Shown one piece after another: positions 1 to 51,973 of a stretch of 51,973 nucleotides of DNA. Each line of letters begins with the position of its first letter. The first letter of the stretch is position 1. A program made the translations under genes and the position numbers. The notes beneath the pieces were generated by a model. It saw only the letters and a program-made list of their open reading frames with translations. It had not been told where the DNA came from and did no database searches. Origin of the DNA: Patescibacteria group bacterium. GTDB taxonomy: Bacteria > Patescibacteriota > Saccharimonadia > Saccharimonadales > Saccharimonadaceae. Location: contig SCSZ01000021.1 of assembly GCA_004322265.1 (NCBI GenBank), forward strand, positions 1-51,973. The letters run 5' to 3'.

Positions 1-456
1 GATAGCCTGGTAACAAATGCCAAATCAAGGAACTTAGTATTCACCTACACACCGCCGAAAAACTTCCCGATACTTAATCTAGATGAAGACAAAATGCGTC
101 AGGTTATTATGAACTTTTCAGACAATGCAATTTACTATTCAACCGAGGGTACGAAAGTAAAAGTAAAATTAATAGTGAAGGGCAAAGAAGCGATTTTTAC
201 CGTAACGGATACTGGCATTGGCGTGCCACGTACCGAGCAGTCTCAGCTATTTAATAAGTTTTATCGTGCCAGTAACGCGCGCCGGCAGCGACCAGATGGT
301 ACGGGCGTTGGGCTATATCTCGCCAAGAAAGTTATCGATGCGCACGATGGTAAGGTTGTCGTTGAATCAGTTGAGGGCAAGGGAAGTACGTTTGGATTTA
401 GGCTACCGATTGATAAGTTAGCTGCCGCTAGCGATTCGAACAATCTCAACGATTAA
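1..456 (+). CDS. Sensor histidine kinase, C-terminal HATPase domain (5' truncated by window edge)
   Basis: Frame is open from base 1; N-box and G-box motifs: FSDNAIYYSTEGTKV, DTGIGVP, GTGVGLYLAKKVIDAHDGKVVVES. Confidence 0.9.
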   Translation, partial: DSLVTNAKSRNLVFTYTPPKNFPILNLDEDKMRQVIMNFSDNAIYYSTEGTKVKVKLIVKGKEAIFTVTDTGIGVPRTEQSQLFNKFYRASNARRQRPDGTGVGLYLAKKVIDAHDGKVVVESVEGKGSTFGFRLPIDKLAAASDSNNLND

Positions 457-639
457 CACGACAATGACAATCACAACGCCAGCCGCGATGAGGACTGGCT
501 TCATGATTCGTTTGTGTTCAAACCACCACTGGGAGAATTTGTTACGATTACTGGCTGAGATTCGTGTAATAATTGGCCGTGTAATTGCAGCATCTGCACC
601 CGTGTAAGCTTTATTACGTTTCTTTTTCTGCTTTCCCAT
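418..639 (-). CDS. Small basic membrane protein, hypothetical
   Basis: 73 aa ORF, lysine-rich N-terminus plus one hydrophobic helix (PVLIAAGVVIVIVVLIVEIV); overlaps the 3' end of the kinase in convergent orientation. Confidence 0.6.
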   Translation of the reverse strand: MGKQKKKRNKAYTGADAAITRPIITRISASNRNKFSQWWFEHKRIMKPVLIAAGVVIVIVVLIVEIVRIASGS

Positions 640-663
640 AATGCATATAGTATATCAGACAAA

Positions 664-695
664 AATAACCCCCGCGTATTAGGCGGGGGGTTATT
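664..695 (-). terminator. Rho-independent terminator of the LPxTG protein gene
   Basis: Stem aataacccccgc / gcgggggttatt with U-tract on the minus strand (plus-strand aaaaa). Confidence 0.7.
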
Positions 696-752
696 CGGGG
701 AATCTGAATCGCTTCAGAATCGTGAGGATCCGGTGAGAGCGGTCAGACTCGT

Positions 753-2264
753 TTAGGCTAGGGCGCGGCGGCTGCGTACGTAGTAAACTACGCTTGCAAT
801 CAAGGCACCAAGACCTAGGAAGGCAACAATGTTTTCGGTTGGGCCTGTGTGTGGCAGCTGCGGTGGCGTAACTGGAGGCGTACCAATCGTTATAGCTGTT
901 GTACAACCAGTGCTTGTCGCTTGCTTAATCGTACCGTTAACATTGACGTTAACAGTTAGACTTGGGCTGTACGATGCACTATTAGTTGGGTACGTGTGAA
1001 GAATGTTAGTTGGGTTAGTCACAGTTTGTGATGTACCGTCGCCAAAATTAATCACGTAGTTAACAATTGATGCACCGTTACTTGCACTTGCAGAACCATT
1101 GAATTTGTACTCGGTACCACTAACTAATGTTGTGGTGAGGGATGTACAAACGTACGCAGGTGTTACACAAGTTTTGTTGATAACAGCATTAGCTGTATCT
1201 TCTAGGTATCCACCGTCGGCAGTTGTGCGTTCCTTGTTTGTAAAGGTGTTAGCACCACAGACAAGGCTATCGTTATTAGCAGGTGCCTTCGCGTTAAACA
1301 CGAGGGTTGCAACTGAACCAGGCTTGTAGTTGCCTATGTTGATGCCAGTACTTGTAACGACACTATCACTGACCGTTTTACCGGGAGCAGGGAAGCTAGT
1401 GTTAGTAAGTACTGATGATCCAGGAACGTATGTGATACCTGCAGGCAGCGTATCGTTAACAACGACGTTGTACTCATTTACTTCACCAGCGTTCTTGTAA
1501 GTAATCTGGTATTGTAATGTGTCGCCTGGGTTAACGGTAACTGATTTAGACCAGTTTGTATCACCTAGTTTACGTACTTGTTTTGTTGTCTCAAATTTAT
1601 CGACGGGTGCGAACTGTGGCTTTACTTTGAAGTAAACATAGCTTGCGAACTGGAAACAACCAGGTACTCTACCGTCTGGGCCATAGTATCCAACAAGCGC
1701 ACCAGCACTTGTAACGATACTGTCTGGTAGTGGTTGACCAGTCGTGGCATATCCATTGTTCCAGATTTGTGCTGAACCAGCTTCGTAGGCAAGGTTGAAA
1801 TTCTGTGTACTATTAAAGTGAATATCATCCCAAACTTTCTGAGGGTCAGCGTTATCGGCACTTACGAAACCACTAATGGAAACGTTTGTACCGGTTGTTG
1901 TTGGAACACTTGCACTAACACGGGTGTTAGTTGCGGTTAGGTTAAGGCTTGTAGCCGCGTTATTGTGAACGTACATACGGACTAGGTATTCTTTACCTGG
2001 TTGTACGGTGATGTTGTCTTGCCATCCGCCATCACTAGTGTCCGCTGCATCTTTAACATTAACGAAATTTGTTTCGTCGCCGATTGGATCCGTTTTGTCG
2101 ATGATCGAGTTAAAAGTAATTTTGTCTGCTCCGCCAATCCCATAGATTGTACGGCTTGGTCCCCAAGCATGAAGTGATGCTGGTAGGATGATTGCAACTG
2201 CAATCATAACTACAACGGCGCTCATTCGCTTAGGAGCATGTTTGATGAGTGAAAGTATACTCAT
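753..2264 (-). CDS. Cell-surface protein with DUF11-type repeat, PKD-like region and LPHTG sorting signal
   Basis: Signal peptide; NPGDTLQYQITYKNAGEVNEYNVVVNDTLPAGITYVPGSS (DUF11); C-terminal LPHTG + hydrophobic segment + RSRRALA. Confidence 0.85.
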   Translation of the reverse strand: MSILSLIKHAPKRMSAVVVMIAVAIILPASLHAWGPSRTIYGIGGADKITFNSIIDKTDPIGDETNFVNVKDAADTSDGGWQDNITVQPGKEYLVRMYVHNNAATSLNLTATNTRVSASVPTTTGTNVSISGFVSADNADPQKVWDDIHFNSTQNFNLAYEAGSAQIWNNGYATTGQPLPDSIVTSAGALVGYYGPDGRVPGCFQFASYVYFKVKPQFAPVDKFETTKQVRKLGDTNWSKSVTVNPGDTLQYQITYKNAGEVNEYNVVVNDTLPAGITYVPGSSVLTNTSFPAPGKTVSDSVVTSTGINIGNYKPGSVATLVFNAKAPANNDSLVCGANTFTNKERTTADGGYLEDTANAVINKTCVTPAYVCTSLTTTLVSGTEYKFNGSASASNGASIVNYVINFGDGTSQTVTNPTNILHTYPTNSASYSPSLTVNVNVNGTIKQATSTGCTTAITIGTPPVTPPQLPHTGPTENIVAFLGLGALIASVVYYVRSRRALA

Positions 2265-2390
2265 ATAATTCTCCTTTATAGATTTATCTCGCAGGGTAAA
2301 TCTAGGTTATTATTAATCGTTTAAAACATTGTTACCGACTTGTTAAATAGTACAAATCAGATCATTACAAAGCGTGTCAGGGGAGTTCCA

Positions 2391-2424
2391 AAGGGAATCG
2401 ACAACATAAATGCTGGATTCCCTT
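2391..2424. other. Perfect 9 bp stem hairpin at GC-island edge
   Basis: aagggaatc (2391-2399) / gattccctt (2416-2424). Confidence 0.5.
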
Positions 2425-2455
2425 CGGATAATGCGAAAGTCTCTGTTTTTGTCCA

Positions 2456-2493
2456 AAGTGGACGCCGAGCCCGAACGGGCCCAGCGTCCACTT
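2456..2493 (-). terminator. Hairpin downstream of lipoprotein gene, possible terminator without U-tract
   Basis: aagtggacgc / gcgtccactt with inner gccc/gggc stem, 17 bp beyond the stop of the 2510-3718 gene. Confidence 0.45.
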
Positions 2494-2509
2494 ATAGACG
2501 TCCCCGGGG

Positions 2510-3718
2510 CTAGTTCACCACCCCGTCGCCACCTCCTTCATTCGGTCCAGGGGAGCTGCCCGAACTGGGTGTTGATCCGACCGGAATTCCTGAAGCAGGC
2601 GTGTCCGGAACCGTGTAGACGGTGGCGGGCGCTCCTCCGGCAGGTGCACCTTCCTTGTCAGGCTGTGCTCCTGCTGAACCGTTGCCGCCAGGCTTGTTGT
2701 TGCCCTGATGGCTGGGGTCTTCGGTGGGTAGTCCCTTGCAGGTGTAGGTACCGTTCGGCCACAAGGTCAATGTCTGACCCGGGCACAACGGCCCACCTGT
2801 TGGCGGAGTTGTCGTCGGCGGGGTAGCCGGCGGCGTGCAGTCCGGACGAGCGAAGCGGCCATCTCCCGTGTTGATCAGGATCTGGTTGACGCAGTTGCTC
2901 GGCCAGGCCTTCAGCTGGAACTCCAGAACGACGAACTCACCCACGTACTGGTACGGGCTGAGCGCGAATTCCCGGATGGTCCCGAAGGGGTTACCTCCGT
3001 CGACCATGTCCGCGTTATCCGTTGCGATGTGGTAGTTGAGACTCGTGAGACGGAGTTGTACACCGTTCTCCTTGAGCAGCTCAAGATACGCACCCACGAG
3101 GGCGCATTTCTTGGCAGTCCTCAGTTGATCCTGAGAATCTCCCGCCATCGCCGCCATTGCCCAGTCGTTGACCTTGCTGATGTCCGTGGGGAACCACTTC
3201 TTCAGCCAGGGGTTGTCCGCCTTGACGACGATGACCGCACCACTGGGCGTAACCCAGGTGGTGTGGTACAACCCTACCGCGATGTGCGCGCAGTAGTCGG
3301 GCTCGGCCAGGACGTGAGCGACGACCTCCTCCGCCGACTTGTCAGTCAGCGGATCCCGAACAGAGTCGGGCCAGATGGTCTTCGAACCGTTGCTGCCGAT
3401 CTGGAAGATCGGGAACGCCTGGTCGTTGACCTTCTTGTGGGTGTCGTAGCCGTAGTGCTGGGTGAGCGTGACGTACCGAGTCGGGTACGCCCAGTCGTCG
3501 AGAACGGAAGGAGCCTTGACCGTCGCGTGGTCGTTGGCTGCCTGCGTGTCGGCGGCGGAGCTGGACGGCGTCGGTGTGGTTGTCGAGGCGGCGGAGCTGG
3601 TGGGCGTGGGCGCCGAGGCGCCGTTGCCACCCAGCTGGAATCCGCTGCATCCCGTCAACGTGAGCGATAGTGCAACTACAGGTCCGATGAGGGCGACCAA
3701 CCCAACCTTTCGGTTCAT
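2510..3718 (-). CDS. Putative lipoprotein with Ser/Thr/Pro-rich linkers, function unknown
   Basis: 402 aa; lipobox LTGC after a hydrophobic signal; Cys-containing central domain; Pro/Gly-rich C-terminus; strongly GC-rich codon use. Confidence 0.75.
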   Translation of the reverse strand: MNRKVGLVALIGPVVALSLTLTGCSGFQLGGNGASAPTPTSSAASTTTPTPSSSAADTQAANDHATVKAPSVLDDWAYPTRYVTLTQHYGYDTHKKVNDQAFPIFQIGSNGSKTIWPDSVRDPLTDKSAEEVVAHVLAEPDYCAHIAVGLYHTTWVTPSGAVIVVKADNPWLKKWFPTDISKVNDWAMAAMAGDSQDQLRTAKKCALVGAYLELLKENGVQLRLTSLNYHIATDNADMVDGGNPFGTIREFALSPYQYVGEFVVLEFQLKAWPSNCVNQILINTGDGRFARPDCTPPATPPTTTPPTGGPLCPGQTLTLWPNGTYTCKGLPTEDPSHQGNNKPGGNGSAGAQPDKEGAPAGGAPATVYTVPDTPASGIPVGSTPSSGSSPGPNEGGGDGVVN

Positions 3719-3733
3719 TGTGTCCTCCTGGAC

Positions 3734-4183
3734 TTAGTAGATGATCTTTTTGGCGAGGTGCCCGTACAGGTACAACATGGCGGTCCATCCGACGAGCACG
3801 GCGAAGTCGAGCATCCCCCAGAGGAGAATGCCGACGTTGATCGTGTCGAAGGTCTTGGTCGCGAACAGCACGATCAGTCCCGTGACCAGCAAGGCCACGG
3901 TCGTATAGGCGATGATCGGACCCGCGAGGTTCCCCGTCTTGTCGGTGCTTGCCCAGTAGATCGCCGCGATGATCGCGACGATGATGAACAGTGCACCGAA
4001 CCCGACGAAGAACCAGAACGAGAGGCCAGCCAGGTTGATGGCGATGAACAGGAGCGGACCCACGAACACAATGCTGATCAGCGCCCACCCGAAGGCGATG
4101 CCGATCTTCTTGAGCTCGAGGGTGAACTGCTCCTTGGTGATCTTGCGCTTGGTGCCATTGGCACCGGAGGCAAACTTTGCCAT
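3734..4183 (-). CDS. Integral membrane protein, about 4 TM helices, unknown function
   Basis: 149 aa with several hydrophobic segments; AAGGAG ribosome binding site just upstream of ATG; co-directional and adjacent to the lipoprotein gene. Confidence 0.7.
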   Translation of the reverse strand: MAKFASGANGTKRKITKEQFTLELKKIGIAFGWALISIVFVGPLLFIAINLAGLSFWFFVGFGALFIIVAIIAAIYWASTDKTGNLAGPIIAYTTVALLVTGLIVLFATKTFDTINVGILLWGMLDFAVLVGWTAMLYLYGHLAKKIIY

Positions 4184-4190
4184 GATGATT

Positions 4191-4465
4191 CTCCTTTCCT
4201 CCCTGGGGTTTTGTGCGCGGATGCGCAGGGTTGCGTTTCCGCGTCTGCATCCCTAGGGAGGGTTAGGGAGCAGCAAAACAGCCCTTTATTTAGGCATAAA
4301 GGGTAATCTTGTTGCTCCCTAACGGAAGAATTAACTAACTAAAAAACAGAGATCTTTCGCGTTTTTGCTCGAAGAACGTGAAGCTCAATTCGAACAAGCT
4401 GCAAATGCAGCGTGGTGAAGTTGAACTAGTAGGGCCCACCGCACCACGCCGCATTCGAGCTACGC
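4191..4465 (-). promoter_or_regulatory. Structured 5' leader (three stem-loops) of the island membrane/lipoprotein operon
   Basis: Stems on minus strand: 4359-4465 (AATGCGGCGTGGTG/CACCACGCTGCATT enclosed by GCTCGAA/TTCGAGC), 4262-4323 (15 bp GTTAGGGAGCA...TGCTCCCTAAC), 4198-4261 (11 bp), ending next to the Shine-Dalgarno. Confidence 0.5.
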
Positions 4466-4736
4466 AAAAGACATGCATAGTAATGATCTGATTTGTTAAC
4501 TTACCTCCGCTATCCTGGGTCCTCACACCTGGGACAACTGATCTTCCTAATCTATCACAAAAGAGTCAAAATGTCAATGCTTATGTCATATACCAACGAT
4601 AAGCACAAGCATTTTTAGAAGAGAGTTCCAATCAGTTCGATTGACTCAGATTATCGTCCTCTGTATATTTACGAATAAGTGTAGTTGATGGGAGTGGCCC
4701 TGATACGCATGAGAGAACCCTGGAAGGGGTGGTCGA

Positions 4737-5054
4737 ATGGCCAAGCGAAAGCCTGCTGCGCAGGATACCCATGAGACAGCGCAACAAGCGAAAGAGCACC
4801 GGATGTACCGCGACCATGTCCATCGCATCCGGACCTCGGACAAGGACATGACCACGCGCGACCAGCGTCAGCTGTGCTACCACGCAAGCAACGCCGGCAT
4901 CGGTCTCAGCGAAGTGCTGAAGTTCGTCCTCGACCAGGATGTGGCGATCGAAGATCTGGTTCCTGATCTGAAGGCCTTGCTGCCGAAGGAGCCGACGCCG
5001 TCGCACAACTCGACCGCTGGGTTCACACCTGCTCGGCTCGTCTCGCCGGTCTAG
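4737..5054 (+). CDS. Hypothetical soluble protein of the GC-rich island
   Basis: 105 aa ORF, GGAAGG-like RBS upstream, followed by a strong hairpin and a terminator. Confidence 0.55.
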   Translation: MAKRKPAAQDTHETAQQAKEHRMYRDHVHRIRTSDKDMTTRDQRQLCYHASNAGIGLSEVLKFVLDQDVAIEDLVPDLKALLPKEPTPSHNSTAGFTPARLVSPV

Positions 5055-5089
5055 GCCGACACGATCGAGGAGTCAGCAGTATGACCCCT

Positions 5090-5125
5090 GTGTGGCACTC
5101 TTCGTATGTACGAAGAGTGCCACAC
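5090..5125. other. Perfect 15 bp stem-loop
   Basis: gtgtggcactcttcg tatgta cgaagagtgccacac. Confidence 0.65.
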
Positions 5126-5138
5126 GCCGACAAACTTA

Positions 5139-5167
5139 AGCCTCTCTAGTCAATAGAGGCTTTTTTT
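5139..5167 (+). terminator. Rho-independent terminator
   Basis: agcctct ... agaggct followed by ttttttt. Confidence 0.8.
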
Positions 5168-5311
5168 GTTACAATGCTCGGAGGTCGGAAGAGAATCTTT
5201 TGATCGATAAAGTTAGCCCCATATGAGTCCTTCGGATCATATGGGACATACATTTTTCGGAAATGAGCAAAAATATGTAAACACATTTTTGCTTCAGTTC
5301 ACTCAAAATGC

Positions 5312-5386
5312 GGTCCCATCGTCTAACGGTTAGGACACCAGGTTTTCATCCTGGCAATAGGAGTTCGATTCTCCTTGGGATCACCA
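5312..5386 (+). tRNA. tRNA-Glu (anticodon UUC), CCA encoded
   Basis: Acceptor ggtccca/tgggatc, anticodon stem ccagg-ttttcat-cctgg, T-arm gttcgattc, terminal acca. Confidence 0.95.
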
Positions 5387-5427
5387 AAGTAAAATACCTA
5401 TCAAATCGATAGGTATTTTACTTTTTT
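5386..5427 (+). terminator. tRNA-Glu terminator, 17 bp perfect stem
   Basis: aaagtaaaatacctatc aaatc gataggtattttacttt ttt. Confidence 0.85.
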
Positions 5428-5466
5428 CAGAACACCACACCAATAAATTTTTATCACCAAACTTCA

Positions 5467-5489
5467 TTTCCAAGGTTCAACCTTGGAAA
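5467..5489 (-). repeat. REP-like palindrome copy 1
   Basis: tttccaaggtt c aaccttggaaa, ends 1 nt before the RAYT stop codon. Confidence 0.85.
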
Positions 5490-5490
5490 G

Positions 5491-6114
5491 TTAGGCTGCG
5501 AGAATGTTTTTAAGCAATTTCATGTCCTCGTGCATTGTTTCGTAGTCTGCGACAAACTCGAGATACTGCTCTTTGTCATGGGCGGTTTGGACGAGTTTCT
5601 CTGGGTGTAGCCAATCGGCATGCTTGCGTCCCACAAAGTAATCAATACTAGAATATGGATACGTCCTGAAGTCTTGGCCTACGTCCATCGGGTTGAGATG
5701 AATATACCGACTGACATGCCATAAATAGCCATCGTTCGTGATGCGCGACGCTAGGAATATTCCCTCGTACAGCCCACCCGTTCGTTTGTGTTTTTTATTA
5801 AAATACATCGTATATGCAGTCATTACGCTACGCATTAAATGGACCAAACCCTCAGGGTTCTTGAGGTAACATAATAGATGAAAATGATTCGGCATTAAAC
5901 AATACGCGATAAGCTCAACTTCGTCGTCATATTGTGCAAAAGGTCGGTTGTGTTTATCGTTTTCGCCTTTAGGTGATAAATGGCGCTTGAAAAGGCTTAA
6001 AAAGTAAAATCGGTCCTCTGGGTCAAGAAAAATATCTTGTCGATTCACGCCACGGTTATAGATATGGTAGTACTGATCTGTCCCATATGTCTTGACCGTA
6101 TTAGGCTTTGGCAT
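5491..6114 (-). mobile_element. REP-associated tyrosine transposase (RAYT / Y1_Tnp, IS200-like HUH family)
   Basis: YYHIYNRGVNRQDIF, HUH motif MPNHFHLL, VSRYIHLNP; flanked by inverted REP palindromes. Confidence 0.9.
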
Positions 6115-6141
6115 AGCATAAGTATAACAAACTGTTGTAAT

Positions 6142-6164
6142 TTTCCAAGGTTGAACCTTGGAAA
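6142..6164 (+). repeat. REP-like palindrome copy 2
   Basis: tttccaaggtt g aaccttggaaa, preceded by actgttgtaatt; 28 nt upstream of the RAYT start. Confidence 0.85.
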
Positions 6165-6198
6165 GGATTAGATCTTACGGTGGTTATGGGGTGTTACA

Positions 6199-7623
6199 AT
6201 GAAAGATATGAGTCTTATATTTAAACGTACCAAAATACTGGCAACCCTTGGCCCCCCTACCAGTAGTCCGGAAATGATTGAAAAACTTGCTCTCGCGGGC
6301 GTGAACGGCTTTAGACTTAATTTTAGCCACGGTGATTACCCTGAGCGTGATGATCAAATCCAGTGGATTCGAGATGCGAACAAAAAGATTGGTAAACCTG
6401 TCGCGATTTTACAGGATTTACAGGGGCCAAAGATACGTCTGGGCATGCTAAATGAAAATACTGAGGTGAAGACTGGCGATGAAATCATTCTCGACTACGC
6501 TGCGCAGCATAGTGGTCTGACTTTTCCAATTCAGTATAATTTGGCTGAAAAAGTAAAGCCTGGTGAGCCAATTTACATCTTTGACGGTAAAGTTCGAACA
6601 ACAGTTCTTGAGATTTTATCTGATACAGCCATTAAGCTGCGTGTTGAAAACGACGGTGTTTTGATGAGCAAAAAAGGCATTAATCTCCCTGATACCGACT
6701 TCGGCGGTGATATTTTGACACCAAAGGATCTCAAGGATATCGAATATGGCCTGACGAAGGACATTGACTATGTGGCAATTAGCTTTATTCAAAGTGCTGA
6801 GGATATCAACAACCTCCGGCAGATCCTAGTTGCAGGCGGGTCTGATGCGCAAATTATCAGTAAAATCGAAACAAAAGCGGCGATTAAGGACGACATACTC
6901 GAGGAAATCGTGAAAGCCAGCGACGGTGTTATGGTTGCTCGTGGAGATCTTGCGGTTGAGGCTGGTGCAGAGGTCGTGCCAATCGTGCAGCGTCGCATTA
7001 TCGCGCTCTGTCGCAAGCACGGCAAGCTCAGCATTGTTGCTACCCAGATGATGGCTAGTATGGTTGAAAATCCTGAGCCGACCAGGGCAGAGGTGAGTGA
7101 TGTAGCTAATGCGGTCATTCAGGGGGCCGATACGGTGATGCTATCAGATGAGACCGCTAACGGTAAGTATCCTCTTGAAACGGTCGGGGCAATGAAGAAA
7201 GTAATTCTTTATACCCAAGATAACGCACCAGTCGCACCACTCCTCGACAAAATTATCAGTCTCAAAAAACAACAGGATGCAATTAGTACAGCAGCAGTGA
7301 GTCTTGCCGAACAGCTTAATGTAGCAGCTATTATCGCCGAAACTAAGTCAGGCGCAACCGCTGCAAATATTGCCGCACACCGTCCGAACCAACCGATCAT
7401 TAGTGTAACGAGTGTTCCTCGTGCCGCCCAGCAACTATCGCTCAGTTACGCGAATCGTAGCTATGTTCGTCCAGACTCAGCAGAGGCGGGGTATGATATT
7501 GCTAAGGAACTAAAAGCTCAAGGGTTCTTCGGTGACGGCGAAGTTACGGTGATTATTGTCAGTGGTCAACAGCCAGGAGCAACTGGTCTGACCGACACAA
7601 TCAAGGTGCGTGTGTTACAGTAA
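6199..7623 (+). CDS. pyk: Pyruvate kinase
   Basis: RTKILATLGPPTSSPEMI, LQDLQGPKIRLG, VMVARGDLAVE, ATQMMASMVENPEPTRAEVSDVANAV; true start may be the internal ATG at 6208. Confidence 0.95.
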   Translation: MKDMSLIFKRTKILATLGPPTSSPEMIEKLALAGVNGFRLNFSHGDYPERDDQIQWIRDANKKIGKPVAILQDLQGPKIRLGMLNENTEVKTGDEIILDYAAQHSGLTFPIQYNLAEKVKPGEPIYIFDGKVRTTVLEILSDTAIKLRVENDGVLMSKKGINLPDTDFGGDILTPKDLKDIEYGLTKDIDYVAISFIQSAEDINNLRQILVAGGSDAQIISKIETKAAIKDDILEEIVKASDGVMVARGDLAVEAGAEVVPIVQRRIIALCRKHGKLSIVATQMMASMVENPEPTRAEVSDVANAVIQGADTVMLSDETANGKYPLETVGAMKKVILYTQDNAPVAPLLDKIISLKKQQDAISTAAVSLAEQLNVAAIIAETKSGATAANIAAHRPNQPIISVTSVPRAAQQLSLSYANRSYVRPDSAEAGYDIAKELKAQGFFGDGEVTVIIVSGQQPGATGLTDTIKVRVLQ

Positions 7624-7654
7624 ATATATTAAAAAGGGTGGGTAATAGATAAAA

Positions 7655-8881
7655 ATGGGCTTTTTCAAACTGACAATTCGTGATGTGCCGCTCGATAATC
7701 AAACGGTTCTTGTGCGCGTTGACTATAATTTACCGCTAAATGCAAAAGGTCAAATCAGTGATGACTTGCGTATTCGGGCGAGTCTGCCGACTTTAGAATA
7801 TCTTTTGAAGAAAGGCTGTAAAATTGTTCTGATTAGTCACTTGGGTCGTCCCGAAGGTCGTGATAAAAAACTCAGCCTCGAACCTGTTGCTGAACGTTTA
7901 GCAACGCTGATACACAGGGATGTACGATTTATTGACGAAACCATCGGCGACAAAGCATACCAAGTCGTTAAACGTGCACCTAAAAACTCGATCATTATGT
8001 TCGAAAATCTTCGTTTCTATAAGGAGGAAGAGGCGGACGATCTGGATTTTGCCAAGAAGATAGCCAAGGCAAGCGGTGCACGCTACTTTGTCCAGGATGG
8101 CTTTGGCGTCGTACATCGAGCCCATGCAAGCACTCATGCGATTACGTTATGCATTCCGAGTGTTGCAGGACTTTTACTCGAAAAGGAATACACGACGATT
8201 ACGACTGCGATGCAGTCGCCCAAAAAGCCACTCGTTGCCGTAATGGGCGGCGCAAAGGTTAGCGATAAGATCCCCCTGATTGAACGATTTGTACAGCTTG
8301 CTGACACCATTATTGTTGGCGGTGCACTGTCTAATACATTTCTTGCACATAAAGGCGTACCCGTCGGAAAAAGCCTGGTTGAGCCCGATCAGTATAGTGA
8401 AATTGATCATATTTATAAAAAGGTTACTGAAAAGGGTGAAAGTCTGGACGACTTTATCGTTCTACCGGTTGATGTTGCTGTCGGACCGTCAACAGCCAGT
8501 AATGCTAGGCGTCGTGTTGTCGGGCTTGGCGATGTGGAAAGCGAGGATGACATTCTTGATATTGGCGATCGATCTATCGATCAGATGGTCGAGATTGTAA
8601 AGGGTGCTGGTACCGTGATTTGGAACGGCACGCTCGGTTATGCTGAAAAGCCAGCCTGGGCACATGGATCGGCTCGGTTAGCGCTTGCCCTAGCGTCCCA
8701 ACCTGAAACCACATCGATCATTGGTGGTGGTGATACAGCTGATTTCGCACTCAAATGGGATGGTCATGGTGGTAAGAGCTTTACGCACGTCTCTACCGGT
8801 GGTGGTGCGAGTTTGGAACTGATGTCTGGGGATAAACTTCCAGGTGTGGAAAGCTTGCTAGACGCACCACGTTCAAAGTAG
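7655..8881 (+). CDS. pgk: Phosphoglycerate kinase
   Basis: VLVRVDYNLPL, LISHLGRPEGRDKKLSLEPVAERL, VMGGAKVSDKI, STGGGASLELMSGDKLPGV. Confidence 0.95.
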   Translation: MGFFKLTIRDVPLDNQTVLVRVDYNLPLNAKGQISDDLRIRASLPTLEYLLKKGCKIVLISHLGRPEGRDKKLSLEPVAERLATLIHRDVRFIDETIGDKAYQVVKRAPKNSIIMFENLRFYKEEEADDLDFAKKIAKASGARYFVQDGFGVVHRAHASTHAITLCIPSVAGLLLEKEYTTITTAMQSPKKPLVAVMGGAKVSDKIPLIERFVQLADTIIVGGALSNTFLAHKGVPVGKSLVEPDQYSEIDHIYKKVTEKGESLDDFIVLPVDVAVGPSTASNARRRVVGLGDVESEDDILDIGDRSIDQMVEIVKGAGTVIWNGTLGYAEKPAWAHGSARLALALASQPETTSIIGGGDTADFALKWDGHGGKSFTHVSTGGGASLELMSGDKLPGVESLLDAPRSK

Positions 8882-8919
8882 TACACTAACAGTAATAACC
8901 ATAAGTAATATGTAGATAA

Positions 8920-9702
8920 ATGGCAAGAGATAAAACACTCATTGTAGGCAACTGGAAAATGAACCTCAACATGGGAGAGGCGAGTTTGTATGTCCACCAA
9001 TTATCGAAAATGGTCAAGCCGCATCGTGATGTTGAGGTTATTTTGGCACCAACTTCGCTTGTTCTTCAGTCGCTCAGTTTGCAAATTAATCCCAGACAGT
9101 TCAAGCTGGCCGCGCAGAACTTTTATTGGCGTGATCAGGGAGCCTACACAGGTGAGATTTCGGCCAGCCAACTGCGCGGTGTTGTACAGTATGCACTCGT
9201 TGGTCATTCTGAGCGTCGCCATGTCTTTCATGAGTCAGACAAAGACACTCGTGCAAAAGTACAGGCGGCAATTCGCAATCGCATTAAACCGATTCTTTGT
9301 ATCGGTGAGACAGCCTTTGAACGTAGCGAAGGTGAAACTAATGATGTGTTGCATGATCAGTTAATTGGCGGTTTGGCTAATATTACGAGTGAAGAATTAG
9401 AACAAGTTGCGATTGCCTATGAGCCTGTCTGGGCGATTGGCAGTGGCCAGAATGCAGTGCCCGCTGATGTAACAGCGGCTGCTCGAGCAATTCGCAGTCA
9501 AATTAAGCATTTATATGGTGAAAAAGCAGCCAATAACATTGCGATCCTTTATGGTGGCAGCGTTAAAGAGGATAGCGCGGCAGATTATTTGGCACTTGAT
9601 GAGATCGACGGATTGTTAGTTGGTGGCGCAAGTTTGGACGCACATGTTTTTAATGAGATTATTAAAAAAGCACATAAACCTGCAAGTGCAGGCAAAGAAT
9701 AG
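8920..9702 (+). CDS. tpiA: Triosephosphate isomerase
   Basis: VGNWKMNLN, VGHSERRHVF, AYEPVWAIGSG, YGGSVKEDSA. Confidence 0.95.
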   Translation: MARDKTLIVGNWKMNLNMGEASLYVHQLSKMVKPHRDVEVILAPTSLVLQSLSLQINPRQFKLAAQNFYWRDQGAYTGEISASQLRGVVQYALVGHSERRHVFHESDKDTRAKVQAAIRNRIKPILCIGETAFERSEGETNDVLHDQLIGGLANITSEELEQVAIAYEPVWAIGSGQNAVPADVTAAARAIRSQIKHLYGEKAANNIAILYGGSVKEDSAADYLALDEIDGLLVGGASLDAHVFNEIIKKAHKPASAGKE

Positions 9703-9711
9703 GGTGGTACT

Positions 9712-10614
9712 ATGAAAGATATTGATTTTGATGAACTAGATCGAGCCGTCAACTCGCTCGTTAATCCTGACGCGAAATCTGCTCCAGCCGAGACCGCTCC
9801 GTCGGAACCCGTCGTATCGGCCCCTGCAGAGCAATCGACGACCTCACCTCTTGCGGAACGTCGCAGTACAGGACGGTTCATGGACGTTGTTCACCCGTCA
9901 TCAGACATGCGCGGCTCTGTGCCAGCTCGCCCTGCGGAGCCTGAGGCTACTACACAACTGGATACATCGGTACCATCTGAACCACAGACTACACCAGCAG
10001 TCCAAACACCCAGCCCGAGTGATAGTGGTACAAATGTTGAGCCAGAGGCCACGATACCTGAGCCTGCAACCACGGATACAAGTGAACCACTTGAATCACC
10101 ATTTTTGGCTGACGCAAAAGTCGAGAAACGTCCGCTTGGCGCCTTTTCTGATGAAGTTCACGATTCGTCGCCTGCACCATCAATAGCGACGGCATCACCT
10201 ACGGAGCCTGATCTTGAGGCGTTATCGCTTGACTCACCACTTCAGGTTACTTCAAAACCTGATGACCATCCGATAGAAAAGGATACACCACTTCCAGCGG
10301 AACTGGGAACAGACCTATTGTCTATCGAAGCAAATGAAGATCCTGCCACAAATAAAGCCGAGGAAACTCCTCCGATTCCAGCGCCCGATACGACACCTGT
10401 CGGTCCGACCTCTATAACTCCGCAGTACACGCAACAGCCAAGCACCGGCGATAAGCCGGCGGGTAATATTTTCGACACAGCTGCATATAAAAAACCTCAG
10501 CCAGTAAAAGGTAGGAAATCAGGATTGTTCATTGTACTATGGATTTTCTTGCTGCTCGTTGTCGGAGCTGGTATTGGTGCGGCCGTTTACTTCTTCGTTC
10601 TTCCACGTTTGTAG
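9712..10614 (+). CDS. Tail-anchored low-complexity (Pro/Thr/Glu-rich) protein, unknown function
   Basis: About 270 aa of P/T/S/E-rich sequence followed by a C-terminal TM helix (GLFIVLWIFLLLVVGAGIGAAVYFFVLPRL). Confidence 0.7.
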   Translation: MKDIDFDELDRAVNSLVNPDAKSAPAETAPSEPVVSAPAEQSTTSPLAERRSTGRFMDVVHPSSDMRGSVPARPAEPEATTQLDTSVPSEPQTTPAVQTPSPSDSGTNVEPEATIPEPATTDTSEPLESPFLADAKVEKRPLGAFSDEVHDSSPAPSIATASPTEPDLEALSLDSPLQVTSKPDDHPIEKDTPLPAELGTDLLSIEANEDPATNKAEETPPIPAPDTTPVGPTSITPQYTQQPSTGDKPAGNIFDTAAYKKPQPVKGRKSGLFIVLWIFLLLVVGAGIGAAVYFFVLPRL

Positions 10615-10629
10615 ACTATAATAGAGACA

Positions 10630-12732
10630 ATGGATATTCTTGATGGGTTAAACGCGGCTCAGGCTGAGGCGGTGCAGACAACTTCTGGACCGCTCTTGAT
10701 TTTGGCTGGCGCAGGTAGCGGCAAGACCAAGACACTGACGCATCGAATCGCGTATCTTATTTCGCATGAAGCAGTTTGGCCGAATGAGATTTTGGCAGTT
10801 ACCTTTACTAATAAAGCAGCCAAAGAAATGCGTACGCGACTCGGCATCTTGCTTGGTCAGGACGGTGCGAACCGGGGGTTTATGCCATGGATGGGGACAT
10901 TTCATGGCATTTGCGTACGACTTCTACGAATTGAAGGCGAGGCGATTGGCACCCCTCGTAACTTTGTTATTTATGACGAGGATGACCGACGCGGACTTAT
11001 TAAACAGGCTATGAAACAATTATCGATTAGTGATAAGGAGATAAAAGCACAATCAATTAGTGGCGCTATATCAACTGCCAAAAATGAAATGATTGGTCCT
11101 GATGACTTTGCGGCCGCCGCCTCATATCCGTACCAAAAGAATGTCGCCAAAGTATATGAACGTTACGAAAGTTTACGCAAAACTGCAGGTGCACTTGATT
11201 TTGATGACCTACTGCTCGAGGTAGTTCGCCTTTTTAAGGAAGCTCCAGAAGTTCGCAAAAAATGGCAAACGACCTTTAAGCACATTTTGATTGATGAGTA
11301 CCAAGACACAAACGCGGCACAATATTCGATCGTCAAATCTCTGGTTGGTGATGATCGTAATATTTGTGTTGTGGGTGATGATTGGCAATCGATTTACAGC
11401 TGGCGTGGAGCAGATTTTACGAATATCTTGAACTTTGAACGTGATTTTAAGGGCGCTAAAGTAATCAAACTCGAGCAAAACTATCGCAGCACAGGCAATA
11501 TCCTTGACGCAGCTAGCAATGTCATTACCAAAAATGTTCAGCGGACTGATAAGAAATTGTGGACTGCGGAAGGGCCAGGTGCGCCTGTTCAAGTCCACGG
11601 CGTATACGACGAGGCAGAGGAAGCAAATCTAGTCGCCGAACGCATTTCATCGCACGTTGCGATGAAAGCAAGAAGTTTTGGTGATTTTGCAGTCCTATAT
11701 CGTACAAATGCACAGAGCTATACGTTGGAGCGCGCCTTTCTGAGGCTGCGCGTGCCGTATCAAATTGTCGGTGGCGTCAGATTCTACGACCGCAAGGAAA
11801 TTAAGGATATTATCGCTTATTTGCGTCTGATATATCAACCCAATGATCGGATGAGCTTTAGTCGAATCGTGAATGTTCCTACTCGGGGTGTTGGCGAGAC
11901 TAGCCTCGAACGATTCATGGCATGGCAGTCCGGTAGTGGAATGGACATTTTGAGCGCGCTGGTTAATGTTGAACAGACAAGTACGGTAACATCACGAGCT
12001 AAACAAGCGCTCGTGAATCTCGGTGAAAAATTACGAACAGTTCAAGTGCTGATTGATACTGCTAATCCAAGCACCGTTATTGAAAAACTAATTGATGTTA
12101 CGGGTTATCGCGATTATATCCTTGACGGTAGTCCTCAAGCCGAGGAGCGTGAAGCAAACCTCGGTGCGCTTCTATCTGATGCACAGAACTTTGCGAGTTT
12201 ACCTGATTTTCTAGAGGAAGTAGCGCTTATGTCGAGCGCTGATACCGATAGTCGCGATGGTAAAGTAACTCTCATGACGCTACACGCCGCAAAAGGTCTC
12301 GAATTTCCAGTTGTTTTCATCGTGGGTATGGAGGAGGGCATCATTCCACATGCTCGTGTGTATGAAGCTGGGCCAGCTGAGCTTGAAGAAGAGCGGCGCC
12401 TCGCCTATGTAGGAATGACCAGAGCCCGCGAGGAACTTCATCTGACATATGCACAAAGCCGCCTCCAGTTTGGTCAGCGTGGTTATAATGCCATGTCGCG
12501 CTTTATTAGCGATATGGGCGATCAAGTCGCTGCGGTTACAAGTGAGCAACCTAAGCGGATAGAACAAGAGTTTTATAGTGATGAACCATTTAGTATAGGC
12601 GATATTGTTCGATCAAGTGCGTTTGGTAATGGTGAGGTGATTGATGTTGATGGCCTAGCGCTGACAATTAAATTTGACAGTGGTCAAACCAAAAAGCTCA
12701 ATGCCGAGTACGCACGTCTCGAAAAAATATAA
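10630..12732 (+). CDS. UvrD/PcrA superfamily 1 DNA helicase
   Basis: LAGAGSGKTKTLTHRIAYL, VTFTNKAAKEMR, LIDEYQDTNAAQY, GDDWQSIYSWRGAD, LEQNYRST, LMTLHAAKGLEFPVVFIVGMEEG, VGMTRARE. Confidence 0.95.
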   Translation: MDILDGLNAAQAEAVQTTSGPLLILAGAGSGKTKTLTHRIAYLISHEAVWPNEILAVTFTNKAAKEMRTRLGILLGQDGANRGFMPWMGTFHGICVRLLRIEGEAIGTPRNFVIYDEDDRRGLIKQAMKQLSISDKEIKAQSISGAISTAKNEMIGPDDFAAAASYPYQKNVAKVYERYESLRKTAGALDFDDLLLEVVRLFKEAPEVRKKWQTTFKHILIDEYQDTNAAQYSIVKSLVGDDRNICVVGDDWQSIYSWRGADFTNILNFERDFKGAKVIKLEQNYRSTGNILDAASNVITKNVQRTDKKLWTAEGPGAPVQVHGVYDEAEEANLVAERISSHVAMKARSFGDFAVLYRTNAQSYTLERAFLRLRVPYQIVGGVRFYDRKEIKDIIAYLRLIYQPNDRMSFSRIVNVPTRGVGETSLERFMAWQSGSGMDILSALVNVEQTSTVTSRAKQALVNLGEKLRTVQVLIDTANPSTVIEKLIDVTGYRDYILDGSPQAEEREANLGALLSDAQNFASLPDFLEEVALMSSADTDSRDGKVTLMTLHAAKGLEFPVVFIVGMEEGIIPHARVYEAGPAELEEERRLAYVGMTRAREELHLTYAQSRLQFGQRGYNAMSRFISDMGDQVAAVTSEQPKRIEQEFYSDEPFSIGDIVRSSAFGNGEVIDVDGLALTIKFDSGQTKKLNAEYARLEKI

Positions 12733-12844
12733 TCTTGTTTGCGTATTATTTCCTCTAAGATCGCCCTACACGCCTATAATTTCTCTGGTCGTCGATGTAA
12801 ATTATAGGGCTGTAGTCGCTTTATGACCTTTTCGGGATAATACA

Positions 12845-12979
12845 CAAACCTGCCGAACCTACAATATTAAGCAGAATTAGGGGTGGCGTTCGGTGGGGCA
12901 GCACCCAGATTTGTTTTCTGTCGTAATCGACGAAAAAAATCTAGGGGCAAACCGAACGACAGGACCCCGGTCAGGTTTG
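12845..12979 (+). promoter_or_regulatory. Candidate ydaO-like (c-di-AMP) riboswitch
   Basis: P1 caaacctg/caggtttg; GGGGT/ACCCC and CGTTCGGT/ACCGAACG stems; GGGGCAGCACCCAGA...TCTAGGGGCAAACC and CCGAACGACAGGACCCCGGTCAGG resemble ydaO motif segments; gataat -10 just upstream. Confidence 0.6.
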
Positions 12980-13058
12980 AATACGCTTGTGCTTGTTGGT
13001 GCCAAGACCGAATTTTGCTATACTAATAGGAACACACTTTTGGGGTGTTCAATATTAT

Positions 13059-14300
13059 ATGAAGAGTCTTATCCGTAGATCCGCCACACCATTTGGAGCG
13101 ATTATCGCTGCTTTTCTTTTGCTGGTTGTTATAGCGGTTATTGTTGTTAACCGGGCTGGCGCTACAGACGGACAAAGTCAGAGTGGTCGCCTCATCACAA
13201 TTCATGATCGTGGAACTGAGAAGGTGATTATGAGTAATGCTGCGACAGTTGGCGATGCACTAAAAGAGGCTGACGTCCAAATTGACTCATCCGATGCAGT
13301 TGAGCCAGCGACCACCGAAAAGTTGGTTGCGAGCGAGTACAACATCAATATTTACAGGGCTCGACCAGTTATCGTTGTCGATGGAGCAACTAAAGAGAAA
13401 ATCATTACGCCGTATCAAACAGGTGATCAGATTGCTAAAGGCGCTGGTATAACACTGTTCCCGGAGGATAAAACAACGCTTGCGCCGAGTGATGATATTA
13501 CTGCAGATGGCGCAGGATTGGTACTAACTATTGATCGTGCAACTCCATTCACCTTTACGCTCTATGGCACAACCACCGAGGCTCGAACTCAGGCTAGTAC
13601 AGTTGGGGCAATGCTGAAAGAAAAAGGCATTGTACTATCGAGCGACGATCACGTAACACCAGACCAATCAACACCAATTTCAAATGGTCTAGCTGTACGA
13701 GTCTGGCGTGAAGGCAAGCAGACAATTACCGTCGATGAACCGATCGCCTTTACGACTCAAAAAGTGCAAGACGGTGATTATAATGTTGGCTATAGCGCAG
13801 TCCAGACTCCAGGCGTCAATGGTTCGCAGAGTGTAACGTACCAAGTAACAATCCAGGACGGTAAGGAGGTTGGCCGAACGGCGATTGCAAGTATCGTAAC
13901 ACTTCAACCAATTCAGCAAGTAGAAATTGTGGGTGTTAAAGTTGCCCTTGCTCGAAGCTACTCTGCTGATCGTGTTGCGGTGATGACGCAGGCTGGGATT
14001 GCTGATAGCGACCAAGGATACGCTGCCTATATTGTCGATCACGAAGATGCCACCTGGTGTCCAACTCGTTGGCAAGGTCAATCAGGCTGCCCAACATCGT
14101 ACATAGCTCTTTATAGCGAGGGCGCCAACATTGGCTATGGTCTGTGTCAGGCGACGCCAGGCAACAAGATGGCAATCGCAGGTAGTGACTGGCGAACTAA
14201 CCCTGTTACCCAGATGAAATGGTGTACCAGTTACGCGCTGTCTCGTTATGGTAGTTGGCTTGCAGCCTATACCTTTAAGGTGCAAAAAGGCTGGTGGTAA
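13059..14300 (+). CDS. Secreted DUF348/G5 domain protein with C-terminal lytic (Rpf/lysozyme-like) domain
   Basis: Signal anchor; repeated ITIHDRGTEKVIMSNAATVGDALKEADV / TFTLYGTTTEARTQASTVGAMLKEKGI (DUF348); G5-like SVTYQVTIQDGKEV; C-terminus YGLCQATPGNKMAIAGSDWRTNPVTQMKWCTSYALSRYGS. ORF track start at 12987 overlaps the downstream leader; ATG at 13059 preferred. Confidence 0.85.
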   Translation: MKSLIRRSATPFGAIIAAFLLLVVIAVIVVNRAGATDGQSQSGRLITIHDRGTEKVIMSNAATVGDALKEADVQIDSSDAVEPATTEKLVASEYNINIYRARPVIVVDGATKEKIITPYQTGDQIAKGAGITLFPEDKTTLAPSDDITADGAGLVLTIDRATPFTFTLYGTTTEARTQASTVGAMLKEKGIVLSSDDHVTPDQSTPISNGLAVRVWREGKQTITVDEPIAFTTQKVQDGDYNVGYSAVQTPGVNGSQSVTYQVTIQDGKEVGRTAIASIVTLQPIQQVEIVGVKVALARSYSADRVAVMTQAGIADSDQGYAAYIVDHEDATWCPTRWQGQSGCPTSYIALYSEGANIGYGLCQATPGNKMAIAGSDWRTNPVTQMKWCTSYALSRYGSWLAAYTFKVQKGWW

Positions 14301-15070
14301 AAGGTCCTAATAAATCCCTCGGTCAACATTGGCTGAAGGATAGGGATATATTGGGGCATATTGCAGACTGCGCAGAACTAACACCGGATGATACGGTGCT
14401 CGAAATTGGACCAGGGCTCGGGACATTGACGAGTGAGCTACTACGCCGAGCGAAAAGAGTCGTCGCGGTTGAATTTGACGCGGAACTAGCACGTAAATTG
14501 CCCGCACAATTTCCAGGTAAAAATCTAGAGGTTGTCCAGGATGATATCCTGTCATTTGATCTTTCTACCTTGCCCAAGAATTATGCAGTCGTCGCGAACG
14601 TACCATATTACATCACGAGCAAAATTGTCCAGATGTTGCTAACCGCGCAGAATAAACCAAAGGTCGCTGTACTATTGGTCCAGAAGGAAGTTGCCCAGCG
14701 CCTAGCGGCCCGTCCTGGGCAGATGAGTATTCTGGCAGTCAGCGCGCAGATTTTTGCAGATGTAACACTTGGCGACGTTGTGCCAGCAGAATTCTTTACA
14801 CCGCCACCAAAAGTTGATAGTCAGGTCGTTATCTTGCGAACTCGAAGCGAGTCGTTTCTAACCGATGTGTCAGAAAAGGATTTCTTTAAGGTGGTAAAAG
14901 CTGGTTTTTCAGCGAAGCGCAAAATGCTCCGTAGTAGTCTGTCGGGTGGTCTCAAACTCTCAAAAGTAGAAACCGAAGCACTACTGACTGAAGCATCGAT
15001 CAACCCAGACTCTCGTGCCGAGGCACTATCGCTAGACGACTGGGTTCGTCTCACTCGCATTGTCGGTTGA
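14294..15070 (+). CDS. rsmA: 16S rRNA (adenine1518-N6/1519-N6) dimethyltransferase
   Basis: KSLGQHWLKD, VLEIGPGLGTLTSELL, VANVPYYITSKI, FTPPPKVDSQVV; GTG start overlapping the upstream stop. Confidence 0.93.
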   Translation: MVKGPNKSLGQHWLKDRDILGHIADCAELTPDDTVLEIGPGLGTLTSELLRRAKRVVAVEFDAELARKLPAQFPGKNLEVVQDDILSFDLSTLPKNYAVVANVPYYITSKIVQMLLTAQNKPKVAVLLVQKEVAQRLAARPGQMSILAVSAQIFADVTLGDVVPAEFFTPPPKVDSQVVILRTRSESFLTDVSEKDFFKVVKAGFSAKRKMLRSSLSGGLKLSKVETEALLTEASINPDSRAEALSLDDWVRLTRIVG

Positions 15071-15097
15071 TACCGCTCATGCTAAAATGACCATACA

Positions 15098-16483
15098 ATG
15101 AATGCGTATCTTAGTCGCCGCTCTAATCGTGGTTTTACAATCATAGAACTGCTGATAGTTATGATTATAATCGCTATATTAGCAGCGATCATACTTATTG
15201 CGTATAACGGTGTAACGAGTTCCGCACGTGATAAAAGTGTATTGTCGGATTTGGATGGACTTGATGGGATAGAGACGGACTACGGAATCAAGAATAATGT
15301 AGCTGGTCTAGCGTGGTACTCGGGTCCGTCTGGAACAAATGGAGCCCCAGATGCAACGCTGAGCTTTACACCTAGTAGCGGAAATATTATAGACGTTGTT
15401 GTTAACTCAACTGACTACTGTATTCGTGGTTATAACCCTAACTCTGCTACGTACAAAACTCTTTCGACAGCAGCAAAAAAGGAATCAACCTCTGGGGTGT
15501 GTAATACAATTGCAGCATCAGCCGCGGCCATTGCCGATAGTCCAATAGTGAATACTTTTACTACTTTTACTCTTACTGCTCAAACATCCGCTGGCTCTCA
15601 AGAGTGGACGGGTGGTGTTGCTTCTTCATCAAACGGCTTAAAATTGGTTGCAGGTGACGACTGTGGAAAAGTTGTGACATCTACAAATTCTGGAAGTACG
15701 TGGGTAACTCAGATTGCAGAATGTCCGACAGGCACTGCTAACTGGAAAGGATTTACTTCATCATCGGATGGGACAAAGTTAGTTGGGGTAAGTGGTAATA
15801 GCGGCGGGTATATTTACACCTCTACCGATTCTGGCGTAACCTGGACCCAGCGAGCAAGTACGTCGAACGGTTGGGCATATGTCGCCGGTTCATCGGATGG
15901 GACAAAGTTAGTGGCTGTATCGAGACTGAGTCCCGGGTATGTATATACGTCCACAGATTCCGGTGTAACCTGGACCCAGCGGACATCGATTAATAGCATT
16001 ATGCGAGTCGCTTCATCATCAGATGGGACAAGGTTAGTCCTTACTACCTATGGTGGATATATCTATACGTCCACAGATTCCGGCGTAACCTGGACCCAAC
16101 AAACTGGGTCTGGAAGTCGTAACTGGGGAGGAGTCGCCTCATCATCTGACGGTACAAAGTTGGTTGCCGGGGTTTATGGCGACTATATTTACACCTCAAC
16201 CGACTCTGGCGTAACCTGGACCCAGCAAACTGGGTCAGGGATTCATGGATGGGCTACCATTGCTTCATCTACTGACGGAACCAAACTTTTCGCAGGAGAT
16301 GACGGCTACAGTGGTCATTATAGCAGCAACTATATTTACACCTCAACCGACTCTGGCGTAACGTGGACGCAACAAACATCAGCCGGTAGTCATTATTGGT
16401 GGAACATTGCTTCGTCGTCCGATGGTAGTCGAACGCTTTTTTCGCCAGAAGTTGGCTATCTCTACGTAGGTGTATATCAGTAA
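15098..16483 (+). CDS. Type IV pilin-like protein fused to Asp-box/BNR repeats
   Basis: Class III/prepilin signal RRSNRGFTIIELLIVMIIIAILAAI; head domain with DYCIRGY...TSGVC; five TSTDSGVTWTQ repeats plus one degenerate TSTNSGSTW. Confidence 0.88.
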   Translation: MNAYLSRRSNRGFTIIELLIVMIIIAILAAIILIAYNGVTSSARDKSVLSDLDGLDGIETDYGIKNNVAGLAWYSGPSGTNGAPDATLSFTPSSGNIIDVVVNSTDYCIRGYNPNSATYKTLSTAAKKESTSGVCNTIAASAAAIADSPIVNTFTTFTLTAQTSAGSQEWTGGVASSSNGLKLVAGDDCGKVVTSTNSGSTWVTQIAECPTGTANWKGFTSSSDGTKLVGVSGNSGGYIYTSTDSGVTWTQRASTSNGWAYVAGSSDGTKLVAVSRLSPGYVYTSTDSGVTWTQRTSINSIMRVASSSDGTRLVLTTYGGYIYTSTDSGVTWTQQTGSGSRNWGGVASSSDGTKLVAGVYGDYIYTSTDSGVTWTQQTGSGIHGWATIASSTDGTKLFAGDDGYSGHYSSNYIYTSTDSGVTWTQQTSAGSHYWWNIASSSDGSRTLFSPEVGYLYVGVYQ

Positions 16484-16542
16484 GTGATCGATATTGGCTC
16501 ACATACCCGACTGCTATCTATCTGTTACAATAGTCTATAAGC

Positions 16543-18030
16543 ATGGAAAAGAAACTCTACATCGCGACGGCAATTCCATATGTAAACGGAACTCCTCATA
16601 TTGGCAACGCGCTCGATTATCTGATCGCCGATATTTGGACACGCTATCAAAAGCAAAACGGCCATGAAGTTCGTTTTCAAGTTGGTACCGATGAACACGG
16701 TAATAAAATTGCCGCTAAGGCGGCTGGACTACACATGGATCCGAAGGCCTATACTGATTCGACATATGTTAATTTCGAAAATATGGTAAAAAAAGTCGGA
16801 GCAAGTTACACAGATTTTATTCGTACGACTGATGATCATCATGTTGCAGCAGTTCAATACATTTGGCAAACACTCGCACCATACATTTATAAGGGCACAT
16901 ACAAGGGTTGGTATTGTGTTGGGCACGAAGCATTCTTTACGGATAAGGAAGTCCAAGCAACCAACGGCATCTGCCCTGACCACCAAACGCCATATGAACA
17001 AGTTAGTGAAGAGAACTATTATTTCAAGACGAGTGTTTTTACTGACCTGATTCGTGATGCGATTATGACCGACACAATGAAAATTGTCCCAGAGTTTCGC
17101 AAGAAAGAATTCCTCGACCTGATAAAAGACGGTCTGCAAGATGTTAGTATTTCTCGTCCCAAGAAGAATCTGAGTTGGGGAGTACCTGTGCCAGGTGATC
17201 CAGAACAGATTATGTACGTGTGGATTGATGCACTCGCTAACTACATCACTGTACTTGGCTACCCTGATAAGGAAGGTTGGCAGCAATATTGGCCAGCTGA
17301 CGTACAGGTGATCGGTAAGGATATTTTACGTTTTCACGCTGGTATTTGGCCTGCGATGTTGCTCGGGCTTGGCCTGGAACTTCCAAGGAAACTTCTTGTG
17401 CATGGTTTTGTAATTGTTGGTGGGGAAAAGATGAGCAAGACTGTCGGTAACGTGGTTGATCCAAATGAAATCATTGATAGTTATGGACTGGATGCTTTTC
17501 GTTATTTTTTCTCTCGTCATATTCCAACGCTTGATGACGGTGATTTTACTTGGGAAAAGTTTGAGAATGCCTATAACAGCGAGCTAGGTAACGACCTTGG
17601 TAATGTTGTGCAACGGGTGGCGAGTATGATAACACGCTACCAGGCAGGCGTAATCGGTGAAGCACCACAAGGCGAACATGATATGAGTGCCTACCACGAG
17701 GTGATGGATAATCTCGAGTTTAATAAAGCAATGGACGAGGTCTGGCAAATGGTCCGCAGCCTCAACCAATATATTGAAAACGTTAAACCATGGGAAATAG
17801 CTAAGAAAATTAGTAAGGATAGTGAAGCCGAATCACATTTGTCCGAAGTCTTGGCTTACTGTGTCGGTGCGCTTTTACAAATTGGCGATCTGCTCGTACC
17901 TTTTCTGCCGGCTACTGCCGAAAAAATCCACAAGACGTTTGAGAGTGGTGTGATTGTACCCACTGATGGCGTCCTATTTCCAAAGTTATACCTCCACACC
18001 CCTGATCCACAAGCGCCAAAGGCAGCGTAG
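16543..18030 (+). CDS. metG: Methionyl-tRNA synthetase
   Basis: ATAIPYVNGTPHIGNALDYLIADI (HIGH region), GEKMSKTVGNVVDP (KMSKS). Confidence 0.95.
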   Translation: MEKKLYIATAIPYVNGTPHIGNALDYLIADIWTRYQKQNGHEVRFQVGTDEHGNKIAAKAAGLHMDPKAYTDSTYVNFENMVKKVGASYTDFIRTTDDHHVAAVQYIWQTLAPYIYKGTYKGWYCVGHEAFFTDKEVQATNGICPDHQTPYEQVSEENYYFKTSVFTDLIRDAIMTDTMKIVPEFRKKEFLDLIKDGLQDVSISRPKKNLSWGVPVPGDPEQIMYVWIDALANYITVLGYPDKEGWQQYWPADVQVIGKDILRFHAGIWPAMLLGLGLELPRKLLVHGFVIVGGEKMSKTVGNVVDPNEIIDSYGLDAFRYFFSRHIPTLDDGDFTWEKFENAYNSELGNDLGNVVQRVASMITRYQAGVIGEAPQGEHDMSAYHEVMDNLEFNKAMDEVWQMVRSLNQYIENVKPWEIAKKISKDSEAESHLSEVLAYCVGALLQIGDLLVPFLPATAEKIHKTFESGVIVPTDGVLFPKLYLHTPDPQAPKAA

Positions 18031-18780
18031 GTGTTAATTGATACGCATTGTCATATTCATGAGGTTGATTATCCGCTGGATATCACTGAGACTATACAGC
18101 ATGCACACGACGCGGGCGTTGATCACTTTTTGTGTGTTGGAACGAGTCTGGATAGTTCACGTCGTGCAATTGATTTTGCACAAGATCACCCAGAAGCCTC
18201 TGCGACTGTCGGTATCCACCCCCACGAGACCAAGGATGGCTGGGAAGAGCTAGCCGCAATAATAGAAAAGGGCTCGGTTGTCGCAGTAGGAGAAATCGGG
18301 CTTGATTATTATTACAATCATAGCCCACGTGATGTACAGACCAAGGCCTTAAAGTGGCAAATCGAATTAGCACTACAGTATGACCTACCGATTATTTTTC
18401 ATGTCAGAGATGCCTTCGATGACTTTTGGCCTGTTTTTGATAGTTATAAGGGGGATATTCGTGGCGAACTACATAGCTTTACTGATAATAAAGTGAACCT
18501 CGATGAGGGATTAAGACGCGGACTATATATTGGCGTCAACGGCATTAGTACATTTACGAAAGATGAATCGCAAAGAGAATTATTTGCCTCAATTCCACTC
18601 GATCGATTGCTGCTTGAAACGGATGCACCGTTTCTCACACCCATTCCATTTCGAGGTAAGTCGAACGAACCAGCTTACGTAAAAAACATTGCCGAATATC
18701 AGGCAGTTCTACGCGGTATGTCGCTCGAACAAGTCGCAAACGCCACCACTGCAAACGCTCGTGCTCTATTCGGCTTATAA
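18031..18780 (+). CDS. TatD family metal-dependent hydrolase/DNase
   Basis: LIDTHCHIHEVDY, VGIHPHETKD, AVGEIGLDYYYNHSPRDVQ, LLLETDAPFLTP; GTG start directly after the metG stop. Confidence 0.93.
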   Translation: MLIDTHCHIHEVDYPLDITETIQHAHDAGVDHFLCVGTSLDSSRRAIDFAQDHPEASATVGIHPHETKDGWEELAAIIEKGSVVAVGEIGLDYYYNHSPRDVQTKALKWQIELALQYDLPIIFHVRDAFDDFWPVFDSYKGDIRGELHSFTDNKVNLDEGLRRGLYIGVNGISTFTKDESQRELFASIPLDRLLLETDAPFLTPIPFRGKSNEPAYVKNIAEYQAVLRGMSLEQVANATTANARALFGL

Positions 18781-18796
18781 CTGATATAATTATGAG

Positions 18797-19951
18797 ATGA
18801 ACACGGAGCTCATCTATCTTGATCATGCCGCGGCGACACCAATCGATCCGCGTGTTCTTGCGGTTATGCAACCGTTCTTTAGTGATGATTTTTATAATCC
18901 ATCGAGCCCATATTCACCCGCGGTCAATGTTCGTCGGGCATATGATGAAGCCAAACACACACTTGCCCAGGTTATTGGCGCCAAGCCTGACGAAATCGTC
19001 GTTACAGCAGGCGCAACTGAGTCGATCAATTTGGCGTTTAATGGAATTACTGGACACGTCGTAGTGCCAGCCATAGAACATCATGCGGTGCTAGCAGCTG
19101 CAAAACTTCATGATCATACGATTGTGGATGTTGACGAACGTGGACTTGTATCACCCGATTCAATCAAAAAAGCGATTCGACCTGACACCTGCCTGGTTAG
19201 TGTTGCCATTGCCAATAACGAACTCGGTACAACTCAACCGTTACGTGATATTGCGGCTGTCATCAAAAATGAGCGTGAGGCACGACTCGAGCGTGGTGAT
19301 AAAACGCCTATCTACTTCCACACGGATGCGTCGCAGGGAGTTGGTCAGATTGATATCAATGTGGCACGACTTGGTGTTGATATGCTGACGCTAAACTCAG
19401 GTAAGATGTACGGTCCCAAACAAGTTGGTTTGCTATGGGCCGCAAGTAATATTACGTTGACACCACTTATTGTTGGTGGCGGGCAAGAACGAGGGCTTCG
19501 TAGCGGTACCGAAAACGTTGCAGGAACAGTTGGTTTTGCAAAGGCACTCAGTCTTGCGACCGAGCATCGTAAATTTGAATCAGAACGGCTGACTGGTTTA
19601 CGTGATAGTTTACAACAGAAGCTTTTTGATGCATTCCCTGATGCAATTTTTTCTGGACATCACAAGCATCGCCTCGCTGGGCACCTACATATATCGTTTC
19701 CAGGACTTGACGGCGAACGGCTTGTTTTTACCCTTGAAAATCGTGGTGTATTGGTTGCGACAGGCAGCGCATGTGCCGCCAATAAAGGCACACGTTCACA
19801 CGTATTAGTCGCAATAGGTTTAGCACCTGAGGTTGCCGATGGTAGCCTTCGATTAACACTTGGTCATTTATCAACGGAGGAAAATACCGCTCATGCTGGT
19901 GATATTATCGTCGAAGAAGTGAGACGTGAGTACGCGAGGATTCAGTCGTGA
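18797..19951 (+). CDS. Cysteine desulfurase (NifS/IscS type)
   Basis: YLDHAAATPIDPRV, VVTAGATESINLAFNG, FHTDASQGVGQIDINV, LNSGKMYGPKQVGLLW, RSGTENVAG, ATGSACAA. Confidence 0.94.
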   Translation: MNTELIYLDHAAATPIDPRVLAVMQPFFSDDFYNPSSPYSPAVNVRRAYDEAKHTLAQVIGAKPDEIVVTAGATESINLAFNGITGHVVVPAIEHHAVLAAAKLHDHTIVDVDERGLVSPDSIKKAIRPDTCLVSVAIANNELGTTQPLRDIAAVIKNEREARLERGDKTPIYFHTDASQGVGQIDINVARLGVDMLTLNSGKMYGPKQVGLLWAASNITLTPLIVGGGQERGLRSGTENVAGTVGFAKALSLATEHRKFESERLTGLRDSLQQKLFDAFPDAIFSGHHKHRLAGHLHISFPGLDGERLVFTLENRGVLVATGSACAANKGTRSHVLVAIGLAPEVADGSLRLTLGHLSTEENTAHAGDIIVEEVRREYARIQS

Positions 19952-20550
19952 TACGCTTTTTGGTAATTTTTCCGATAACAATTATCGCAATCATTGTTGC
20001 GATTAGTCTGTATCTTCAGCCGCATGATTTAGATAGTTGCAACGAACAGGTCGGTACTACTGCGCCGTGTCTGCCGGTTGATGCGATTGTGGCGGTGAGC
20101 GGTGGGGATACCAACGCCAGAACTGATGAAGCAATTCGTGTATATAAAAATGGCTGGTCAAAGACGCTGATTTTTTCAGGAGCAGCCCTAGATAAATCTG
20201 GCCCGAGTAATGCTGCAGTCATGCAGGCTCGTGCAATTTCTCAAGGTGTGCCAGCTTCAGCTATTTTGATTGATGAGTTATCAGAGACGACAAAGCAAAA
20301 CGCCGAGAATACAAAGAATATTTTTGACGCTCACAATATCAAAACAATCATTCTTGTAACCTCCGGTTATCATCAAAAGCGTGCAAGCCTCGAATTTAAT
20401 AAACGCGCTCCGGGGGTAACCACTTATAACCATCCAGTTGATACAGATCAGGATTGGTCATTCTGGTGGTGGACTAGTCCACATGGCTGGACGCTCGCGA
20501 TAACAGAACTCTTCAAGATAGTCCTATTTTACTTTGGAGTGAGTCAATAA
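19948..20550 (+). CDS. YdcF/SanA-like DUF218 protein
   Basis: N-terminal TM; VDAIVAVSGGDTNARTDEAIRVYKNGWSKTLIFSG, TKQNAENTKNIF, ILVTSGYHQKRASLEF. Confidence 0.85.
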   Translation: MIRFLVIFPITIIAIIVAISLYLQPHDLDSCNEQVGTTAPCLPVDAIVAVSGGDTNARTDEAIRVYKNGWSKTLIFSGAALDKSGPSNAAVMQARAISQGVPASAILIDELSETTKQNAENTKNIFDAHNIKTIILVTSGYHQKRASLEFNKRAPGVTTYNHPVDTDQDWSFWWWTSPHGWTLAITELFKIVLFYFGVSQ

Positions 20551-21692
20551 TGAGCACAAAGGTATATGTCGGAATGAGTGGAGGCGTTGATTCATCGCTG
20601 ACCGCGGCACTGCTGCTCGAACAAGGCTATGACGTTACGGGTGTTTATATGAAGAACTGGACACAGGATCTACCGGGTATGAGATGTCCGTGGGCCGATG
20701 ATTTGGCTGACGCAAAACGCGTCGCGGTACAACTTGGTATCGATTTTAAGGTTTTTGATTTTGAAACTGAATACAAACACAAAGTTGTTGATTACATGAT
20801 TGACGAATATAAGGCCGGCCGTACGCCAAACCCTGATATTATGTGTAACCAAGAGGTAAAGTTCAAGTTGTTCCTCGAGACGGCGCTTGAGGATGGCGCG
20901 GACATGATCGCAACTGGCCATTATGCAAGAGTTTTACATGCCAGCTCGTCGTCTGATCGCATTTCTGAAGAGACAGCGTTGTTCGCTGACGCTCCAACGG
21001 ATACAATCTCTTCAGCAATGGATCAACCAACAAGCAAGCGCGGCGTATTGCTCAAAGCGGCTGATGCAAATAAAGACCAAACGTACTTTCTTTATCGAGT
21101 AACCGGTGAGGCTCTTTCAAAAACACTCTTCCCGCTTGGTGAATATACGAAGCCTCGTGTTCGTGAGATGGCCAAGGAGCGTGGGCTATATACAGCAGGC
21201 AAAAAGGACAGCCAGGGAATTTGTTTCGTCGGTAAAGTCGGTATTCGCGATTTTCTTTCACAATATGTTGAGCAAACTCCCGGCAAGATCATTGATAAGA
21301 AATCAGGTGAGGTCCTCGGTCATCACGATGGTGCAATTTTCTACACGCTCGGTCAACGTCATGGACTCGAACTCGGCGGCGGTCTACCCTATTATGTCGT
21401 TGGCAAGGATATGGATAAGAATGAGGTATATATCACGACTGATTTGAACGACTCGTCGCTATGGAGGAACAACGTCCAGCTTGCAAGTGTGCACTGGATT
21501 AATGACGCACCTACTGAGGGTGAATATGATATTCGTGTTCGCCATCGTGCACCTCTTGTGAAGGCAAAACTTCGCTACGACAACGACGATGTTATTTTGG
21601 AACTTGATAATGCTGAGCGTGCCGTCGCACCAGGCCAATCTGTGGTTATATACGCTGGCGACACCTGCCTTGGCGGTGGCATTATCGTCTAA
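20550..21692 (+). CDS. mnmA: tRNA-uridine 2-sulfurtransferase MnmA
   Basis: VGMSGGVDSSLTAALL, GRTPNPDIMCNQEVKF, ATGHYAR, KKDSQGICFVGKV. Confidence 0.95.
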   Translation: MSTKVYVGMSGGVDSSLTAALLLEQGYDVTGVYMKNWTQDLPGMRCPWADDLADAKRVAVQLGIDFKVFDFETEYKHKVVDYMIDEYKAGRTPNPDIMCNQEVKFKLFLETALEDGADMIATGHYARVLHASSSSDRISEETALFADAPTDTISSAMDQPTSKRGVLLKAADANKDQTYFLYRVTGEALSKTLFPLGEYTKPRVREMAKERGLYTAGKKDSQGICFVGKVGIRDFLSQYVEQTPGKIIDKKSGEVLGHHDGAIFYTLGQRHGLELGGGLPYYVVGKDMDKNEVYITTDLNDSSLWRNNVQLASVHWINDAPTEGEYDIRVRHRAPLVKAKLRYDNDDVILELDNAERAVAPGQSVVIYAGDTCLGGGIIV

Positions 21693-21706
21693 TTCCTTCC
21701 TCCTTA

Positions 21707-21731
21707 CCTTCCAAGGTTGAACCTTGGAAGG
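21707..21731 (+). repeat. REP-like palindrome copy 3 (first half of inverted pair)
   Basis: ccttccaaggtt g aaccttggaagg. Confidence 0.85.
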
Positions 21732-21752
21732 TGTTAATTAGCCAGTTTTTAC

Positions 21753-21775
21753 TTTCCAAGGTTCAACCTTGGAAA
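21753..21775 (-). repeat. REP-like palindrome copy 4 (second half of inverted pair)
   Basis: tttccaaggtt c aaccttggaaa; opposite central base to copy 3. Confidence 0.85.
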
Positions 21776-21834
21776 AGCAGGGTAGTGATAAAGGTGAATT
21801 GTAATTAACTTAGCGGACTGCTAAAATAACAGAG

Positions 21835-23793
21835 ATGAATGCACAGGAAATTCGTAATGCATATCTGCAGTTTTTTGCGGAGCGTGGTCATACAATTATT
21901 CCTCGTGCCAAACTTGTGCCATTAAACGACCCCACAACTCTCTTTACAGGTAGCGGTATGCAACCACTTTTGCCGTACCTGCTGGGACAGCCACATCAGG
22001 ATGGGGTCAGGCTTGCTGATAGCCAGACTGCACTTCGTGCCCAGGATATTGATGATGTGGGTGATAATCGCCACACGACATTTTTTGAAATGCTTGGTAA
22101 CTGGAGTCTCGGTGATTATTTCAAGGAACAACAAATTCGCTGGTTTTTTGAATTCCTCACTGATGTTGTTGGACTCGATCCGAATAAGATTTACGTAACG
22201 GCTTTTATTGGCGACGAAGCACATGGCATCCCACGCGATGACGAAGCGGCGAATATTTGGCAGAAAGTCTTCCAGGAAAAGGGAATTGAAGCCAAGATTG
22301 TTGAGGTCGGTAGCCAGGAAGATGGTAACAAACGCGGTATCAAACCTGGCGAGCGTATTTTCTTTTATGATGATGGCGAGAACTGGTGGAGCCGCGGCGG
22401 CGGTCTAGATAAAACACCAATTGGAGATCCATGCGGTCCTGATAGCGAAGTCTTCTATGACTTTGGTCCACAGAATCATGCAGAGGGATTTGGCCTGGCT
22501 CATCCAGCTAGCGACAGTGGTCAATTCATGGAAATTGGCAACCAAGTCTTTATGCAATATCGTCGAAATGATGACGGTAGCTTTACGCCACTCGATAAAC
22601 AGAATGTGGATTTTGGTGGCGGCCTTGAGCGAATCGCTGCCGCTAAAATCGATAGTCCTGATGTCTTCAAAATTAGTTTGCTGTGGCCAATTATCGAGAA
22701 ACTCCAAACACTCAGCGGTAAAAATTATGAATCTCACACCGAAAGCATGCGCGTGATCGCCGATCATTTGCGTGCGGCAACATTCCTGGCTGTTGACGGA
22801 GTTAAGCCCGCGAATAAGGAACAGGGTTATGTCATGCGTCGACTGTTACGACGGGCAATTCGTTTTGCGTTTGATCTTGGGATCGAACAGAATTTTCTAG
22901 AGGGTATTGTGCCTGTTATCGCCGATATGTACGAGGATGATTACCCGGAGGTTAAGGCTCAACGTGAAGACGTTATTGCAACGCTTGTTAAGGAAGAGAA
23001 AGTTTTCCGTCAAACACTTCGTAAAGGCTTAAGTACACTTATTTCTATTACAAAAACCAAAACGCAACCAGTAGGGGCTTATATCGTGCAAGACGATCCC
23101 AAGGAGGCAGTCAAAGAAGCCAGCTCAGGAACGAACACCTTAAATGGCGAAATGATATTTACACTTTACGATACTTATGGCTTTCCGGTTGAACTCTCGA
23201 CCGAAGAAGCATTTAAACAAGATATTGCATTGTCGGAGAACTGGCAAGCAGAATTTGACGCCAAGATGAAGGAGCAGCGTGAACGTTCACAAACCGCAGC
23301 TAAAGGTACTTTTAAGGGCGGCTTAGCTGGCGATAAAGATATTCACAAAAAATATCACACTGCGACACACCTGTTACAGTCTGCCTTGCGTGAATTATTC
23401 GGTCCAGAACTTCGCCAGCACGGTAGCAATATTACCGAGGAGCGCCTACGGTTTGATTTCAACCACGACAGCAAAATGACTCCAGAAGAAATCAAAAAGG
23501 CAGAAGACTTGGTTAATGGCTGGATCAAGGAAGACTTACCGGTTAAATATACCGACTACCCGACTCAGGAGGCGCTCGACATGGGTGCGATTGGTCCATT
23601 TGGTGAGCGTTATGGCGAGAAAGTAAAGGTCTATCAAATGGGTGAGGATGATCACATTGCCTCACTTGAAATTTGTGGTGGACCTCATGTTGATAATACA
23701 GGGCACTTGGCTGAGGGTGGAAAAGTCTTTAAGATAACCAAGGAGGAATCGAGCTCTGCGGGCATTCGTAGAATCAAAGCTCAACTTATCTAA
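21835..23793 (+). CDS. alaS: Alanyl-tRNA synthetase, short form
   Basis: NAQEIRNAYLQFFAERGHTIIP, HTTFFEMLGNWSLGDYFKEQ, DFGGGLERIAA, editing-domain HKKYHTATHLLQSALRELFG and CGGPHVDNTG; 652 aa. Confidence 0.95.
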   Translation: MNAQEIRNAYLQFFAERGHTIIPRAKLVPLNDPTTLFTGSGMQPLLPYLLGQPHQDGVRLADSQTALRAQDIDDVGDNRHTTFFEMLGNWSLGDYFKEQQIRWFFEFLTDVVGLDPNKIYVTAFIGDEAHGIPRDDEAANIWQKVFQEKGIEAKIVEVGSQEDGNKRGIKPGERIFFYDDGENWWSRGGGLDKTPIGDPCGPDSEVFYDFGPQNHAEGFGLAHPASDSGQFMEIGNQVFMQYRRNDDGSFTPLDKQNVDFGGGLERIAAAKIDSPDVFKISLLWPIIEKLQTLSGKNYESHTESMRVIADHLRAATFLAVDGVKPANKEQGYVMRRLLRRAIRFAFDLGIEQNFLEGIVPVIADMYEDDYPEVKAQREDVIATLVKEEKVFRQTLRKGLSTLISITKTKTQPVGAYIVQDDPKEAVKEASSGTNTLNGEMIFTLYDTYGFPVELSTEEAFKQDIALSENWQAEFDAKMKEQRERSQTAAKGTFKGGLAGDKDIHKKYHTATHLLQSALRELFGPELRQHGSNITEERLRFDFNHDSKMTPEEIKKAEDLVNGWIKEDLPVKYTDYPTQEALDMGAIGPFGERYGEKVKVYQMGEDDHIASLEICGGPHVDNTGHLAEGGKVFKITKEESSSAGIRRIKAQLI

Positions 23794-23795
23794 CT

Positions 23796-24773
23796 ATGAC
23801 TTTACTTTTTTGGGCGGCAATTCTTGCATTAATTATATTCTCAGCGATTTGCTCAGGATTGAACATTGCGTTAATGTCGCTATCAATACAGTATTTGAAA
23901 CGCCAGTCAAAACTTGGTAATGTCTATGCAAAACGAGTTCTGCCTCTCAGGCAAAATAGCCACCTGAGCCTGGCGGCAATACTTCTTTGTAACATTGCGG
24001 CGGTGTCAGTAACATCAATTTTGTTCGATTCACAGATACAGGGTTTGCTGGCGGTTATCGCCACGACGCTACTACTCGTTATTTTTGGCGAGCTACTACC
24101 GCAGGCGCTATTTGCTCGTTTTGCACTTCGATTTTCGTACTACCTGGCACCGATTCTATGGGTTATGATTATCGCCACGTATCCAATAACTAAGGTTTTA
24201 CAGCTGATCCTAGATAGGATGATTGGTCATCAACCCGAACGACTTCATAGCCGTGATGAACTTGGCTATATTATTAGCGAACATTTGACCGGTGAAATTG
24301 ACAGTGAGCTGGATGAAAGTGAGGCCGAAATTATTCGAGGAGCGCTGAGTCTCAGTGAAAAGCGCGTGAAGAGCATCGCAACACCTATCGACAAAGTCTA
24401 TTATTTATCACTCCATAGCCTTCTGGATGATGCGAAAGTTGACGAGATTAAAAAGCAAAATCGTAGTCGCATCCCTATCTTTAACGATGACTTGACTGAA
24501 TGTTACGGAGTAATTCTCATGAAAGATCTCGTTGACGTTGATTTTGACACGCATCCTATATATGTTAGCGACTTACGTCTTTATAAGACAAAATCTGTCG
24601 GCGATATGACAGCGCTCGATACATTATTCCACAAGTTTATTACTTCACACTCACACTTAATTCCTGTAACAGATGATGGAAAAATTGTCGCAATCGTTAC
24701 GATTGAGGATCTAATCGAGGAAATCTTTGATCACGAAATCATTGATGAGGCGGATTTAGAAAGAGTTAACTAG
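23796..24773 (+). CDS. CNNM/hemolysin C-like membrane protein with CBS domain pair
   Basis: N-terminal DUF21-like TM region; VKSIATPIDKVYYLSLHSLLDDAKVDEIKKQNRSRIPIFND, VTIEDLIEEIFDHEI. Confidence 0.88.
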   Translation: MTLLFWAAILALIIFSAICSGLNIALMSLSIQYLKRQSKLGNVYAKRVLPLRQNSHLSLAAILLCNIAAVSVTSILFDSQIQGLLAVIATTLLLVIFGELLPQALFARFALRFSYYLAPILWVMIIATYPITKVLQLILDRMIGHQPERLHSRDELGYIISEHLTGEIDSELDESEAEIIRGALSLSEKRVKSIATPIDKVYYLSLHSLLDDAKVDEIKKQNRSRIPIFNDDLTECYGVILMKDLVDVDFDTHPIYVSDLRLYKTKSVGDMTALDTLFHKFITSHSHLIPVTDDGKIVAIVTIEDLIEEIFDHEIIDEADLERVN

Positions 24774-24810
24774 CTACCATAAGCGTCTTTAGTATATAAT
24801 AGAGCCATCT

Positions 24811-26076
24811 ATGGTATTTGAAAAACTTCGAGCCAGCCGCAAAAACAATGCAGCAAACGACTATATTGTCGCGCTAGACATTGGTACTGAATTCGTTAAG
24901 GCACTCATTGCCAAGCTGGACGGCGACACGCTTAATATTGTTGGTGTCGGGCGCGCTCGTCAAGAACTAAGCGATATGCACTCTGGTGCGATTGCCGACA
25001 TTGCTGGCGTTGTTCGTAATTGTGAGGATGCTTTGTCTGAAGCCGAGGATCAAGCGGGACTTCAGGCCAAACGGGTTGTCATTGGAATTGCCGGGGAACT
25101 GGTTAAGGGTGTTACGAATACGATTCGTTATCGCCGTCCGCAACCTGACCGACCACTTGATACGGCCGAGATGGAATTCATTATCGAGAAAGTCCAAGAG
25201 CGCGCCCAAGGCAAAGCCCAGAAACAGATTGCCTTAGAGACCGGCAATGATGAAGTTGAGGTAAAACTTGTTAACAGTGCTCTGGTTAGTATTCATATTG
25301 ATGGATACAAAGTCAGTAATCCTATTGGCTTTCAGGGCAAGGACGTTGCTGTCCAAATCTATACGGCCTTTGCGCCGATGGTGCACATTGGTGCCCTGGA
25401 GCGCGTCGCTGACGAGCTATCACTTGAACTACTTGCCGTTGCGGCTGAACCTTTCGCGGTCAGCCGCACCATGCTGGGGAGTGATGTCAATAGTAACTTC
25501 ACGGCCATTCTTGCCGATGTTGGTGGTGGTACGACTGATATTGCCGTTGTTAATGACGGTGGTGTTGAGGGTACTAAAATGTTTGGTATTGGTGGACGAA
25601 GCTTTACGAACACGATTGCCAGCGAAATGAACTTATCATACGCTGATGCCGAAAAACTAAAAGTTAACATCGGACATAGTCAAATCAAACCAAAAGTTGC
25701 CGAGGAAGTTAATGATGCAATCGACAAGACTCTTGAGGTCTGGGTCGCGGGCGTCGAGCTTGCTCTGAGTGAATTTGATTCAGTAGACCATTTGCCAAAT
25801 CGTATTCTGTTATGTGGTGGTGGTGCCAGTCTTGAAAAACTAGTTGACGCGCTTGGTAAGGCAGAGTGGCACAAAGATTTGCCATTTACCAAGAAACCAA
25901 CTGTGCACTATATTCAGCCATCTGACGTGCTTGGAATTGTCGATTCAACAGGGGTCGTTAATGACCATACGTTCATTACCGCCATGGGACTTCTAAGGGT
26001 TGGCTATGATACACTTATAGGTAGTGGTGATGGTGATACCATCAAAGAAAAACTCAATCGGATCCTAAGAATCTAG
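24811..26076 (+). CDS. FtsA-like actin-fold (SHS2) cell division protein
   Basis: YIVALDIGTEFVKALIAKL, ILADVGGGTTDIAVVNDGG, GIGGRSFTNTIASEM, ILLCGGGASLEKLVDAL. Confidence 0.85.
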   Translation: MVFEKLRASRKNNAANDYIVALDIGTEFVKALIAKLDGDTLNIVGVGRARQELSDMHSGAIADIAGVVRNCEDALSEAEDQAGLQAKRVVIGIAGELVKGVTNTIRYRRPQPDRPLDTAEMEFIIEKVQERAQGKAQKQIALETGNDEVEVKLVNSALVSIHIDGYKVSNPIGFQGKDVAVQIYTAFAPMVHIGALERVADELSLELLAVAAEPFAVSRTMLGSDVNSNFTAILADVGGGTTDIAVVNDGGVEGTKMFGIGGRSFTNTIASEMNLSYADAEKLKVNIGHSQIKPKVAEEVNDAIDKTLEVWVAGVELALSEFDSVDHLPNRILLCGGGASLEKLVDALGKAEWHKDLPFTKKPTVHYIQPSDVLGIVDSTGVVNDHTFITAMGLLRVGYDTLIGSGDGDTIKEKLNRILRI

Positions 26077-26078
26077 TT

Positions 26079-27740
26079 ATGAATAAAGATGTAATATATA
26101 TCGATGTTGAAGACGACGTAACCGCGATTATCGGTAAAATTAAGGCTAGCCGCGAGAAAGTTATTGCACTTGTACCGCCAAAGCGCGTCGGAGTACTCCA
26201 GAGTGCCGTTAATTTACGTCTACTTGATCGTATGGCGAATTCGAGCCACAAACATTTGGTCCTGATTACAAATAACCAGGCCTTGATTGCCTTATCAGCC
26301 GCTGCAGGGATTCCTGTTGCCAAGAATTTGCAGAGCAAGCCAGAACTTGCAGAGATTACAGCCCTAAACGTTGACGATGATGAAGACATTATTGATGGGT
26401 CTAATCTACCTGTTGGTGAGCTTGAACGGACAACAGACCGTCCCAAGCCAGATCCTGTCGATGATGCGATTGACGAGCTGGATATTGATGATAAAAAGGT
26501 CGACGTTGCCTCAGGTATGGGTTCAGTCGCAATTAGACAACCCAAGAAGAATGGCATCAAGGTTCCAAACTTCAATACGTTTCGTAAACGACTCTTTCTC
26601 GGTATCGCGGTTTTCATCGTACTCGTTATATTTTTGATCTGGGCGAATCTGTTCGCGCCCGCTGCAACAATCCTTGTAACAGCTAAGACTATTACGACGC
26701 CTGTCAGCACGACGGTAACATTAAACGGTGCAACGCCGACTGATACCACGAAGGGCACAGTCCAGACAATCACTCAGACGCTCAAAAAGGATAACGTCAT
26801 TAAGTTTACTGCCACTGGTTCACAGGATGTGGGTGCGAAGGCAACAGGTACAATCAACATTGAAAACTGCGACAGTAGCTCACCAATAACAATTCCTGCA
26901 AGCGCAACGTTTACTGCGAGTAGTGGCCAGGTATTTAACAATACGGCGACAGTAACAGTAGGTGGGTTGACGGGTTCATCATCAGTTTGTAAAAACACTG
27001 GAGCTGGTGCAGGTACAGGAACAGCAAACGTAGTGGCTCCGACTCCAGGAACATCCTATAATATTGCGGCGACAAGCTACTCGATTAGCACCGTTGATTC
27101 AGGCGCGTATGTGTATGCCAATGGTTCGAGTATGACTGGTGGTACCTCAAAGATTGCGACGGTCGTAACGGCCAGCGATATCCAAAAGGCGACCGACGCA
27201 TTAAATGCACTCAGTACTGACGATGCTAAGAAGCAAGTAACAAAGCAATTTACCAATGGTGAAATTGTTATCGGTGATAGCTTCAACGCAGCCTATGGAA
27301 CGCCCGTTTCGGCCCCTGCGTTGGGTGCCGAGGCAGATGCACAGGCAACTCTGACAAGTAGCACCGTCTATACCATTACAGCGATTCCTAAATCGGATGT
27401 TGAGCTATACCTCAAGAGTGCGCTCGCCAAACAACTGGTTGGCACAACCGACCAGCGCGTCTACGACGATGGCGTCAGCACCGTACTGTTCACAGGATAT
27501 AGCAAGAGTGATACCGCAACGACCGTGAACATCAATGCCAAGGGACAGGTCGGGCCTAACATCGATACCAATGCACTAAAGACCCAGGTTAAAGGCAAGA
27601 AATCTGGTGAAATTCAAAGTTTACTCACTAACATCTCTGGTGTGAGCGACGTTACCGTTAACTTCTCGTACCCATGGGTAACGACAGTTCCGAATGATGT
27701 CAATAAAATCGACGTACAGTTTAAGTTGACTAATGGCTAG
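26079..27740 (+). CDS. Single-pass membrane protein with a baseplate-J-like extracellular region
   Basis: Cytosolic alpha/beta-like N-terminus, one TM (LFLGIAVFIVLVIFLIWANLFAPAATILVTAKTI), Thr/Ser-rich extracellular region; family assigned by resemblance only. Confidence 0.6.
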   Translation: MNKDVIYIDVEDDVTAIIGKIKASREKVIALVPPKRVGVLQSAVNLRLLDRMANSSHKHLVLITNNQALIALSAAAGIPVAKNLQSKPELAEITALNVDDDEDIIDGSNLPVGELERTTDRPKPDPVDDAIDELDIDDKKVDVASGMGSVAIRQPKKNGIKVPNFNTFRKRLFLGIAVFIVLVIFLIWANLFAPAATILVTAKTITTPVSTTVTLNGATPTDTTKGTVQTITQTLKKDNVIKFTATGSQDVGAKATGTINIENCDSSSPITIPASATFTASSGQVFNNTATVTVGGLTGSSSVCKNTGAGAGTGTANVVAPTPGTSYNIAATSYSISTVDSGAYVYANGSSMTGGTSKIATVVTASDIQKATDALNALSTDDAKKQVTKQFTNGEIVIGDSFNAAYGTPVSAPALGAEADAQATLTSSTVYTITAIPKSDVELYLKSALAKQLVGTTDQRVYDDGVSTVLFTGYSKSDTATTVNINAKGQVGPNIDTNALKTQVKGKKSGEIQSLLTNISGVSDVTVNFSYPWVTTVPNDVNKIDVQFKLTNG

Positions 27741-28140
27741 CCAAAATATTATCTGTTTGGACGTCGGCGAAAAACGTATTGGCGTTGCTGTTGCTGACAG
27801 TGCCGTGCGAATTGCGGTACCATTTGAAACAATTGATGTTGATGGTCATGAGCTCGCTGCTATCACCAGGATCGCAATAACAGAGAGGGCCGAGGTGATG
27901 GTCGTGGGCTATCCACGTAATCAATCGGGCGAACCGACCGCACAGACTCAGTACGTCGAGCAATTCGCAAAAAGTTTGCAAGGTATTGTGCCAAAAATTG
28001 TATTTCAGGACGAATCACTCACTAGTGTTATGGCCGAGGAACAGCTAGCTATTCATAAAAAGCCATACACAAAGGGCGATATTGATGCCCAAGCTGCAGC
28101 GATCATTCTGACAGACTACCTCGAGACACACAATGCGTAA
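27733..28140 (+). CDS. ruvX: Putative pre-16S rRNA nuclease YqgF/RuvX
   Basis: CLDVGEKRIGVAVAD, VVGYPRNQSGEPTAQTQYVEQFA, FQDESLTSVMAE, DAQAAAIILTDYL. Confidence 0.92.
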   Translation: MASQNIICLDVGEKRIGVAVADSAVRIAVPFETIDVDGHELAAITRIAITERAEVMVVGYPRNQSGEPTAQTQYVEQFAKSLQGIVPKIVFQDESLTSVMAEEQLAIHKKPYTKGDIDAQAAAIILTDYLETHNA

Positions 28141-29314
28141 TCCATTCAAGAAAGCACCAAAGGACCTGCCAAGTGAACCTGTCTTGATCCCTGTTGTACC
28201 AGCACAGCCATCAACTGGAACGCCAATTGCTCAACAGCCGATTAATGGTCAGCCCAGCGGATTAAAACCGAAAAAAAGCGTCAAAAAGATTATTACCTGG
28301 ACCGTTGCAGCCATTATTACTTTTTGCGTTGCCTCAGGTTTGACAGCCTTTTTATGGTTCAATATTCAGATAGCACCTCTTGGCACAGACAAGCAAAAAT
28401 TAATCGTCGTCAAGGTTGATCCCGGGTCAACACCCAAGCAAATCGGGCAACTTTTGCAAGGTCATTCGGTTATTCGCTCGGGTCTCGCATTTGATATCTA
28501 TACACGAATTTCGGGCAAACGTGGTGAGCTTCAGGCTGGAACATATAGGTTATCACCTGCGGATTCTACTCCACAGATCGTTGATCATCTCGTCAAGGGT
28601 GATGTTGATCAGTTTTCGATCACTTTTCTACCTGGCGCAACAGTCAAACAGGATCGCCAAGTACTCATCGATGCGGGCTATAATCCCTTAGAGATAGACC
28701 TGGCTCTGGCTGATACCTATGACTCGCCGCTTTTTGCGAATAAGCCCAAGGCAGCTGATCTTGAAGGCTATATCTACGGTGAAACGTACAACTTTACCGC
28801 AGGCACGTCTGTGTCGGATATCCTGAAACGTACCTTCACCCAGTTTTATTCGGTATTGACGGCAAACGATATCATTGCGGGCATGAAGGCTCAGGGCCTC
28901 AACCTGTATCAAGGTATAACGCTAGCCTCGATCGTTCAAAAAGAGATTGGTTCGCCTGCCTCTACGACACCGACAACTGATCAAAAGCAGGTCGCACAGG
29001 TGTTCTATAGCCGATTGAACGCAGGAATGAACCTAGGATCTGACGTAACGTATCAATACATCGCGGATAAGCTTGGCGTCGCGCGCGATCCGAACCTAGA
29101 TTCACCATACAACACACGTCGTTACGCGGGGCTTCCCCCAGGTCCTATCTCTGCCCCAGGCATTACAGCACTAAAGGCCGTAGCGGCACCAGCCACAACT
29201 GATTACTTGTTCTTCCTGAGTGGTGATGATAACGTAACGTATTTCGCTCATACTGACGCAGAACACCAAGCCAACATCAAAGCCCACTGTGCCATTAAAT
29301 GTAGCAGCCTATAG
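28133..29314 (+). CDS. mltG: Endolytic murein transglycosylase MltG
   Basis: N-terminal TM; LEGYIYGETYNF, LASIVQKEIGS, VFYSRLNAGMNLGSDVTYQY, SPYNTRRYAGLPPGPISAPG. Confidence 0.93.
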   Translation: MRNPFKKAPKDLPSEPVLIPVVPAQPSTGTPIAQQPINGQPSGLKPKKSVKKIITWTVAAIITFCVASGLTAFLWFNIQIAPLGTDKQKLIVVKVDPGSTPKQIGQLLQGHSVIRSGLAFDIYTRISGKRGELQAGTYRLSPADSTPQIVDHLVKGDVDQFSITFLPGATVKQDRQVLIDAGYNPLEIDLALADTYDSPLFANKPKAADLEGYIYGETYNFTAGTSVSDILKRTFTQFYSVLTANDIIAGMKAQGLNLYQGITLASIVQKEIGSPASTTPTTDQKQVAQVFYSRLNAGMNLGSDVTYQYIADKLGVARDPNLDSPYNTRRYAGLPPGPISAPGITALKAVAAPATTDYLFFLSGDDNVTYFAHTDAEHQANIKAHCAIKCSSL

Positions 29315-29326
29315 CAATAAAACAAA

Positions 29327-29355
29327 TTGACATATATTGCAATACTTGATACACT
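29327..29355 (+). promoter_or_regulatory. Sigma70-type promoter of the LysM-CHAP gene
   Basis: TTGACA, 17 bp spacer, TACACT. Confidence 0.65.
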
Positions 29356-29588
29356 TATTGGAGCACATTTGTGATCCTGACTACTGCTATTATCTTTGAT
29401 AATACAGCGAGTGGGAAGCACAGAATCATAAATGAGCCTGCCTAAAATGTCGCACGGGTACCGAAACAAGTACAGAATCAACCAATATCAAACAATGAAA
29501 TAGGTCGACACGTACCCCGTTCTAAGCGAGAAGAAAGACAAAGTCAGGTAGACGCCCTTGTAGCAATACAGGCGGCAGGAGAAAGATT

Positions 29589-30767
29589 ATTCGTAATCAG
29601 ATTCAAAGAAGTCTGACTTCTGAATCAACTGTTGCCTTGCGACAGCAATTATTGGCCCACCGTCGAAAAAGGGCGAGGGGAGTACCAAAGGCCTCAACGG
29701 TCGCTATTTACGCGAGTATTTTTGCGGTTATTGTTGCTGTCGTTGCCGTCGGATATCACGCACCTCAAGAAACTTCAGGGGTTGCCAACGCTAGCCCTGC
29801 CACAACTGACACCCAAACACAGTCTGCGGCTATTGACCAGGTAGTCGCGACAAACGTTGCGGCGAACCTTGCTGAAACGACAAATCTATCCGTAGCGCCT
29901 AATGTCATTGAGTCAGCTGTATCAGCACAAACTCAAAGTGATTTCCTTCAAAGCGATACAACAGTCATTACTAAGCCTCAAATCCTCCAGCCAGGTGCTG
30001 AAAATCGTTCAATTACCAGTTACACCGTCAAGGCTGGCGATACAGCTGACAGCGTTGCTGCCCAATATGGTCTTAGTGTAAATACAATTGAATGGGCTAA
30101 TAACTTATCATCTAGTGCGCTAAAACCAGGCACAGTTCTGACAGTACTACCGACTGATGGTGTGCTGTACACGGTTAAGTCAGGTGATACCTTACAGTCA
30201 ATTAGTGATAAATATAGTGTTGATCAGACACGTGTTATCCTCTATAACGACCTTGCCGATGCAAATGCTGTTACGGCTGGGCTCAAGTTGATTCTTCCAG
30301 GTGCGAACCTCCCTACGAATGAACGTCCTGGCTATGTGGCACCATTGGCTGCTACGACAGCCTTCTTTACAGGATACAGCTCTGGCTTTGACGGCAACAC
30401 GTGGCACATCAAAAACGGTACGCCAAACAACGGTAACTATGCCGCGGGTAACTGTACGGCATATGCCTATGATCGTCGTATGGAACTTGGTTTGCCTGTT
30501 GGTAAGAACTGGGGTAACGCTGGTAGCTGGGCATACAATGCGGCAAATGGTATTGGTGTTGCTCAGAAGCTACGCGTCGACCACACGCCATCGATCGGTG
30601 CAGTTATGCAGGATTCTGGACACGTTGCGATCGTCGAAAACATCTTACCAAATGGTGATGTACAAGTTAGTGAAATGAATGCATATGTCTCAGGTGGTGG
30701 ATGGAATATCGTCTCAGGACGCAACGTTCCAGCGGCGTATGTCGGTCAATACCTATATATTCACTAG
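29589..30767 (+). CDS. Cell wall hydrolase with two LysM domains and C-terminal CHAP domain
   Basis: SYTVKAGDTADSVAAQYGLSVNTIEWANNL, LYTVKSGDTLQSISDKYSVDQTRVILYNDL, CHAP GNCTAYAYDRRMELGLPVGKNWGNAGSWAYNA and GHVAIVENILPNGDVQVSEMN. ORF track starts at TTG 29637; the frame is open upstream and an AGGAG lies 7 nt before ATT 29589. Confidence 0.85.
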   Translation: MRNQIQRSLTSESTVALRQQLLAHRRKRARGVPKASTVAIYASIFAVIVAVVAVGYHAPQETSGVANASPATTDTQTQSAAIDQVVATNVAANLAETTNLSVAPNVIESAVSAQTQSDFLQSDTTVITKPQILQPGAENRSITSYTVKAGDTADSVAAQYGLSVNTIEWANNLSSSALKPGTVLTVLPTDGVLYTVKSGDTLQSISDKYSVDQTRVILYNDLADANAVTAGLKLILPGANLPTNERPGYVAPLAATTAFFTGYSSGFDGNTWHIKNGTPNNGNYAAGNCTAYAYDRRMELGLPVGKNWGNAGSWAYNAANGIGVAQKLRVDHTPSIGAVMQDSGHVAIVENILPNGDVQVSEMNAYVSGGGWNIVSGRNVPAAYVGQYLYIH

Positions 30768-30834
30768 ACGTAACACTCAACGCGAGGATCGCCTCTGTTA
30801 ATTCAGGGGCGATTTTGCTATACTGATAGTCAAT

Positions 30835-32130
30835 ATGTTTGTCGACACCGCCAAAGTATTTATAACAGCAGGCAAGGGCGGCGACGGAGCCGTTAGTTTT
30901 CGTCATGAAATTTATGTCGATAAGGGCGGTCCGGATGGTGGCGACGGTGGTAAAGGTGGCGACGTTATCTTTGTGGCGAGCGAGAACGTCAATACACTGC
31001 TTGATTTTCGCTACAAGCCAGAATTAAAGGGTAGTGATGGACAGAATGGTTCAAAGCGTGATCGGCATGGTCGTTCCGGCGAAGCGCTTTACGTTAAAGT
31101 ACCTATGGGCACTGTCGTTAAGAAAGACGGCGAAATTATTGCAGATCTTACCGAGGACGGTCAAGAGGTTGTTATTGCAAAGGGCGGCGATGGCGGATTT
31201 GGCAATGCTCACTTCAAATCATCGATTCGCCAGACTCCACGAATCGCCGAAAAGGGTGAGCTGGGTGATACATTTGAGGCAGAACTCGAGCTAAAACTTT
31301 TGGCTGACGTCGGACTAGTTGGTTTTCCAAATGCGGGTAAGTCAACGTTTCTGAGCGTCGTGAGTAACGCGCGACCAGAAATTGCCAACTATGCCTTCAC
31401 GACACTATCGCCAAACCTTGGGGTAGCTGATATTGATGACGGTAGCTTACTAATCGCTGACTTACCAGGTCTGATTGAAGGTGCGAGCGAAGGTAAGGGG
31501 CTCGGTGATGCATTCTTACGTCATATTGAACGTACAGCAGTTCTGTTACACCTAATTGATGTCTACACAGATGACATTGCAACTGCCTACCAAACAATCC
31601 GCAAGGAACTTGAAAGTTACAACGTAGAACTAAATGATCGCCCTGAAGTTATTGCGCTGACCAAGATTGATGGCCTTGATGAGGATATTATTCAAATGCA
31701 AATTGATGCGGTTAAAGCCGTTGCTAAAAACGCTGAAGTTTACGCAATTTCATCGAGTGCTCACAAAGGTATTAAAGAAGTACTTCGAGCGCTGAGACAC
31801 AAGGTACTCGAAGCTCGTAAGATCGCGGCCGAGGATGATATTGAGGCGGACGACGAGGAATTCGAGACAATTACGCTTGGTCAGAATCAGATTGCAGAAG
31901 GTTGGACGGTTGAAAAGATCGTCGAAGATGGCCATGAATACTTTAAGGTTGTTGGTGATAAGATTGAAAAATTTGCCCGCCGTACGCAGTTTGATAACTT
32001 CGAGGGCGTCAATCGCCTACGCGACATTATGAAAAAAATGGGCATTAGCCACGAACTACGTCGCAAGGGCGCCGAAGGCGACAGTGAAATTCATATCGGC
32101 GACAGTGAATTTACATTCCTCGAACAGTAA
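30835..32130 (+). CDS. obg: GTPase Obg
   Basis: FVDTAKVFITAGKGGDGAVSFRHE, LVGFPNAGKSTFLSVVS, IADLPGLIEGASEGKGLGDAFLRHIERTAVLLHLID. Confidence 0.96.
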   Translation: MFVDTAKVFITAGKGGDGAVSFRHEIYVDKGGPDGGDGGKGGDVIFVASENVNTLLDFRYKPELKGSDGQNGSKRDRHGRSGEALYVKVPMGTVVKKDGEIIADLTEDGQEVVIAKGGDGGFGNAHFKSSIRQTPRIAEKGELGDTFEAELELKLLADVGLVGFPNAGKSTFLSVVSNARPEIANYAFTTLSPNLGVADIDDGSLLIADLPGLIEGASEGKGLGDAFLRHIERTAVLLHLIDVYTDDIATAYQTIRKELESYNVELNDRPEVIALTKIDGLDEDIIQMQIDAVKAVAKNAEVYAISSSAHKGIKEVLRALRHKVLEARKIAAEDDIEADDEEFETITLGQNQIAEGWTVEKIVEDGHEYFKVVGDKIEKFARRTQFDNFEGVNRLRDIMKKMGISHELRRKGAEGDSEIHIGDSEFTFLEQ

Positions 32131-32175
32131 ATCGCCAACTCACCTACATTTTGGTGGGCTGCTATAATACATATA

Positions 32176-33600
32176 ATGTCTAAAACATTTTTCTTTTATG
32201 ATCTAGAAACGAGTGGCCTGAGTGGGCGTGAAGACCGAATCATGCAGTTTGCTGGAATTCGTACTGATATGGATTTACAACAAGTTGGCGAGTCAGTGAA
32301 TGTCCTTGTCAAACTGAACGATGACGTTCTACCGAGCCCTGACGCAATCATGGTTACAGGGATTAGTCCGCAGTCAACCAAGGACGATGGCTATAGTGAG
32401 GCCGAGTTCGCCAAAATGTTATCGGAGGAAGTCTTTACGGCTGACACGATCACGGTTGGGTTTAATAATGTGAGATTTGACGATGAATTTATCCGCCATT
32501 TATTTTGGCGTAACTTTTATGATCCGTACGAATGGAGCTGGCAAGACGGACGGTCGCGCTGGGATCTACTGGATGTCGTACGCCTAACTCGGGCGCTTCG
32601 ACCCGAAGGCATTAATTGGCCAGTTGATGATAAAGGTAACCCGACCAATCGACTAGAACTGCTGGCATCAGCTAACAAACTGACTCATACCAAAGCTCAT
32701 GATGCGCTAAGTGATGTTGAAGCGCTCATAGACGTTACAAAACTTATTCGTGAAAAACAACCACAACTCTACGAATATTTGTTAAAAATGCGTGATAAAA
32801 ATGAAGTCAAAAAGTTGGTTAATCTGGACGTGAAGCAGCCGTTCGTATATGTTAGCGGTCGACTTGATAGCGCATTCAATAAAGCAACCGTCGCATTTCC
32901 ACTAACCGCGGGCAAAAATGGAAACGTTGTAGTCTATGACCTGCGCTATGATCCAACGCTGTTTTTAGAAATGAGCTCCAAGGATCTCGCCAAGAAATTA
33001 TATGCAACGTGGGAGGAACGCCAGGCCGACGACTTTGTAAAACTACCCGTTAAAGAACTTCAATATAATCATGTGCCAGCTGTCGCGCCACTTGGTGTTT
33101 TGGAACAGGGCGATGGCTGGAAAAATATTGGCTTAACCCAGGATGTAGTCGCAAAACACAAAAAGATGTTACTATCAGCTCCTGGCTTTGCCGAAAATAT
33201 TCGTTCGTTATTTGAGAATAAACCGGATTACAAGAAATCACCTGACCCCGAAGCGCAGCTTTACGATAGTTTTGTTCCTGATATAGACAAACTGCGTATT
33301 GAATCTGTTCGTAATGCGAATATCCGAGAGCTAGCGGACTTTCACCCTAATTTTACCGACGAACGGCTGCCCGAATTATTGCTACATTATAAGGCTCGTA
33401 ATTTTCCGTCGACACTCGCAGAGGATGAGTCAATTGCATGGGAGAAGTGGCGTTCAGCAAAAATCAGCGCGGCTTTGCCGGACTTCATGAAATCATTAAC
33501 GCGGCTATCCTCTACAGTTACGGATGACAACAAGCAATTTATGCTCCAGGAATTACAGCTGTGGGCCGAAAGTGTTTTACCGGCGGATATTGATAGCTAA
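32176..33600 (+). CDS. sbcB: Exodeoxyribonuclease I
   Basis: FFFYDLETSGLSGREDRIMQFAGIRTD, ITVGFNNVRFDDEFIRHLFWRNFYDPYEWSWQDGRSRWDLLDVVRLTRALRPEGINWP, THTKAHDALSDVEALI. Confidence 0.93.
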   Translation: MSKTFFFYDLETSGLSGREDRIMQFAGIRTDMDLQQVGESVNVLVKLNDDVLPSPDAIMVTGISPQSTKDDGYSEAEFAKMLSEEVFTADTITVGFNNVRFDDEFIRHLFWRNFYDPYEWSWQDGRSRWDLLDVVRLTRALRPEGINWPVDDKGNPTNRLELLASANKLTHTKAHDALSDVEALIDVTKLIREKQPQLYEYLLKMRDKNEVKKLVNLDVKQPFVYVSGRLDSAFNKATVAFPLTAGKNGNVVVYDLRYDPTLFLEMSSKDLAKKLYATWEERQADDFVKLPVKELQYNHVPAVAPLGVLEQGDGWKNIGLTQDVVAKHKKMLLSAPGFAENIRSLFENKPDYKKSPDPEAQLYDSFVPDIDKLRIESVRNANIRELADFHPNFTDERLPELLLHYKARNFPSTLAEDESIAWEKWRSAKISAALPDFMKSLTRLSSTVTDDNKQFMLQELQLWAESVLPADIDS

Positions 33601-33875
33601 ACAGCGCGATGTGTCGTGCGTTTAGCACGAACGCTCGTTTTAACCGGTTCCGTAAACAGTGATGTACGAATTATCGGCCATACTGTTAAGCGTAGGATGA
33701 CCACTGTGATTGCCGTTGCGGTTGCAGCCATCATCTCAATAGGTGAAATTAAGATGTTTGTTCCAGGTATGACACCGGCAAATAGGAATAGTAGAAGTGA
33801 GTTTGCTGCGTCCATACTATCAAGAATAAGTAAGAGCGAACCGATCACGCAGATGATAGTAATTGCTTTTTTCAT
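33597..33875 (-). CDS. Small membrane protein, hypothetical
   Basis: 92 aa with two hydrophobic segments; overlaps the sbcB 3' end. Confidence 0.55.
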   Translation of the reverse strand: MKKAITIICVIGSLLLILDSMDAANSLLLFLFAGVIPGTNILISPIEMMAATATAITVVILRLTVWPIIRTSLFTEPVKTSVRAKRTTHRAV

Positions 33876-33995
33876 TCCATCGACCTCTTTAATATTAACT
33901 TTGTAAGCAATATACCACCAGACTTGTCAACATGCAACGATAAGCACTTTGCAATAATAGTCAAAAAGTGTTCTGCCGAAGACGGACCTTTACTC

Positions 33996-34010
33996 AGCTT
34001 AATTTAAGCT
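33996..34010. promoter_or_regulatory. Perfect palindrome upstream of uvrA, possible operator
   Basis: agcttaa t ttaagct. Confidence 0.35.
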
Positions 34011-34116
34011 TTGTAAATGGATCTAGCTTACTTGTTTGTATGTGGATGGGTGTACGTTGATATTTATAATTCTCATGGTGGAATAAAGTTACAAAACAGA
34101 GTATAATAGTCGGGTT

Positions 34117-36930
34117 ATGTCAGAGGTAATTCGAGTCGTAGGTGCGCGTGAGCACAACCTAAAAAACATTAGTGTGGAGATCCCACGCGATAAGTTAGTG
34201 GTTATTACTGGTCTTTCTGGATCGGGTAAATCTTCGCTGGCTTTTGATACTATTTACGCCGAAGGACAGCGTCGCTACGTCGAAAGTCTTTCGAGTTATG
34301 CGAGACAATTCCTTGGTCTTATGGAAAAGCCCGATGTTGATCAAATTGATGGGCTCAGCCCAGCGATCAGTATTGACCAAAAATCGACTAGTCGTAACCC
34401 ACGTTCAACCGTGGCGACCGTTACTGAAATCTATGACTACTTGCGTCTGTTGTTTGCACGTATTGGCGTACCTCATTGTCCGATTTGCGGCAAACCAGTT
34501 ACTCGCCGTACCAGCGAAACCATCATTGATGAAATTATGAAGATTGAAACGAGTCGCAAGCTCATGATTTTGGCGCCGATTATTGCCAGTAAAAAAGGTG
34601 AGTTTGCGCACATTCCCGAACAGTATCGTCGTCTTGGTTTTGCTCGTGCACGCGTTGATGGAGTTATTTACTCGCTTGATGAATTTCCTGATTTAGATAA
34701 GAAATATAAACACGATATTGAAATTGTGGTTGATCGAATCGCGATGAGTCCGGATATGCTTGGCCGCGTTACGCAGTCGGTCGAACAAACTCTCGAAATC
34801 GCTGACGGAATCATTCAGATCCTAGATGTTGATAAGAATGAAGTGGTTACCTATAGCCAACGATATGCCTGTCTCGATCACCCAAACGAAGATATACCAG
34901 AGTTAGAGCCACGACTATTTAGCTTCAACGCGCCACAAGGCGCATGTCCAGTCTGTACGGGTCTCGGTAGTCGTTTGGAAGTTGATCCTGACCTTGTTTT
35001 CAATCCAAACCTTACCATCGCCGAAGGCGCGATCCGTCCCTATAACCGCGTGAATAGCGACGCCTGGTATATGAAACGACTGGCCGAAGTTGCAAATGCC
35101 CATGGCTTTAGTATTCACGTTCAAGTAAAGGAACTATCTGCTGCGGATCTTGAGAAGGTACTGTATGGAACGGGCGATCAAAAATATACAGTCAATCTAG
35201 GAGCGGGACGCACCTATGAATCGACCTATGAAGGCGTGATTCCTAACCTCGAACGACGACACAAAGAGACCGATAGCGAGTTCATGCGCAAAGATATCGA
35301 ACGATTTATGCGTGAGCGTGAGTGTCATGCTTGCCACGGTGCGCGGCTGAAGCCAGTTGTCCTGGCTGTTACTGTTCATGATCTGAATATTATGGATATT
35401 TGTAATCTTGGCGTCGACGCAGCGCTTGATCTGTTTGAAAACACCTTGAAGCTAAACGACCAGGAGCAATTTATTGCAGTACAGATTTTCAAGGAAATCA
35501 AGGCACGTCTTGGCTTCATGAGTAACGTCGGACTTAATTATCTAGAGTTATCACGCGCAGCCAACACGCTTAGTGGCGGTGAAGCCCAGCGTATTCGACT
35601 TGCTACTCAAATCGGTTCAGGTCTTCAGGGCGTGCTATATGTACTGGACGAACCGTCAATTGGTCTTCATCAGCGCGACAATGATCGTTTGATTGCAACG
35701 TTAAAGCACCTTCGAGACCTCGGCAACACCGTTTTAGTCGTTGAGCACGACGAAGATACAATTCGTCATGCCGACTATTTACTCGATATTGGACCAGGTG
35801 CTGGTATTGCAGGTGGACACGTTGTTGCAGCTGGTACACCCGACGAAGTTGCTAGTAATCCTGATAGCATCACGGGGCGTTATCTAAGTGGCACTGATAA
35901 AATTGATGTCCCTAAGAAGCGACGGGTAGTAAACGTTGATCGTCGATTGATCGTAAGGGGTGCTCGTGAAAATAATCTCAAAAATATCGACGTCGCTTTT
36001 CCACTCGGACTCATCACCGTCGTGAGTGGTGTAAGCGGGTCGGGCAAATCAACGCTTGTAAACGACATTCTTGCCAAAGAGTTATCAGCACGTCTTCATA
36101 GGTCTCACGAGATTCCTGGTGCGCATGAAAATATCGAAGGCATCAAGCATCTTGATAAGGCGATCATCATCGATCAGTCTGCAATCGGCCGAACGCCACG
36201 CTCGAACCCAGCAACGTACACAGGCGTTTTTACGCCAATTCGTGAATTATTTGCAGGAACTCCAGAGGCAAATATTCGCGGCTACAAAGCAGGACGATTT
36301 AGCTTCAACGTTAAGGGTGGTCGCTGCGAAAACTGTCAGGGTGATGGCGTGATTAAGATCGAAATGCATTTTCTACCTGATGTTTATGTAACCTGTGGTG
36401 TCTGTAAGGGCAAACGCTATAACCGTGAAGCGCTCGAGATCAAGTATAAGGATGCAACGATTAGTGATGTTCTTGAGATGACCGTTGAGCAAGCTGCAAA
36501 GTTCTTCGAAAATATTCCGGCCATTGCACGTAAACTCGATACACTTGTTGATGTAGGCTTAGGCTATATTCACTTAGGCCAACCAGCAACGACCTTTAGT
36601 GGTGGTGAAGCTCAGCGTATTAAACTTGCATCGGAGCTATCTCGTCGTCCTACAGGTAAGACTCTCTATATTTTGGATGAACCAACCACCGGCCTTCACA
36701 GTGCGGATGTCAAGCGACTACTCGGTATTTTACAAAAGCTGGTCGAGTCAGGTAACAGCATGGTGATTATTGAACACAACCTTGATGTCATTAAAACCGC
36801 CGACTACCTGATCGATATGGGTCCTGAGGGCGGACTTGCTGGGGGTACGATTGTTGCAACTGGAACACCAGAAGAAGTTGCTAAAGTTGCAGCCTCGTAC
36901 ACCGGGCAGTACCTAAAACAAATGCTCTAA
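34117..36930 (+). CDS. uvrA: UvrABC system protein A
   Basis: [39 protein letters not shown], zinc [45 protein letters not shown], second ABC half; preceded by tataatag. Confidence 0.97.
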
Positions 36931-36931
36931 G

Positions 36932-37627
36932 TTATTTTTTCTTAAAGAAAATAGTCGACAATTGATACTTTGCGCCATTAATAAATGCGACCCGTTGTTT
37001 CTTATCCTTAAAGATGTGAATCAGTGGCGGCAACACCGACAAAACGATGATAACGAGGACAATAGGTAATATGACGCTATCGATTGCGATACCCATTGAT
37101 TCGAACCATTTGCCTGCAAAGTAACCGAGCGATGTAATACCAGTTGCCCACAGCAGGGCACCGATGAGGTTAAAGCTTAGGAAAGTTTTATACTTCATTG
37201 TGCCAATACCGGCAACGATCGGCGCGAATGTACGAATAACGGGAATAAAGCGTGCGATGATAATCGTTTTACCACCGTGTTTTTGGTAGAAAGCTTCGGC
37301 TCTCTGAATGTTTTCTTGCTTGAACAGCAGTGAATTTGGACGAGTAAATATTTTACGTCCGACCCGTCGCCCAAAGGTGTATCCAACACTATCGCCAAGA
37401 GCCGCAGCCAAGAAGAATATCACAAATGCCAAAAAGATATTAAAGTGAAGGTGCGTTCCACCTTGAATCAAAAATCCAACGGTAAATAGAATGCTGTCGC
37501 CTGGTAGAAAAAAGCCAATCAGTAGGCCTGACTCGGCAAATATAATGAGTGCGACGATCAAAATTGCCGCCCATGGGCCGGCCGTTGCTGCGAACGAGGT
37601 GAGGTCAAATCCAGGTATCATAGTCAT
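36932..37627 (-). CDS. DedA family membrane protein
   Basis: FAESGLLIGFFLPGDSILFTVGFL, GDSVGYTFGRRVGRKIF, KTIIIARFIPVIRTFAPIVAGIGTMKY. Confidence 0.93.
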   Translation of the reverse strand: MTMIPGFDLTSFAATAGPWAAILIVALIIFAESGLLIGFFLPGDSILFTVGFLIQGGTHLHFNIFLAFVIFFLAAALGDSVGYTFGRRVGRKIFTRPNSLLFKQENIQRAEAFYQKHGGKTIIIARFIPVIRTFAPIVAGIGTMKYKTFLSFNLIGALLWATGITSLGYFAGKWFESMGIAIDSVILPIVLVIIVLSVLPPLIHIFKDKKQRVAFINGAKYQLSTIFFKKK

Positions 37628-37641
37628 CCCATTTTAGCATA

Positions 37642-37747
37642 TCTGACTTTTATGCTCTGTGAGACAGACTAAAGGCGTAACGCGAGCTCTGTTATACTTT
37701 AGTAAACAGAGCGAAAGTGGTCTGTCGAGCAGAGTGTAAAAGTCAGA
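37642..37747. ncRNA. Long imperfect stem-loop element between dedA and rplY
   Basis: tctgacttttatgctctg/cagagtgtaaaagtcaga outer stem, gacagac/gtctgtc middle stem, gctctgtt/aacagagc inner stem. Confidence 0.5.
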
Positions 37748-37822
37748 CGTCTCGCTAAAGAAAGGTATTCATGGTATAATGAATATACATAAATGCCCAA
37801 AGTGGCCTATAAAGGAGAACAC

Positions 37823-38521
37823 ATGAGCACTAATATTTCACTTAAGCTAGATCCACGCACCGTAACAGGTAAAAAAGTTGCCTCGCTTCGTAAGGATGGT
37901 ATCGTCCCAAGCGTTGTATATGGTGGCGACAGCGTTCCAATTTCAACCCAGTCAGCCATCGTTGAGACAACAAAAGTTGCCCACGTCGCTGGTCTGCACT
38001 CGCCGATTGATATTATTCTAGATGGCAAGAAAGTTCTTGCGATTATCAAATCGATCGACATGGATCCCGTTAAGCATCTACTACGGCATGTTGCATTTCA
38101 CACAATTAACAAAAACGACAAGATTGTTACAGAAGTTCCTATTATCCTTGTCGGACTGGGTGAGAGTGCCGCAGAACGTGCCGGTCTCGTGGTGCTACAG
38201 GCGATTGAACATCTCGAAGTTCGTGCACTACCCGCTGACCTTCCTGAATCAATTGAGATGTCGATTATTGATCTTGCAACCGACGAAGACAAACTTACTG
38301 TTGCTGATGTTAAGCTACCTATTGGTGTTGAATTTGCCGATCACGAACAAGACCTTGATCTTGTAATCGCGAACGTTTACGAACCGTCAGCTCTTCAAGC
38401 CGCTAATGAAGCGACAGGCGGAGATGCAGAACCAGAGGACGCAGAAGATGTCGCTGCCGAGAATGGCGAAACACCTGCAGCAGACGCTACAAAACCTGAC
38501 GACACCGAAAAATCAGAGTAG
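37823..38521 (+). CDS. rplY: 50S ribosomal protein L25/Ctc
   Basis: ISLKLDPRTVTGKKVASLRKDGIVPSVVYGG; aaggag RBS 5' of ATG 37823 (the track start at 37793 is less likely); acidic C-terminal tail. Confidence 0.92.
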   Translation: MSTNISLKLDPRTVTGKKVASLRKDGIVPSVVYGGDSVPISTQSAIVETTKVAHVAGLHSPIDIILDGKKVLAIIKSIDMDPVKHLLRHVAFHTINKNDKIVTEVPIILVGLGESAAERAGLVVLQAIEHLEVRALPADLPESIEMSIIDLATDEDKLTVADVKLPIGVEFADHEQDLDLVIANVYEPSALQAANEATGGDAEPEDAEDVAAENGETPAADATKPDDTEKSE

Positions 38522-38523
38522 AA

Positions 38524-40290
38524 TTACTCCTCTATAAATCCACCAGATTGGTGAGCCCATAGTTTTGCGTACGTTCCCTTCTTTGCAAGAAGTTCTGCGT
38601 GCGTACCTTGCTCGACAATTTTCCCGTCATCAAGGACGACGATACGGTCGAGCTTGGCGATTGTCGATAGACGATGTGCAATAACAATACTTGTTCGATT
38701 AGTCATGAGTTTTTTAAGAGCGTCTTGAATCAGTTTTTCGCTTTCACTATCAAGTGCCGAGGTTGCCTCGTCGAGTAATAGAATTGGCGCATCCTTGAGT
38801 ATGGCTCGAGCGATTGCAACGCGTTGCCTCTGGCCACCTGACAATTTAACACCACGTTCACCGACGACGGTATCAAGACCTTTGGATAACTTTTCAATGA
38901 ACTCAAGTGCGTTAGCAGATTTTGCAGCGGCAAGGATTTCTTGATCAGTTGCGCCTTGTCTGCCATACGCAATATTTTCACGTAGCGAACGATGAAATAA
39001 CATAGGTTCCTGGGCAACGTAGGCGATATGGCGACGAAGGTCCGCCTGAGCAACTTTGTCGATTGGTTGGTTATCGATTCTGATTTCTCCACTATCAACA
39101 TCACTGAATCGTAGGAGCAGGCGAGTAAGTGTTGTCTTGCCCGATCCAGATCGTCCGACGAGTCCGATTCGTTCGCCTGCCTTGATATCAATCGAAAAGT
39201 TTCTAAATAATGCTGAATCATTTTCCTCGTGGGTGAACGTTACGTTATCAAAAACCACGTTGCCGGCAGTAATAGTCAGAGGCTGTGGATTATCAATATC
39301 TTTGAGTTCGATCTCTTCATCGAGTGTGCTGATCATTGGTCCAGCGTCGCCAATAATTCGTACATAGGAACGTGTGATATTTCCGACCGACCAAAGTTGA
39401 GCGACAACATTTAACGTATAGCTAATGACCAGATAGACAACGCCAATATTAGCAAGGTGATGCTCGGTTGCAAAGATTGCTGCAACGAAGGCAGCGATAT
39501 TCATAACAGTCATCATCGCGCCAAATGACCCGGTAATCAGTAGGACGCTCTTCATTTCTTTCATGCTAGCCACACGCAGGATTGCAATCAGGTTTTTGTA
39601 TCCCTTGAGCTCTGTGTCCTCTGCGGAAAATGATTTAACGATAGCAATGTTACTGACAACGTCAGCGAAGTAGGCGGTGGAGGCGCTTGATTTCTCTGCC
39701 ACATCGCGGCTAATTGGTGCGATAGAAGACTGTAGTTTTACAATCACACTGATTATGATGATCGAAAGGATTGCCAGTACCAGACCATATTGCCAGAAAA
39801 TAAATCCAAGAGCCGTACACACGGACAGAACCGTCGCGGTAATTGGGATTGCAGTAAACACGAGTGTATCCCAGAATCGTTCGATTGATCCGTTCAACTT
39901 ACTGGAGTTTGACACCATACTTCCGCTCATATTATTGGCATGATATCCCATACTTTTTTTAGTCAAATGATCGAGTACGCGCGCTGCGACGGTTGCTTGC
40001 ATTTTAGTTTCCGCAAAGTAACTCATCGCAATAGTGAGTCGAATCGCAACAATATCGCCAAAGACTAAGATAATTGCATATCCAACCAGCAGACCAACAC
40101 TTCCTTGGAGCGTTGCCGAGCCGTTTGCTACTTCGGTCAGTAGACGAGATACAAAGATCGGTGCAATTGTTGTGGTAAGAACCGCAAAGGCAATTTGTAC
40201 GAAGATCATAGAGAACGTGAGCAATGGGGCTACTTTGCGTAGTCCGAACAAAAATTCCACAACTCGTCGTGATGAATGAATTCTAGCCAT
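38524..40290 (-). CDS. ABC transporter, fused permease/ATP-binding protein
   Basis: Six-TM N-terminus; GLVGRSGSGKTTLTRLLLRF, LSGGQRQRVAIARAILKDAPILLLDEATSALDSESEKLIQ. Confidence 0.93.
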   Translation of the reverse strand: MARIHSSRRVVEFLFGLRKVAPLLTFSMIFVQIAFAVLTTTIAPIFVSRLLTEVANGSATLQGSVGLLVGYAIILVFGDIVAIRLTIAMSYFAETKMQATVAARVLDHLTKKSMGYHANNMSGSMVSNSSKLNGSIERFWDTLVFTAIPITATVLSVCTALGFIFWQYGLVLAILSIIIISVIVKLQSSIAPISRDVAEKSSASTAYFADVVSNIAIVKSFSAEDTELKGYKNLIAILRVASMKEMKSVLLITGSFGAMMTVMNIAAFVAAIFATEHHLANIGVVYLVISYTLNVVAQLWSVGNITRSYVRIIGDAGPMISTLDEEIELKDIDNPQPLTITAGNVVFDNVTFTHEENDSALFRNFSIDIKAGERIGLVGRSGSGKTTLTRLLLRFSDVDSGEIRIDNQPIDKVAQADLRRHIAYVAQEPMLFHRSLRENIAYGRQGATDQEILAAAKSANALEFIEKLSKGLDTVVGERGVKLSGGQRQRVAIARAILKDAPILLLDEATSALDSESEKLIQDALKKLMTNRTSIVIAHRLSTIAKLDRIVVLDDGKIVEQGTHAELLAKKGTYAKLWAHQSGGFIEE

Positions 40291-40338
40291 ATCTCTTTAC
40301 CAGTATACTCTGTAAACAAAACGTCTATAATAGGTAGT

Positions 40339-40833
40339 GTGAAAGATGTAAGTAAAAAAATCCGCGAACAGCCCTGGTTTGAAACAGTCTATAAAATTGG
40401 TGTTGGCATCAAGGGATTTGATGGTCTCGTCGAATTGCTCACTGGTGTTGCACTACTTATTTCGCCTTCACTTGTTCATACCGTGTTGAGTGCGGTGGCT
40501 AGTGAGGTTGGCGAGAGGCACGGTAGTGTTTTTCACTTTATAGCAGATTATATAGCACGCATTGATAACGACTTATCGAAAAGCGGACTCGTATTTCTGA
40601 TTATTTTCCTGATAACTCACGGCTTAGTGAAACTCGCATTGGTCTATTGTTTATTAAAAGAAATCGTCAAGGCATATCCAGTCGCACTTGGTATCTTAGT
40701 ACTATTTCTCGTTTATCAAGTATATGTTTTTATTTTGCAACCAAGTATTGGCATGGGACTCTTTACGTTTCTGGACGTACTTATTATCTGGCTCGTCTGG
40801 GGTGAGTACCAAGATCTTAGAGCCAAAAAATGA
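40339..40833 (+). CDS. DUF2127-like membrane protein
   Basis: VGIKGFDGLVELLTGVALL plus multiple TM segments; GTG at 40339 is a more plausible start than 40276, which overlaps the divergent ABC gene. Confidence 0.7.
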   Translation: MKDVSKKIREQPWFETVYKIGVGIKGFDGLVELLTGVALLISPSLVHTVLSAVASEVGERHGSVFHFIADYIARIDNDLSKSGLVFLIIFLITHGLVKLALVYCLLKEIVKAYPVALGILVLFLVYQVYVFILQPSIGMGLFTFLDVLIIWLVWGEYQDLRAKK

Positions 40834-40850
40834 TATAATATACGCTGCTC

Positions 40851-41756
40851 ATGGAAAAAATATTGCTTTATTACAAGTTCACTCCGATCGCTGATCCAGC
40901 GACTGTTCGGTTGTGGCAAAAAACACTAACTGAGAGCCTCGGACTTCGGGGTAGGATTCTTATTGCGACGCATGGTATCAACGGTACAGTGGGCGGAGAC
41001 ATCGAATCCCTAAAGAAATACATTAAGACAACTAAAGAGTTTCCTGGCTTTAAAGACATGGTATTTAAGTGGAGTGATGGCAAGGCTGATGACTTCCCTC
41101 GGATGAGTGTAAAGGTTAGGCGTGAGCTCGTTGGGTTTCAAAATGCGGATGATGAATTTTCAGTTGATGAAAGTGGTGTAATTGGCAGCGGCAAGCACCT
41201 CAAGCCAAAACAAGTTCATGAGTTAGTAGAAAAATATGGTGATGACGTTGTGTTCTTCGACGGACGAAATGAGCATGAGGCTAAAATAGGCAAGTTCAAG
41301 AATGCGGTCGTACCAAACACGAACACATCACGAGATTTTATTAATGAACTCGAGAGCGACAAATACGACAAATATAAAAATAAAAAAATTGTAACATATT
41401 GCACGGGTGGTATTCGCTGTGAAGTGATCTCAGCAATGATGAAAAAGCGTGGTTTTAATGACGTCTATCAAATCGACGGTGGAATTGTAAAATACGGCGA
41501 AACGTATGGCGATGATGGACTATGGGAGGGAAGCCTGCGAGTGTTTGATAACCGAATGACGGTCGATTTCAGCGATCACGCGAAAGTTATTGGCGTTTGT
41601 AGTCATTGCAAAGGTCCAACGAACAACTACGAGAATTGTGCGTGGGCTAACTGTAATGATCTTGTCTTGATCTGTCTAAATTGTAAACAAAATCCGGACC
41701 TCCTGTTCCATACAGACATGTGTCGTCAGAACGCAATGGCTAGCGCCACTGTATAA
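40851..41756 (+). CDS. trhO: Rhodanese-domain tRNA uridine hydroxylase-like protein (TrhO/YceA)
   Basis: ILLYYKFTPIADP, RGRILIATHGINGTVGG, KIVTYCTGGIRCEVISAMMKKRGFNDVYQIDGGIVKYGE, C-terminal Cys cluster. Confidence 0.88.
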   Translation: MEKILLYYKFTPIADPATVRLWQKTLTESLGLRGRILIATHGINGTVGGDIESLKKYIKTTKEFPGFKDMVFKWSDGKADDFPRMSVKVRRELVGFQNADDEFSVDESGVIGSGKHLKPKQVHELVEKYGDDVVFFDGRNEHEAKIGKFKNAVVPNTNTSRDFINELESDKYDKYKNKKIVTYCTGGIRCEVISAMMKKRGFNDVYQIDGGIVKYGETYGDDGLWEGSLRVFDNRMTVDFSDHAKVIGVCSHCKGPTNNYENCAWANCNDLVLICLNCKQNPDLLFHTDMCRQNAMASATV

Positions 41757-41763
41757 TAGAAGG

Positions 41764-43320
41764 GTGAATACCAAACTCGAAGCCAAACTAAAAACACTGC
41801 CTAGGTCTCCTGGTGTCTACTTTCATAAGGACAAAACAGGCGAGGTTATTTATGTTGGCAAGGCAGCGGTCCTGAAAAACCGAGTCAAACAATATTTTCA
41901 AAGTACGCGTGATATGGATATCAAAACACGAGCGCTTGTTGCTGAGATTGATGATACCGATTGGGTTGAGACCGAGAGTGAGATTGATGCATTATTTCTC
42001 GAGAGCGAAATGGTCAAGCGCTACATGCCGCGCTTCAATATTCTACTTCGCGACGATAAATCACAGCTATTTGTTCGTATTGATATGAAAAGTGAGTGGC
42101 CACATGTGGCCTTTACGCGTAACCCCGCAGACGATGGAGCTGATTACTACGGGCCATATTATAATGGCTACGCAGTCAAAAAAGCGCTTCGTTATCTTCG
42201 TAAAATTTTTCCGTATTATACCAAGCCAGTTAAAGCGTCCGAAAGAGTCGATCTTGATGTTCATATCGGACTTAGTCCGCGGCCAGGTACATCGAGTGAA
42301 GAGTATAAAACGACATTACGAAAACTGGTTCGTTACATGGAGGGTGGACGAAAAGCACTCGCAAAAGAATTAGAAAAAGAAATGCATTTGGCAGCAAAGC
42401 TTCATGATTTTGAGAACGCCGCTAGCTTACGCAATAAGATTCGCGATCTGCGTGAACTACAAAGTCGCATTATGTTTGGCGACAGGGAATTCATGGACAT
42501 CAGTAAAGATAAAGCATTAACCGCGCTAGTTGAATTATTTCAACTCACCAAAATTCCTGTCCGAATTGAGGGCTATGATATTAGTCATATGAGCGGGACA
42601 AATGTTGTCGCGAGTATGGTCGTATTCACCAATGGTGTTAGCGATCGTGCCAACTACCGTAAATTCAAGACCAAGATTGAACAGAACGATGATTATTACA
42701 ATATCTATGAGACATTATCCAGGCGGACCAGTGAAAAAAATATGAAGTCATGGGGTAAACCAGACCTCATCCTCATTGACGGTGGCAAGGGCCAGCTCGA
42801 CGCAGCACTCAAGGCGCTCGAAGAAAGAGGTCTCCTGATCCCGACAATCAGTATTGCCAAGCGTGAGGAAGAAATAGTCGTTCACGCGACACGTTCAAAT
42901 ATAAATACCGAAAATTTGGTAAGTATGATCAAAACACCGAACAACAATGTTGCTGTGTCGCGTGAGGGTGAGTACTACATTGTGAATCTCCATCCTGGAC
43001 AAATTAATGCGTCGTCGCATTCGGGCAATCTTCGTGGCTCGAACACTTTTTCGACGTATTCTGATGTTACAAAATTATTTCAACGTATCCGGGATGAATC
43101 CCATCGTTTTGCGATCAGCTATCACACAGTATTAAAACGCGCCAAACAAACAGCGAGCATGCTCGACGAAGTGCCTGGCATTGGTCCCGTAACTCGTCGG
43201 ACACTTATCCGAAAGTTCGGCAGTCTGCGCGGTGTTCAGGCGGCAACAAAAGAACAACTTGTTGATGCAATTGGTTTATCTAAGGCAACTCTTTTGATCC
43301 CATATTTGCAAGCGCCATAA
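41764..43320 (+). CDS. uvrC: UvrABC system protein C
   Basis: GIY-YIG: LPRSPGVYFHKDKTGEVIYVGKAAVLKNRVKQYF; UVR motif; DLILIDGGKGQLDAAL; HhH VPGIGPVTRRTLIRKFGS. Confidence 0.94.
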   Translation: MNTKLEAKLKTLPRSPGVYFHKDKTGEVIYVGKAAVLKNRVKQYFQSTRDMDIKTRALVAEIDDTDWVETESEIDALFLESEMVKRYMPRFNILLRDDKSQLFVRIDMKSEWPHVAFTRNPADDGADYYGPYYNGYAVKKALRYLRKIFPYYTKPVKASERVDLDVHIGLSPRPGTSSEEYKTTLRKLVRYMEGGRKALAKELEKEMHLAAKLHDFENAASLRNKIRDLRELQSRIMFGDREFMDISKDKALTALVELFQLTKIPVRIEGYDISHMSGTNVVASMVVFTNGVSDRANYRKFKTKIEQNDDYYNIYETLSRRTSEKNMKSWGKPDLILIDGGKGQLDAALKALEERGLLIPTISIAKREEEIVVHATRSNINTENLVSMIKTPNNNVAVSREGEYYIVNLHPGQINASSHSGNLRGSNTFSTYSDVTKLFQRIRDESHRFAISYHTVLKRAKQTASMLDEVPGIGPVTRRTLIRKFGSLRGVQAATKEQLVDAIGLSKATLLIPYLQAP

Positions 43321-43355
43321 CCCTTATGCTATAGTTGCATAAACAGGGGTTTTAC

Positions 43356-45842
43356 ATGCGTTTACGTGGGCAAAGTAGTGGCGATAAGTTAGGCTTTACG
43401 ATCATTGAGCTTGTTGTTGTCGTTGCGATTATTGCAATTTTAGCCACTATTTCAATTTTGGGGTATGGAGCGTGGAGAACAACTACTCTTGCGACACAGG
43501 TAAAGAGTGATTTATCAAGTGTGGTGTCTGCCATGGAAAACTACCGCACGTTTAATAACGGCTATCCTGCGCTGACCGGTACCATTGTGTCGGGCTGTTC
43601 TGGCACAGCACCCGCAACATCCATACAGTCAGTTCTATCAACGATTACTCCTAGTAAGAACGACTGCCTAACACTGTCGTCGGATTCAACCACAACATCC
43701 TATTGTGTCGATGGCGTGAGTACTGATAATCCTACAGCAACCTACTACGTTGCATCGGAGACCAAGGACCAAGGTGCGCTATCGGGTACTTGTGCTACTC
43801 GACCAGGCCAAACGCTGCCGGGTGTTCCAACTGGTCTTGCAACAACCACTGTTGCAAGCACGACTGTCGGCTTGACGTGGTCGGCAGGCTCTGGAGGGAC
43901 TCCTTCGAGTTACACCGCACAGTGTGCGAGTGATAATGCATTTATTCTAAATTTTGGTCAAGCGACCGTCAGCTCAACAACGGCTACTGTAACAGGTTTG
44001 GCCGCATCATCTACCCATTACTGTCGAGTAAAGGCGACAAATGGCGCTGGTGATAGTGCGTGGTCAACAGTAATCTCGACGAATACAAATGCCTACCAAC
44101 CACCATCAGGGTTTGCATTTAACGGTACGACCATCTCAAGTATTACATTGGGCTGGACTGCGAATATTGACGCAAACACCTATACACTGCAGTGTGCTAC
44201 AGACATAGGCTTTAGTTCTGGGGTAGTATCAGCCTCAGTGCCAGGTGCCACAGTTACATGGCAATTTAATAGCTTACCACCAAACACAACCTACTATTGT
44301 CGCATTAATACGGTTAATCCAATTGGTACAAGTGCATGGTCATCAACCATTAACTCAGCGACACTTAATTATTATGGTTCACTTGCGGTCGGCACGTCGA
44401 TTGAAGGCTACTGGACAAGTGCTCCGACTGGATACTTACTCGAGGATGGTTCGGCAGTTTCGCGTACGACATACTCATCCTTATTTGCCGTCATAGGTAC
44501 GACATATGGCGCGGGTGATGGATCGACCACATTCAATGTGCCAGATTCAAGAGGTAAAACATATGTCAACAAACTAACGAGTGATACGTATTTTGGAACA
44601 CTTGGTCAATCGGTTGGCTCTAAAACAGTTACGTTGCTTCTGAGCCAAATCCCACTTCATACTCATACGCAGTATGTAGGAAATGTCGATGACAAGAATT
44701 TCACAGGATATTTGATCGCAGGTCAGTATCCACCAGGCGACGGCCCAGGCCTCTACAATCCGGGCACAGTAACAGGTGCGACAGGAGGAGGTGGTGCTCA
44801 CAATAATATACAGCCATCAATCGTCAAAAAGTACGCAATCAAATATGCTCAAATTGACGCAGCCGCCTCAACGCTACCGGCTGGCAGCTCAAGCCATGGC
44901 TATTGGACATCCGCGCCAACTGGATACTTACTAGAGGATGGCTCAGCTGTCTCACGAACAACCTACGCAACATTATTCAGCGCTATAGGAACCACCTACG
45001 GTGCGGGGGATGGTTCCACGACTTTTAACCTCCCTGACTCACGATCTCGCGCGAGTGTTAACCTGAGCTCGACAGATGCTGAGTTTAACACCATGGGCGA
45101 AAAGTACGGTGAAGAAAACCATACATTATCAATTAATGAGTTGCCTTCTCATAATCACCCTGTATTTATCGGGACGACTGATGACAAAAACTGGACAGGA
45201 TATACGACTGGTGCCAATCAATATTCACCTGCAGACTCGGGAGGGGCACCACAAAATACAGGAGACGTGACAGGTAACACAGGTAGTGGTGGCTCATCGT
45301 CCTTTAGCGTTGTACAGCCATCAATTGTTCAAAACTCTGCGATTAAATACACAGCCGCGACAACGGGCAGTAGCGTTGCTGTTAATGTCGGCACGTCTCT
45401 GCCAGGCTATTGGGCATCAGTACCTAGTGGGTATCTCGCTGAGGATGGTTCAGCGGTTTCACGCTCCACGTATGCGTCACTTTTTGCGATTATTGGGACG
45501 ACCTATGGTGCAGGTGATGGCTCAACAACGTTTAACCTTCCAGATTCAAGGGGCTGTGTAGGTGTCAACTTGAACCCATCAGATGCAGAGTTTAATACCA
45601 TGGGTGAAAAATACGGAGAAAAAGCCCATACTTTGACAATTGCCGAAATGCCATCTCATACTCACACAATGAGTGTTGGAACAGTCGATGATCAAAACTT
45701 TACGAGTGGTGCTGGGCAGTATGCGCCAGCTGATGGGGGCGGTGCATATAATACCGGAATTCTTACAGGCAACACGGGTGGTGGTCAAGCATTTAACATC
45801 ATTCAGAACTCAATTGTAAAATTATTTGTCATTAAGTATTAA
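43356..45842 (+). CDS. Type IV pilin-like protein with two FN3 domains and three tandem phage tail-collar-like domains
   Basis: Prepilin signal GDKLGFTIIELVVVVAIIAILATISILGYGAW; FN3 repeats; three copies of GYWxSxPxGYLxEDGSAVSRxTYxxLFxxIGTTYGAGDGSTTFNxPDSR...HxH. Confidence 0.88.
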   Translation: MRLRGQSSGDKLGFTIIELVVVVAIIAILATISILGYGAWRTTTLATQVKSDLSSVVSAMENYRTFNNGYPALTGTIVSGCSGTAPATSIQSVLSTITPSKNDCLTLSSDSTTTSYCVDGVSTDNPTATYYVASETKDQGALSGTCATRPGQTLPGVPTGLATTTVASTTVGLTWSAGSGGTPSSYTAQCASDNAFILNFGQATVSSTTATVTGLAASSTHYCRVKATNGAGDSAWSTVISTNTNAYQPPSGFAFNGTTISSITLGWTANIDANTYTLQCATDIGFSSGVVSASVPGATVTWQFNSLPPNTTYYCRINTVNPIGTSAWSSTINSATLNYYGSLAVGTSIEGYWTSAPTGYLLEDGSAVSRTTYSSLFAVIGTTYGAGDGSTTFNVPDSRGKTYVNKLTSDTYFGTLGQSVGSKTVTLLLSQIPLHTHTQYVGNVDDKNFTGYLIAGQYPPGDGPGLYNPGTVTGATGGGGAHNNIQPSIVKKYAIKYAQIDAAASTLPAGSSSHGYWTSAPTGYLLEDGSAVSRTTYATLFSAIGTTYGAGDGSTTFNLPDSRSRASVNLSSTDAEFNTMGEKYGEENHTLSINELPSHNHPVFIGTTDDKNWTGYTTGANQYSPADSGGAPQNTGDVTGNTGSGGSSSFSVVQPSIVQNSAIKYTAATTGSSVAVNVGTSLPGYWASVPSGYLAEDGSAVSRSTYASLFAIIGTTYGAGDGSTTFNLPDSRGCVGVNLNPSDAEFNTMGEKYGEKAHTLTIAEMPSHTHTMSVGTVDDQNFTSGAGQYAPADGGGAYNTGILTGNTGGGQAFNIIQNSIVKLFVIKY
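44376..45840 (+). repeat. Three tandem tail-collar-like coding repeats, about 160 codons each
   Basis: Repeat starts near 44376, 44873 and 45385; each carries an HxH motif (PLHTHT, PSHNHP, PSHTHT). Confidence 0.85.
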
Positions 45843-45855
45843 GCAGAAAGCTATT

Positions 45856-46815
45856 ATGGAAAACGATCCAATACCTGTACCGAAATCACCAAGTTTTAAC
45901 AAGCGAAAAGTATTGTTGATTATTGTTAGCGTTGTTATGGTACTGATTGTTAGTGTTATCGCCGTATTCATTCTTCGATGGCTAACACTGTCAAGTGAAG
46001 TTAAAGCAGTACTCGAATCAGTACCATCAGCAATGACAACGGCAAGTGCTGAAGGTGGTAATGGCTATCCTATGGCGATACCACTGTCTGTCAAAACTGA
46101 TACGCACGTTACTTTAAGTGGTGGCGGTACCTTCGACGGAACAATATACTGTGTTACTGGTGCTTACAATACCGACCAGTCGATCATATATCACGTCAGT
46201 TCATCAAATGCGCAAGTTGCGTCCGGTGCGTGTGCACCTGTTGTGAAAGTTTCGAAACCAACATCCGTCCTGTCGCCAATCCAAGGTATTGTGAGCCCTA
46301 GCCAAGTCGGGGTTACATGGTTACCAGTAAAAGATGCAGCTAGCTATAGCGTTCAGTGTGCAACAGATCAGAGCTTCACCCAAAATGTTACGAAATCAAC
46401 CGCTGCTGCCAATCAAAACCAATGTATTAACTTACATCCACTAACAACATACTACGCACGTGTGCGAGCAAATAATAGCGCAGGAGCAGGACCATGGTCT
46501 CAACCAATCGTACTGAAGACTACCGTTTTATCAGTTGCGCCAGACGGACTAACCATTACCGTAAAATCGGCAACAGACGCTACATACTCCTGGTTGCCAG
46601 TAAGTGGTGCGACAAGTTATGTTTTGCAAGGATCAACGGATACAAGCTATGAAAATGATGTGATCACAAAAACAGTAACAACTACGTCCGGGACATTAAC
46701 GGGGCTAAAGCCTCATACTGTGTACTACTTCCATGTTAAAGCGGTTACAGCGCAATTTGACGCAGCGCACGCTGCTTACTCTGGCGGTGTTGGCATACTG
46801 ACACTCGCTCGTTAA
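45856..46815 (+). CDS. Membrane-anchored pilin-head-like protein with FN3 domains, no prepilin motif
   Basis: One TM then SSEVKAVLESVPSAM...GNGYPM...IYCVTGAY...ASGAC, aligning with the pilin head of the upstream gene; two FN3-like domains. Confidence 0.75.
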   Translation: MENDPIPVPKSPSFNKRKVLLIIVSVVMVLIVSVIAVFILRWLTLSSEVKAVLESVPSAMTTASAEGGNGYPMAIPLSVKTDTHVTLSGGGTFDGTIYCVTGAYNTDQSIIYHVSSSNAQVASGACAPVVKVSKPTSVLSPIQGIVSPSQVGVTWLPVKDAASYSVQCATDQSFTQNVTKSTAAANQNQCINLHPLTTYYARVRANNSAGAGPWSQPIVLKTTVLSVAPDGLTITVKSATDATYSWLPVSGATSYVLQGSTDTSYENDVITKTVTTTSGTLTGLKPHTVYYFHVKAVTAQFDAAHAAYSGGVGILTLAR

Positions 46816-46835
46816 ATGCTGGTACACTGGTTATA

Positions 46836-48035
46836 ATGAACAGTAATTTTTTTCAAGCTAACCGTGCACGCTTAGCAAACAATATAAATGGACCAATTGT
46901 ATTGTCGGCTAACCACCAAATGCAGCGGAGTAATGATGCAGCATTCGGATTTGAACAAGAGGCAAACTTTTGGTATCTAACTGGTATTACTGCGCCAGAT
47001 TGGTGGGTGATTATTGACGGGACTAAAAGCATACTTGTAGTTCCCGAAATTGATGATATTCATCAAGTGTTTAATGGAAGCCTGAGCGTTAGCAACGCAA
47101 TGAAAATCAGTGGGATTGACGAAGTAATATCGCGCCGTGAAGCGCAGGATATACTTCAGCATATCGCTCGAACGAAAAACGTTGTTTACGCCCTTGGTTC
47201 GGACCCTCACGAAAAGTTTTATGACTTTGTCGTTAATCCTGCTAGAAAGGACATGTATAAATACCTAAAGAAAATATTCGCGGACGTTCGTGATTGTCGG
47301 ATGGACTTAGCGAAGCTTCGTGCAACTAAGCAACCCATTGAAATAGATGCAATAAAGAAAGCAATCAAACTCACGAACGAAGCATTTCGTGAAGTTCAAC
47401 CAAAGCTTGCAAACCTAAAATACGAATATCAAGTTGAAGCAGAATTTAGCTATAGGTTTAGAAATGCTGGCTCGTCAGGTCATGCGTACGATCCTATTGT
47501 GGCAAGTGGTGCTAATGCAGTTACGCTACACTATAACTCAAACAGCGAACGACTCAAAAATAACTCACTGCTGCTACTTGATATCGGGGCAAGAGTCGAT
47601 GGATATGCTGCTGACATCACTCGTACCTATGCAATCGGTGCGCCGACTAAACGTCAACTTGATGTACATCGAGCTGTCGAAAAAGCCCAGCAAGCTATTA
47701 TCGCACTGCTACAACCAGGACTGTCTGTCAAAGATTATCAAGCGTTCGTCGATACAATTATGCAAGATGCACTCATCGGCTTAGGTCTTATCAAATCACG
47801 CGACGATCAAGCAAACTATCGTAAGTATTTTCCTCACGCAATTAGCCATGGTCTCGGGATTGACGTGCATGACAGTCTTGGCGGTCCTGTAGAGTTTTTG
47901 CCTGGTATGATGCTGACAGTCGAACCCGGCATCTACATTCCCGAAGAAGGAATTGGCGTCCGGATTGAGGATGATATCTTGATAACAGAAACCGGCCACC
48001 AAAATCTATCAGCATCGTTACCCACCTCTTTGTGA
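46836..48035 (+). CDS. pepP: Xaa-Pro aminopeptidase (M24B)
   Basis: FEQEANFWYLTGI, LLLDIGARVDGYAADITRTYAIG, HAISHGLGIDVHD, MMLTVEPGIYIPEEGIGVRIEDDILIT. Confidence 0.93.
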   Translation: MNSNFFQANRARLANNINGPIVLSANHQMQRSNDAAFGFEQEANFWYLTGITAPDWWVIIDGTKSILVVPEIDDIHQVFNGSLSVSNAMKISGIDEVISRREAQDILQHIARTKNVVYALGSDPHEKFYDFVVNPARKDMYKYLKKIFADVRDCRMDLAKLRATKQPIEIDAIKKAIKLTNEAFREVQPKLANLKYEYQVEAEFSYRFRNAGSSGHAYDPIVASGANAVTLHYNSNSERLKNNSLLLLDIGARVDGYAADITRTYAIGAPTKRQLDVHRAVEKAQQAIIALLQPGLSVKDYQAFVDTIMQDALIGLGLIKSRDDQANYRKYFPHAISHGLGIDVHDSLGGPVEFLPGMMLTVEPGIYIPEEGIGVRIEDDILITETGHQNLSASLPTSL

Positions 48036-48051
48036 TATACTAAAAATAGTA

Positions 48052-48444
48052 ATGAGACGACAATTTCTCGTATTTTTAGTTCGATGGGTACTGAACTCTT
48101 TCGGGTTGTGGATTGCTGTTCGTGTCTTTGGAACAGGATACAATACGAACGTAACTGCTGGCGTATGGGGATTTTTATTTGCTGGTCTCATTTTCTCGAT
48201 CATCAATAGTATTTTGAAGCCAATTACAGTTATTTTCGCGTTGCCGGCGATTTTATTGACGCTCGGTTTATTTATGTTAGTCGTTAATGGTCTGATGGTT
48301 TATATCTCACTCAAACTTGCACCTGGGCTCTCTATGTCGTTTATCAACTCAATTCTGACTGGAATGTTACTGAGTCTGATAAACTATATAGTAAGTGCAG
48401 CATTAGAATTACGACAACCTACGGAGGCAGGGGACAAATCATGA
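48052..48444 (+). CDS. Phage holin family IV-type (PF04020-like) membrane protein
   Basis: Four hydrophobic segments; FAGLIFSIINSILKPITVIFALPAILLTLGLFMLVVNGLMVYI. Confidence 0.85.
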   Translation: MRRQFLVFLVRWVLNSFGLWIAVRVFGTGYNTNVTAGVWGFLFAGLIFSIINSILKPITVIFALPAILLTLGLFMLVVNGLMVYISLKLAPGLSMSFINSILTGMLLSLINYIVSAALELRQPTEAGDKS

Positions 48445-48674
48445 GCATCGGTACAATTCTTCAAATAATCACATTAGGCTCAGCGGTCTTGATGATTATC
48501 GCCATACTTTTACAACAGCGTGGGGCATCACTCGGTGCCGGTTTTGGAAGTTCAGGTGAGCTCTATACGACACGTCGTGGGCTTGATAAGAACTTATTCG
48601 AAGTGTCAGTTGTACTCGCTGTTATCTTCGTGCTATCTATTCTTGCCGGACTTCTTATACCAGGCATAAAGTAG
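48441..48674 (+). CDS. secG: Preprotein translocase subunit SecG
   Basis: MIIAILLQQRGASLGAGFGSSGELYTTRRGLDKNLFEVSVVLAVIFVLSILAGLL. Confidence 0.88.
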   Translation: MSIGTILQIITLGSAVLMIIAILLQQRGASLGAGFGSSGELYTTRRGLDKNLFEVSVVLAVIFVLSILAGLLIPGIK

Positions 48675-48687
48675 GAAATCGAACTCT

Positions 48688-50481
48688 ATGGAAGAGGGGA
48701 AACCGAGTCGGTGGCAGCGTCTCCAAAAACTAAGCTTTAATCGCAAAGAGTTAACGCGCCGCATGCGTCGTGCCGAGGGCGTAACAGTTCGTCATGCCCG
48801 CAAATTTATCTTTCATCGTCTAGACAACGTGCGCGAGGTGCGCCGTCATATTATTATGTGGGTTATGGCGGTCGGTATCCTGATCGGCGCGAGCGGCCTC
48901 CAATTAATGTGGTATCAGCATAACTACCAGACGGTCGCCGCAGCGCCTGATGGTACGTACGCCGAAGCCGTGATCGGTCCGCTCAACACATTGAACCCAC
49001 TTTTCGCGAGTAACAGTGCCGAAGAATCAGCCAGCCAACTCTTATTTTCGCGACTGATGTCGTATGACAAGACAGGACACCTTAGTAATGATCTTGCGTC
49101 GGACGTAACTGTCGATGGATCGGGCAAGGTCTATAAAGTAGTAATCCGATCGGATGCACGCTGGAGCGACGGGATTAAATTGACCGCTAAGGACGTTGTG
49201 TTTACGATTGGACTTCTTCAGAACTCCGCTGTGCATTCAACGATTACTGGATGGAATAATGTCTCTGTAACGGAGGTCAACGATACGACGATTCTGTTTA
49301 CGCTGCCTGCAATATATGCTGCCTTTGAACATGCCTTAACGTTCCCAATCCTTCCAGAACACATACTGTCAGGTGTTGCACCGAACGCACTCCGCGAGAA
49401 CGCATTTAGTACTAATCCTGTTGGTAGTGGTCCGTTCAAGTTACGATTTATTCAAGATACAGATACCGCTGGTGGCCACCGAATCATTCATATGGAACGC
49501 AATACCAACTATTATAAAGGCGCAAGTGTGCTCGAGCGCTTTCAGCTACAGGTCTACTCAACGAACGACGAAATCTTAAAGGCTCTAAAGTCTGGCGAAG
49601 TTAACGCTGCCTCTGATTTAACTGCAACTGATGTCGCACAAATCAATCAAAGTCACTATGTAGTTAGGAATAGTCCAATTCAAAGTGGAGTGTACGCGCT
49701 GCTGAATACGACAAGTAGCATGCTGAAAGATAAAGCGATTCGCCAAGCTCTTCAAGTCGGTACTGACACTGCAGCAATTCGCAAACAATTAACGCCTGGC
49801 ACGCCAGCTCTCGATCTGCCATTTACTAGTGGCCAACTTACCGGGGACGTCCCCAAGGCACCAGCATATGATGCGACGGCTGCAGCAAAAATACTTGATG
49901 CTGCCGGTTGGATATTAGACGGAACAGTGCGCAAGAAAGATGGCGTTGCGTTGAAACTTAGTGTTGTAACGACCAAGGACAACGACTACGAACGTGTACT
50001 CGAGACACTTGCTGGTCAGTGGCGAACACTTGGAATAACAGTCAATACGCTCGTCGTTGATCCTGCAGACACGAGTCAAGGATTTGTTCAAAATATTTTG
50101 CAGCCGCGCAATTTTGACGTTTTGTTATACCAATTAACGATCGGGGCTGATCCAGATGTATACGCCTACTGGCATTCGTCGCAAATTGGTGTCCAAGGAC
50201 TTAATTTCTCTAATTACGCTAACGCGATTAGCGATGATGCGCTGGCGAGTGCTCGTTCACGTTTGGAGCCCGAACTTCGTAACAATAAGTATCTTACATT
50301 TGCACGCGAATGGCTGGCTGATGTACCCGCAATTGGCCTATATCAGTCGACAACACACTACGTGTATAGTACTAGCGTGTCGCCGTATCAGGACACAAAC
50401 GTTCTGGTATCACCGGTCGATAGATATGCTGATATTCTATACTGGTCGGCAGGAACGAACTTGGTCTTTAAGACACCGTAA
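48688..50481 (+). CDS. Membrane-anchored peptide-binding protein (ABC SBP family 5)
   Basis: PLNTLNPLFASNSAEESASQLLFSRLMSYDKTGHLSNDLASDVTV, VYKVVIRSDARWSDGIKLTAKDVVFTI, NPVGSGPFKL; N-terminal TM instead of lipobox. Confidence 0.88.
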   Translation: MEEGKPSRWQRLQKLSFNRKELTRRMRRAEGVTVRHARKFIFHRLDNVREVRRHIIMWVMAVGILIGASGLQLMWYQHNYQTVAAAPDGTYAEAVIGPLNTLNPLFASNSAEESASQLLFSRLMSYDKTGHLSNDLASDVTVDGSGKVYKVVIRSDARWSDGIKLTAKDVVFTIGLLQNSAVHSTITGWNNVSVTEVNDTTILFTLPAIYAAFEHALTFPILPEHILSGVAPNALRENAFSTNPVGSGPFKLRFIQDTDTAGGHRIIHMERNTNYYKGASVLERFQLQVYSTNDEILKALKSGEVNAASDLTATDVAQINQSHYVVRNSPIQSGVYALLNTTSSMLKDKAIRQALQVGTDTAAIRKQLTPGTPALDLPFTSGQLTGDVPKAPAYDATAAAKILDAAGWILDGTVRKKDGVALKLSVVTTKDNDYERVLETLAGQWRTLGITVNTLVVDPADTSQGFVQNILQPRNFDVLLYQLTIGADPDVYAYWHSSQIGVQGLNFSNYANAISDDALASARSRLEPELRNNKYLTFAREWLADVPAIGLYQSTTHYVYSTSVSPYQDTNVLVSPVDRYADILYWSAGTNLVFKTP

Positions 50482-50528
50482 TATGCTGACTATCGAATCA
50501 GACAGATCAGATACAAGACTGTTGTAAT

Positions 50529-50551
50529 TTTCCAAGGTTGAACCTTGGAAA
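50529..50551 (+). repeat. REP-like palindrome copy 5
   Basis: tttccaaggtt g aaccttggaaa preceded by actgttgtaatt, as in copy 2. Confidence 0.85.
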
Positions 50552-50558
50552 GGGTTGG

Positions 50559-50598
50559 CCAAAGTAAAAGACCCAAGTGAATGGGTCTTTTACTTTGG
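50559..50598 (-). terminator. tRNA-Leu terminator hairpin
   Basis: ccaaagtaaaagaccca / tgggtcttttactttgg. Confidence 0.8.
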
Positions 50599-50682
50599 TG
50601 CGCGCGAGAGGACTTGAACCTCCACGTCCCGAAGGACACCAGCACCTCAAGCTGGCCTGTCTACCAATTCCAGCACGCGCGC
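50596..50682 (-). tRNA. tRNA-Leu (anticodon GAG), CCA encoded
   Basis: Reverse complement gcgcgcgtgctggaattggtagacaggccagcttgaggtgctggtgtccttcgggacgtggaggttcaagtcctctcgcgcgcacca. Confidence 0.95.
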
Positions 50683-50735
50683 ATTAAGCTAGATTATAAC
50701 ACTATTAGACTAACAGCTAAACTCCTCGAATAAAT

Positions 50736-51200
50736 CTAATTAATGCAGGCATCAAGGCTAAGGACGGATATGCAGTCTGAATCCGTACCAACGTTCAGTA
50801 AAGGTATGTCGGTATTCTGAATTGATAGATGGGCTGAGATGGGATCTACGATTGCATTAATAAGATTCTCAGCAGGTACACTAGGCGACTGGGCTGTCGC
50901 AGTAGTTGGTTGCGATGCAACCGTCTGGATACTAGGAGGTATTATCTGAGCTGACCTCGCACTATTTGTCAGATTGGAATTAATAACAGGGACGATTTCT
51001 GGTACATTTGGAACAGGTTGCATATCATCGGTCTCGTACAAAGCTTTTGTGCTAGTCGAAGTTGACCTAGGTAGGATCGGTCGAGGTAGCGAGAAATCTA
51101 TATGAGACCAAATAATTACAAAGAGAACAACAATAAAGAGGGCTACAAAGGCCAAATTAACCTTCATATGACGTGTTACGCTTTTAGTCCAATCTCGCAT
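50736..51200 (-). CDS. Hypothetical membrane-anchored extracytoplasmic protein
   Basis: 154 aa, one N-terminal TM (LAFVALFIVVLFVIIWSHI) then Ser/Thr/Pro-rich region and C-terminal cysteines. Confidence 0.6.
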   Translation of the reverse strand: MRDWTKSVTRHMKVNLAFVALFIVVLFVIIWSHIDFSLPRPILPRSTSTSTKALYETDDMQPVPNVPEIVPVINSNLTNSARSAQIIPPSIQTVASQPTTATAQSPSVPAENLINAIVDPISAHLSIQNTDIPLLNVGTDSDCISVLSLDACIN

Positions 51201-51303
51201 ATGGTCTAATCGTCCTCACGGTTACACCATCCAGTATAAGCTAGCAATAAGCGTAATTCAATGTTTGCAAACAAAAAGCCCGTTATAAAACGGACTGTTT
51301 GTA

Positions 51304-51380
51304 TGGTGGGCGCTGAGGGGCTCGAACCCCCGACCCCCTCGGTGTAAACGAGGTGCTCTAGCCAACTGAGCTAAGCGCCC
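51304..51380 (-). tRNA. tRNA-Val (anticodon UAC), CCA encoded
   Basis: Reverse complement gggcgcttagctcagttggctagagcacctcgtttacaccgagggggtcgggggttcgagcccctcagcgcccacca. Confidence 0.95.
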
Positions 51381-51515
51381 TTATACCACCTCGGTATTAT
51401 ACAGTACAAAAGCACGCCAGACAACAGTGGTGGGAGCAACATCACTTATGGTTGAATGATTTTACTATTTCTGCTATAATTACAGATAAGGAAACCCGGG
51501 AACGGGTATATTTTT

Positions 51516-51973
51516 ATGAAAGACCCAAAATTTATTCGAAACATTGCAATCATTGCTCACGTCGACCATGGTAAGACGACGCTAGTTGATGGTCTATTAA
51601 AGCAAAGTAACACCTTCCGCTCAAACCAGGCAGAGATGGAACAATCGCTCATTATGGATAGCGGCGACCAGGAGCACGAACGCGGCATCACGATCACTGC
51701 CAAGCAGACATCGGTTTATCATGGCGATTACAAAATTAATATTATCGACACGCCAGGGCACGCCGACTTTAGTGGTGAGGTTGAGCGTACGCTTAATATG
51801 GCCGATGGAGTACTGTTGATCGTTGATGCTCAGGAAGGCCCGATGCCACAGACTAAGTTTGTTTTGTCAAAAGCTCTTGAACTTGGGCTAAAGCCAGTAA
51901 TCGTGATTAACAAAATCGACAAACCATCTCGCAGAATTGATGAAGTCGAAGATGAAATCGCTGATTTGTTCCT
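51516..51973 (+). CDS. typA: Translational GTPase TypA/BipA (3' truncated by window edge)
   Basis: [90 protein letters not shown]. Confidence 0.95.

Follow-up and report, generated by a model that had tools for sequence, protein, structure and literature searches.

The gene at 43356-45842 on the + strand of the window (the whole 51,973-nt stretch of DNA analysed here) encodes an 828-aa modular type IV pilin that ends in three tandem copies of a phage tail collar domain. It is probably a tip pilin whose phage receptor-binding domains form a pseudo-trimer within a single chain, and it probably acts as a host adhesin, one of several exchangeable tips that occupy the same chromosomal slot in related bacteria. 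The assembly to which the window belongs, as contig 37, spans 886 kb and is 99.7% complete. The genome is Saccharibacteria-like, and its relatives include Saccharibacteria MAGs.

The open reading frame starts with the ATG at 43356 and its stop codon ends at 45842. Residues 1-13 (43356-43394) form the prepilin leader peptide; its KLG, ending with the glycine at position -1, precedes FTIIEL. The processing site GFTIIEL includes G13, F14 and E18, and both the N_methyl profile PF07963 (E 4.9e-5) and TIGR02532 scored above their cut-offs. The hydrophobic α1 helix and the pilin head follow at residues 14-152 (43395-43811), a region matched by phmmer to PilA/geopilin chains. Two FN3 domains were recognized by PF00041 (two stretches, E 3.4e-18), one at residues 158-242 (43827-44081) and one, with approximate limits, at about residues 251-336 (44106-44363). 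The rest of the chain is occupied by collar repeat 1 (residues 351-497, 44406-44846), repeat 2 (residues 515-665, 44898-45350) and repeat 3 (residues 684-828, 45405-45839). The Collar profile PF07484 matched in three stretches (E 9.7e-55; 182.8 bits, with the cut-off at 24), as did Gp10_C PF21939 (E 3.5e-20), and the PHROGs matches were to tail proteins, again in triplicate. A whole-genome profile search with PF07484 returned no match in the 886-kb genome beyond these three. This pattern of matches is well beyond chance. The preliminary description had read a prepilin signal, two FN3-like domains and three tail-collar-like repeats from the letters, and the profiles agreed with it on each. It had also given the repeats as about 160 aa long; the three tandem copies held, while the length did not, each repeat being about 145-151 aa with linkers of 17-18 aa in addition. 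With a prepilin signal and non-pilus domains (two fn3, three Collar) placed C-terminal to the pilin module, the protein has the layout of a modular type IV pilin.

The kinship of the repeats to the T4 gp12/gp10-type collar, proposed in the same description, was supported by sequence profile and fold alike. A collar profile built from 86 collars, seven of them CPR repeats and the rest viral, matched the structures 8kec, 6ov6, 9qgo and 9nxk, which are phage tail-tip entries deposited with several chains, as well as T4 gp12 (1ocy, E 6e-5; 1pdi). An AlphaFold model of repeat 3 had a pLDDT of 79.5 overall and of 55-58 in the loop, which is low confidence. Foldseek with this model placed a cyanophage tail fibre, T4 gp12, gp10 and the gp37 tip among its structural neighbours (8kec, E 4e-7; 1ocy, E 9e-4; gp10 2fkk weaker), and the top match among viral models was a minor tail protein of Microbacterium phage Arete. 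The HxH motif, which had been pointed out as the metal ligands of T4 gp12, was present in all three repeats, as HTH at residues 435-437 (44658-44666), HNH at residues 599-601 (45150-45158) and HTH at residues 768-770 (45657-45665), and was nearly invariant in the 86 homologues. In the profile alignment, the conserved pSHTH of the collars superposed on the HKH of gp12, the motif of repeat 1 falling in the column of this HKH in 1ocy. Fibres of this kind bind a single metal in an octahedral site through six histidines, supplied by three copies of HxH, and in the gp12 crystal structure the HxH occurs together with zinc (PMC6116203).

The closest full-length phage relatives were Microbacterium and Arthrobacter phages. 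The higher scores of these matches are suggestive of an actinophage affinity. Borrowing from actinophages, judged by the number of matching records, was considered and rejected, as a control query with a Pseudomonas phage gave the same record set and the count mirrors the collection. In a plasmid search the collar matches were partial only, and most were labelled tail fibre proteins.

Collars were found in 16 of the 199 genomes of the family, spread over three genera, and in 8 of the 381 genomes of a phylum-wide sample. Pilin-collar fusions recurred in two genera, and the architecture exists in other CPR genomes. Exactly three collars were present in 13 of 16 intact collar pilin genes, a count that is non-independent because the proteins share descent. 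Twelve of these 13 were on the window-type carrier and one (G196, L073) was on a PilX-like pilin with a glycine-rich domain. The exceptions were G194b with two collars and the single-collar genes G180 and G135, the last on another pilin type. G194b adjoins a triple gene, and in the repeat tree its repeats paired with repeats 2 and 3 of that gene; to judge from its sequence, it is probably a derivative of this neighbour. The tree, in which repeat positions cluster inside each lineage, is compatible with a single triplication and with several. Among 105 viral ORFs from IMG/VR loci, 101 had one collar, four had two and none had three. A lone single-collar fragment was seen at L054:7342-7803 between two pepP pieces, possibly an insertion or a misassembly.

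A domain unrelated to the collar, which we call GYRP after its motif LPxGYRP, was also found in threes. Three copies end a pilin gene with FN3 (L062:125-1777, - strand) located beside a collar gene, and further pilin genes with the triple lie in L158-L197. The domain matched phage tail families, one of them a receptor-binding tail protein. The one protein searched against Pfam, this neighbour of the L062 collar gene, gave no match for the domain, and a PDB search gave no significant match (best 6r5w, E 0.14). GYRP matches were present in 42 of the 199 family genomes and in 12 genera. From these, 38 ORFs were recovered; all 37 complete ones had exactly three tandem copies, and the remaining one was truncated by a contig end. 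These triples are mostly kin by descent, and so they represent three copies stably kept rather than 37 independent events. In phage records the domain occurred in 95 places in 95 records, once per record. Other modules on these pilins were not in threes: RCC1 was present in seven copies, InlB-like repeats in two to five, LamG in one, and FN3 in variable number. The genome of the window also encodes, on contig 31 (L075:15932-17893), a 654-aa minor pilin with FN3 and FG-GAP-type repeats; pilins of other genera with a similar signal sequence bear the GYRP triple instead.

The relation among the three repeats of a protein was examined in four segments per repeat: the core, the middle, the loop that follows HxH, and the C-terminus. 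The loops of the window protein are at residues 438-478 (44667-44789), 602-646 (45159-45293) and 771-809 (45666-45782). Loop identity was 0.57 within a protein and 0.31 between proteins, whereas in the core, middle and C-terminus the identity between proteins at the same position equalled that within a protein. The within-protein loop similarity exceeded 5000 of 5000 shuffles, whether all proteins were taken or just those of the window's genus. Among five close g8 proteins with a common loop class, the two loop values did not contrast. The loops also changed together. Compared with its nearest relative G036 (UvrC 92% identical), the window protein had cores 86-90% identical and all three loops replaced (26-35%). 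Compared with the more distant G080 (UvrC 71%), all three loops were kept, with 58-70% identity.

The likeness of loops within a protein might be a mere trace of gene conversion between repeats, with no three-fold selection behind it. The loops do appear homogenised inside proteins, and conversion does happen: in U6025b, repeats 2 and 3 have cores that are near-identical in codons (0.92). However, the same-codon fractions between loops were mostly 0.3-0.6, and the cores, which are more conserved, group by position and not by protein. In the cores of the window gene, the same codon was used at 0.30-0.33 of identical residues, against a chance value of 0.326. Synonymous sites in this gene are therefore saturated, and recent gene conversion does not explain the matched loops. 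We consider conversion as the whole cause improbable. Diversification of the loops by a DGR was rejected as well: no TR/VR-like repeat was shared with the window, and the sole reverse transcriptase found was of the RT_UG13b defence type. That enzyme is encoded on contig 23 of the same genome (L076:1469-2860, UG13b class, E 1.6e-131), about 4 kb from a large pilin gene.

The copy number, the loop covariation and the presence of a second domain in threes would favour an intrachain pseudo-trimer, as far as sequence can tell. Another reading is that the three collars fold and act independently as beads on a string, which would bind a repetitive glycan by avidity and form no trimer within the chain. 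The 17-18-residue linkers are in keeping with this, as is the occurrence of one- and two-collar genes. An attempt to model the triple gave no packing either. In a MAFFT trial the single viral collars all aligned to one and the same repeat, which made it impossible to align the triple deeply, and one repeat was modelled instead; AlphaFold on the triple collar with six orthologues (a six-row alignment) gave a pLDDT of 29.9 and no packing among the repeats, and this model was set aside. Against independent beads, the relatives with solved structures are T4 gp12 and phage tail tips made of several chains, and the HxH site in such fibres requires three copies (PMC6116203). Moreover, repeats that serve avidity would be expected to differ in number, like the FN3 and InlB-type modules here, but two unrelated phage tip domains are kept at three. 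Independent folding is thus an unlikely account, and we prefer the pseudo-trimer.

The chromosomal position of the gene was conserved. Upstream lies uvrC (41764-43320, +), and downstream lie a pepP-like gene for an Xaa-Pro aminopeptidase (46836-48035, +; the best NCBIfam model, PRK10879, scored under its curated cut-off) and a gene for a small membrane protein conserved 3' of the slot (48052-48444, +), all three placed by synteny. The order uvrC, pilin, and then pepP, small membrane protein and substrate-binding protein was the same in collar genomes of both genera. It was also the same in collar-less relatives, in which the pilin had a different C-terminus: an RCC1 propeller (L121), LamG (L126), a glycine-rich region (L122), InlB-like repeats (L122, L129) or a stretch that matched no assigned family. 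The collar pilin gene sits outside any pilus operon. Collar domains are typical of phage tails, and the gene could on that ground be taken for a recent phage or prophage insertion, or for a chimera, rather than a cellular pilin. However, in two genera it is flanked by uvrC and pepP, with no phage structural genes as neighbours, and these flanks recur in independent genomes. The repeats are saturated at synonymous sites, and the prepilin signal and pilin head run on into the collars in several assemblies. An insertion or chimera is scarcely credible on this evidence.

Between the collar pilin and the pepP-like gene we noted a gene at 45856-46815 (+) for a 319-aa protein with an N-terminal membrane anchor, a pilin-like head and two FN3 domains (fn3 matched twice). 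It had 27% identity to the collar pilin (E 7e-20), and the prepilin cleavage motif was absent from 11 of 11 copies. Of 13 collar slots, 11 had this gene 3' of the pilin, and all 15 other slots lacked it; its copies (the window, L058, L059, L061, L062, L064-L066, L068, L069 and L071) lie only beside collar pilins. Our guess is that this partner might be a folding or anchoring helper of the collar head.

Type IV pilus machinery, the absence of which would have spoken against the earlier proposal, was found in the form of two systems. One locus (L074) encodes PilB, PilT, PilC, a prepilin peptidase (peptidase A24) and several pilins, and a second (L077) encodes another PilB/PilC/PilM set. Genome-wide, there were four T2SSE ATPases and about 13 prepilin motifs. 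The window-type pilin head was present in 28 of 28 genomes of the genus. These 28 genomes, of 0.6-1.1 Mb, had 4 to 37 head matches each, a large expansion of pilins. Elsewhere in the window, 15098-16483 encodes a second prepilin of 461 aa with weak matches to BNR/sortilin-type propellers. The window also encodes a protein with an aggregation-promoting-factor C-terminal domain (12987-14300; NF052397, E 6e-18) and one with two LysM domains and CHAP (29637-30767), likely a cell-wall hydrolase.

Taken together, these features suggest the following mechanism. The gene product would be a modular minor pilin whose collar head, a homotrimer in its phage tail version, has three subunits fused into one chain. 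If a filament has one tip pilin, three chains for a homotrimeric domain would not be available, and the three-copy fusion might be the solution, a single pilin subunit then displaying the complete three-fold tip. A metal site of six histidines could be built on the axis by the three HxH motifs, with the matched loops of the three repeats as a binding face. The head probably recognises the surface of the host bacterium, as one of several tips exchanged between species at the same slot.

The known hosts of Saccharibacteria are Actinobacteria. Actinobacteria are likewise named as the hosts in PMC10633639. In TM7x, host binding drops by about half when the RCC1-propeller pilin PilX2 or its pilus is lost (PMC12206443), and in the relative L121 the pilin at this slot has an RCC1 tip; host binding is therefore the best guess for the collar pilin. 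The swappable slot and this precedent make host recognition a well-grounded expectation. The protein might instead be a surface adhesin or a structural pilin for a non-host target, such as biofilm matrix, an abiotic surface, DNA uptake or a phage decoy. Saccharibacteria have many pilins, as the 4-37 head matches per genome in the genus imply, and not all of them necessarily bind hosts. However, close relatives differ in the tip at one fixed slot, and the related propeller-tipped pilin has a host-binding phenotype (PMC12206443); both fit host recognition better, and a non-host target seems rather unlikely to us. The collar pilin is thus a strong, testable candidate for a determinant of host choice in these bacteria.

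The chances are even that a general trick of Saccharibacteria is at work here. Phage receptor-binding domains that are homotrimeric would have been domesticated by fusing exactly three copies to a minor pilin, owing to the one-copy pilus tip. At least two unrelated domains (collar and GYRP) would be involved, the uvrC-side slot would be a swappable host-range cassette, and the collar tips would have a membrane-anchored, pilin-like partner of their own. It has long been asked how episymbiotic Patescibacteria locate and select their hosts, and the present candidate offers a binding face, a metal site and a three-fold symmetry that are open to prediction and mutation, as well as a slot that can be correlated with host range. 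If the pseudo-trimer is true, it would be a clean natural case in which a homotrimeric viral domain has become a trimer within one chain, for the reason that a pilus tip has room for one copy. Phage tips on pili, if confirmed, would imply that phages and predatory or parasitic bacteria share a traffic in host-recognition parts.

Among known systems, PilX2 of Nanosynbacter lyticus TM7x is likewise a minor pilin from Saccharibacteria and has a large head at its C-terminus, a seven-bladed RCC1 propeller. The heads differ, and so do the signals: the window gene has a prepilin signal, and none was predicted for PilX2 in its description (PMC12206443). PilB of Streptococcus sanguinis also joins a pilin module to a grafted non-pilus domain that the filament displays and that was modelled at the tip (Raynaud et al. 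2021, PMC8179133). The main text of that study counts more than 1,200 modular type IV pilins in 264 architectures from InterPro, and it mentions neither a collar domain nor a three-copy fusion of a trimeric domain among the bimodular pilins. The PilV adhesins of IncI plasmids are minor pilins in which an exchanged C-terminal recognition domain sets the recipient range; there the shufflon exchanges the domain by DNA inversion within a cell, whereas the exchange at the collar slot was seen between species, and no inversion cassette came to notice (PMC9045228). Modular pilins (PMC8179133) and tip swapping that alters partner range (PMC9045228) are thus already known. We found no report of collar pilins in Saccharibacteria in the open-access literature.

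The tip pilin 4EPS of Bacteroides ovatus, as cited in PMC10743442, carries a C-type-lectin domain like those of phage receptor-binding proteins, which is a different domain from the collar and is present in a single copy. The pilus of 4EPS is not known to be a type IV pilus. CofB of the type IVb pili of ETEC is, as cited in PMC8179133, a large minor pilin with a predicted tip position and a three-fold assembly. It uses three separate chains and serves as an adaptor for a secreted protein, whereas the collar pilin fuses three copies. The T4 short tail fibre gp12 and gp10 share their domain family with the collar pilin, by profile and by fold, and the HxH lies at the aligned position. The phage chain, however, has one copy and forms a homotrimer, whereas the collar pilin has three copies in one cellular chain.
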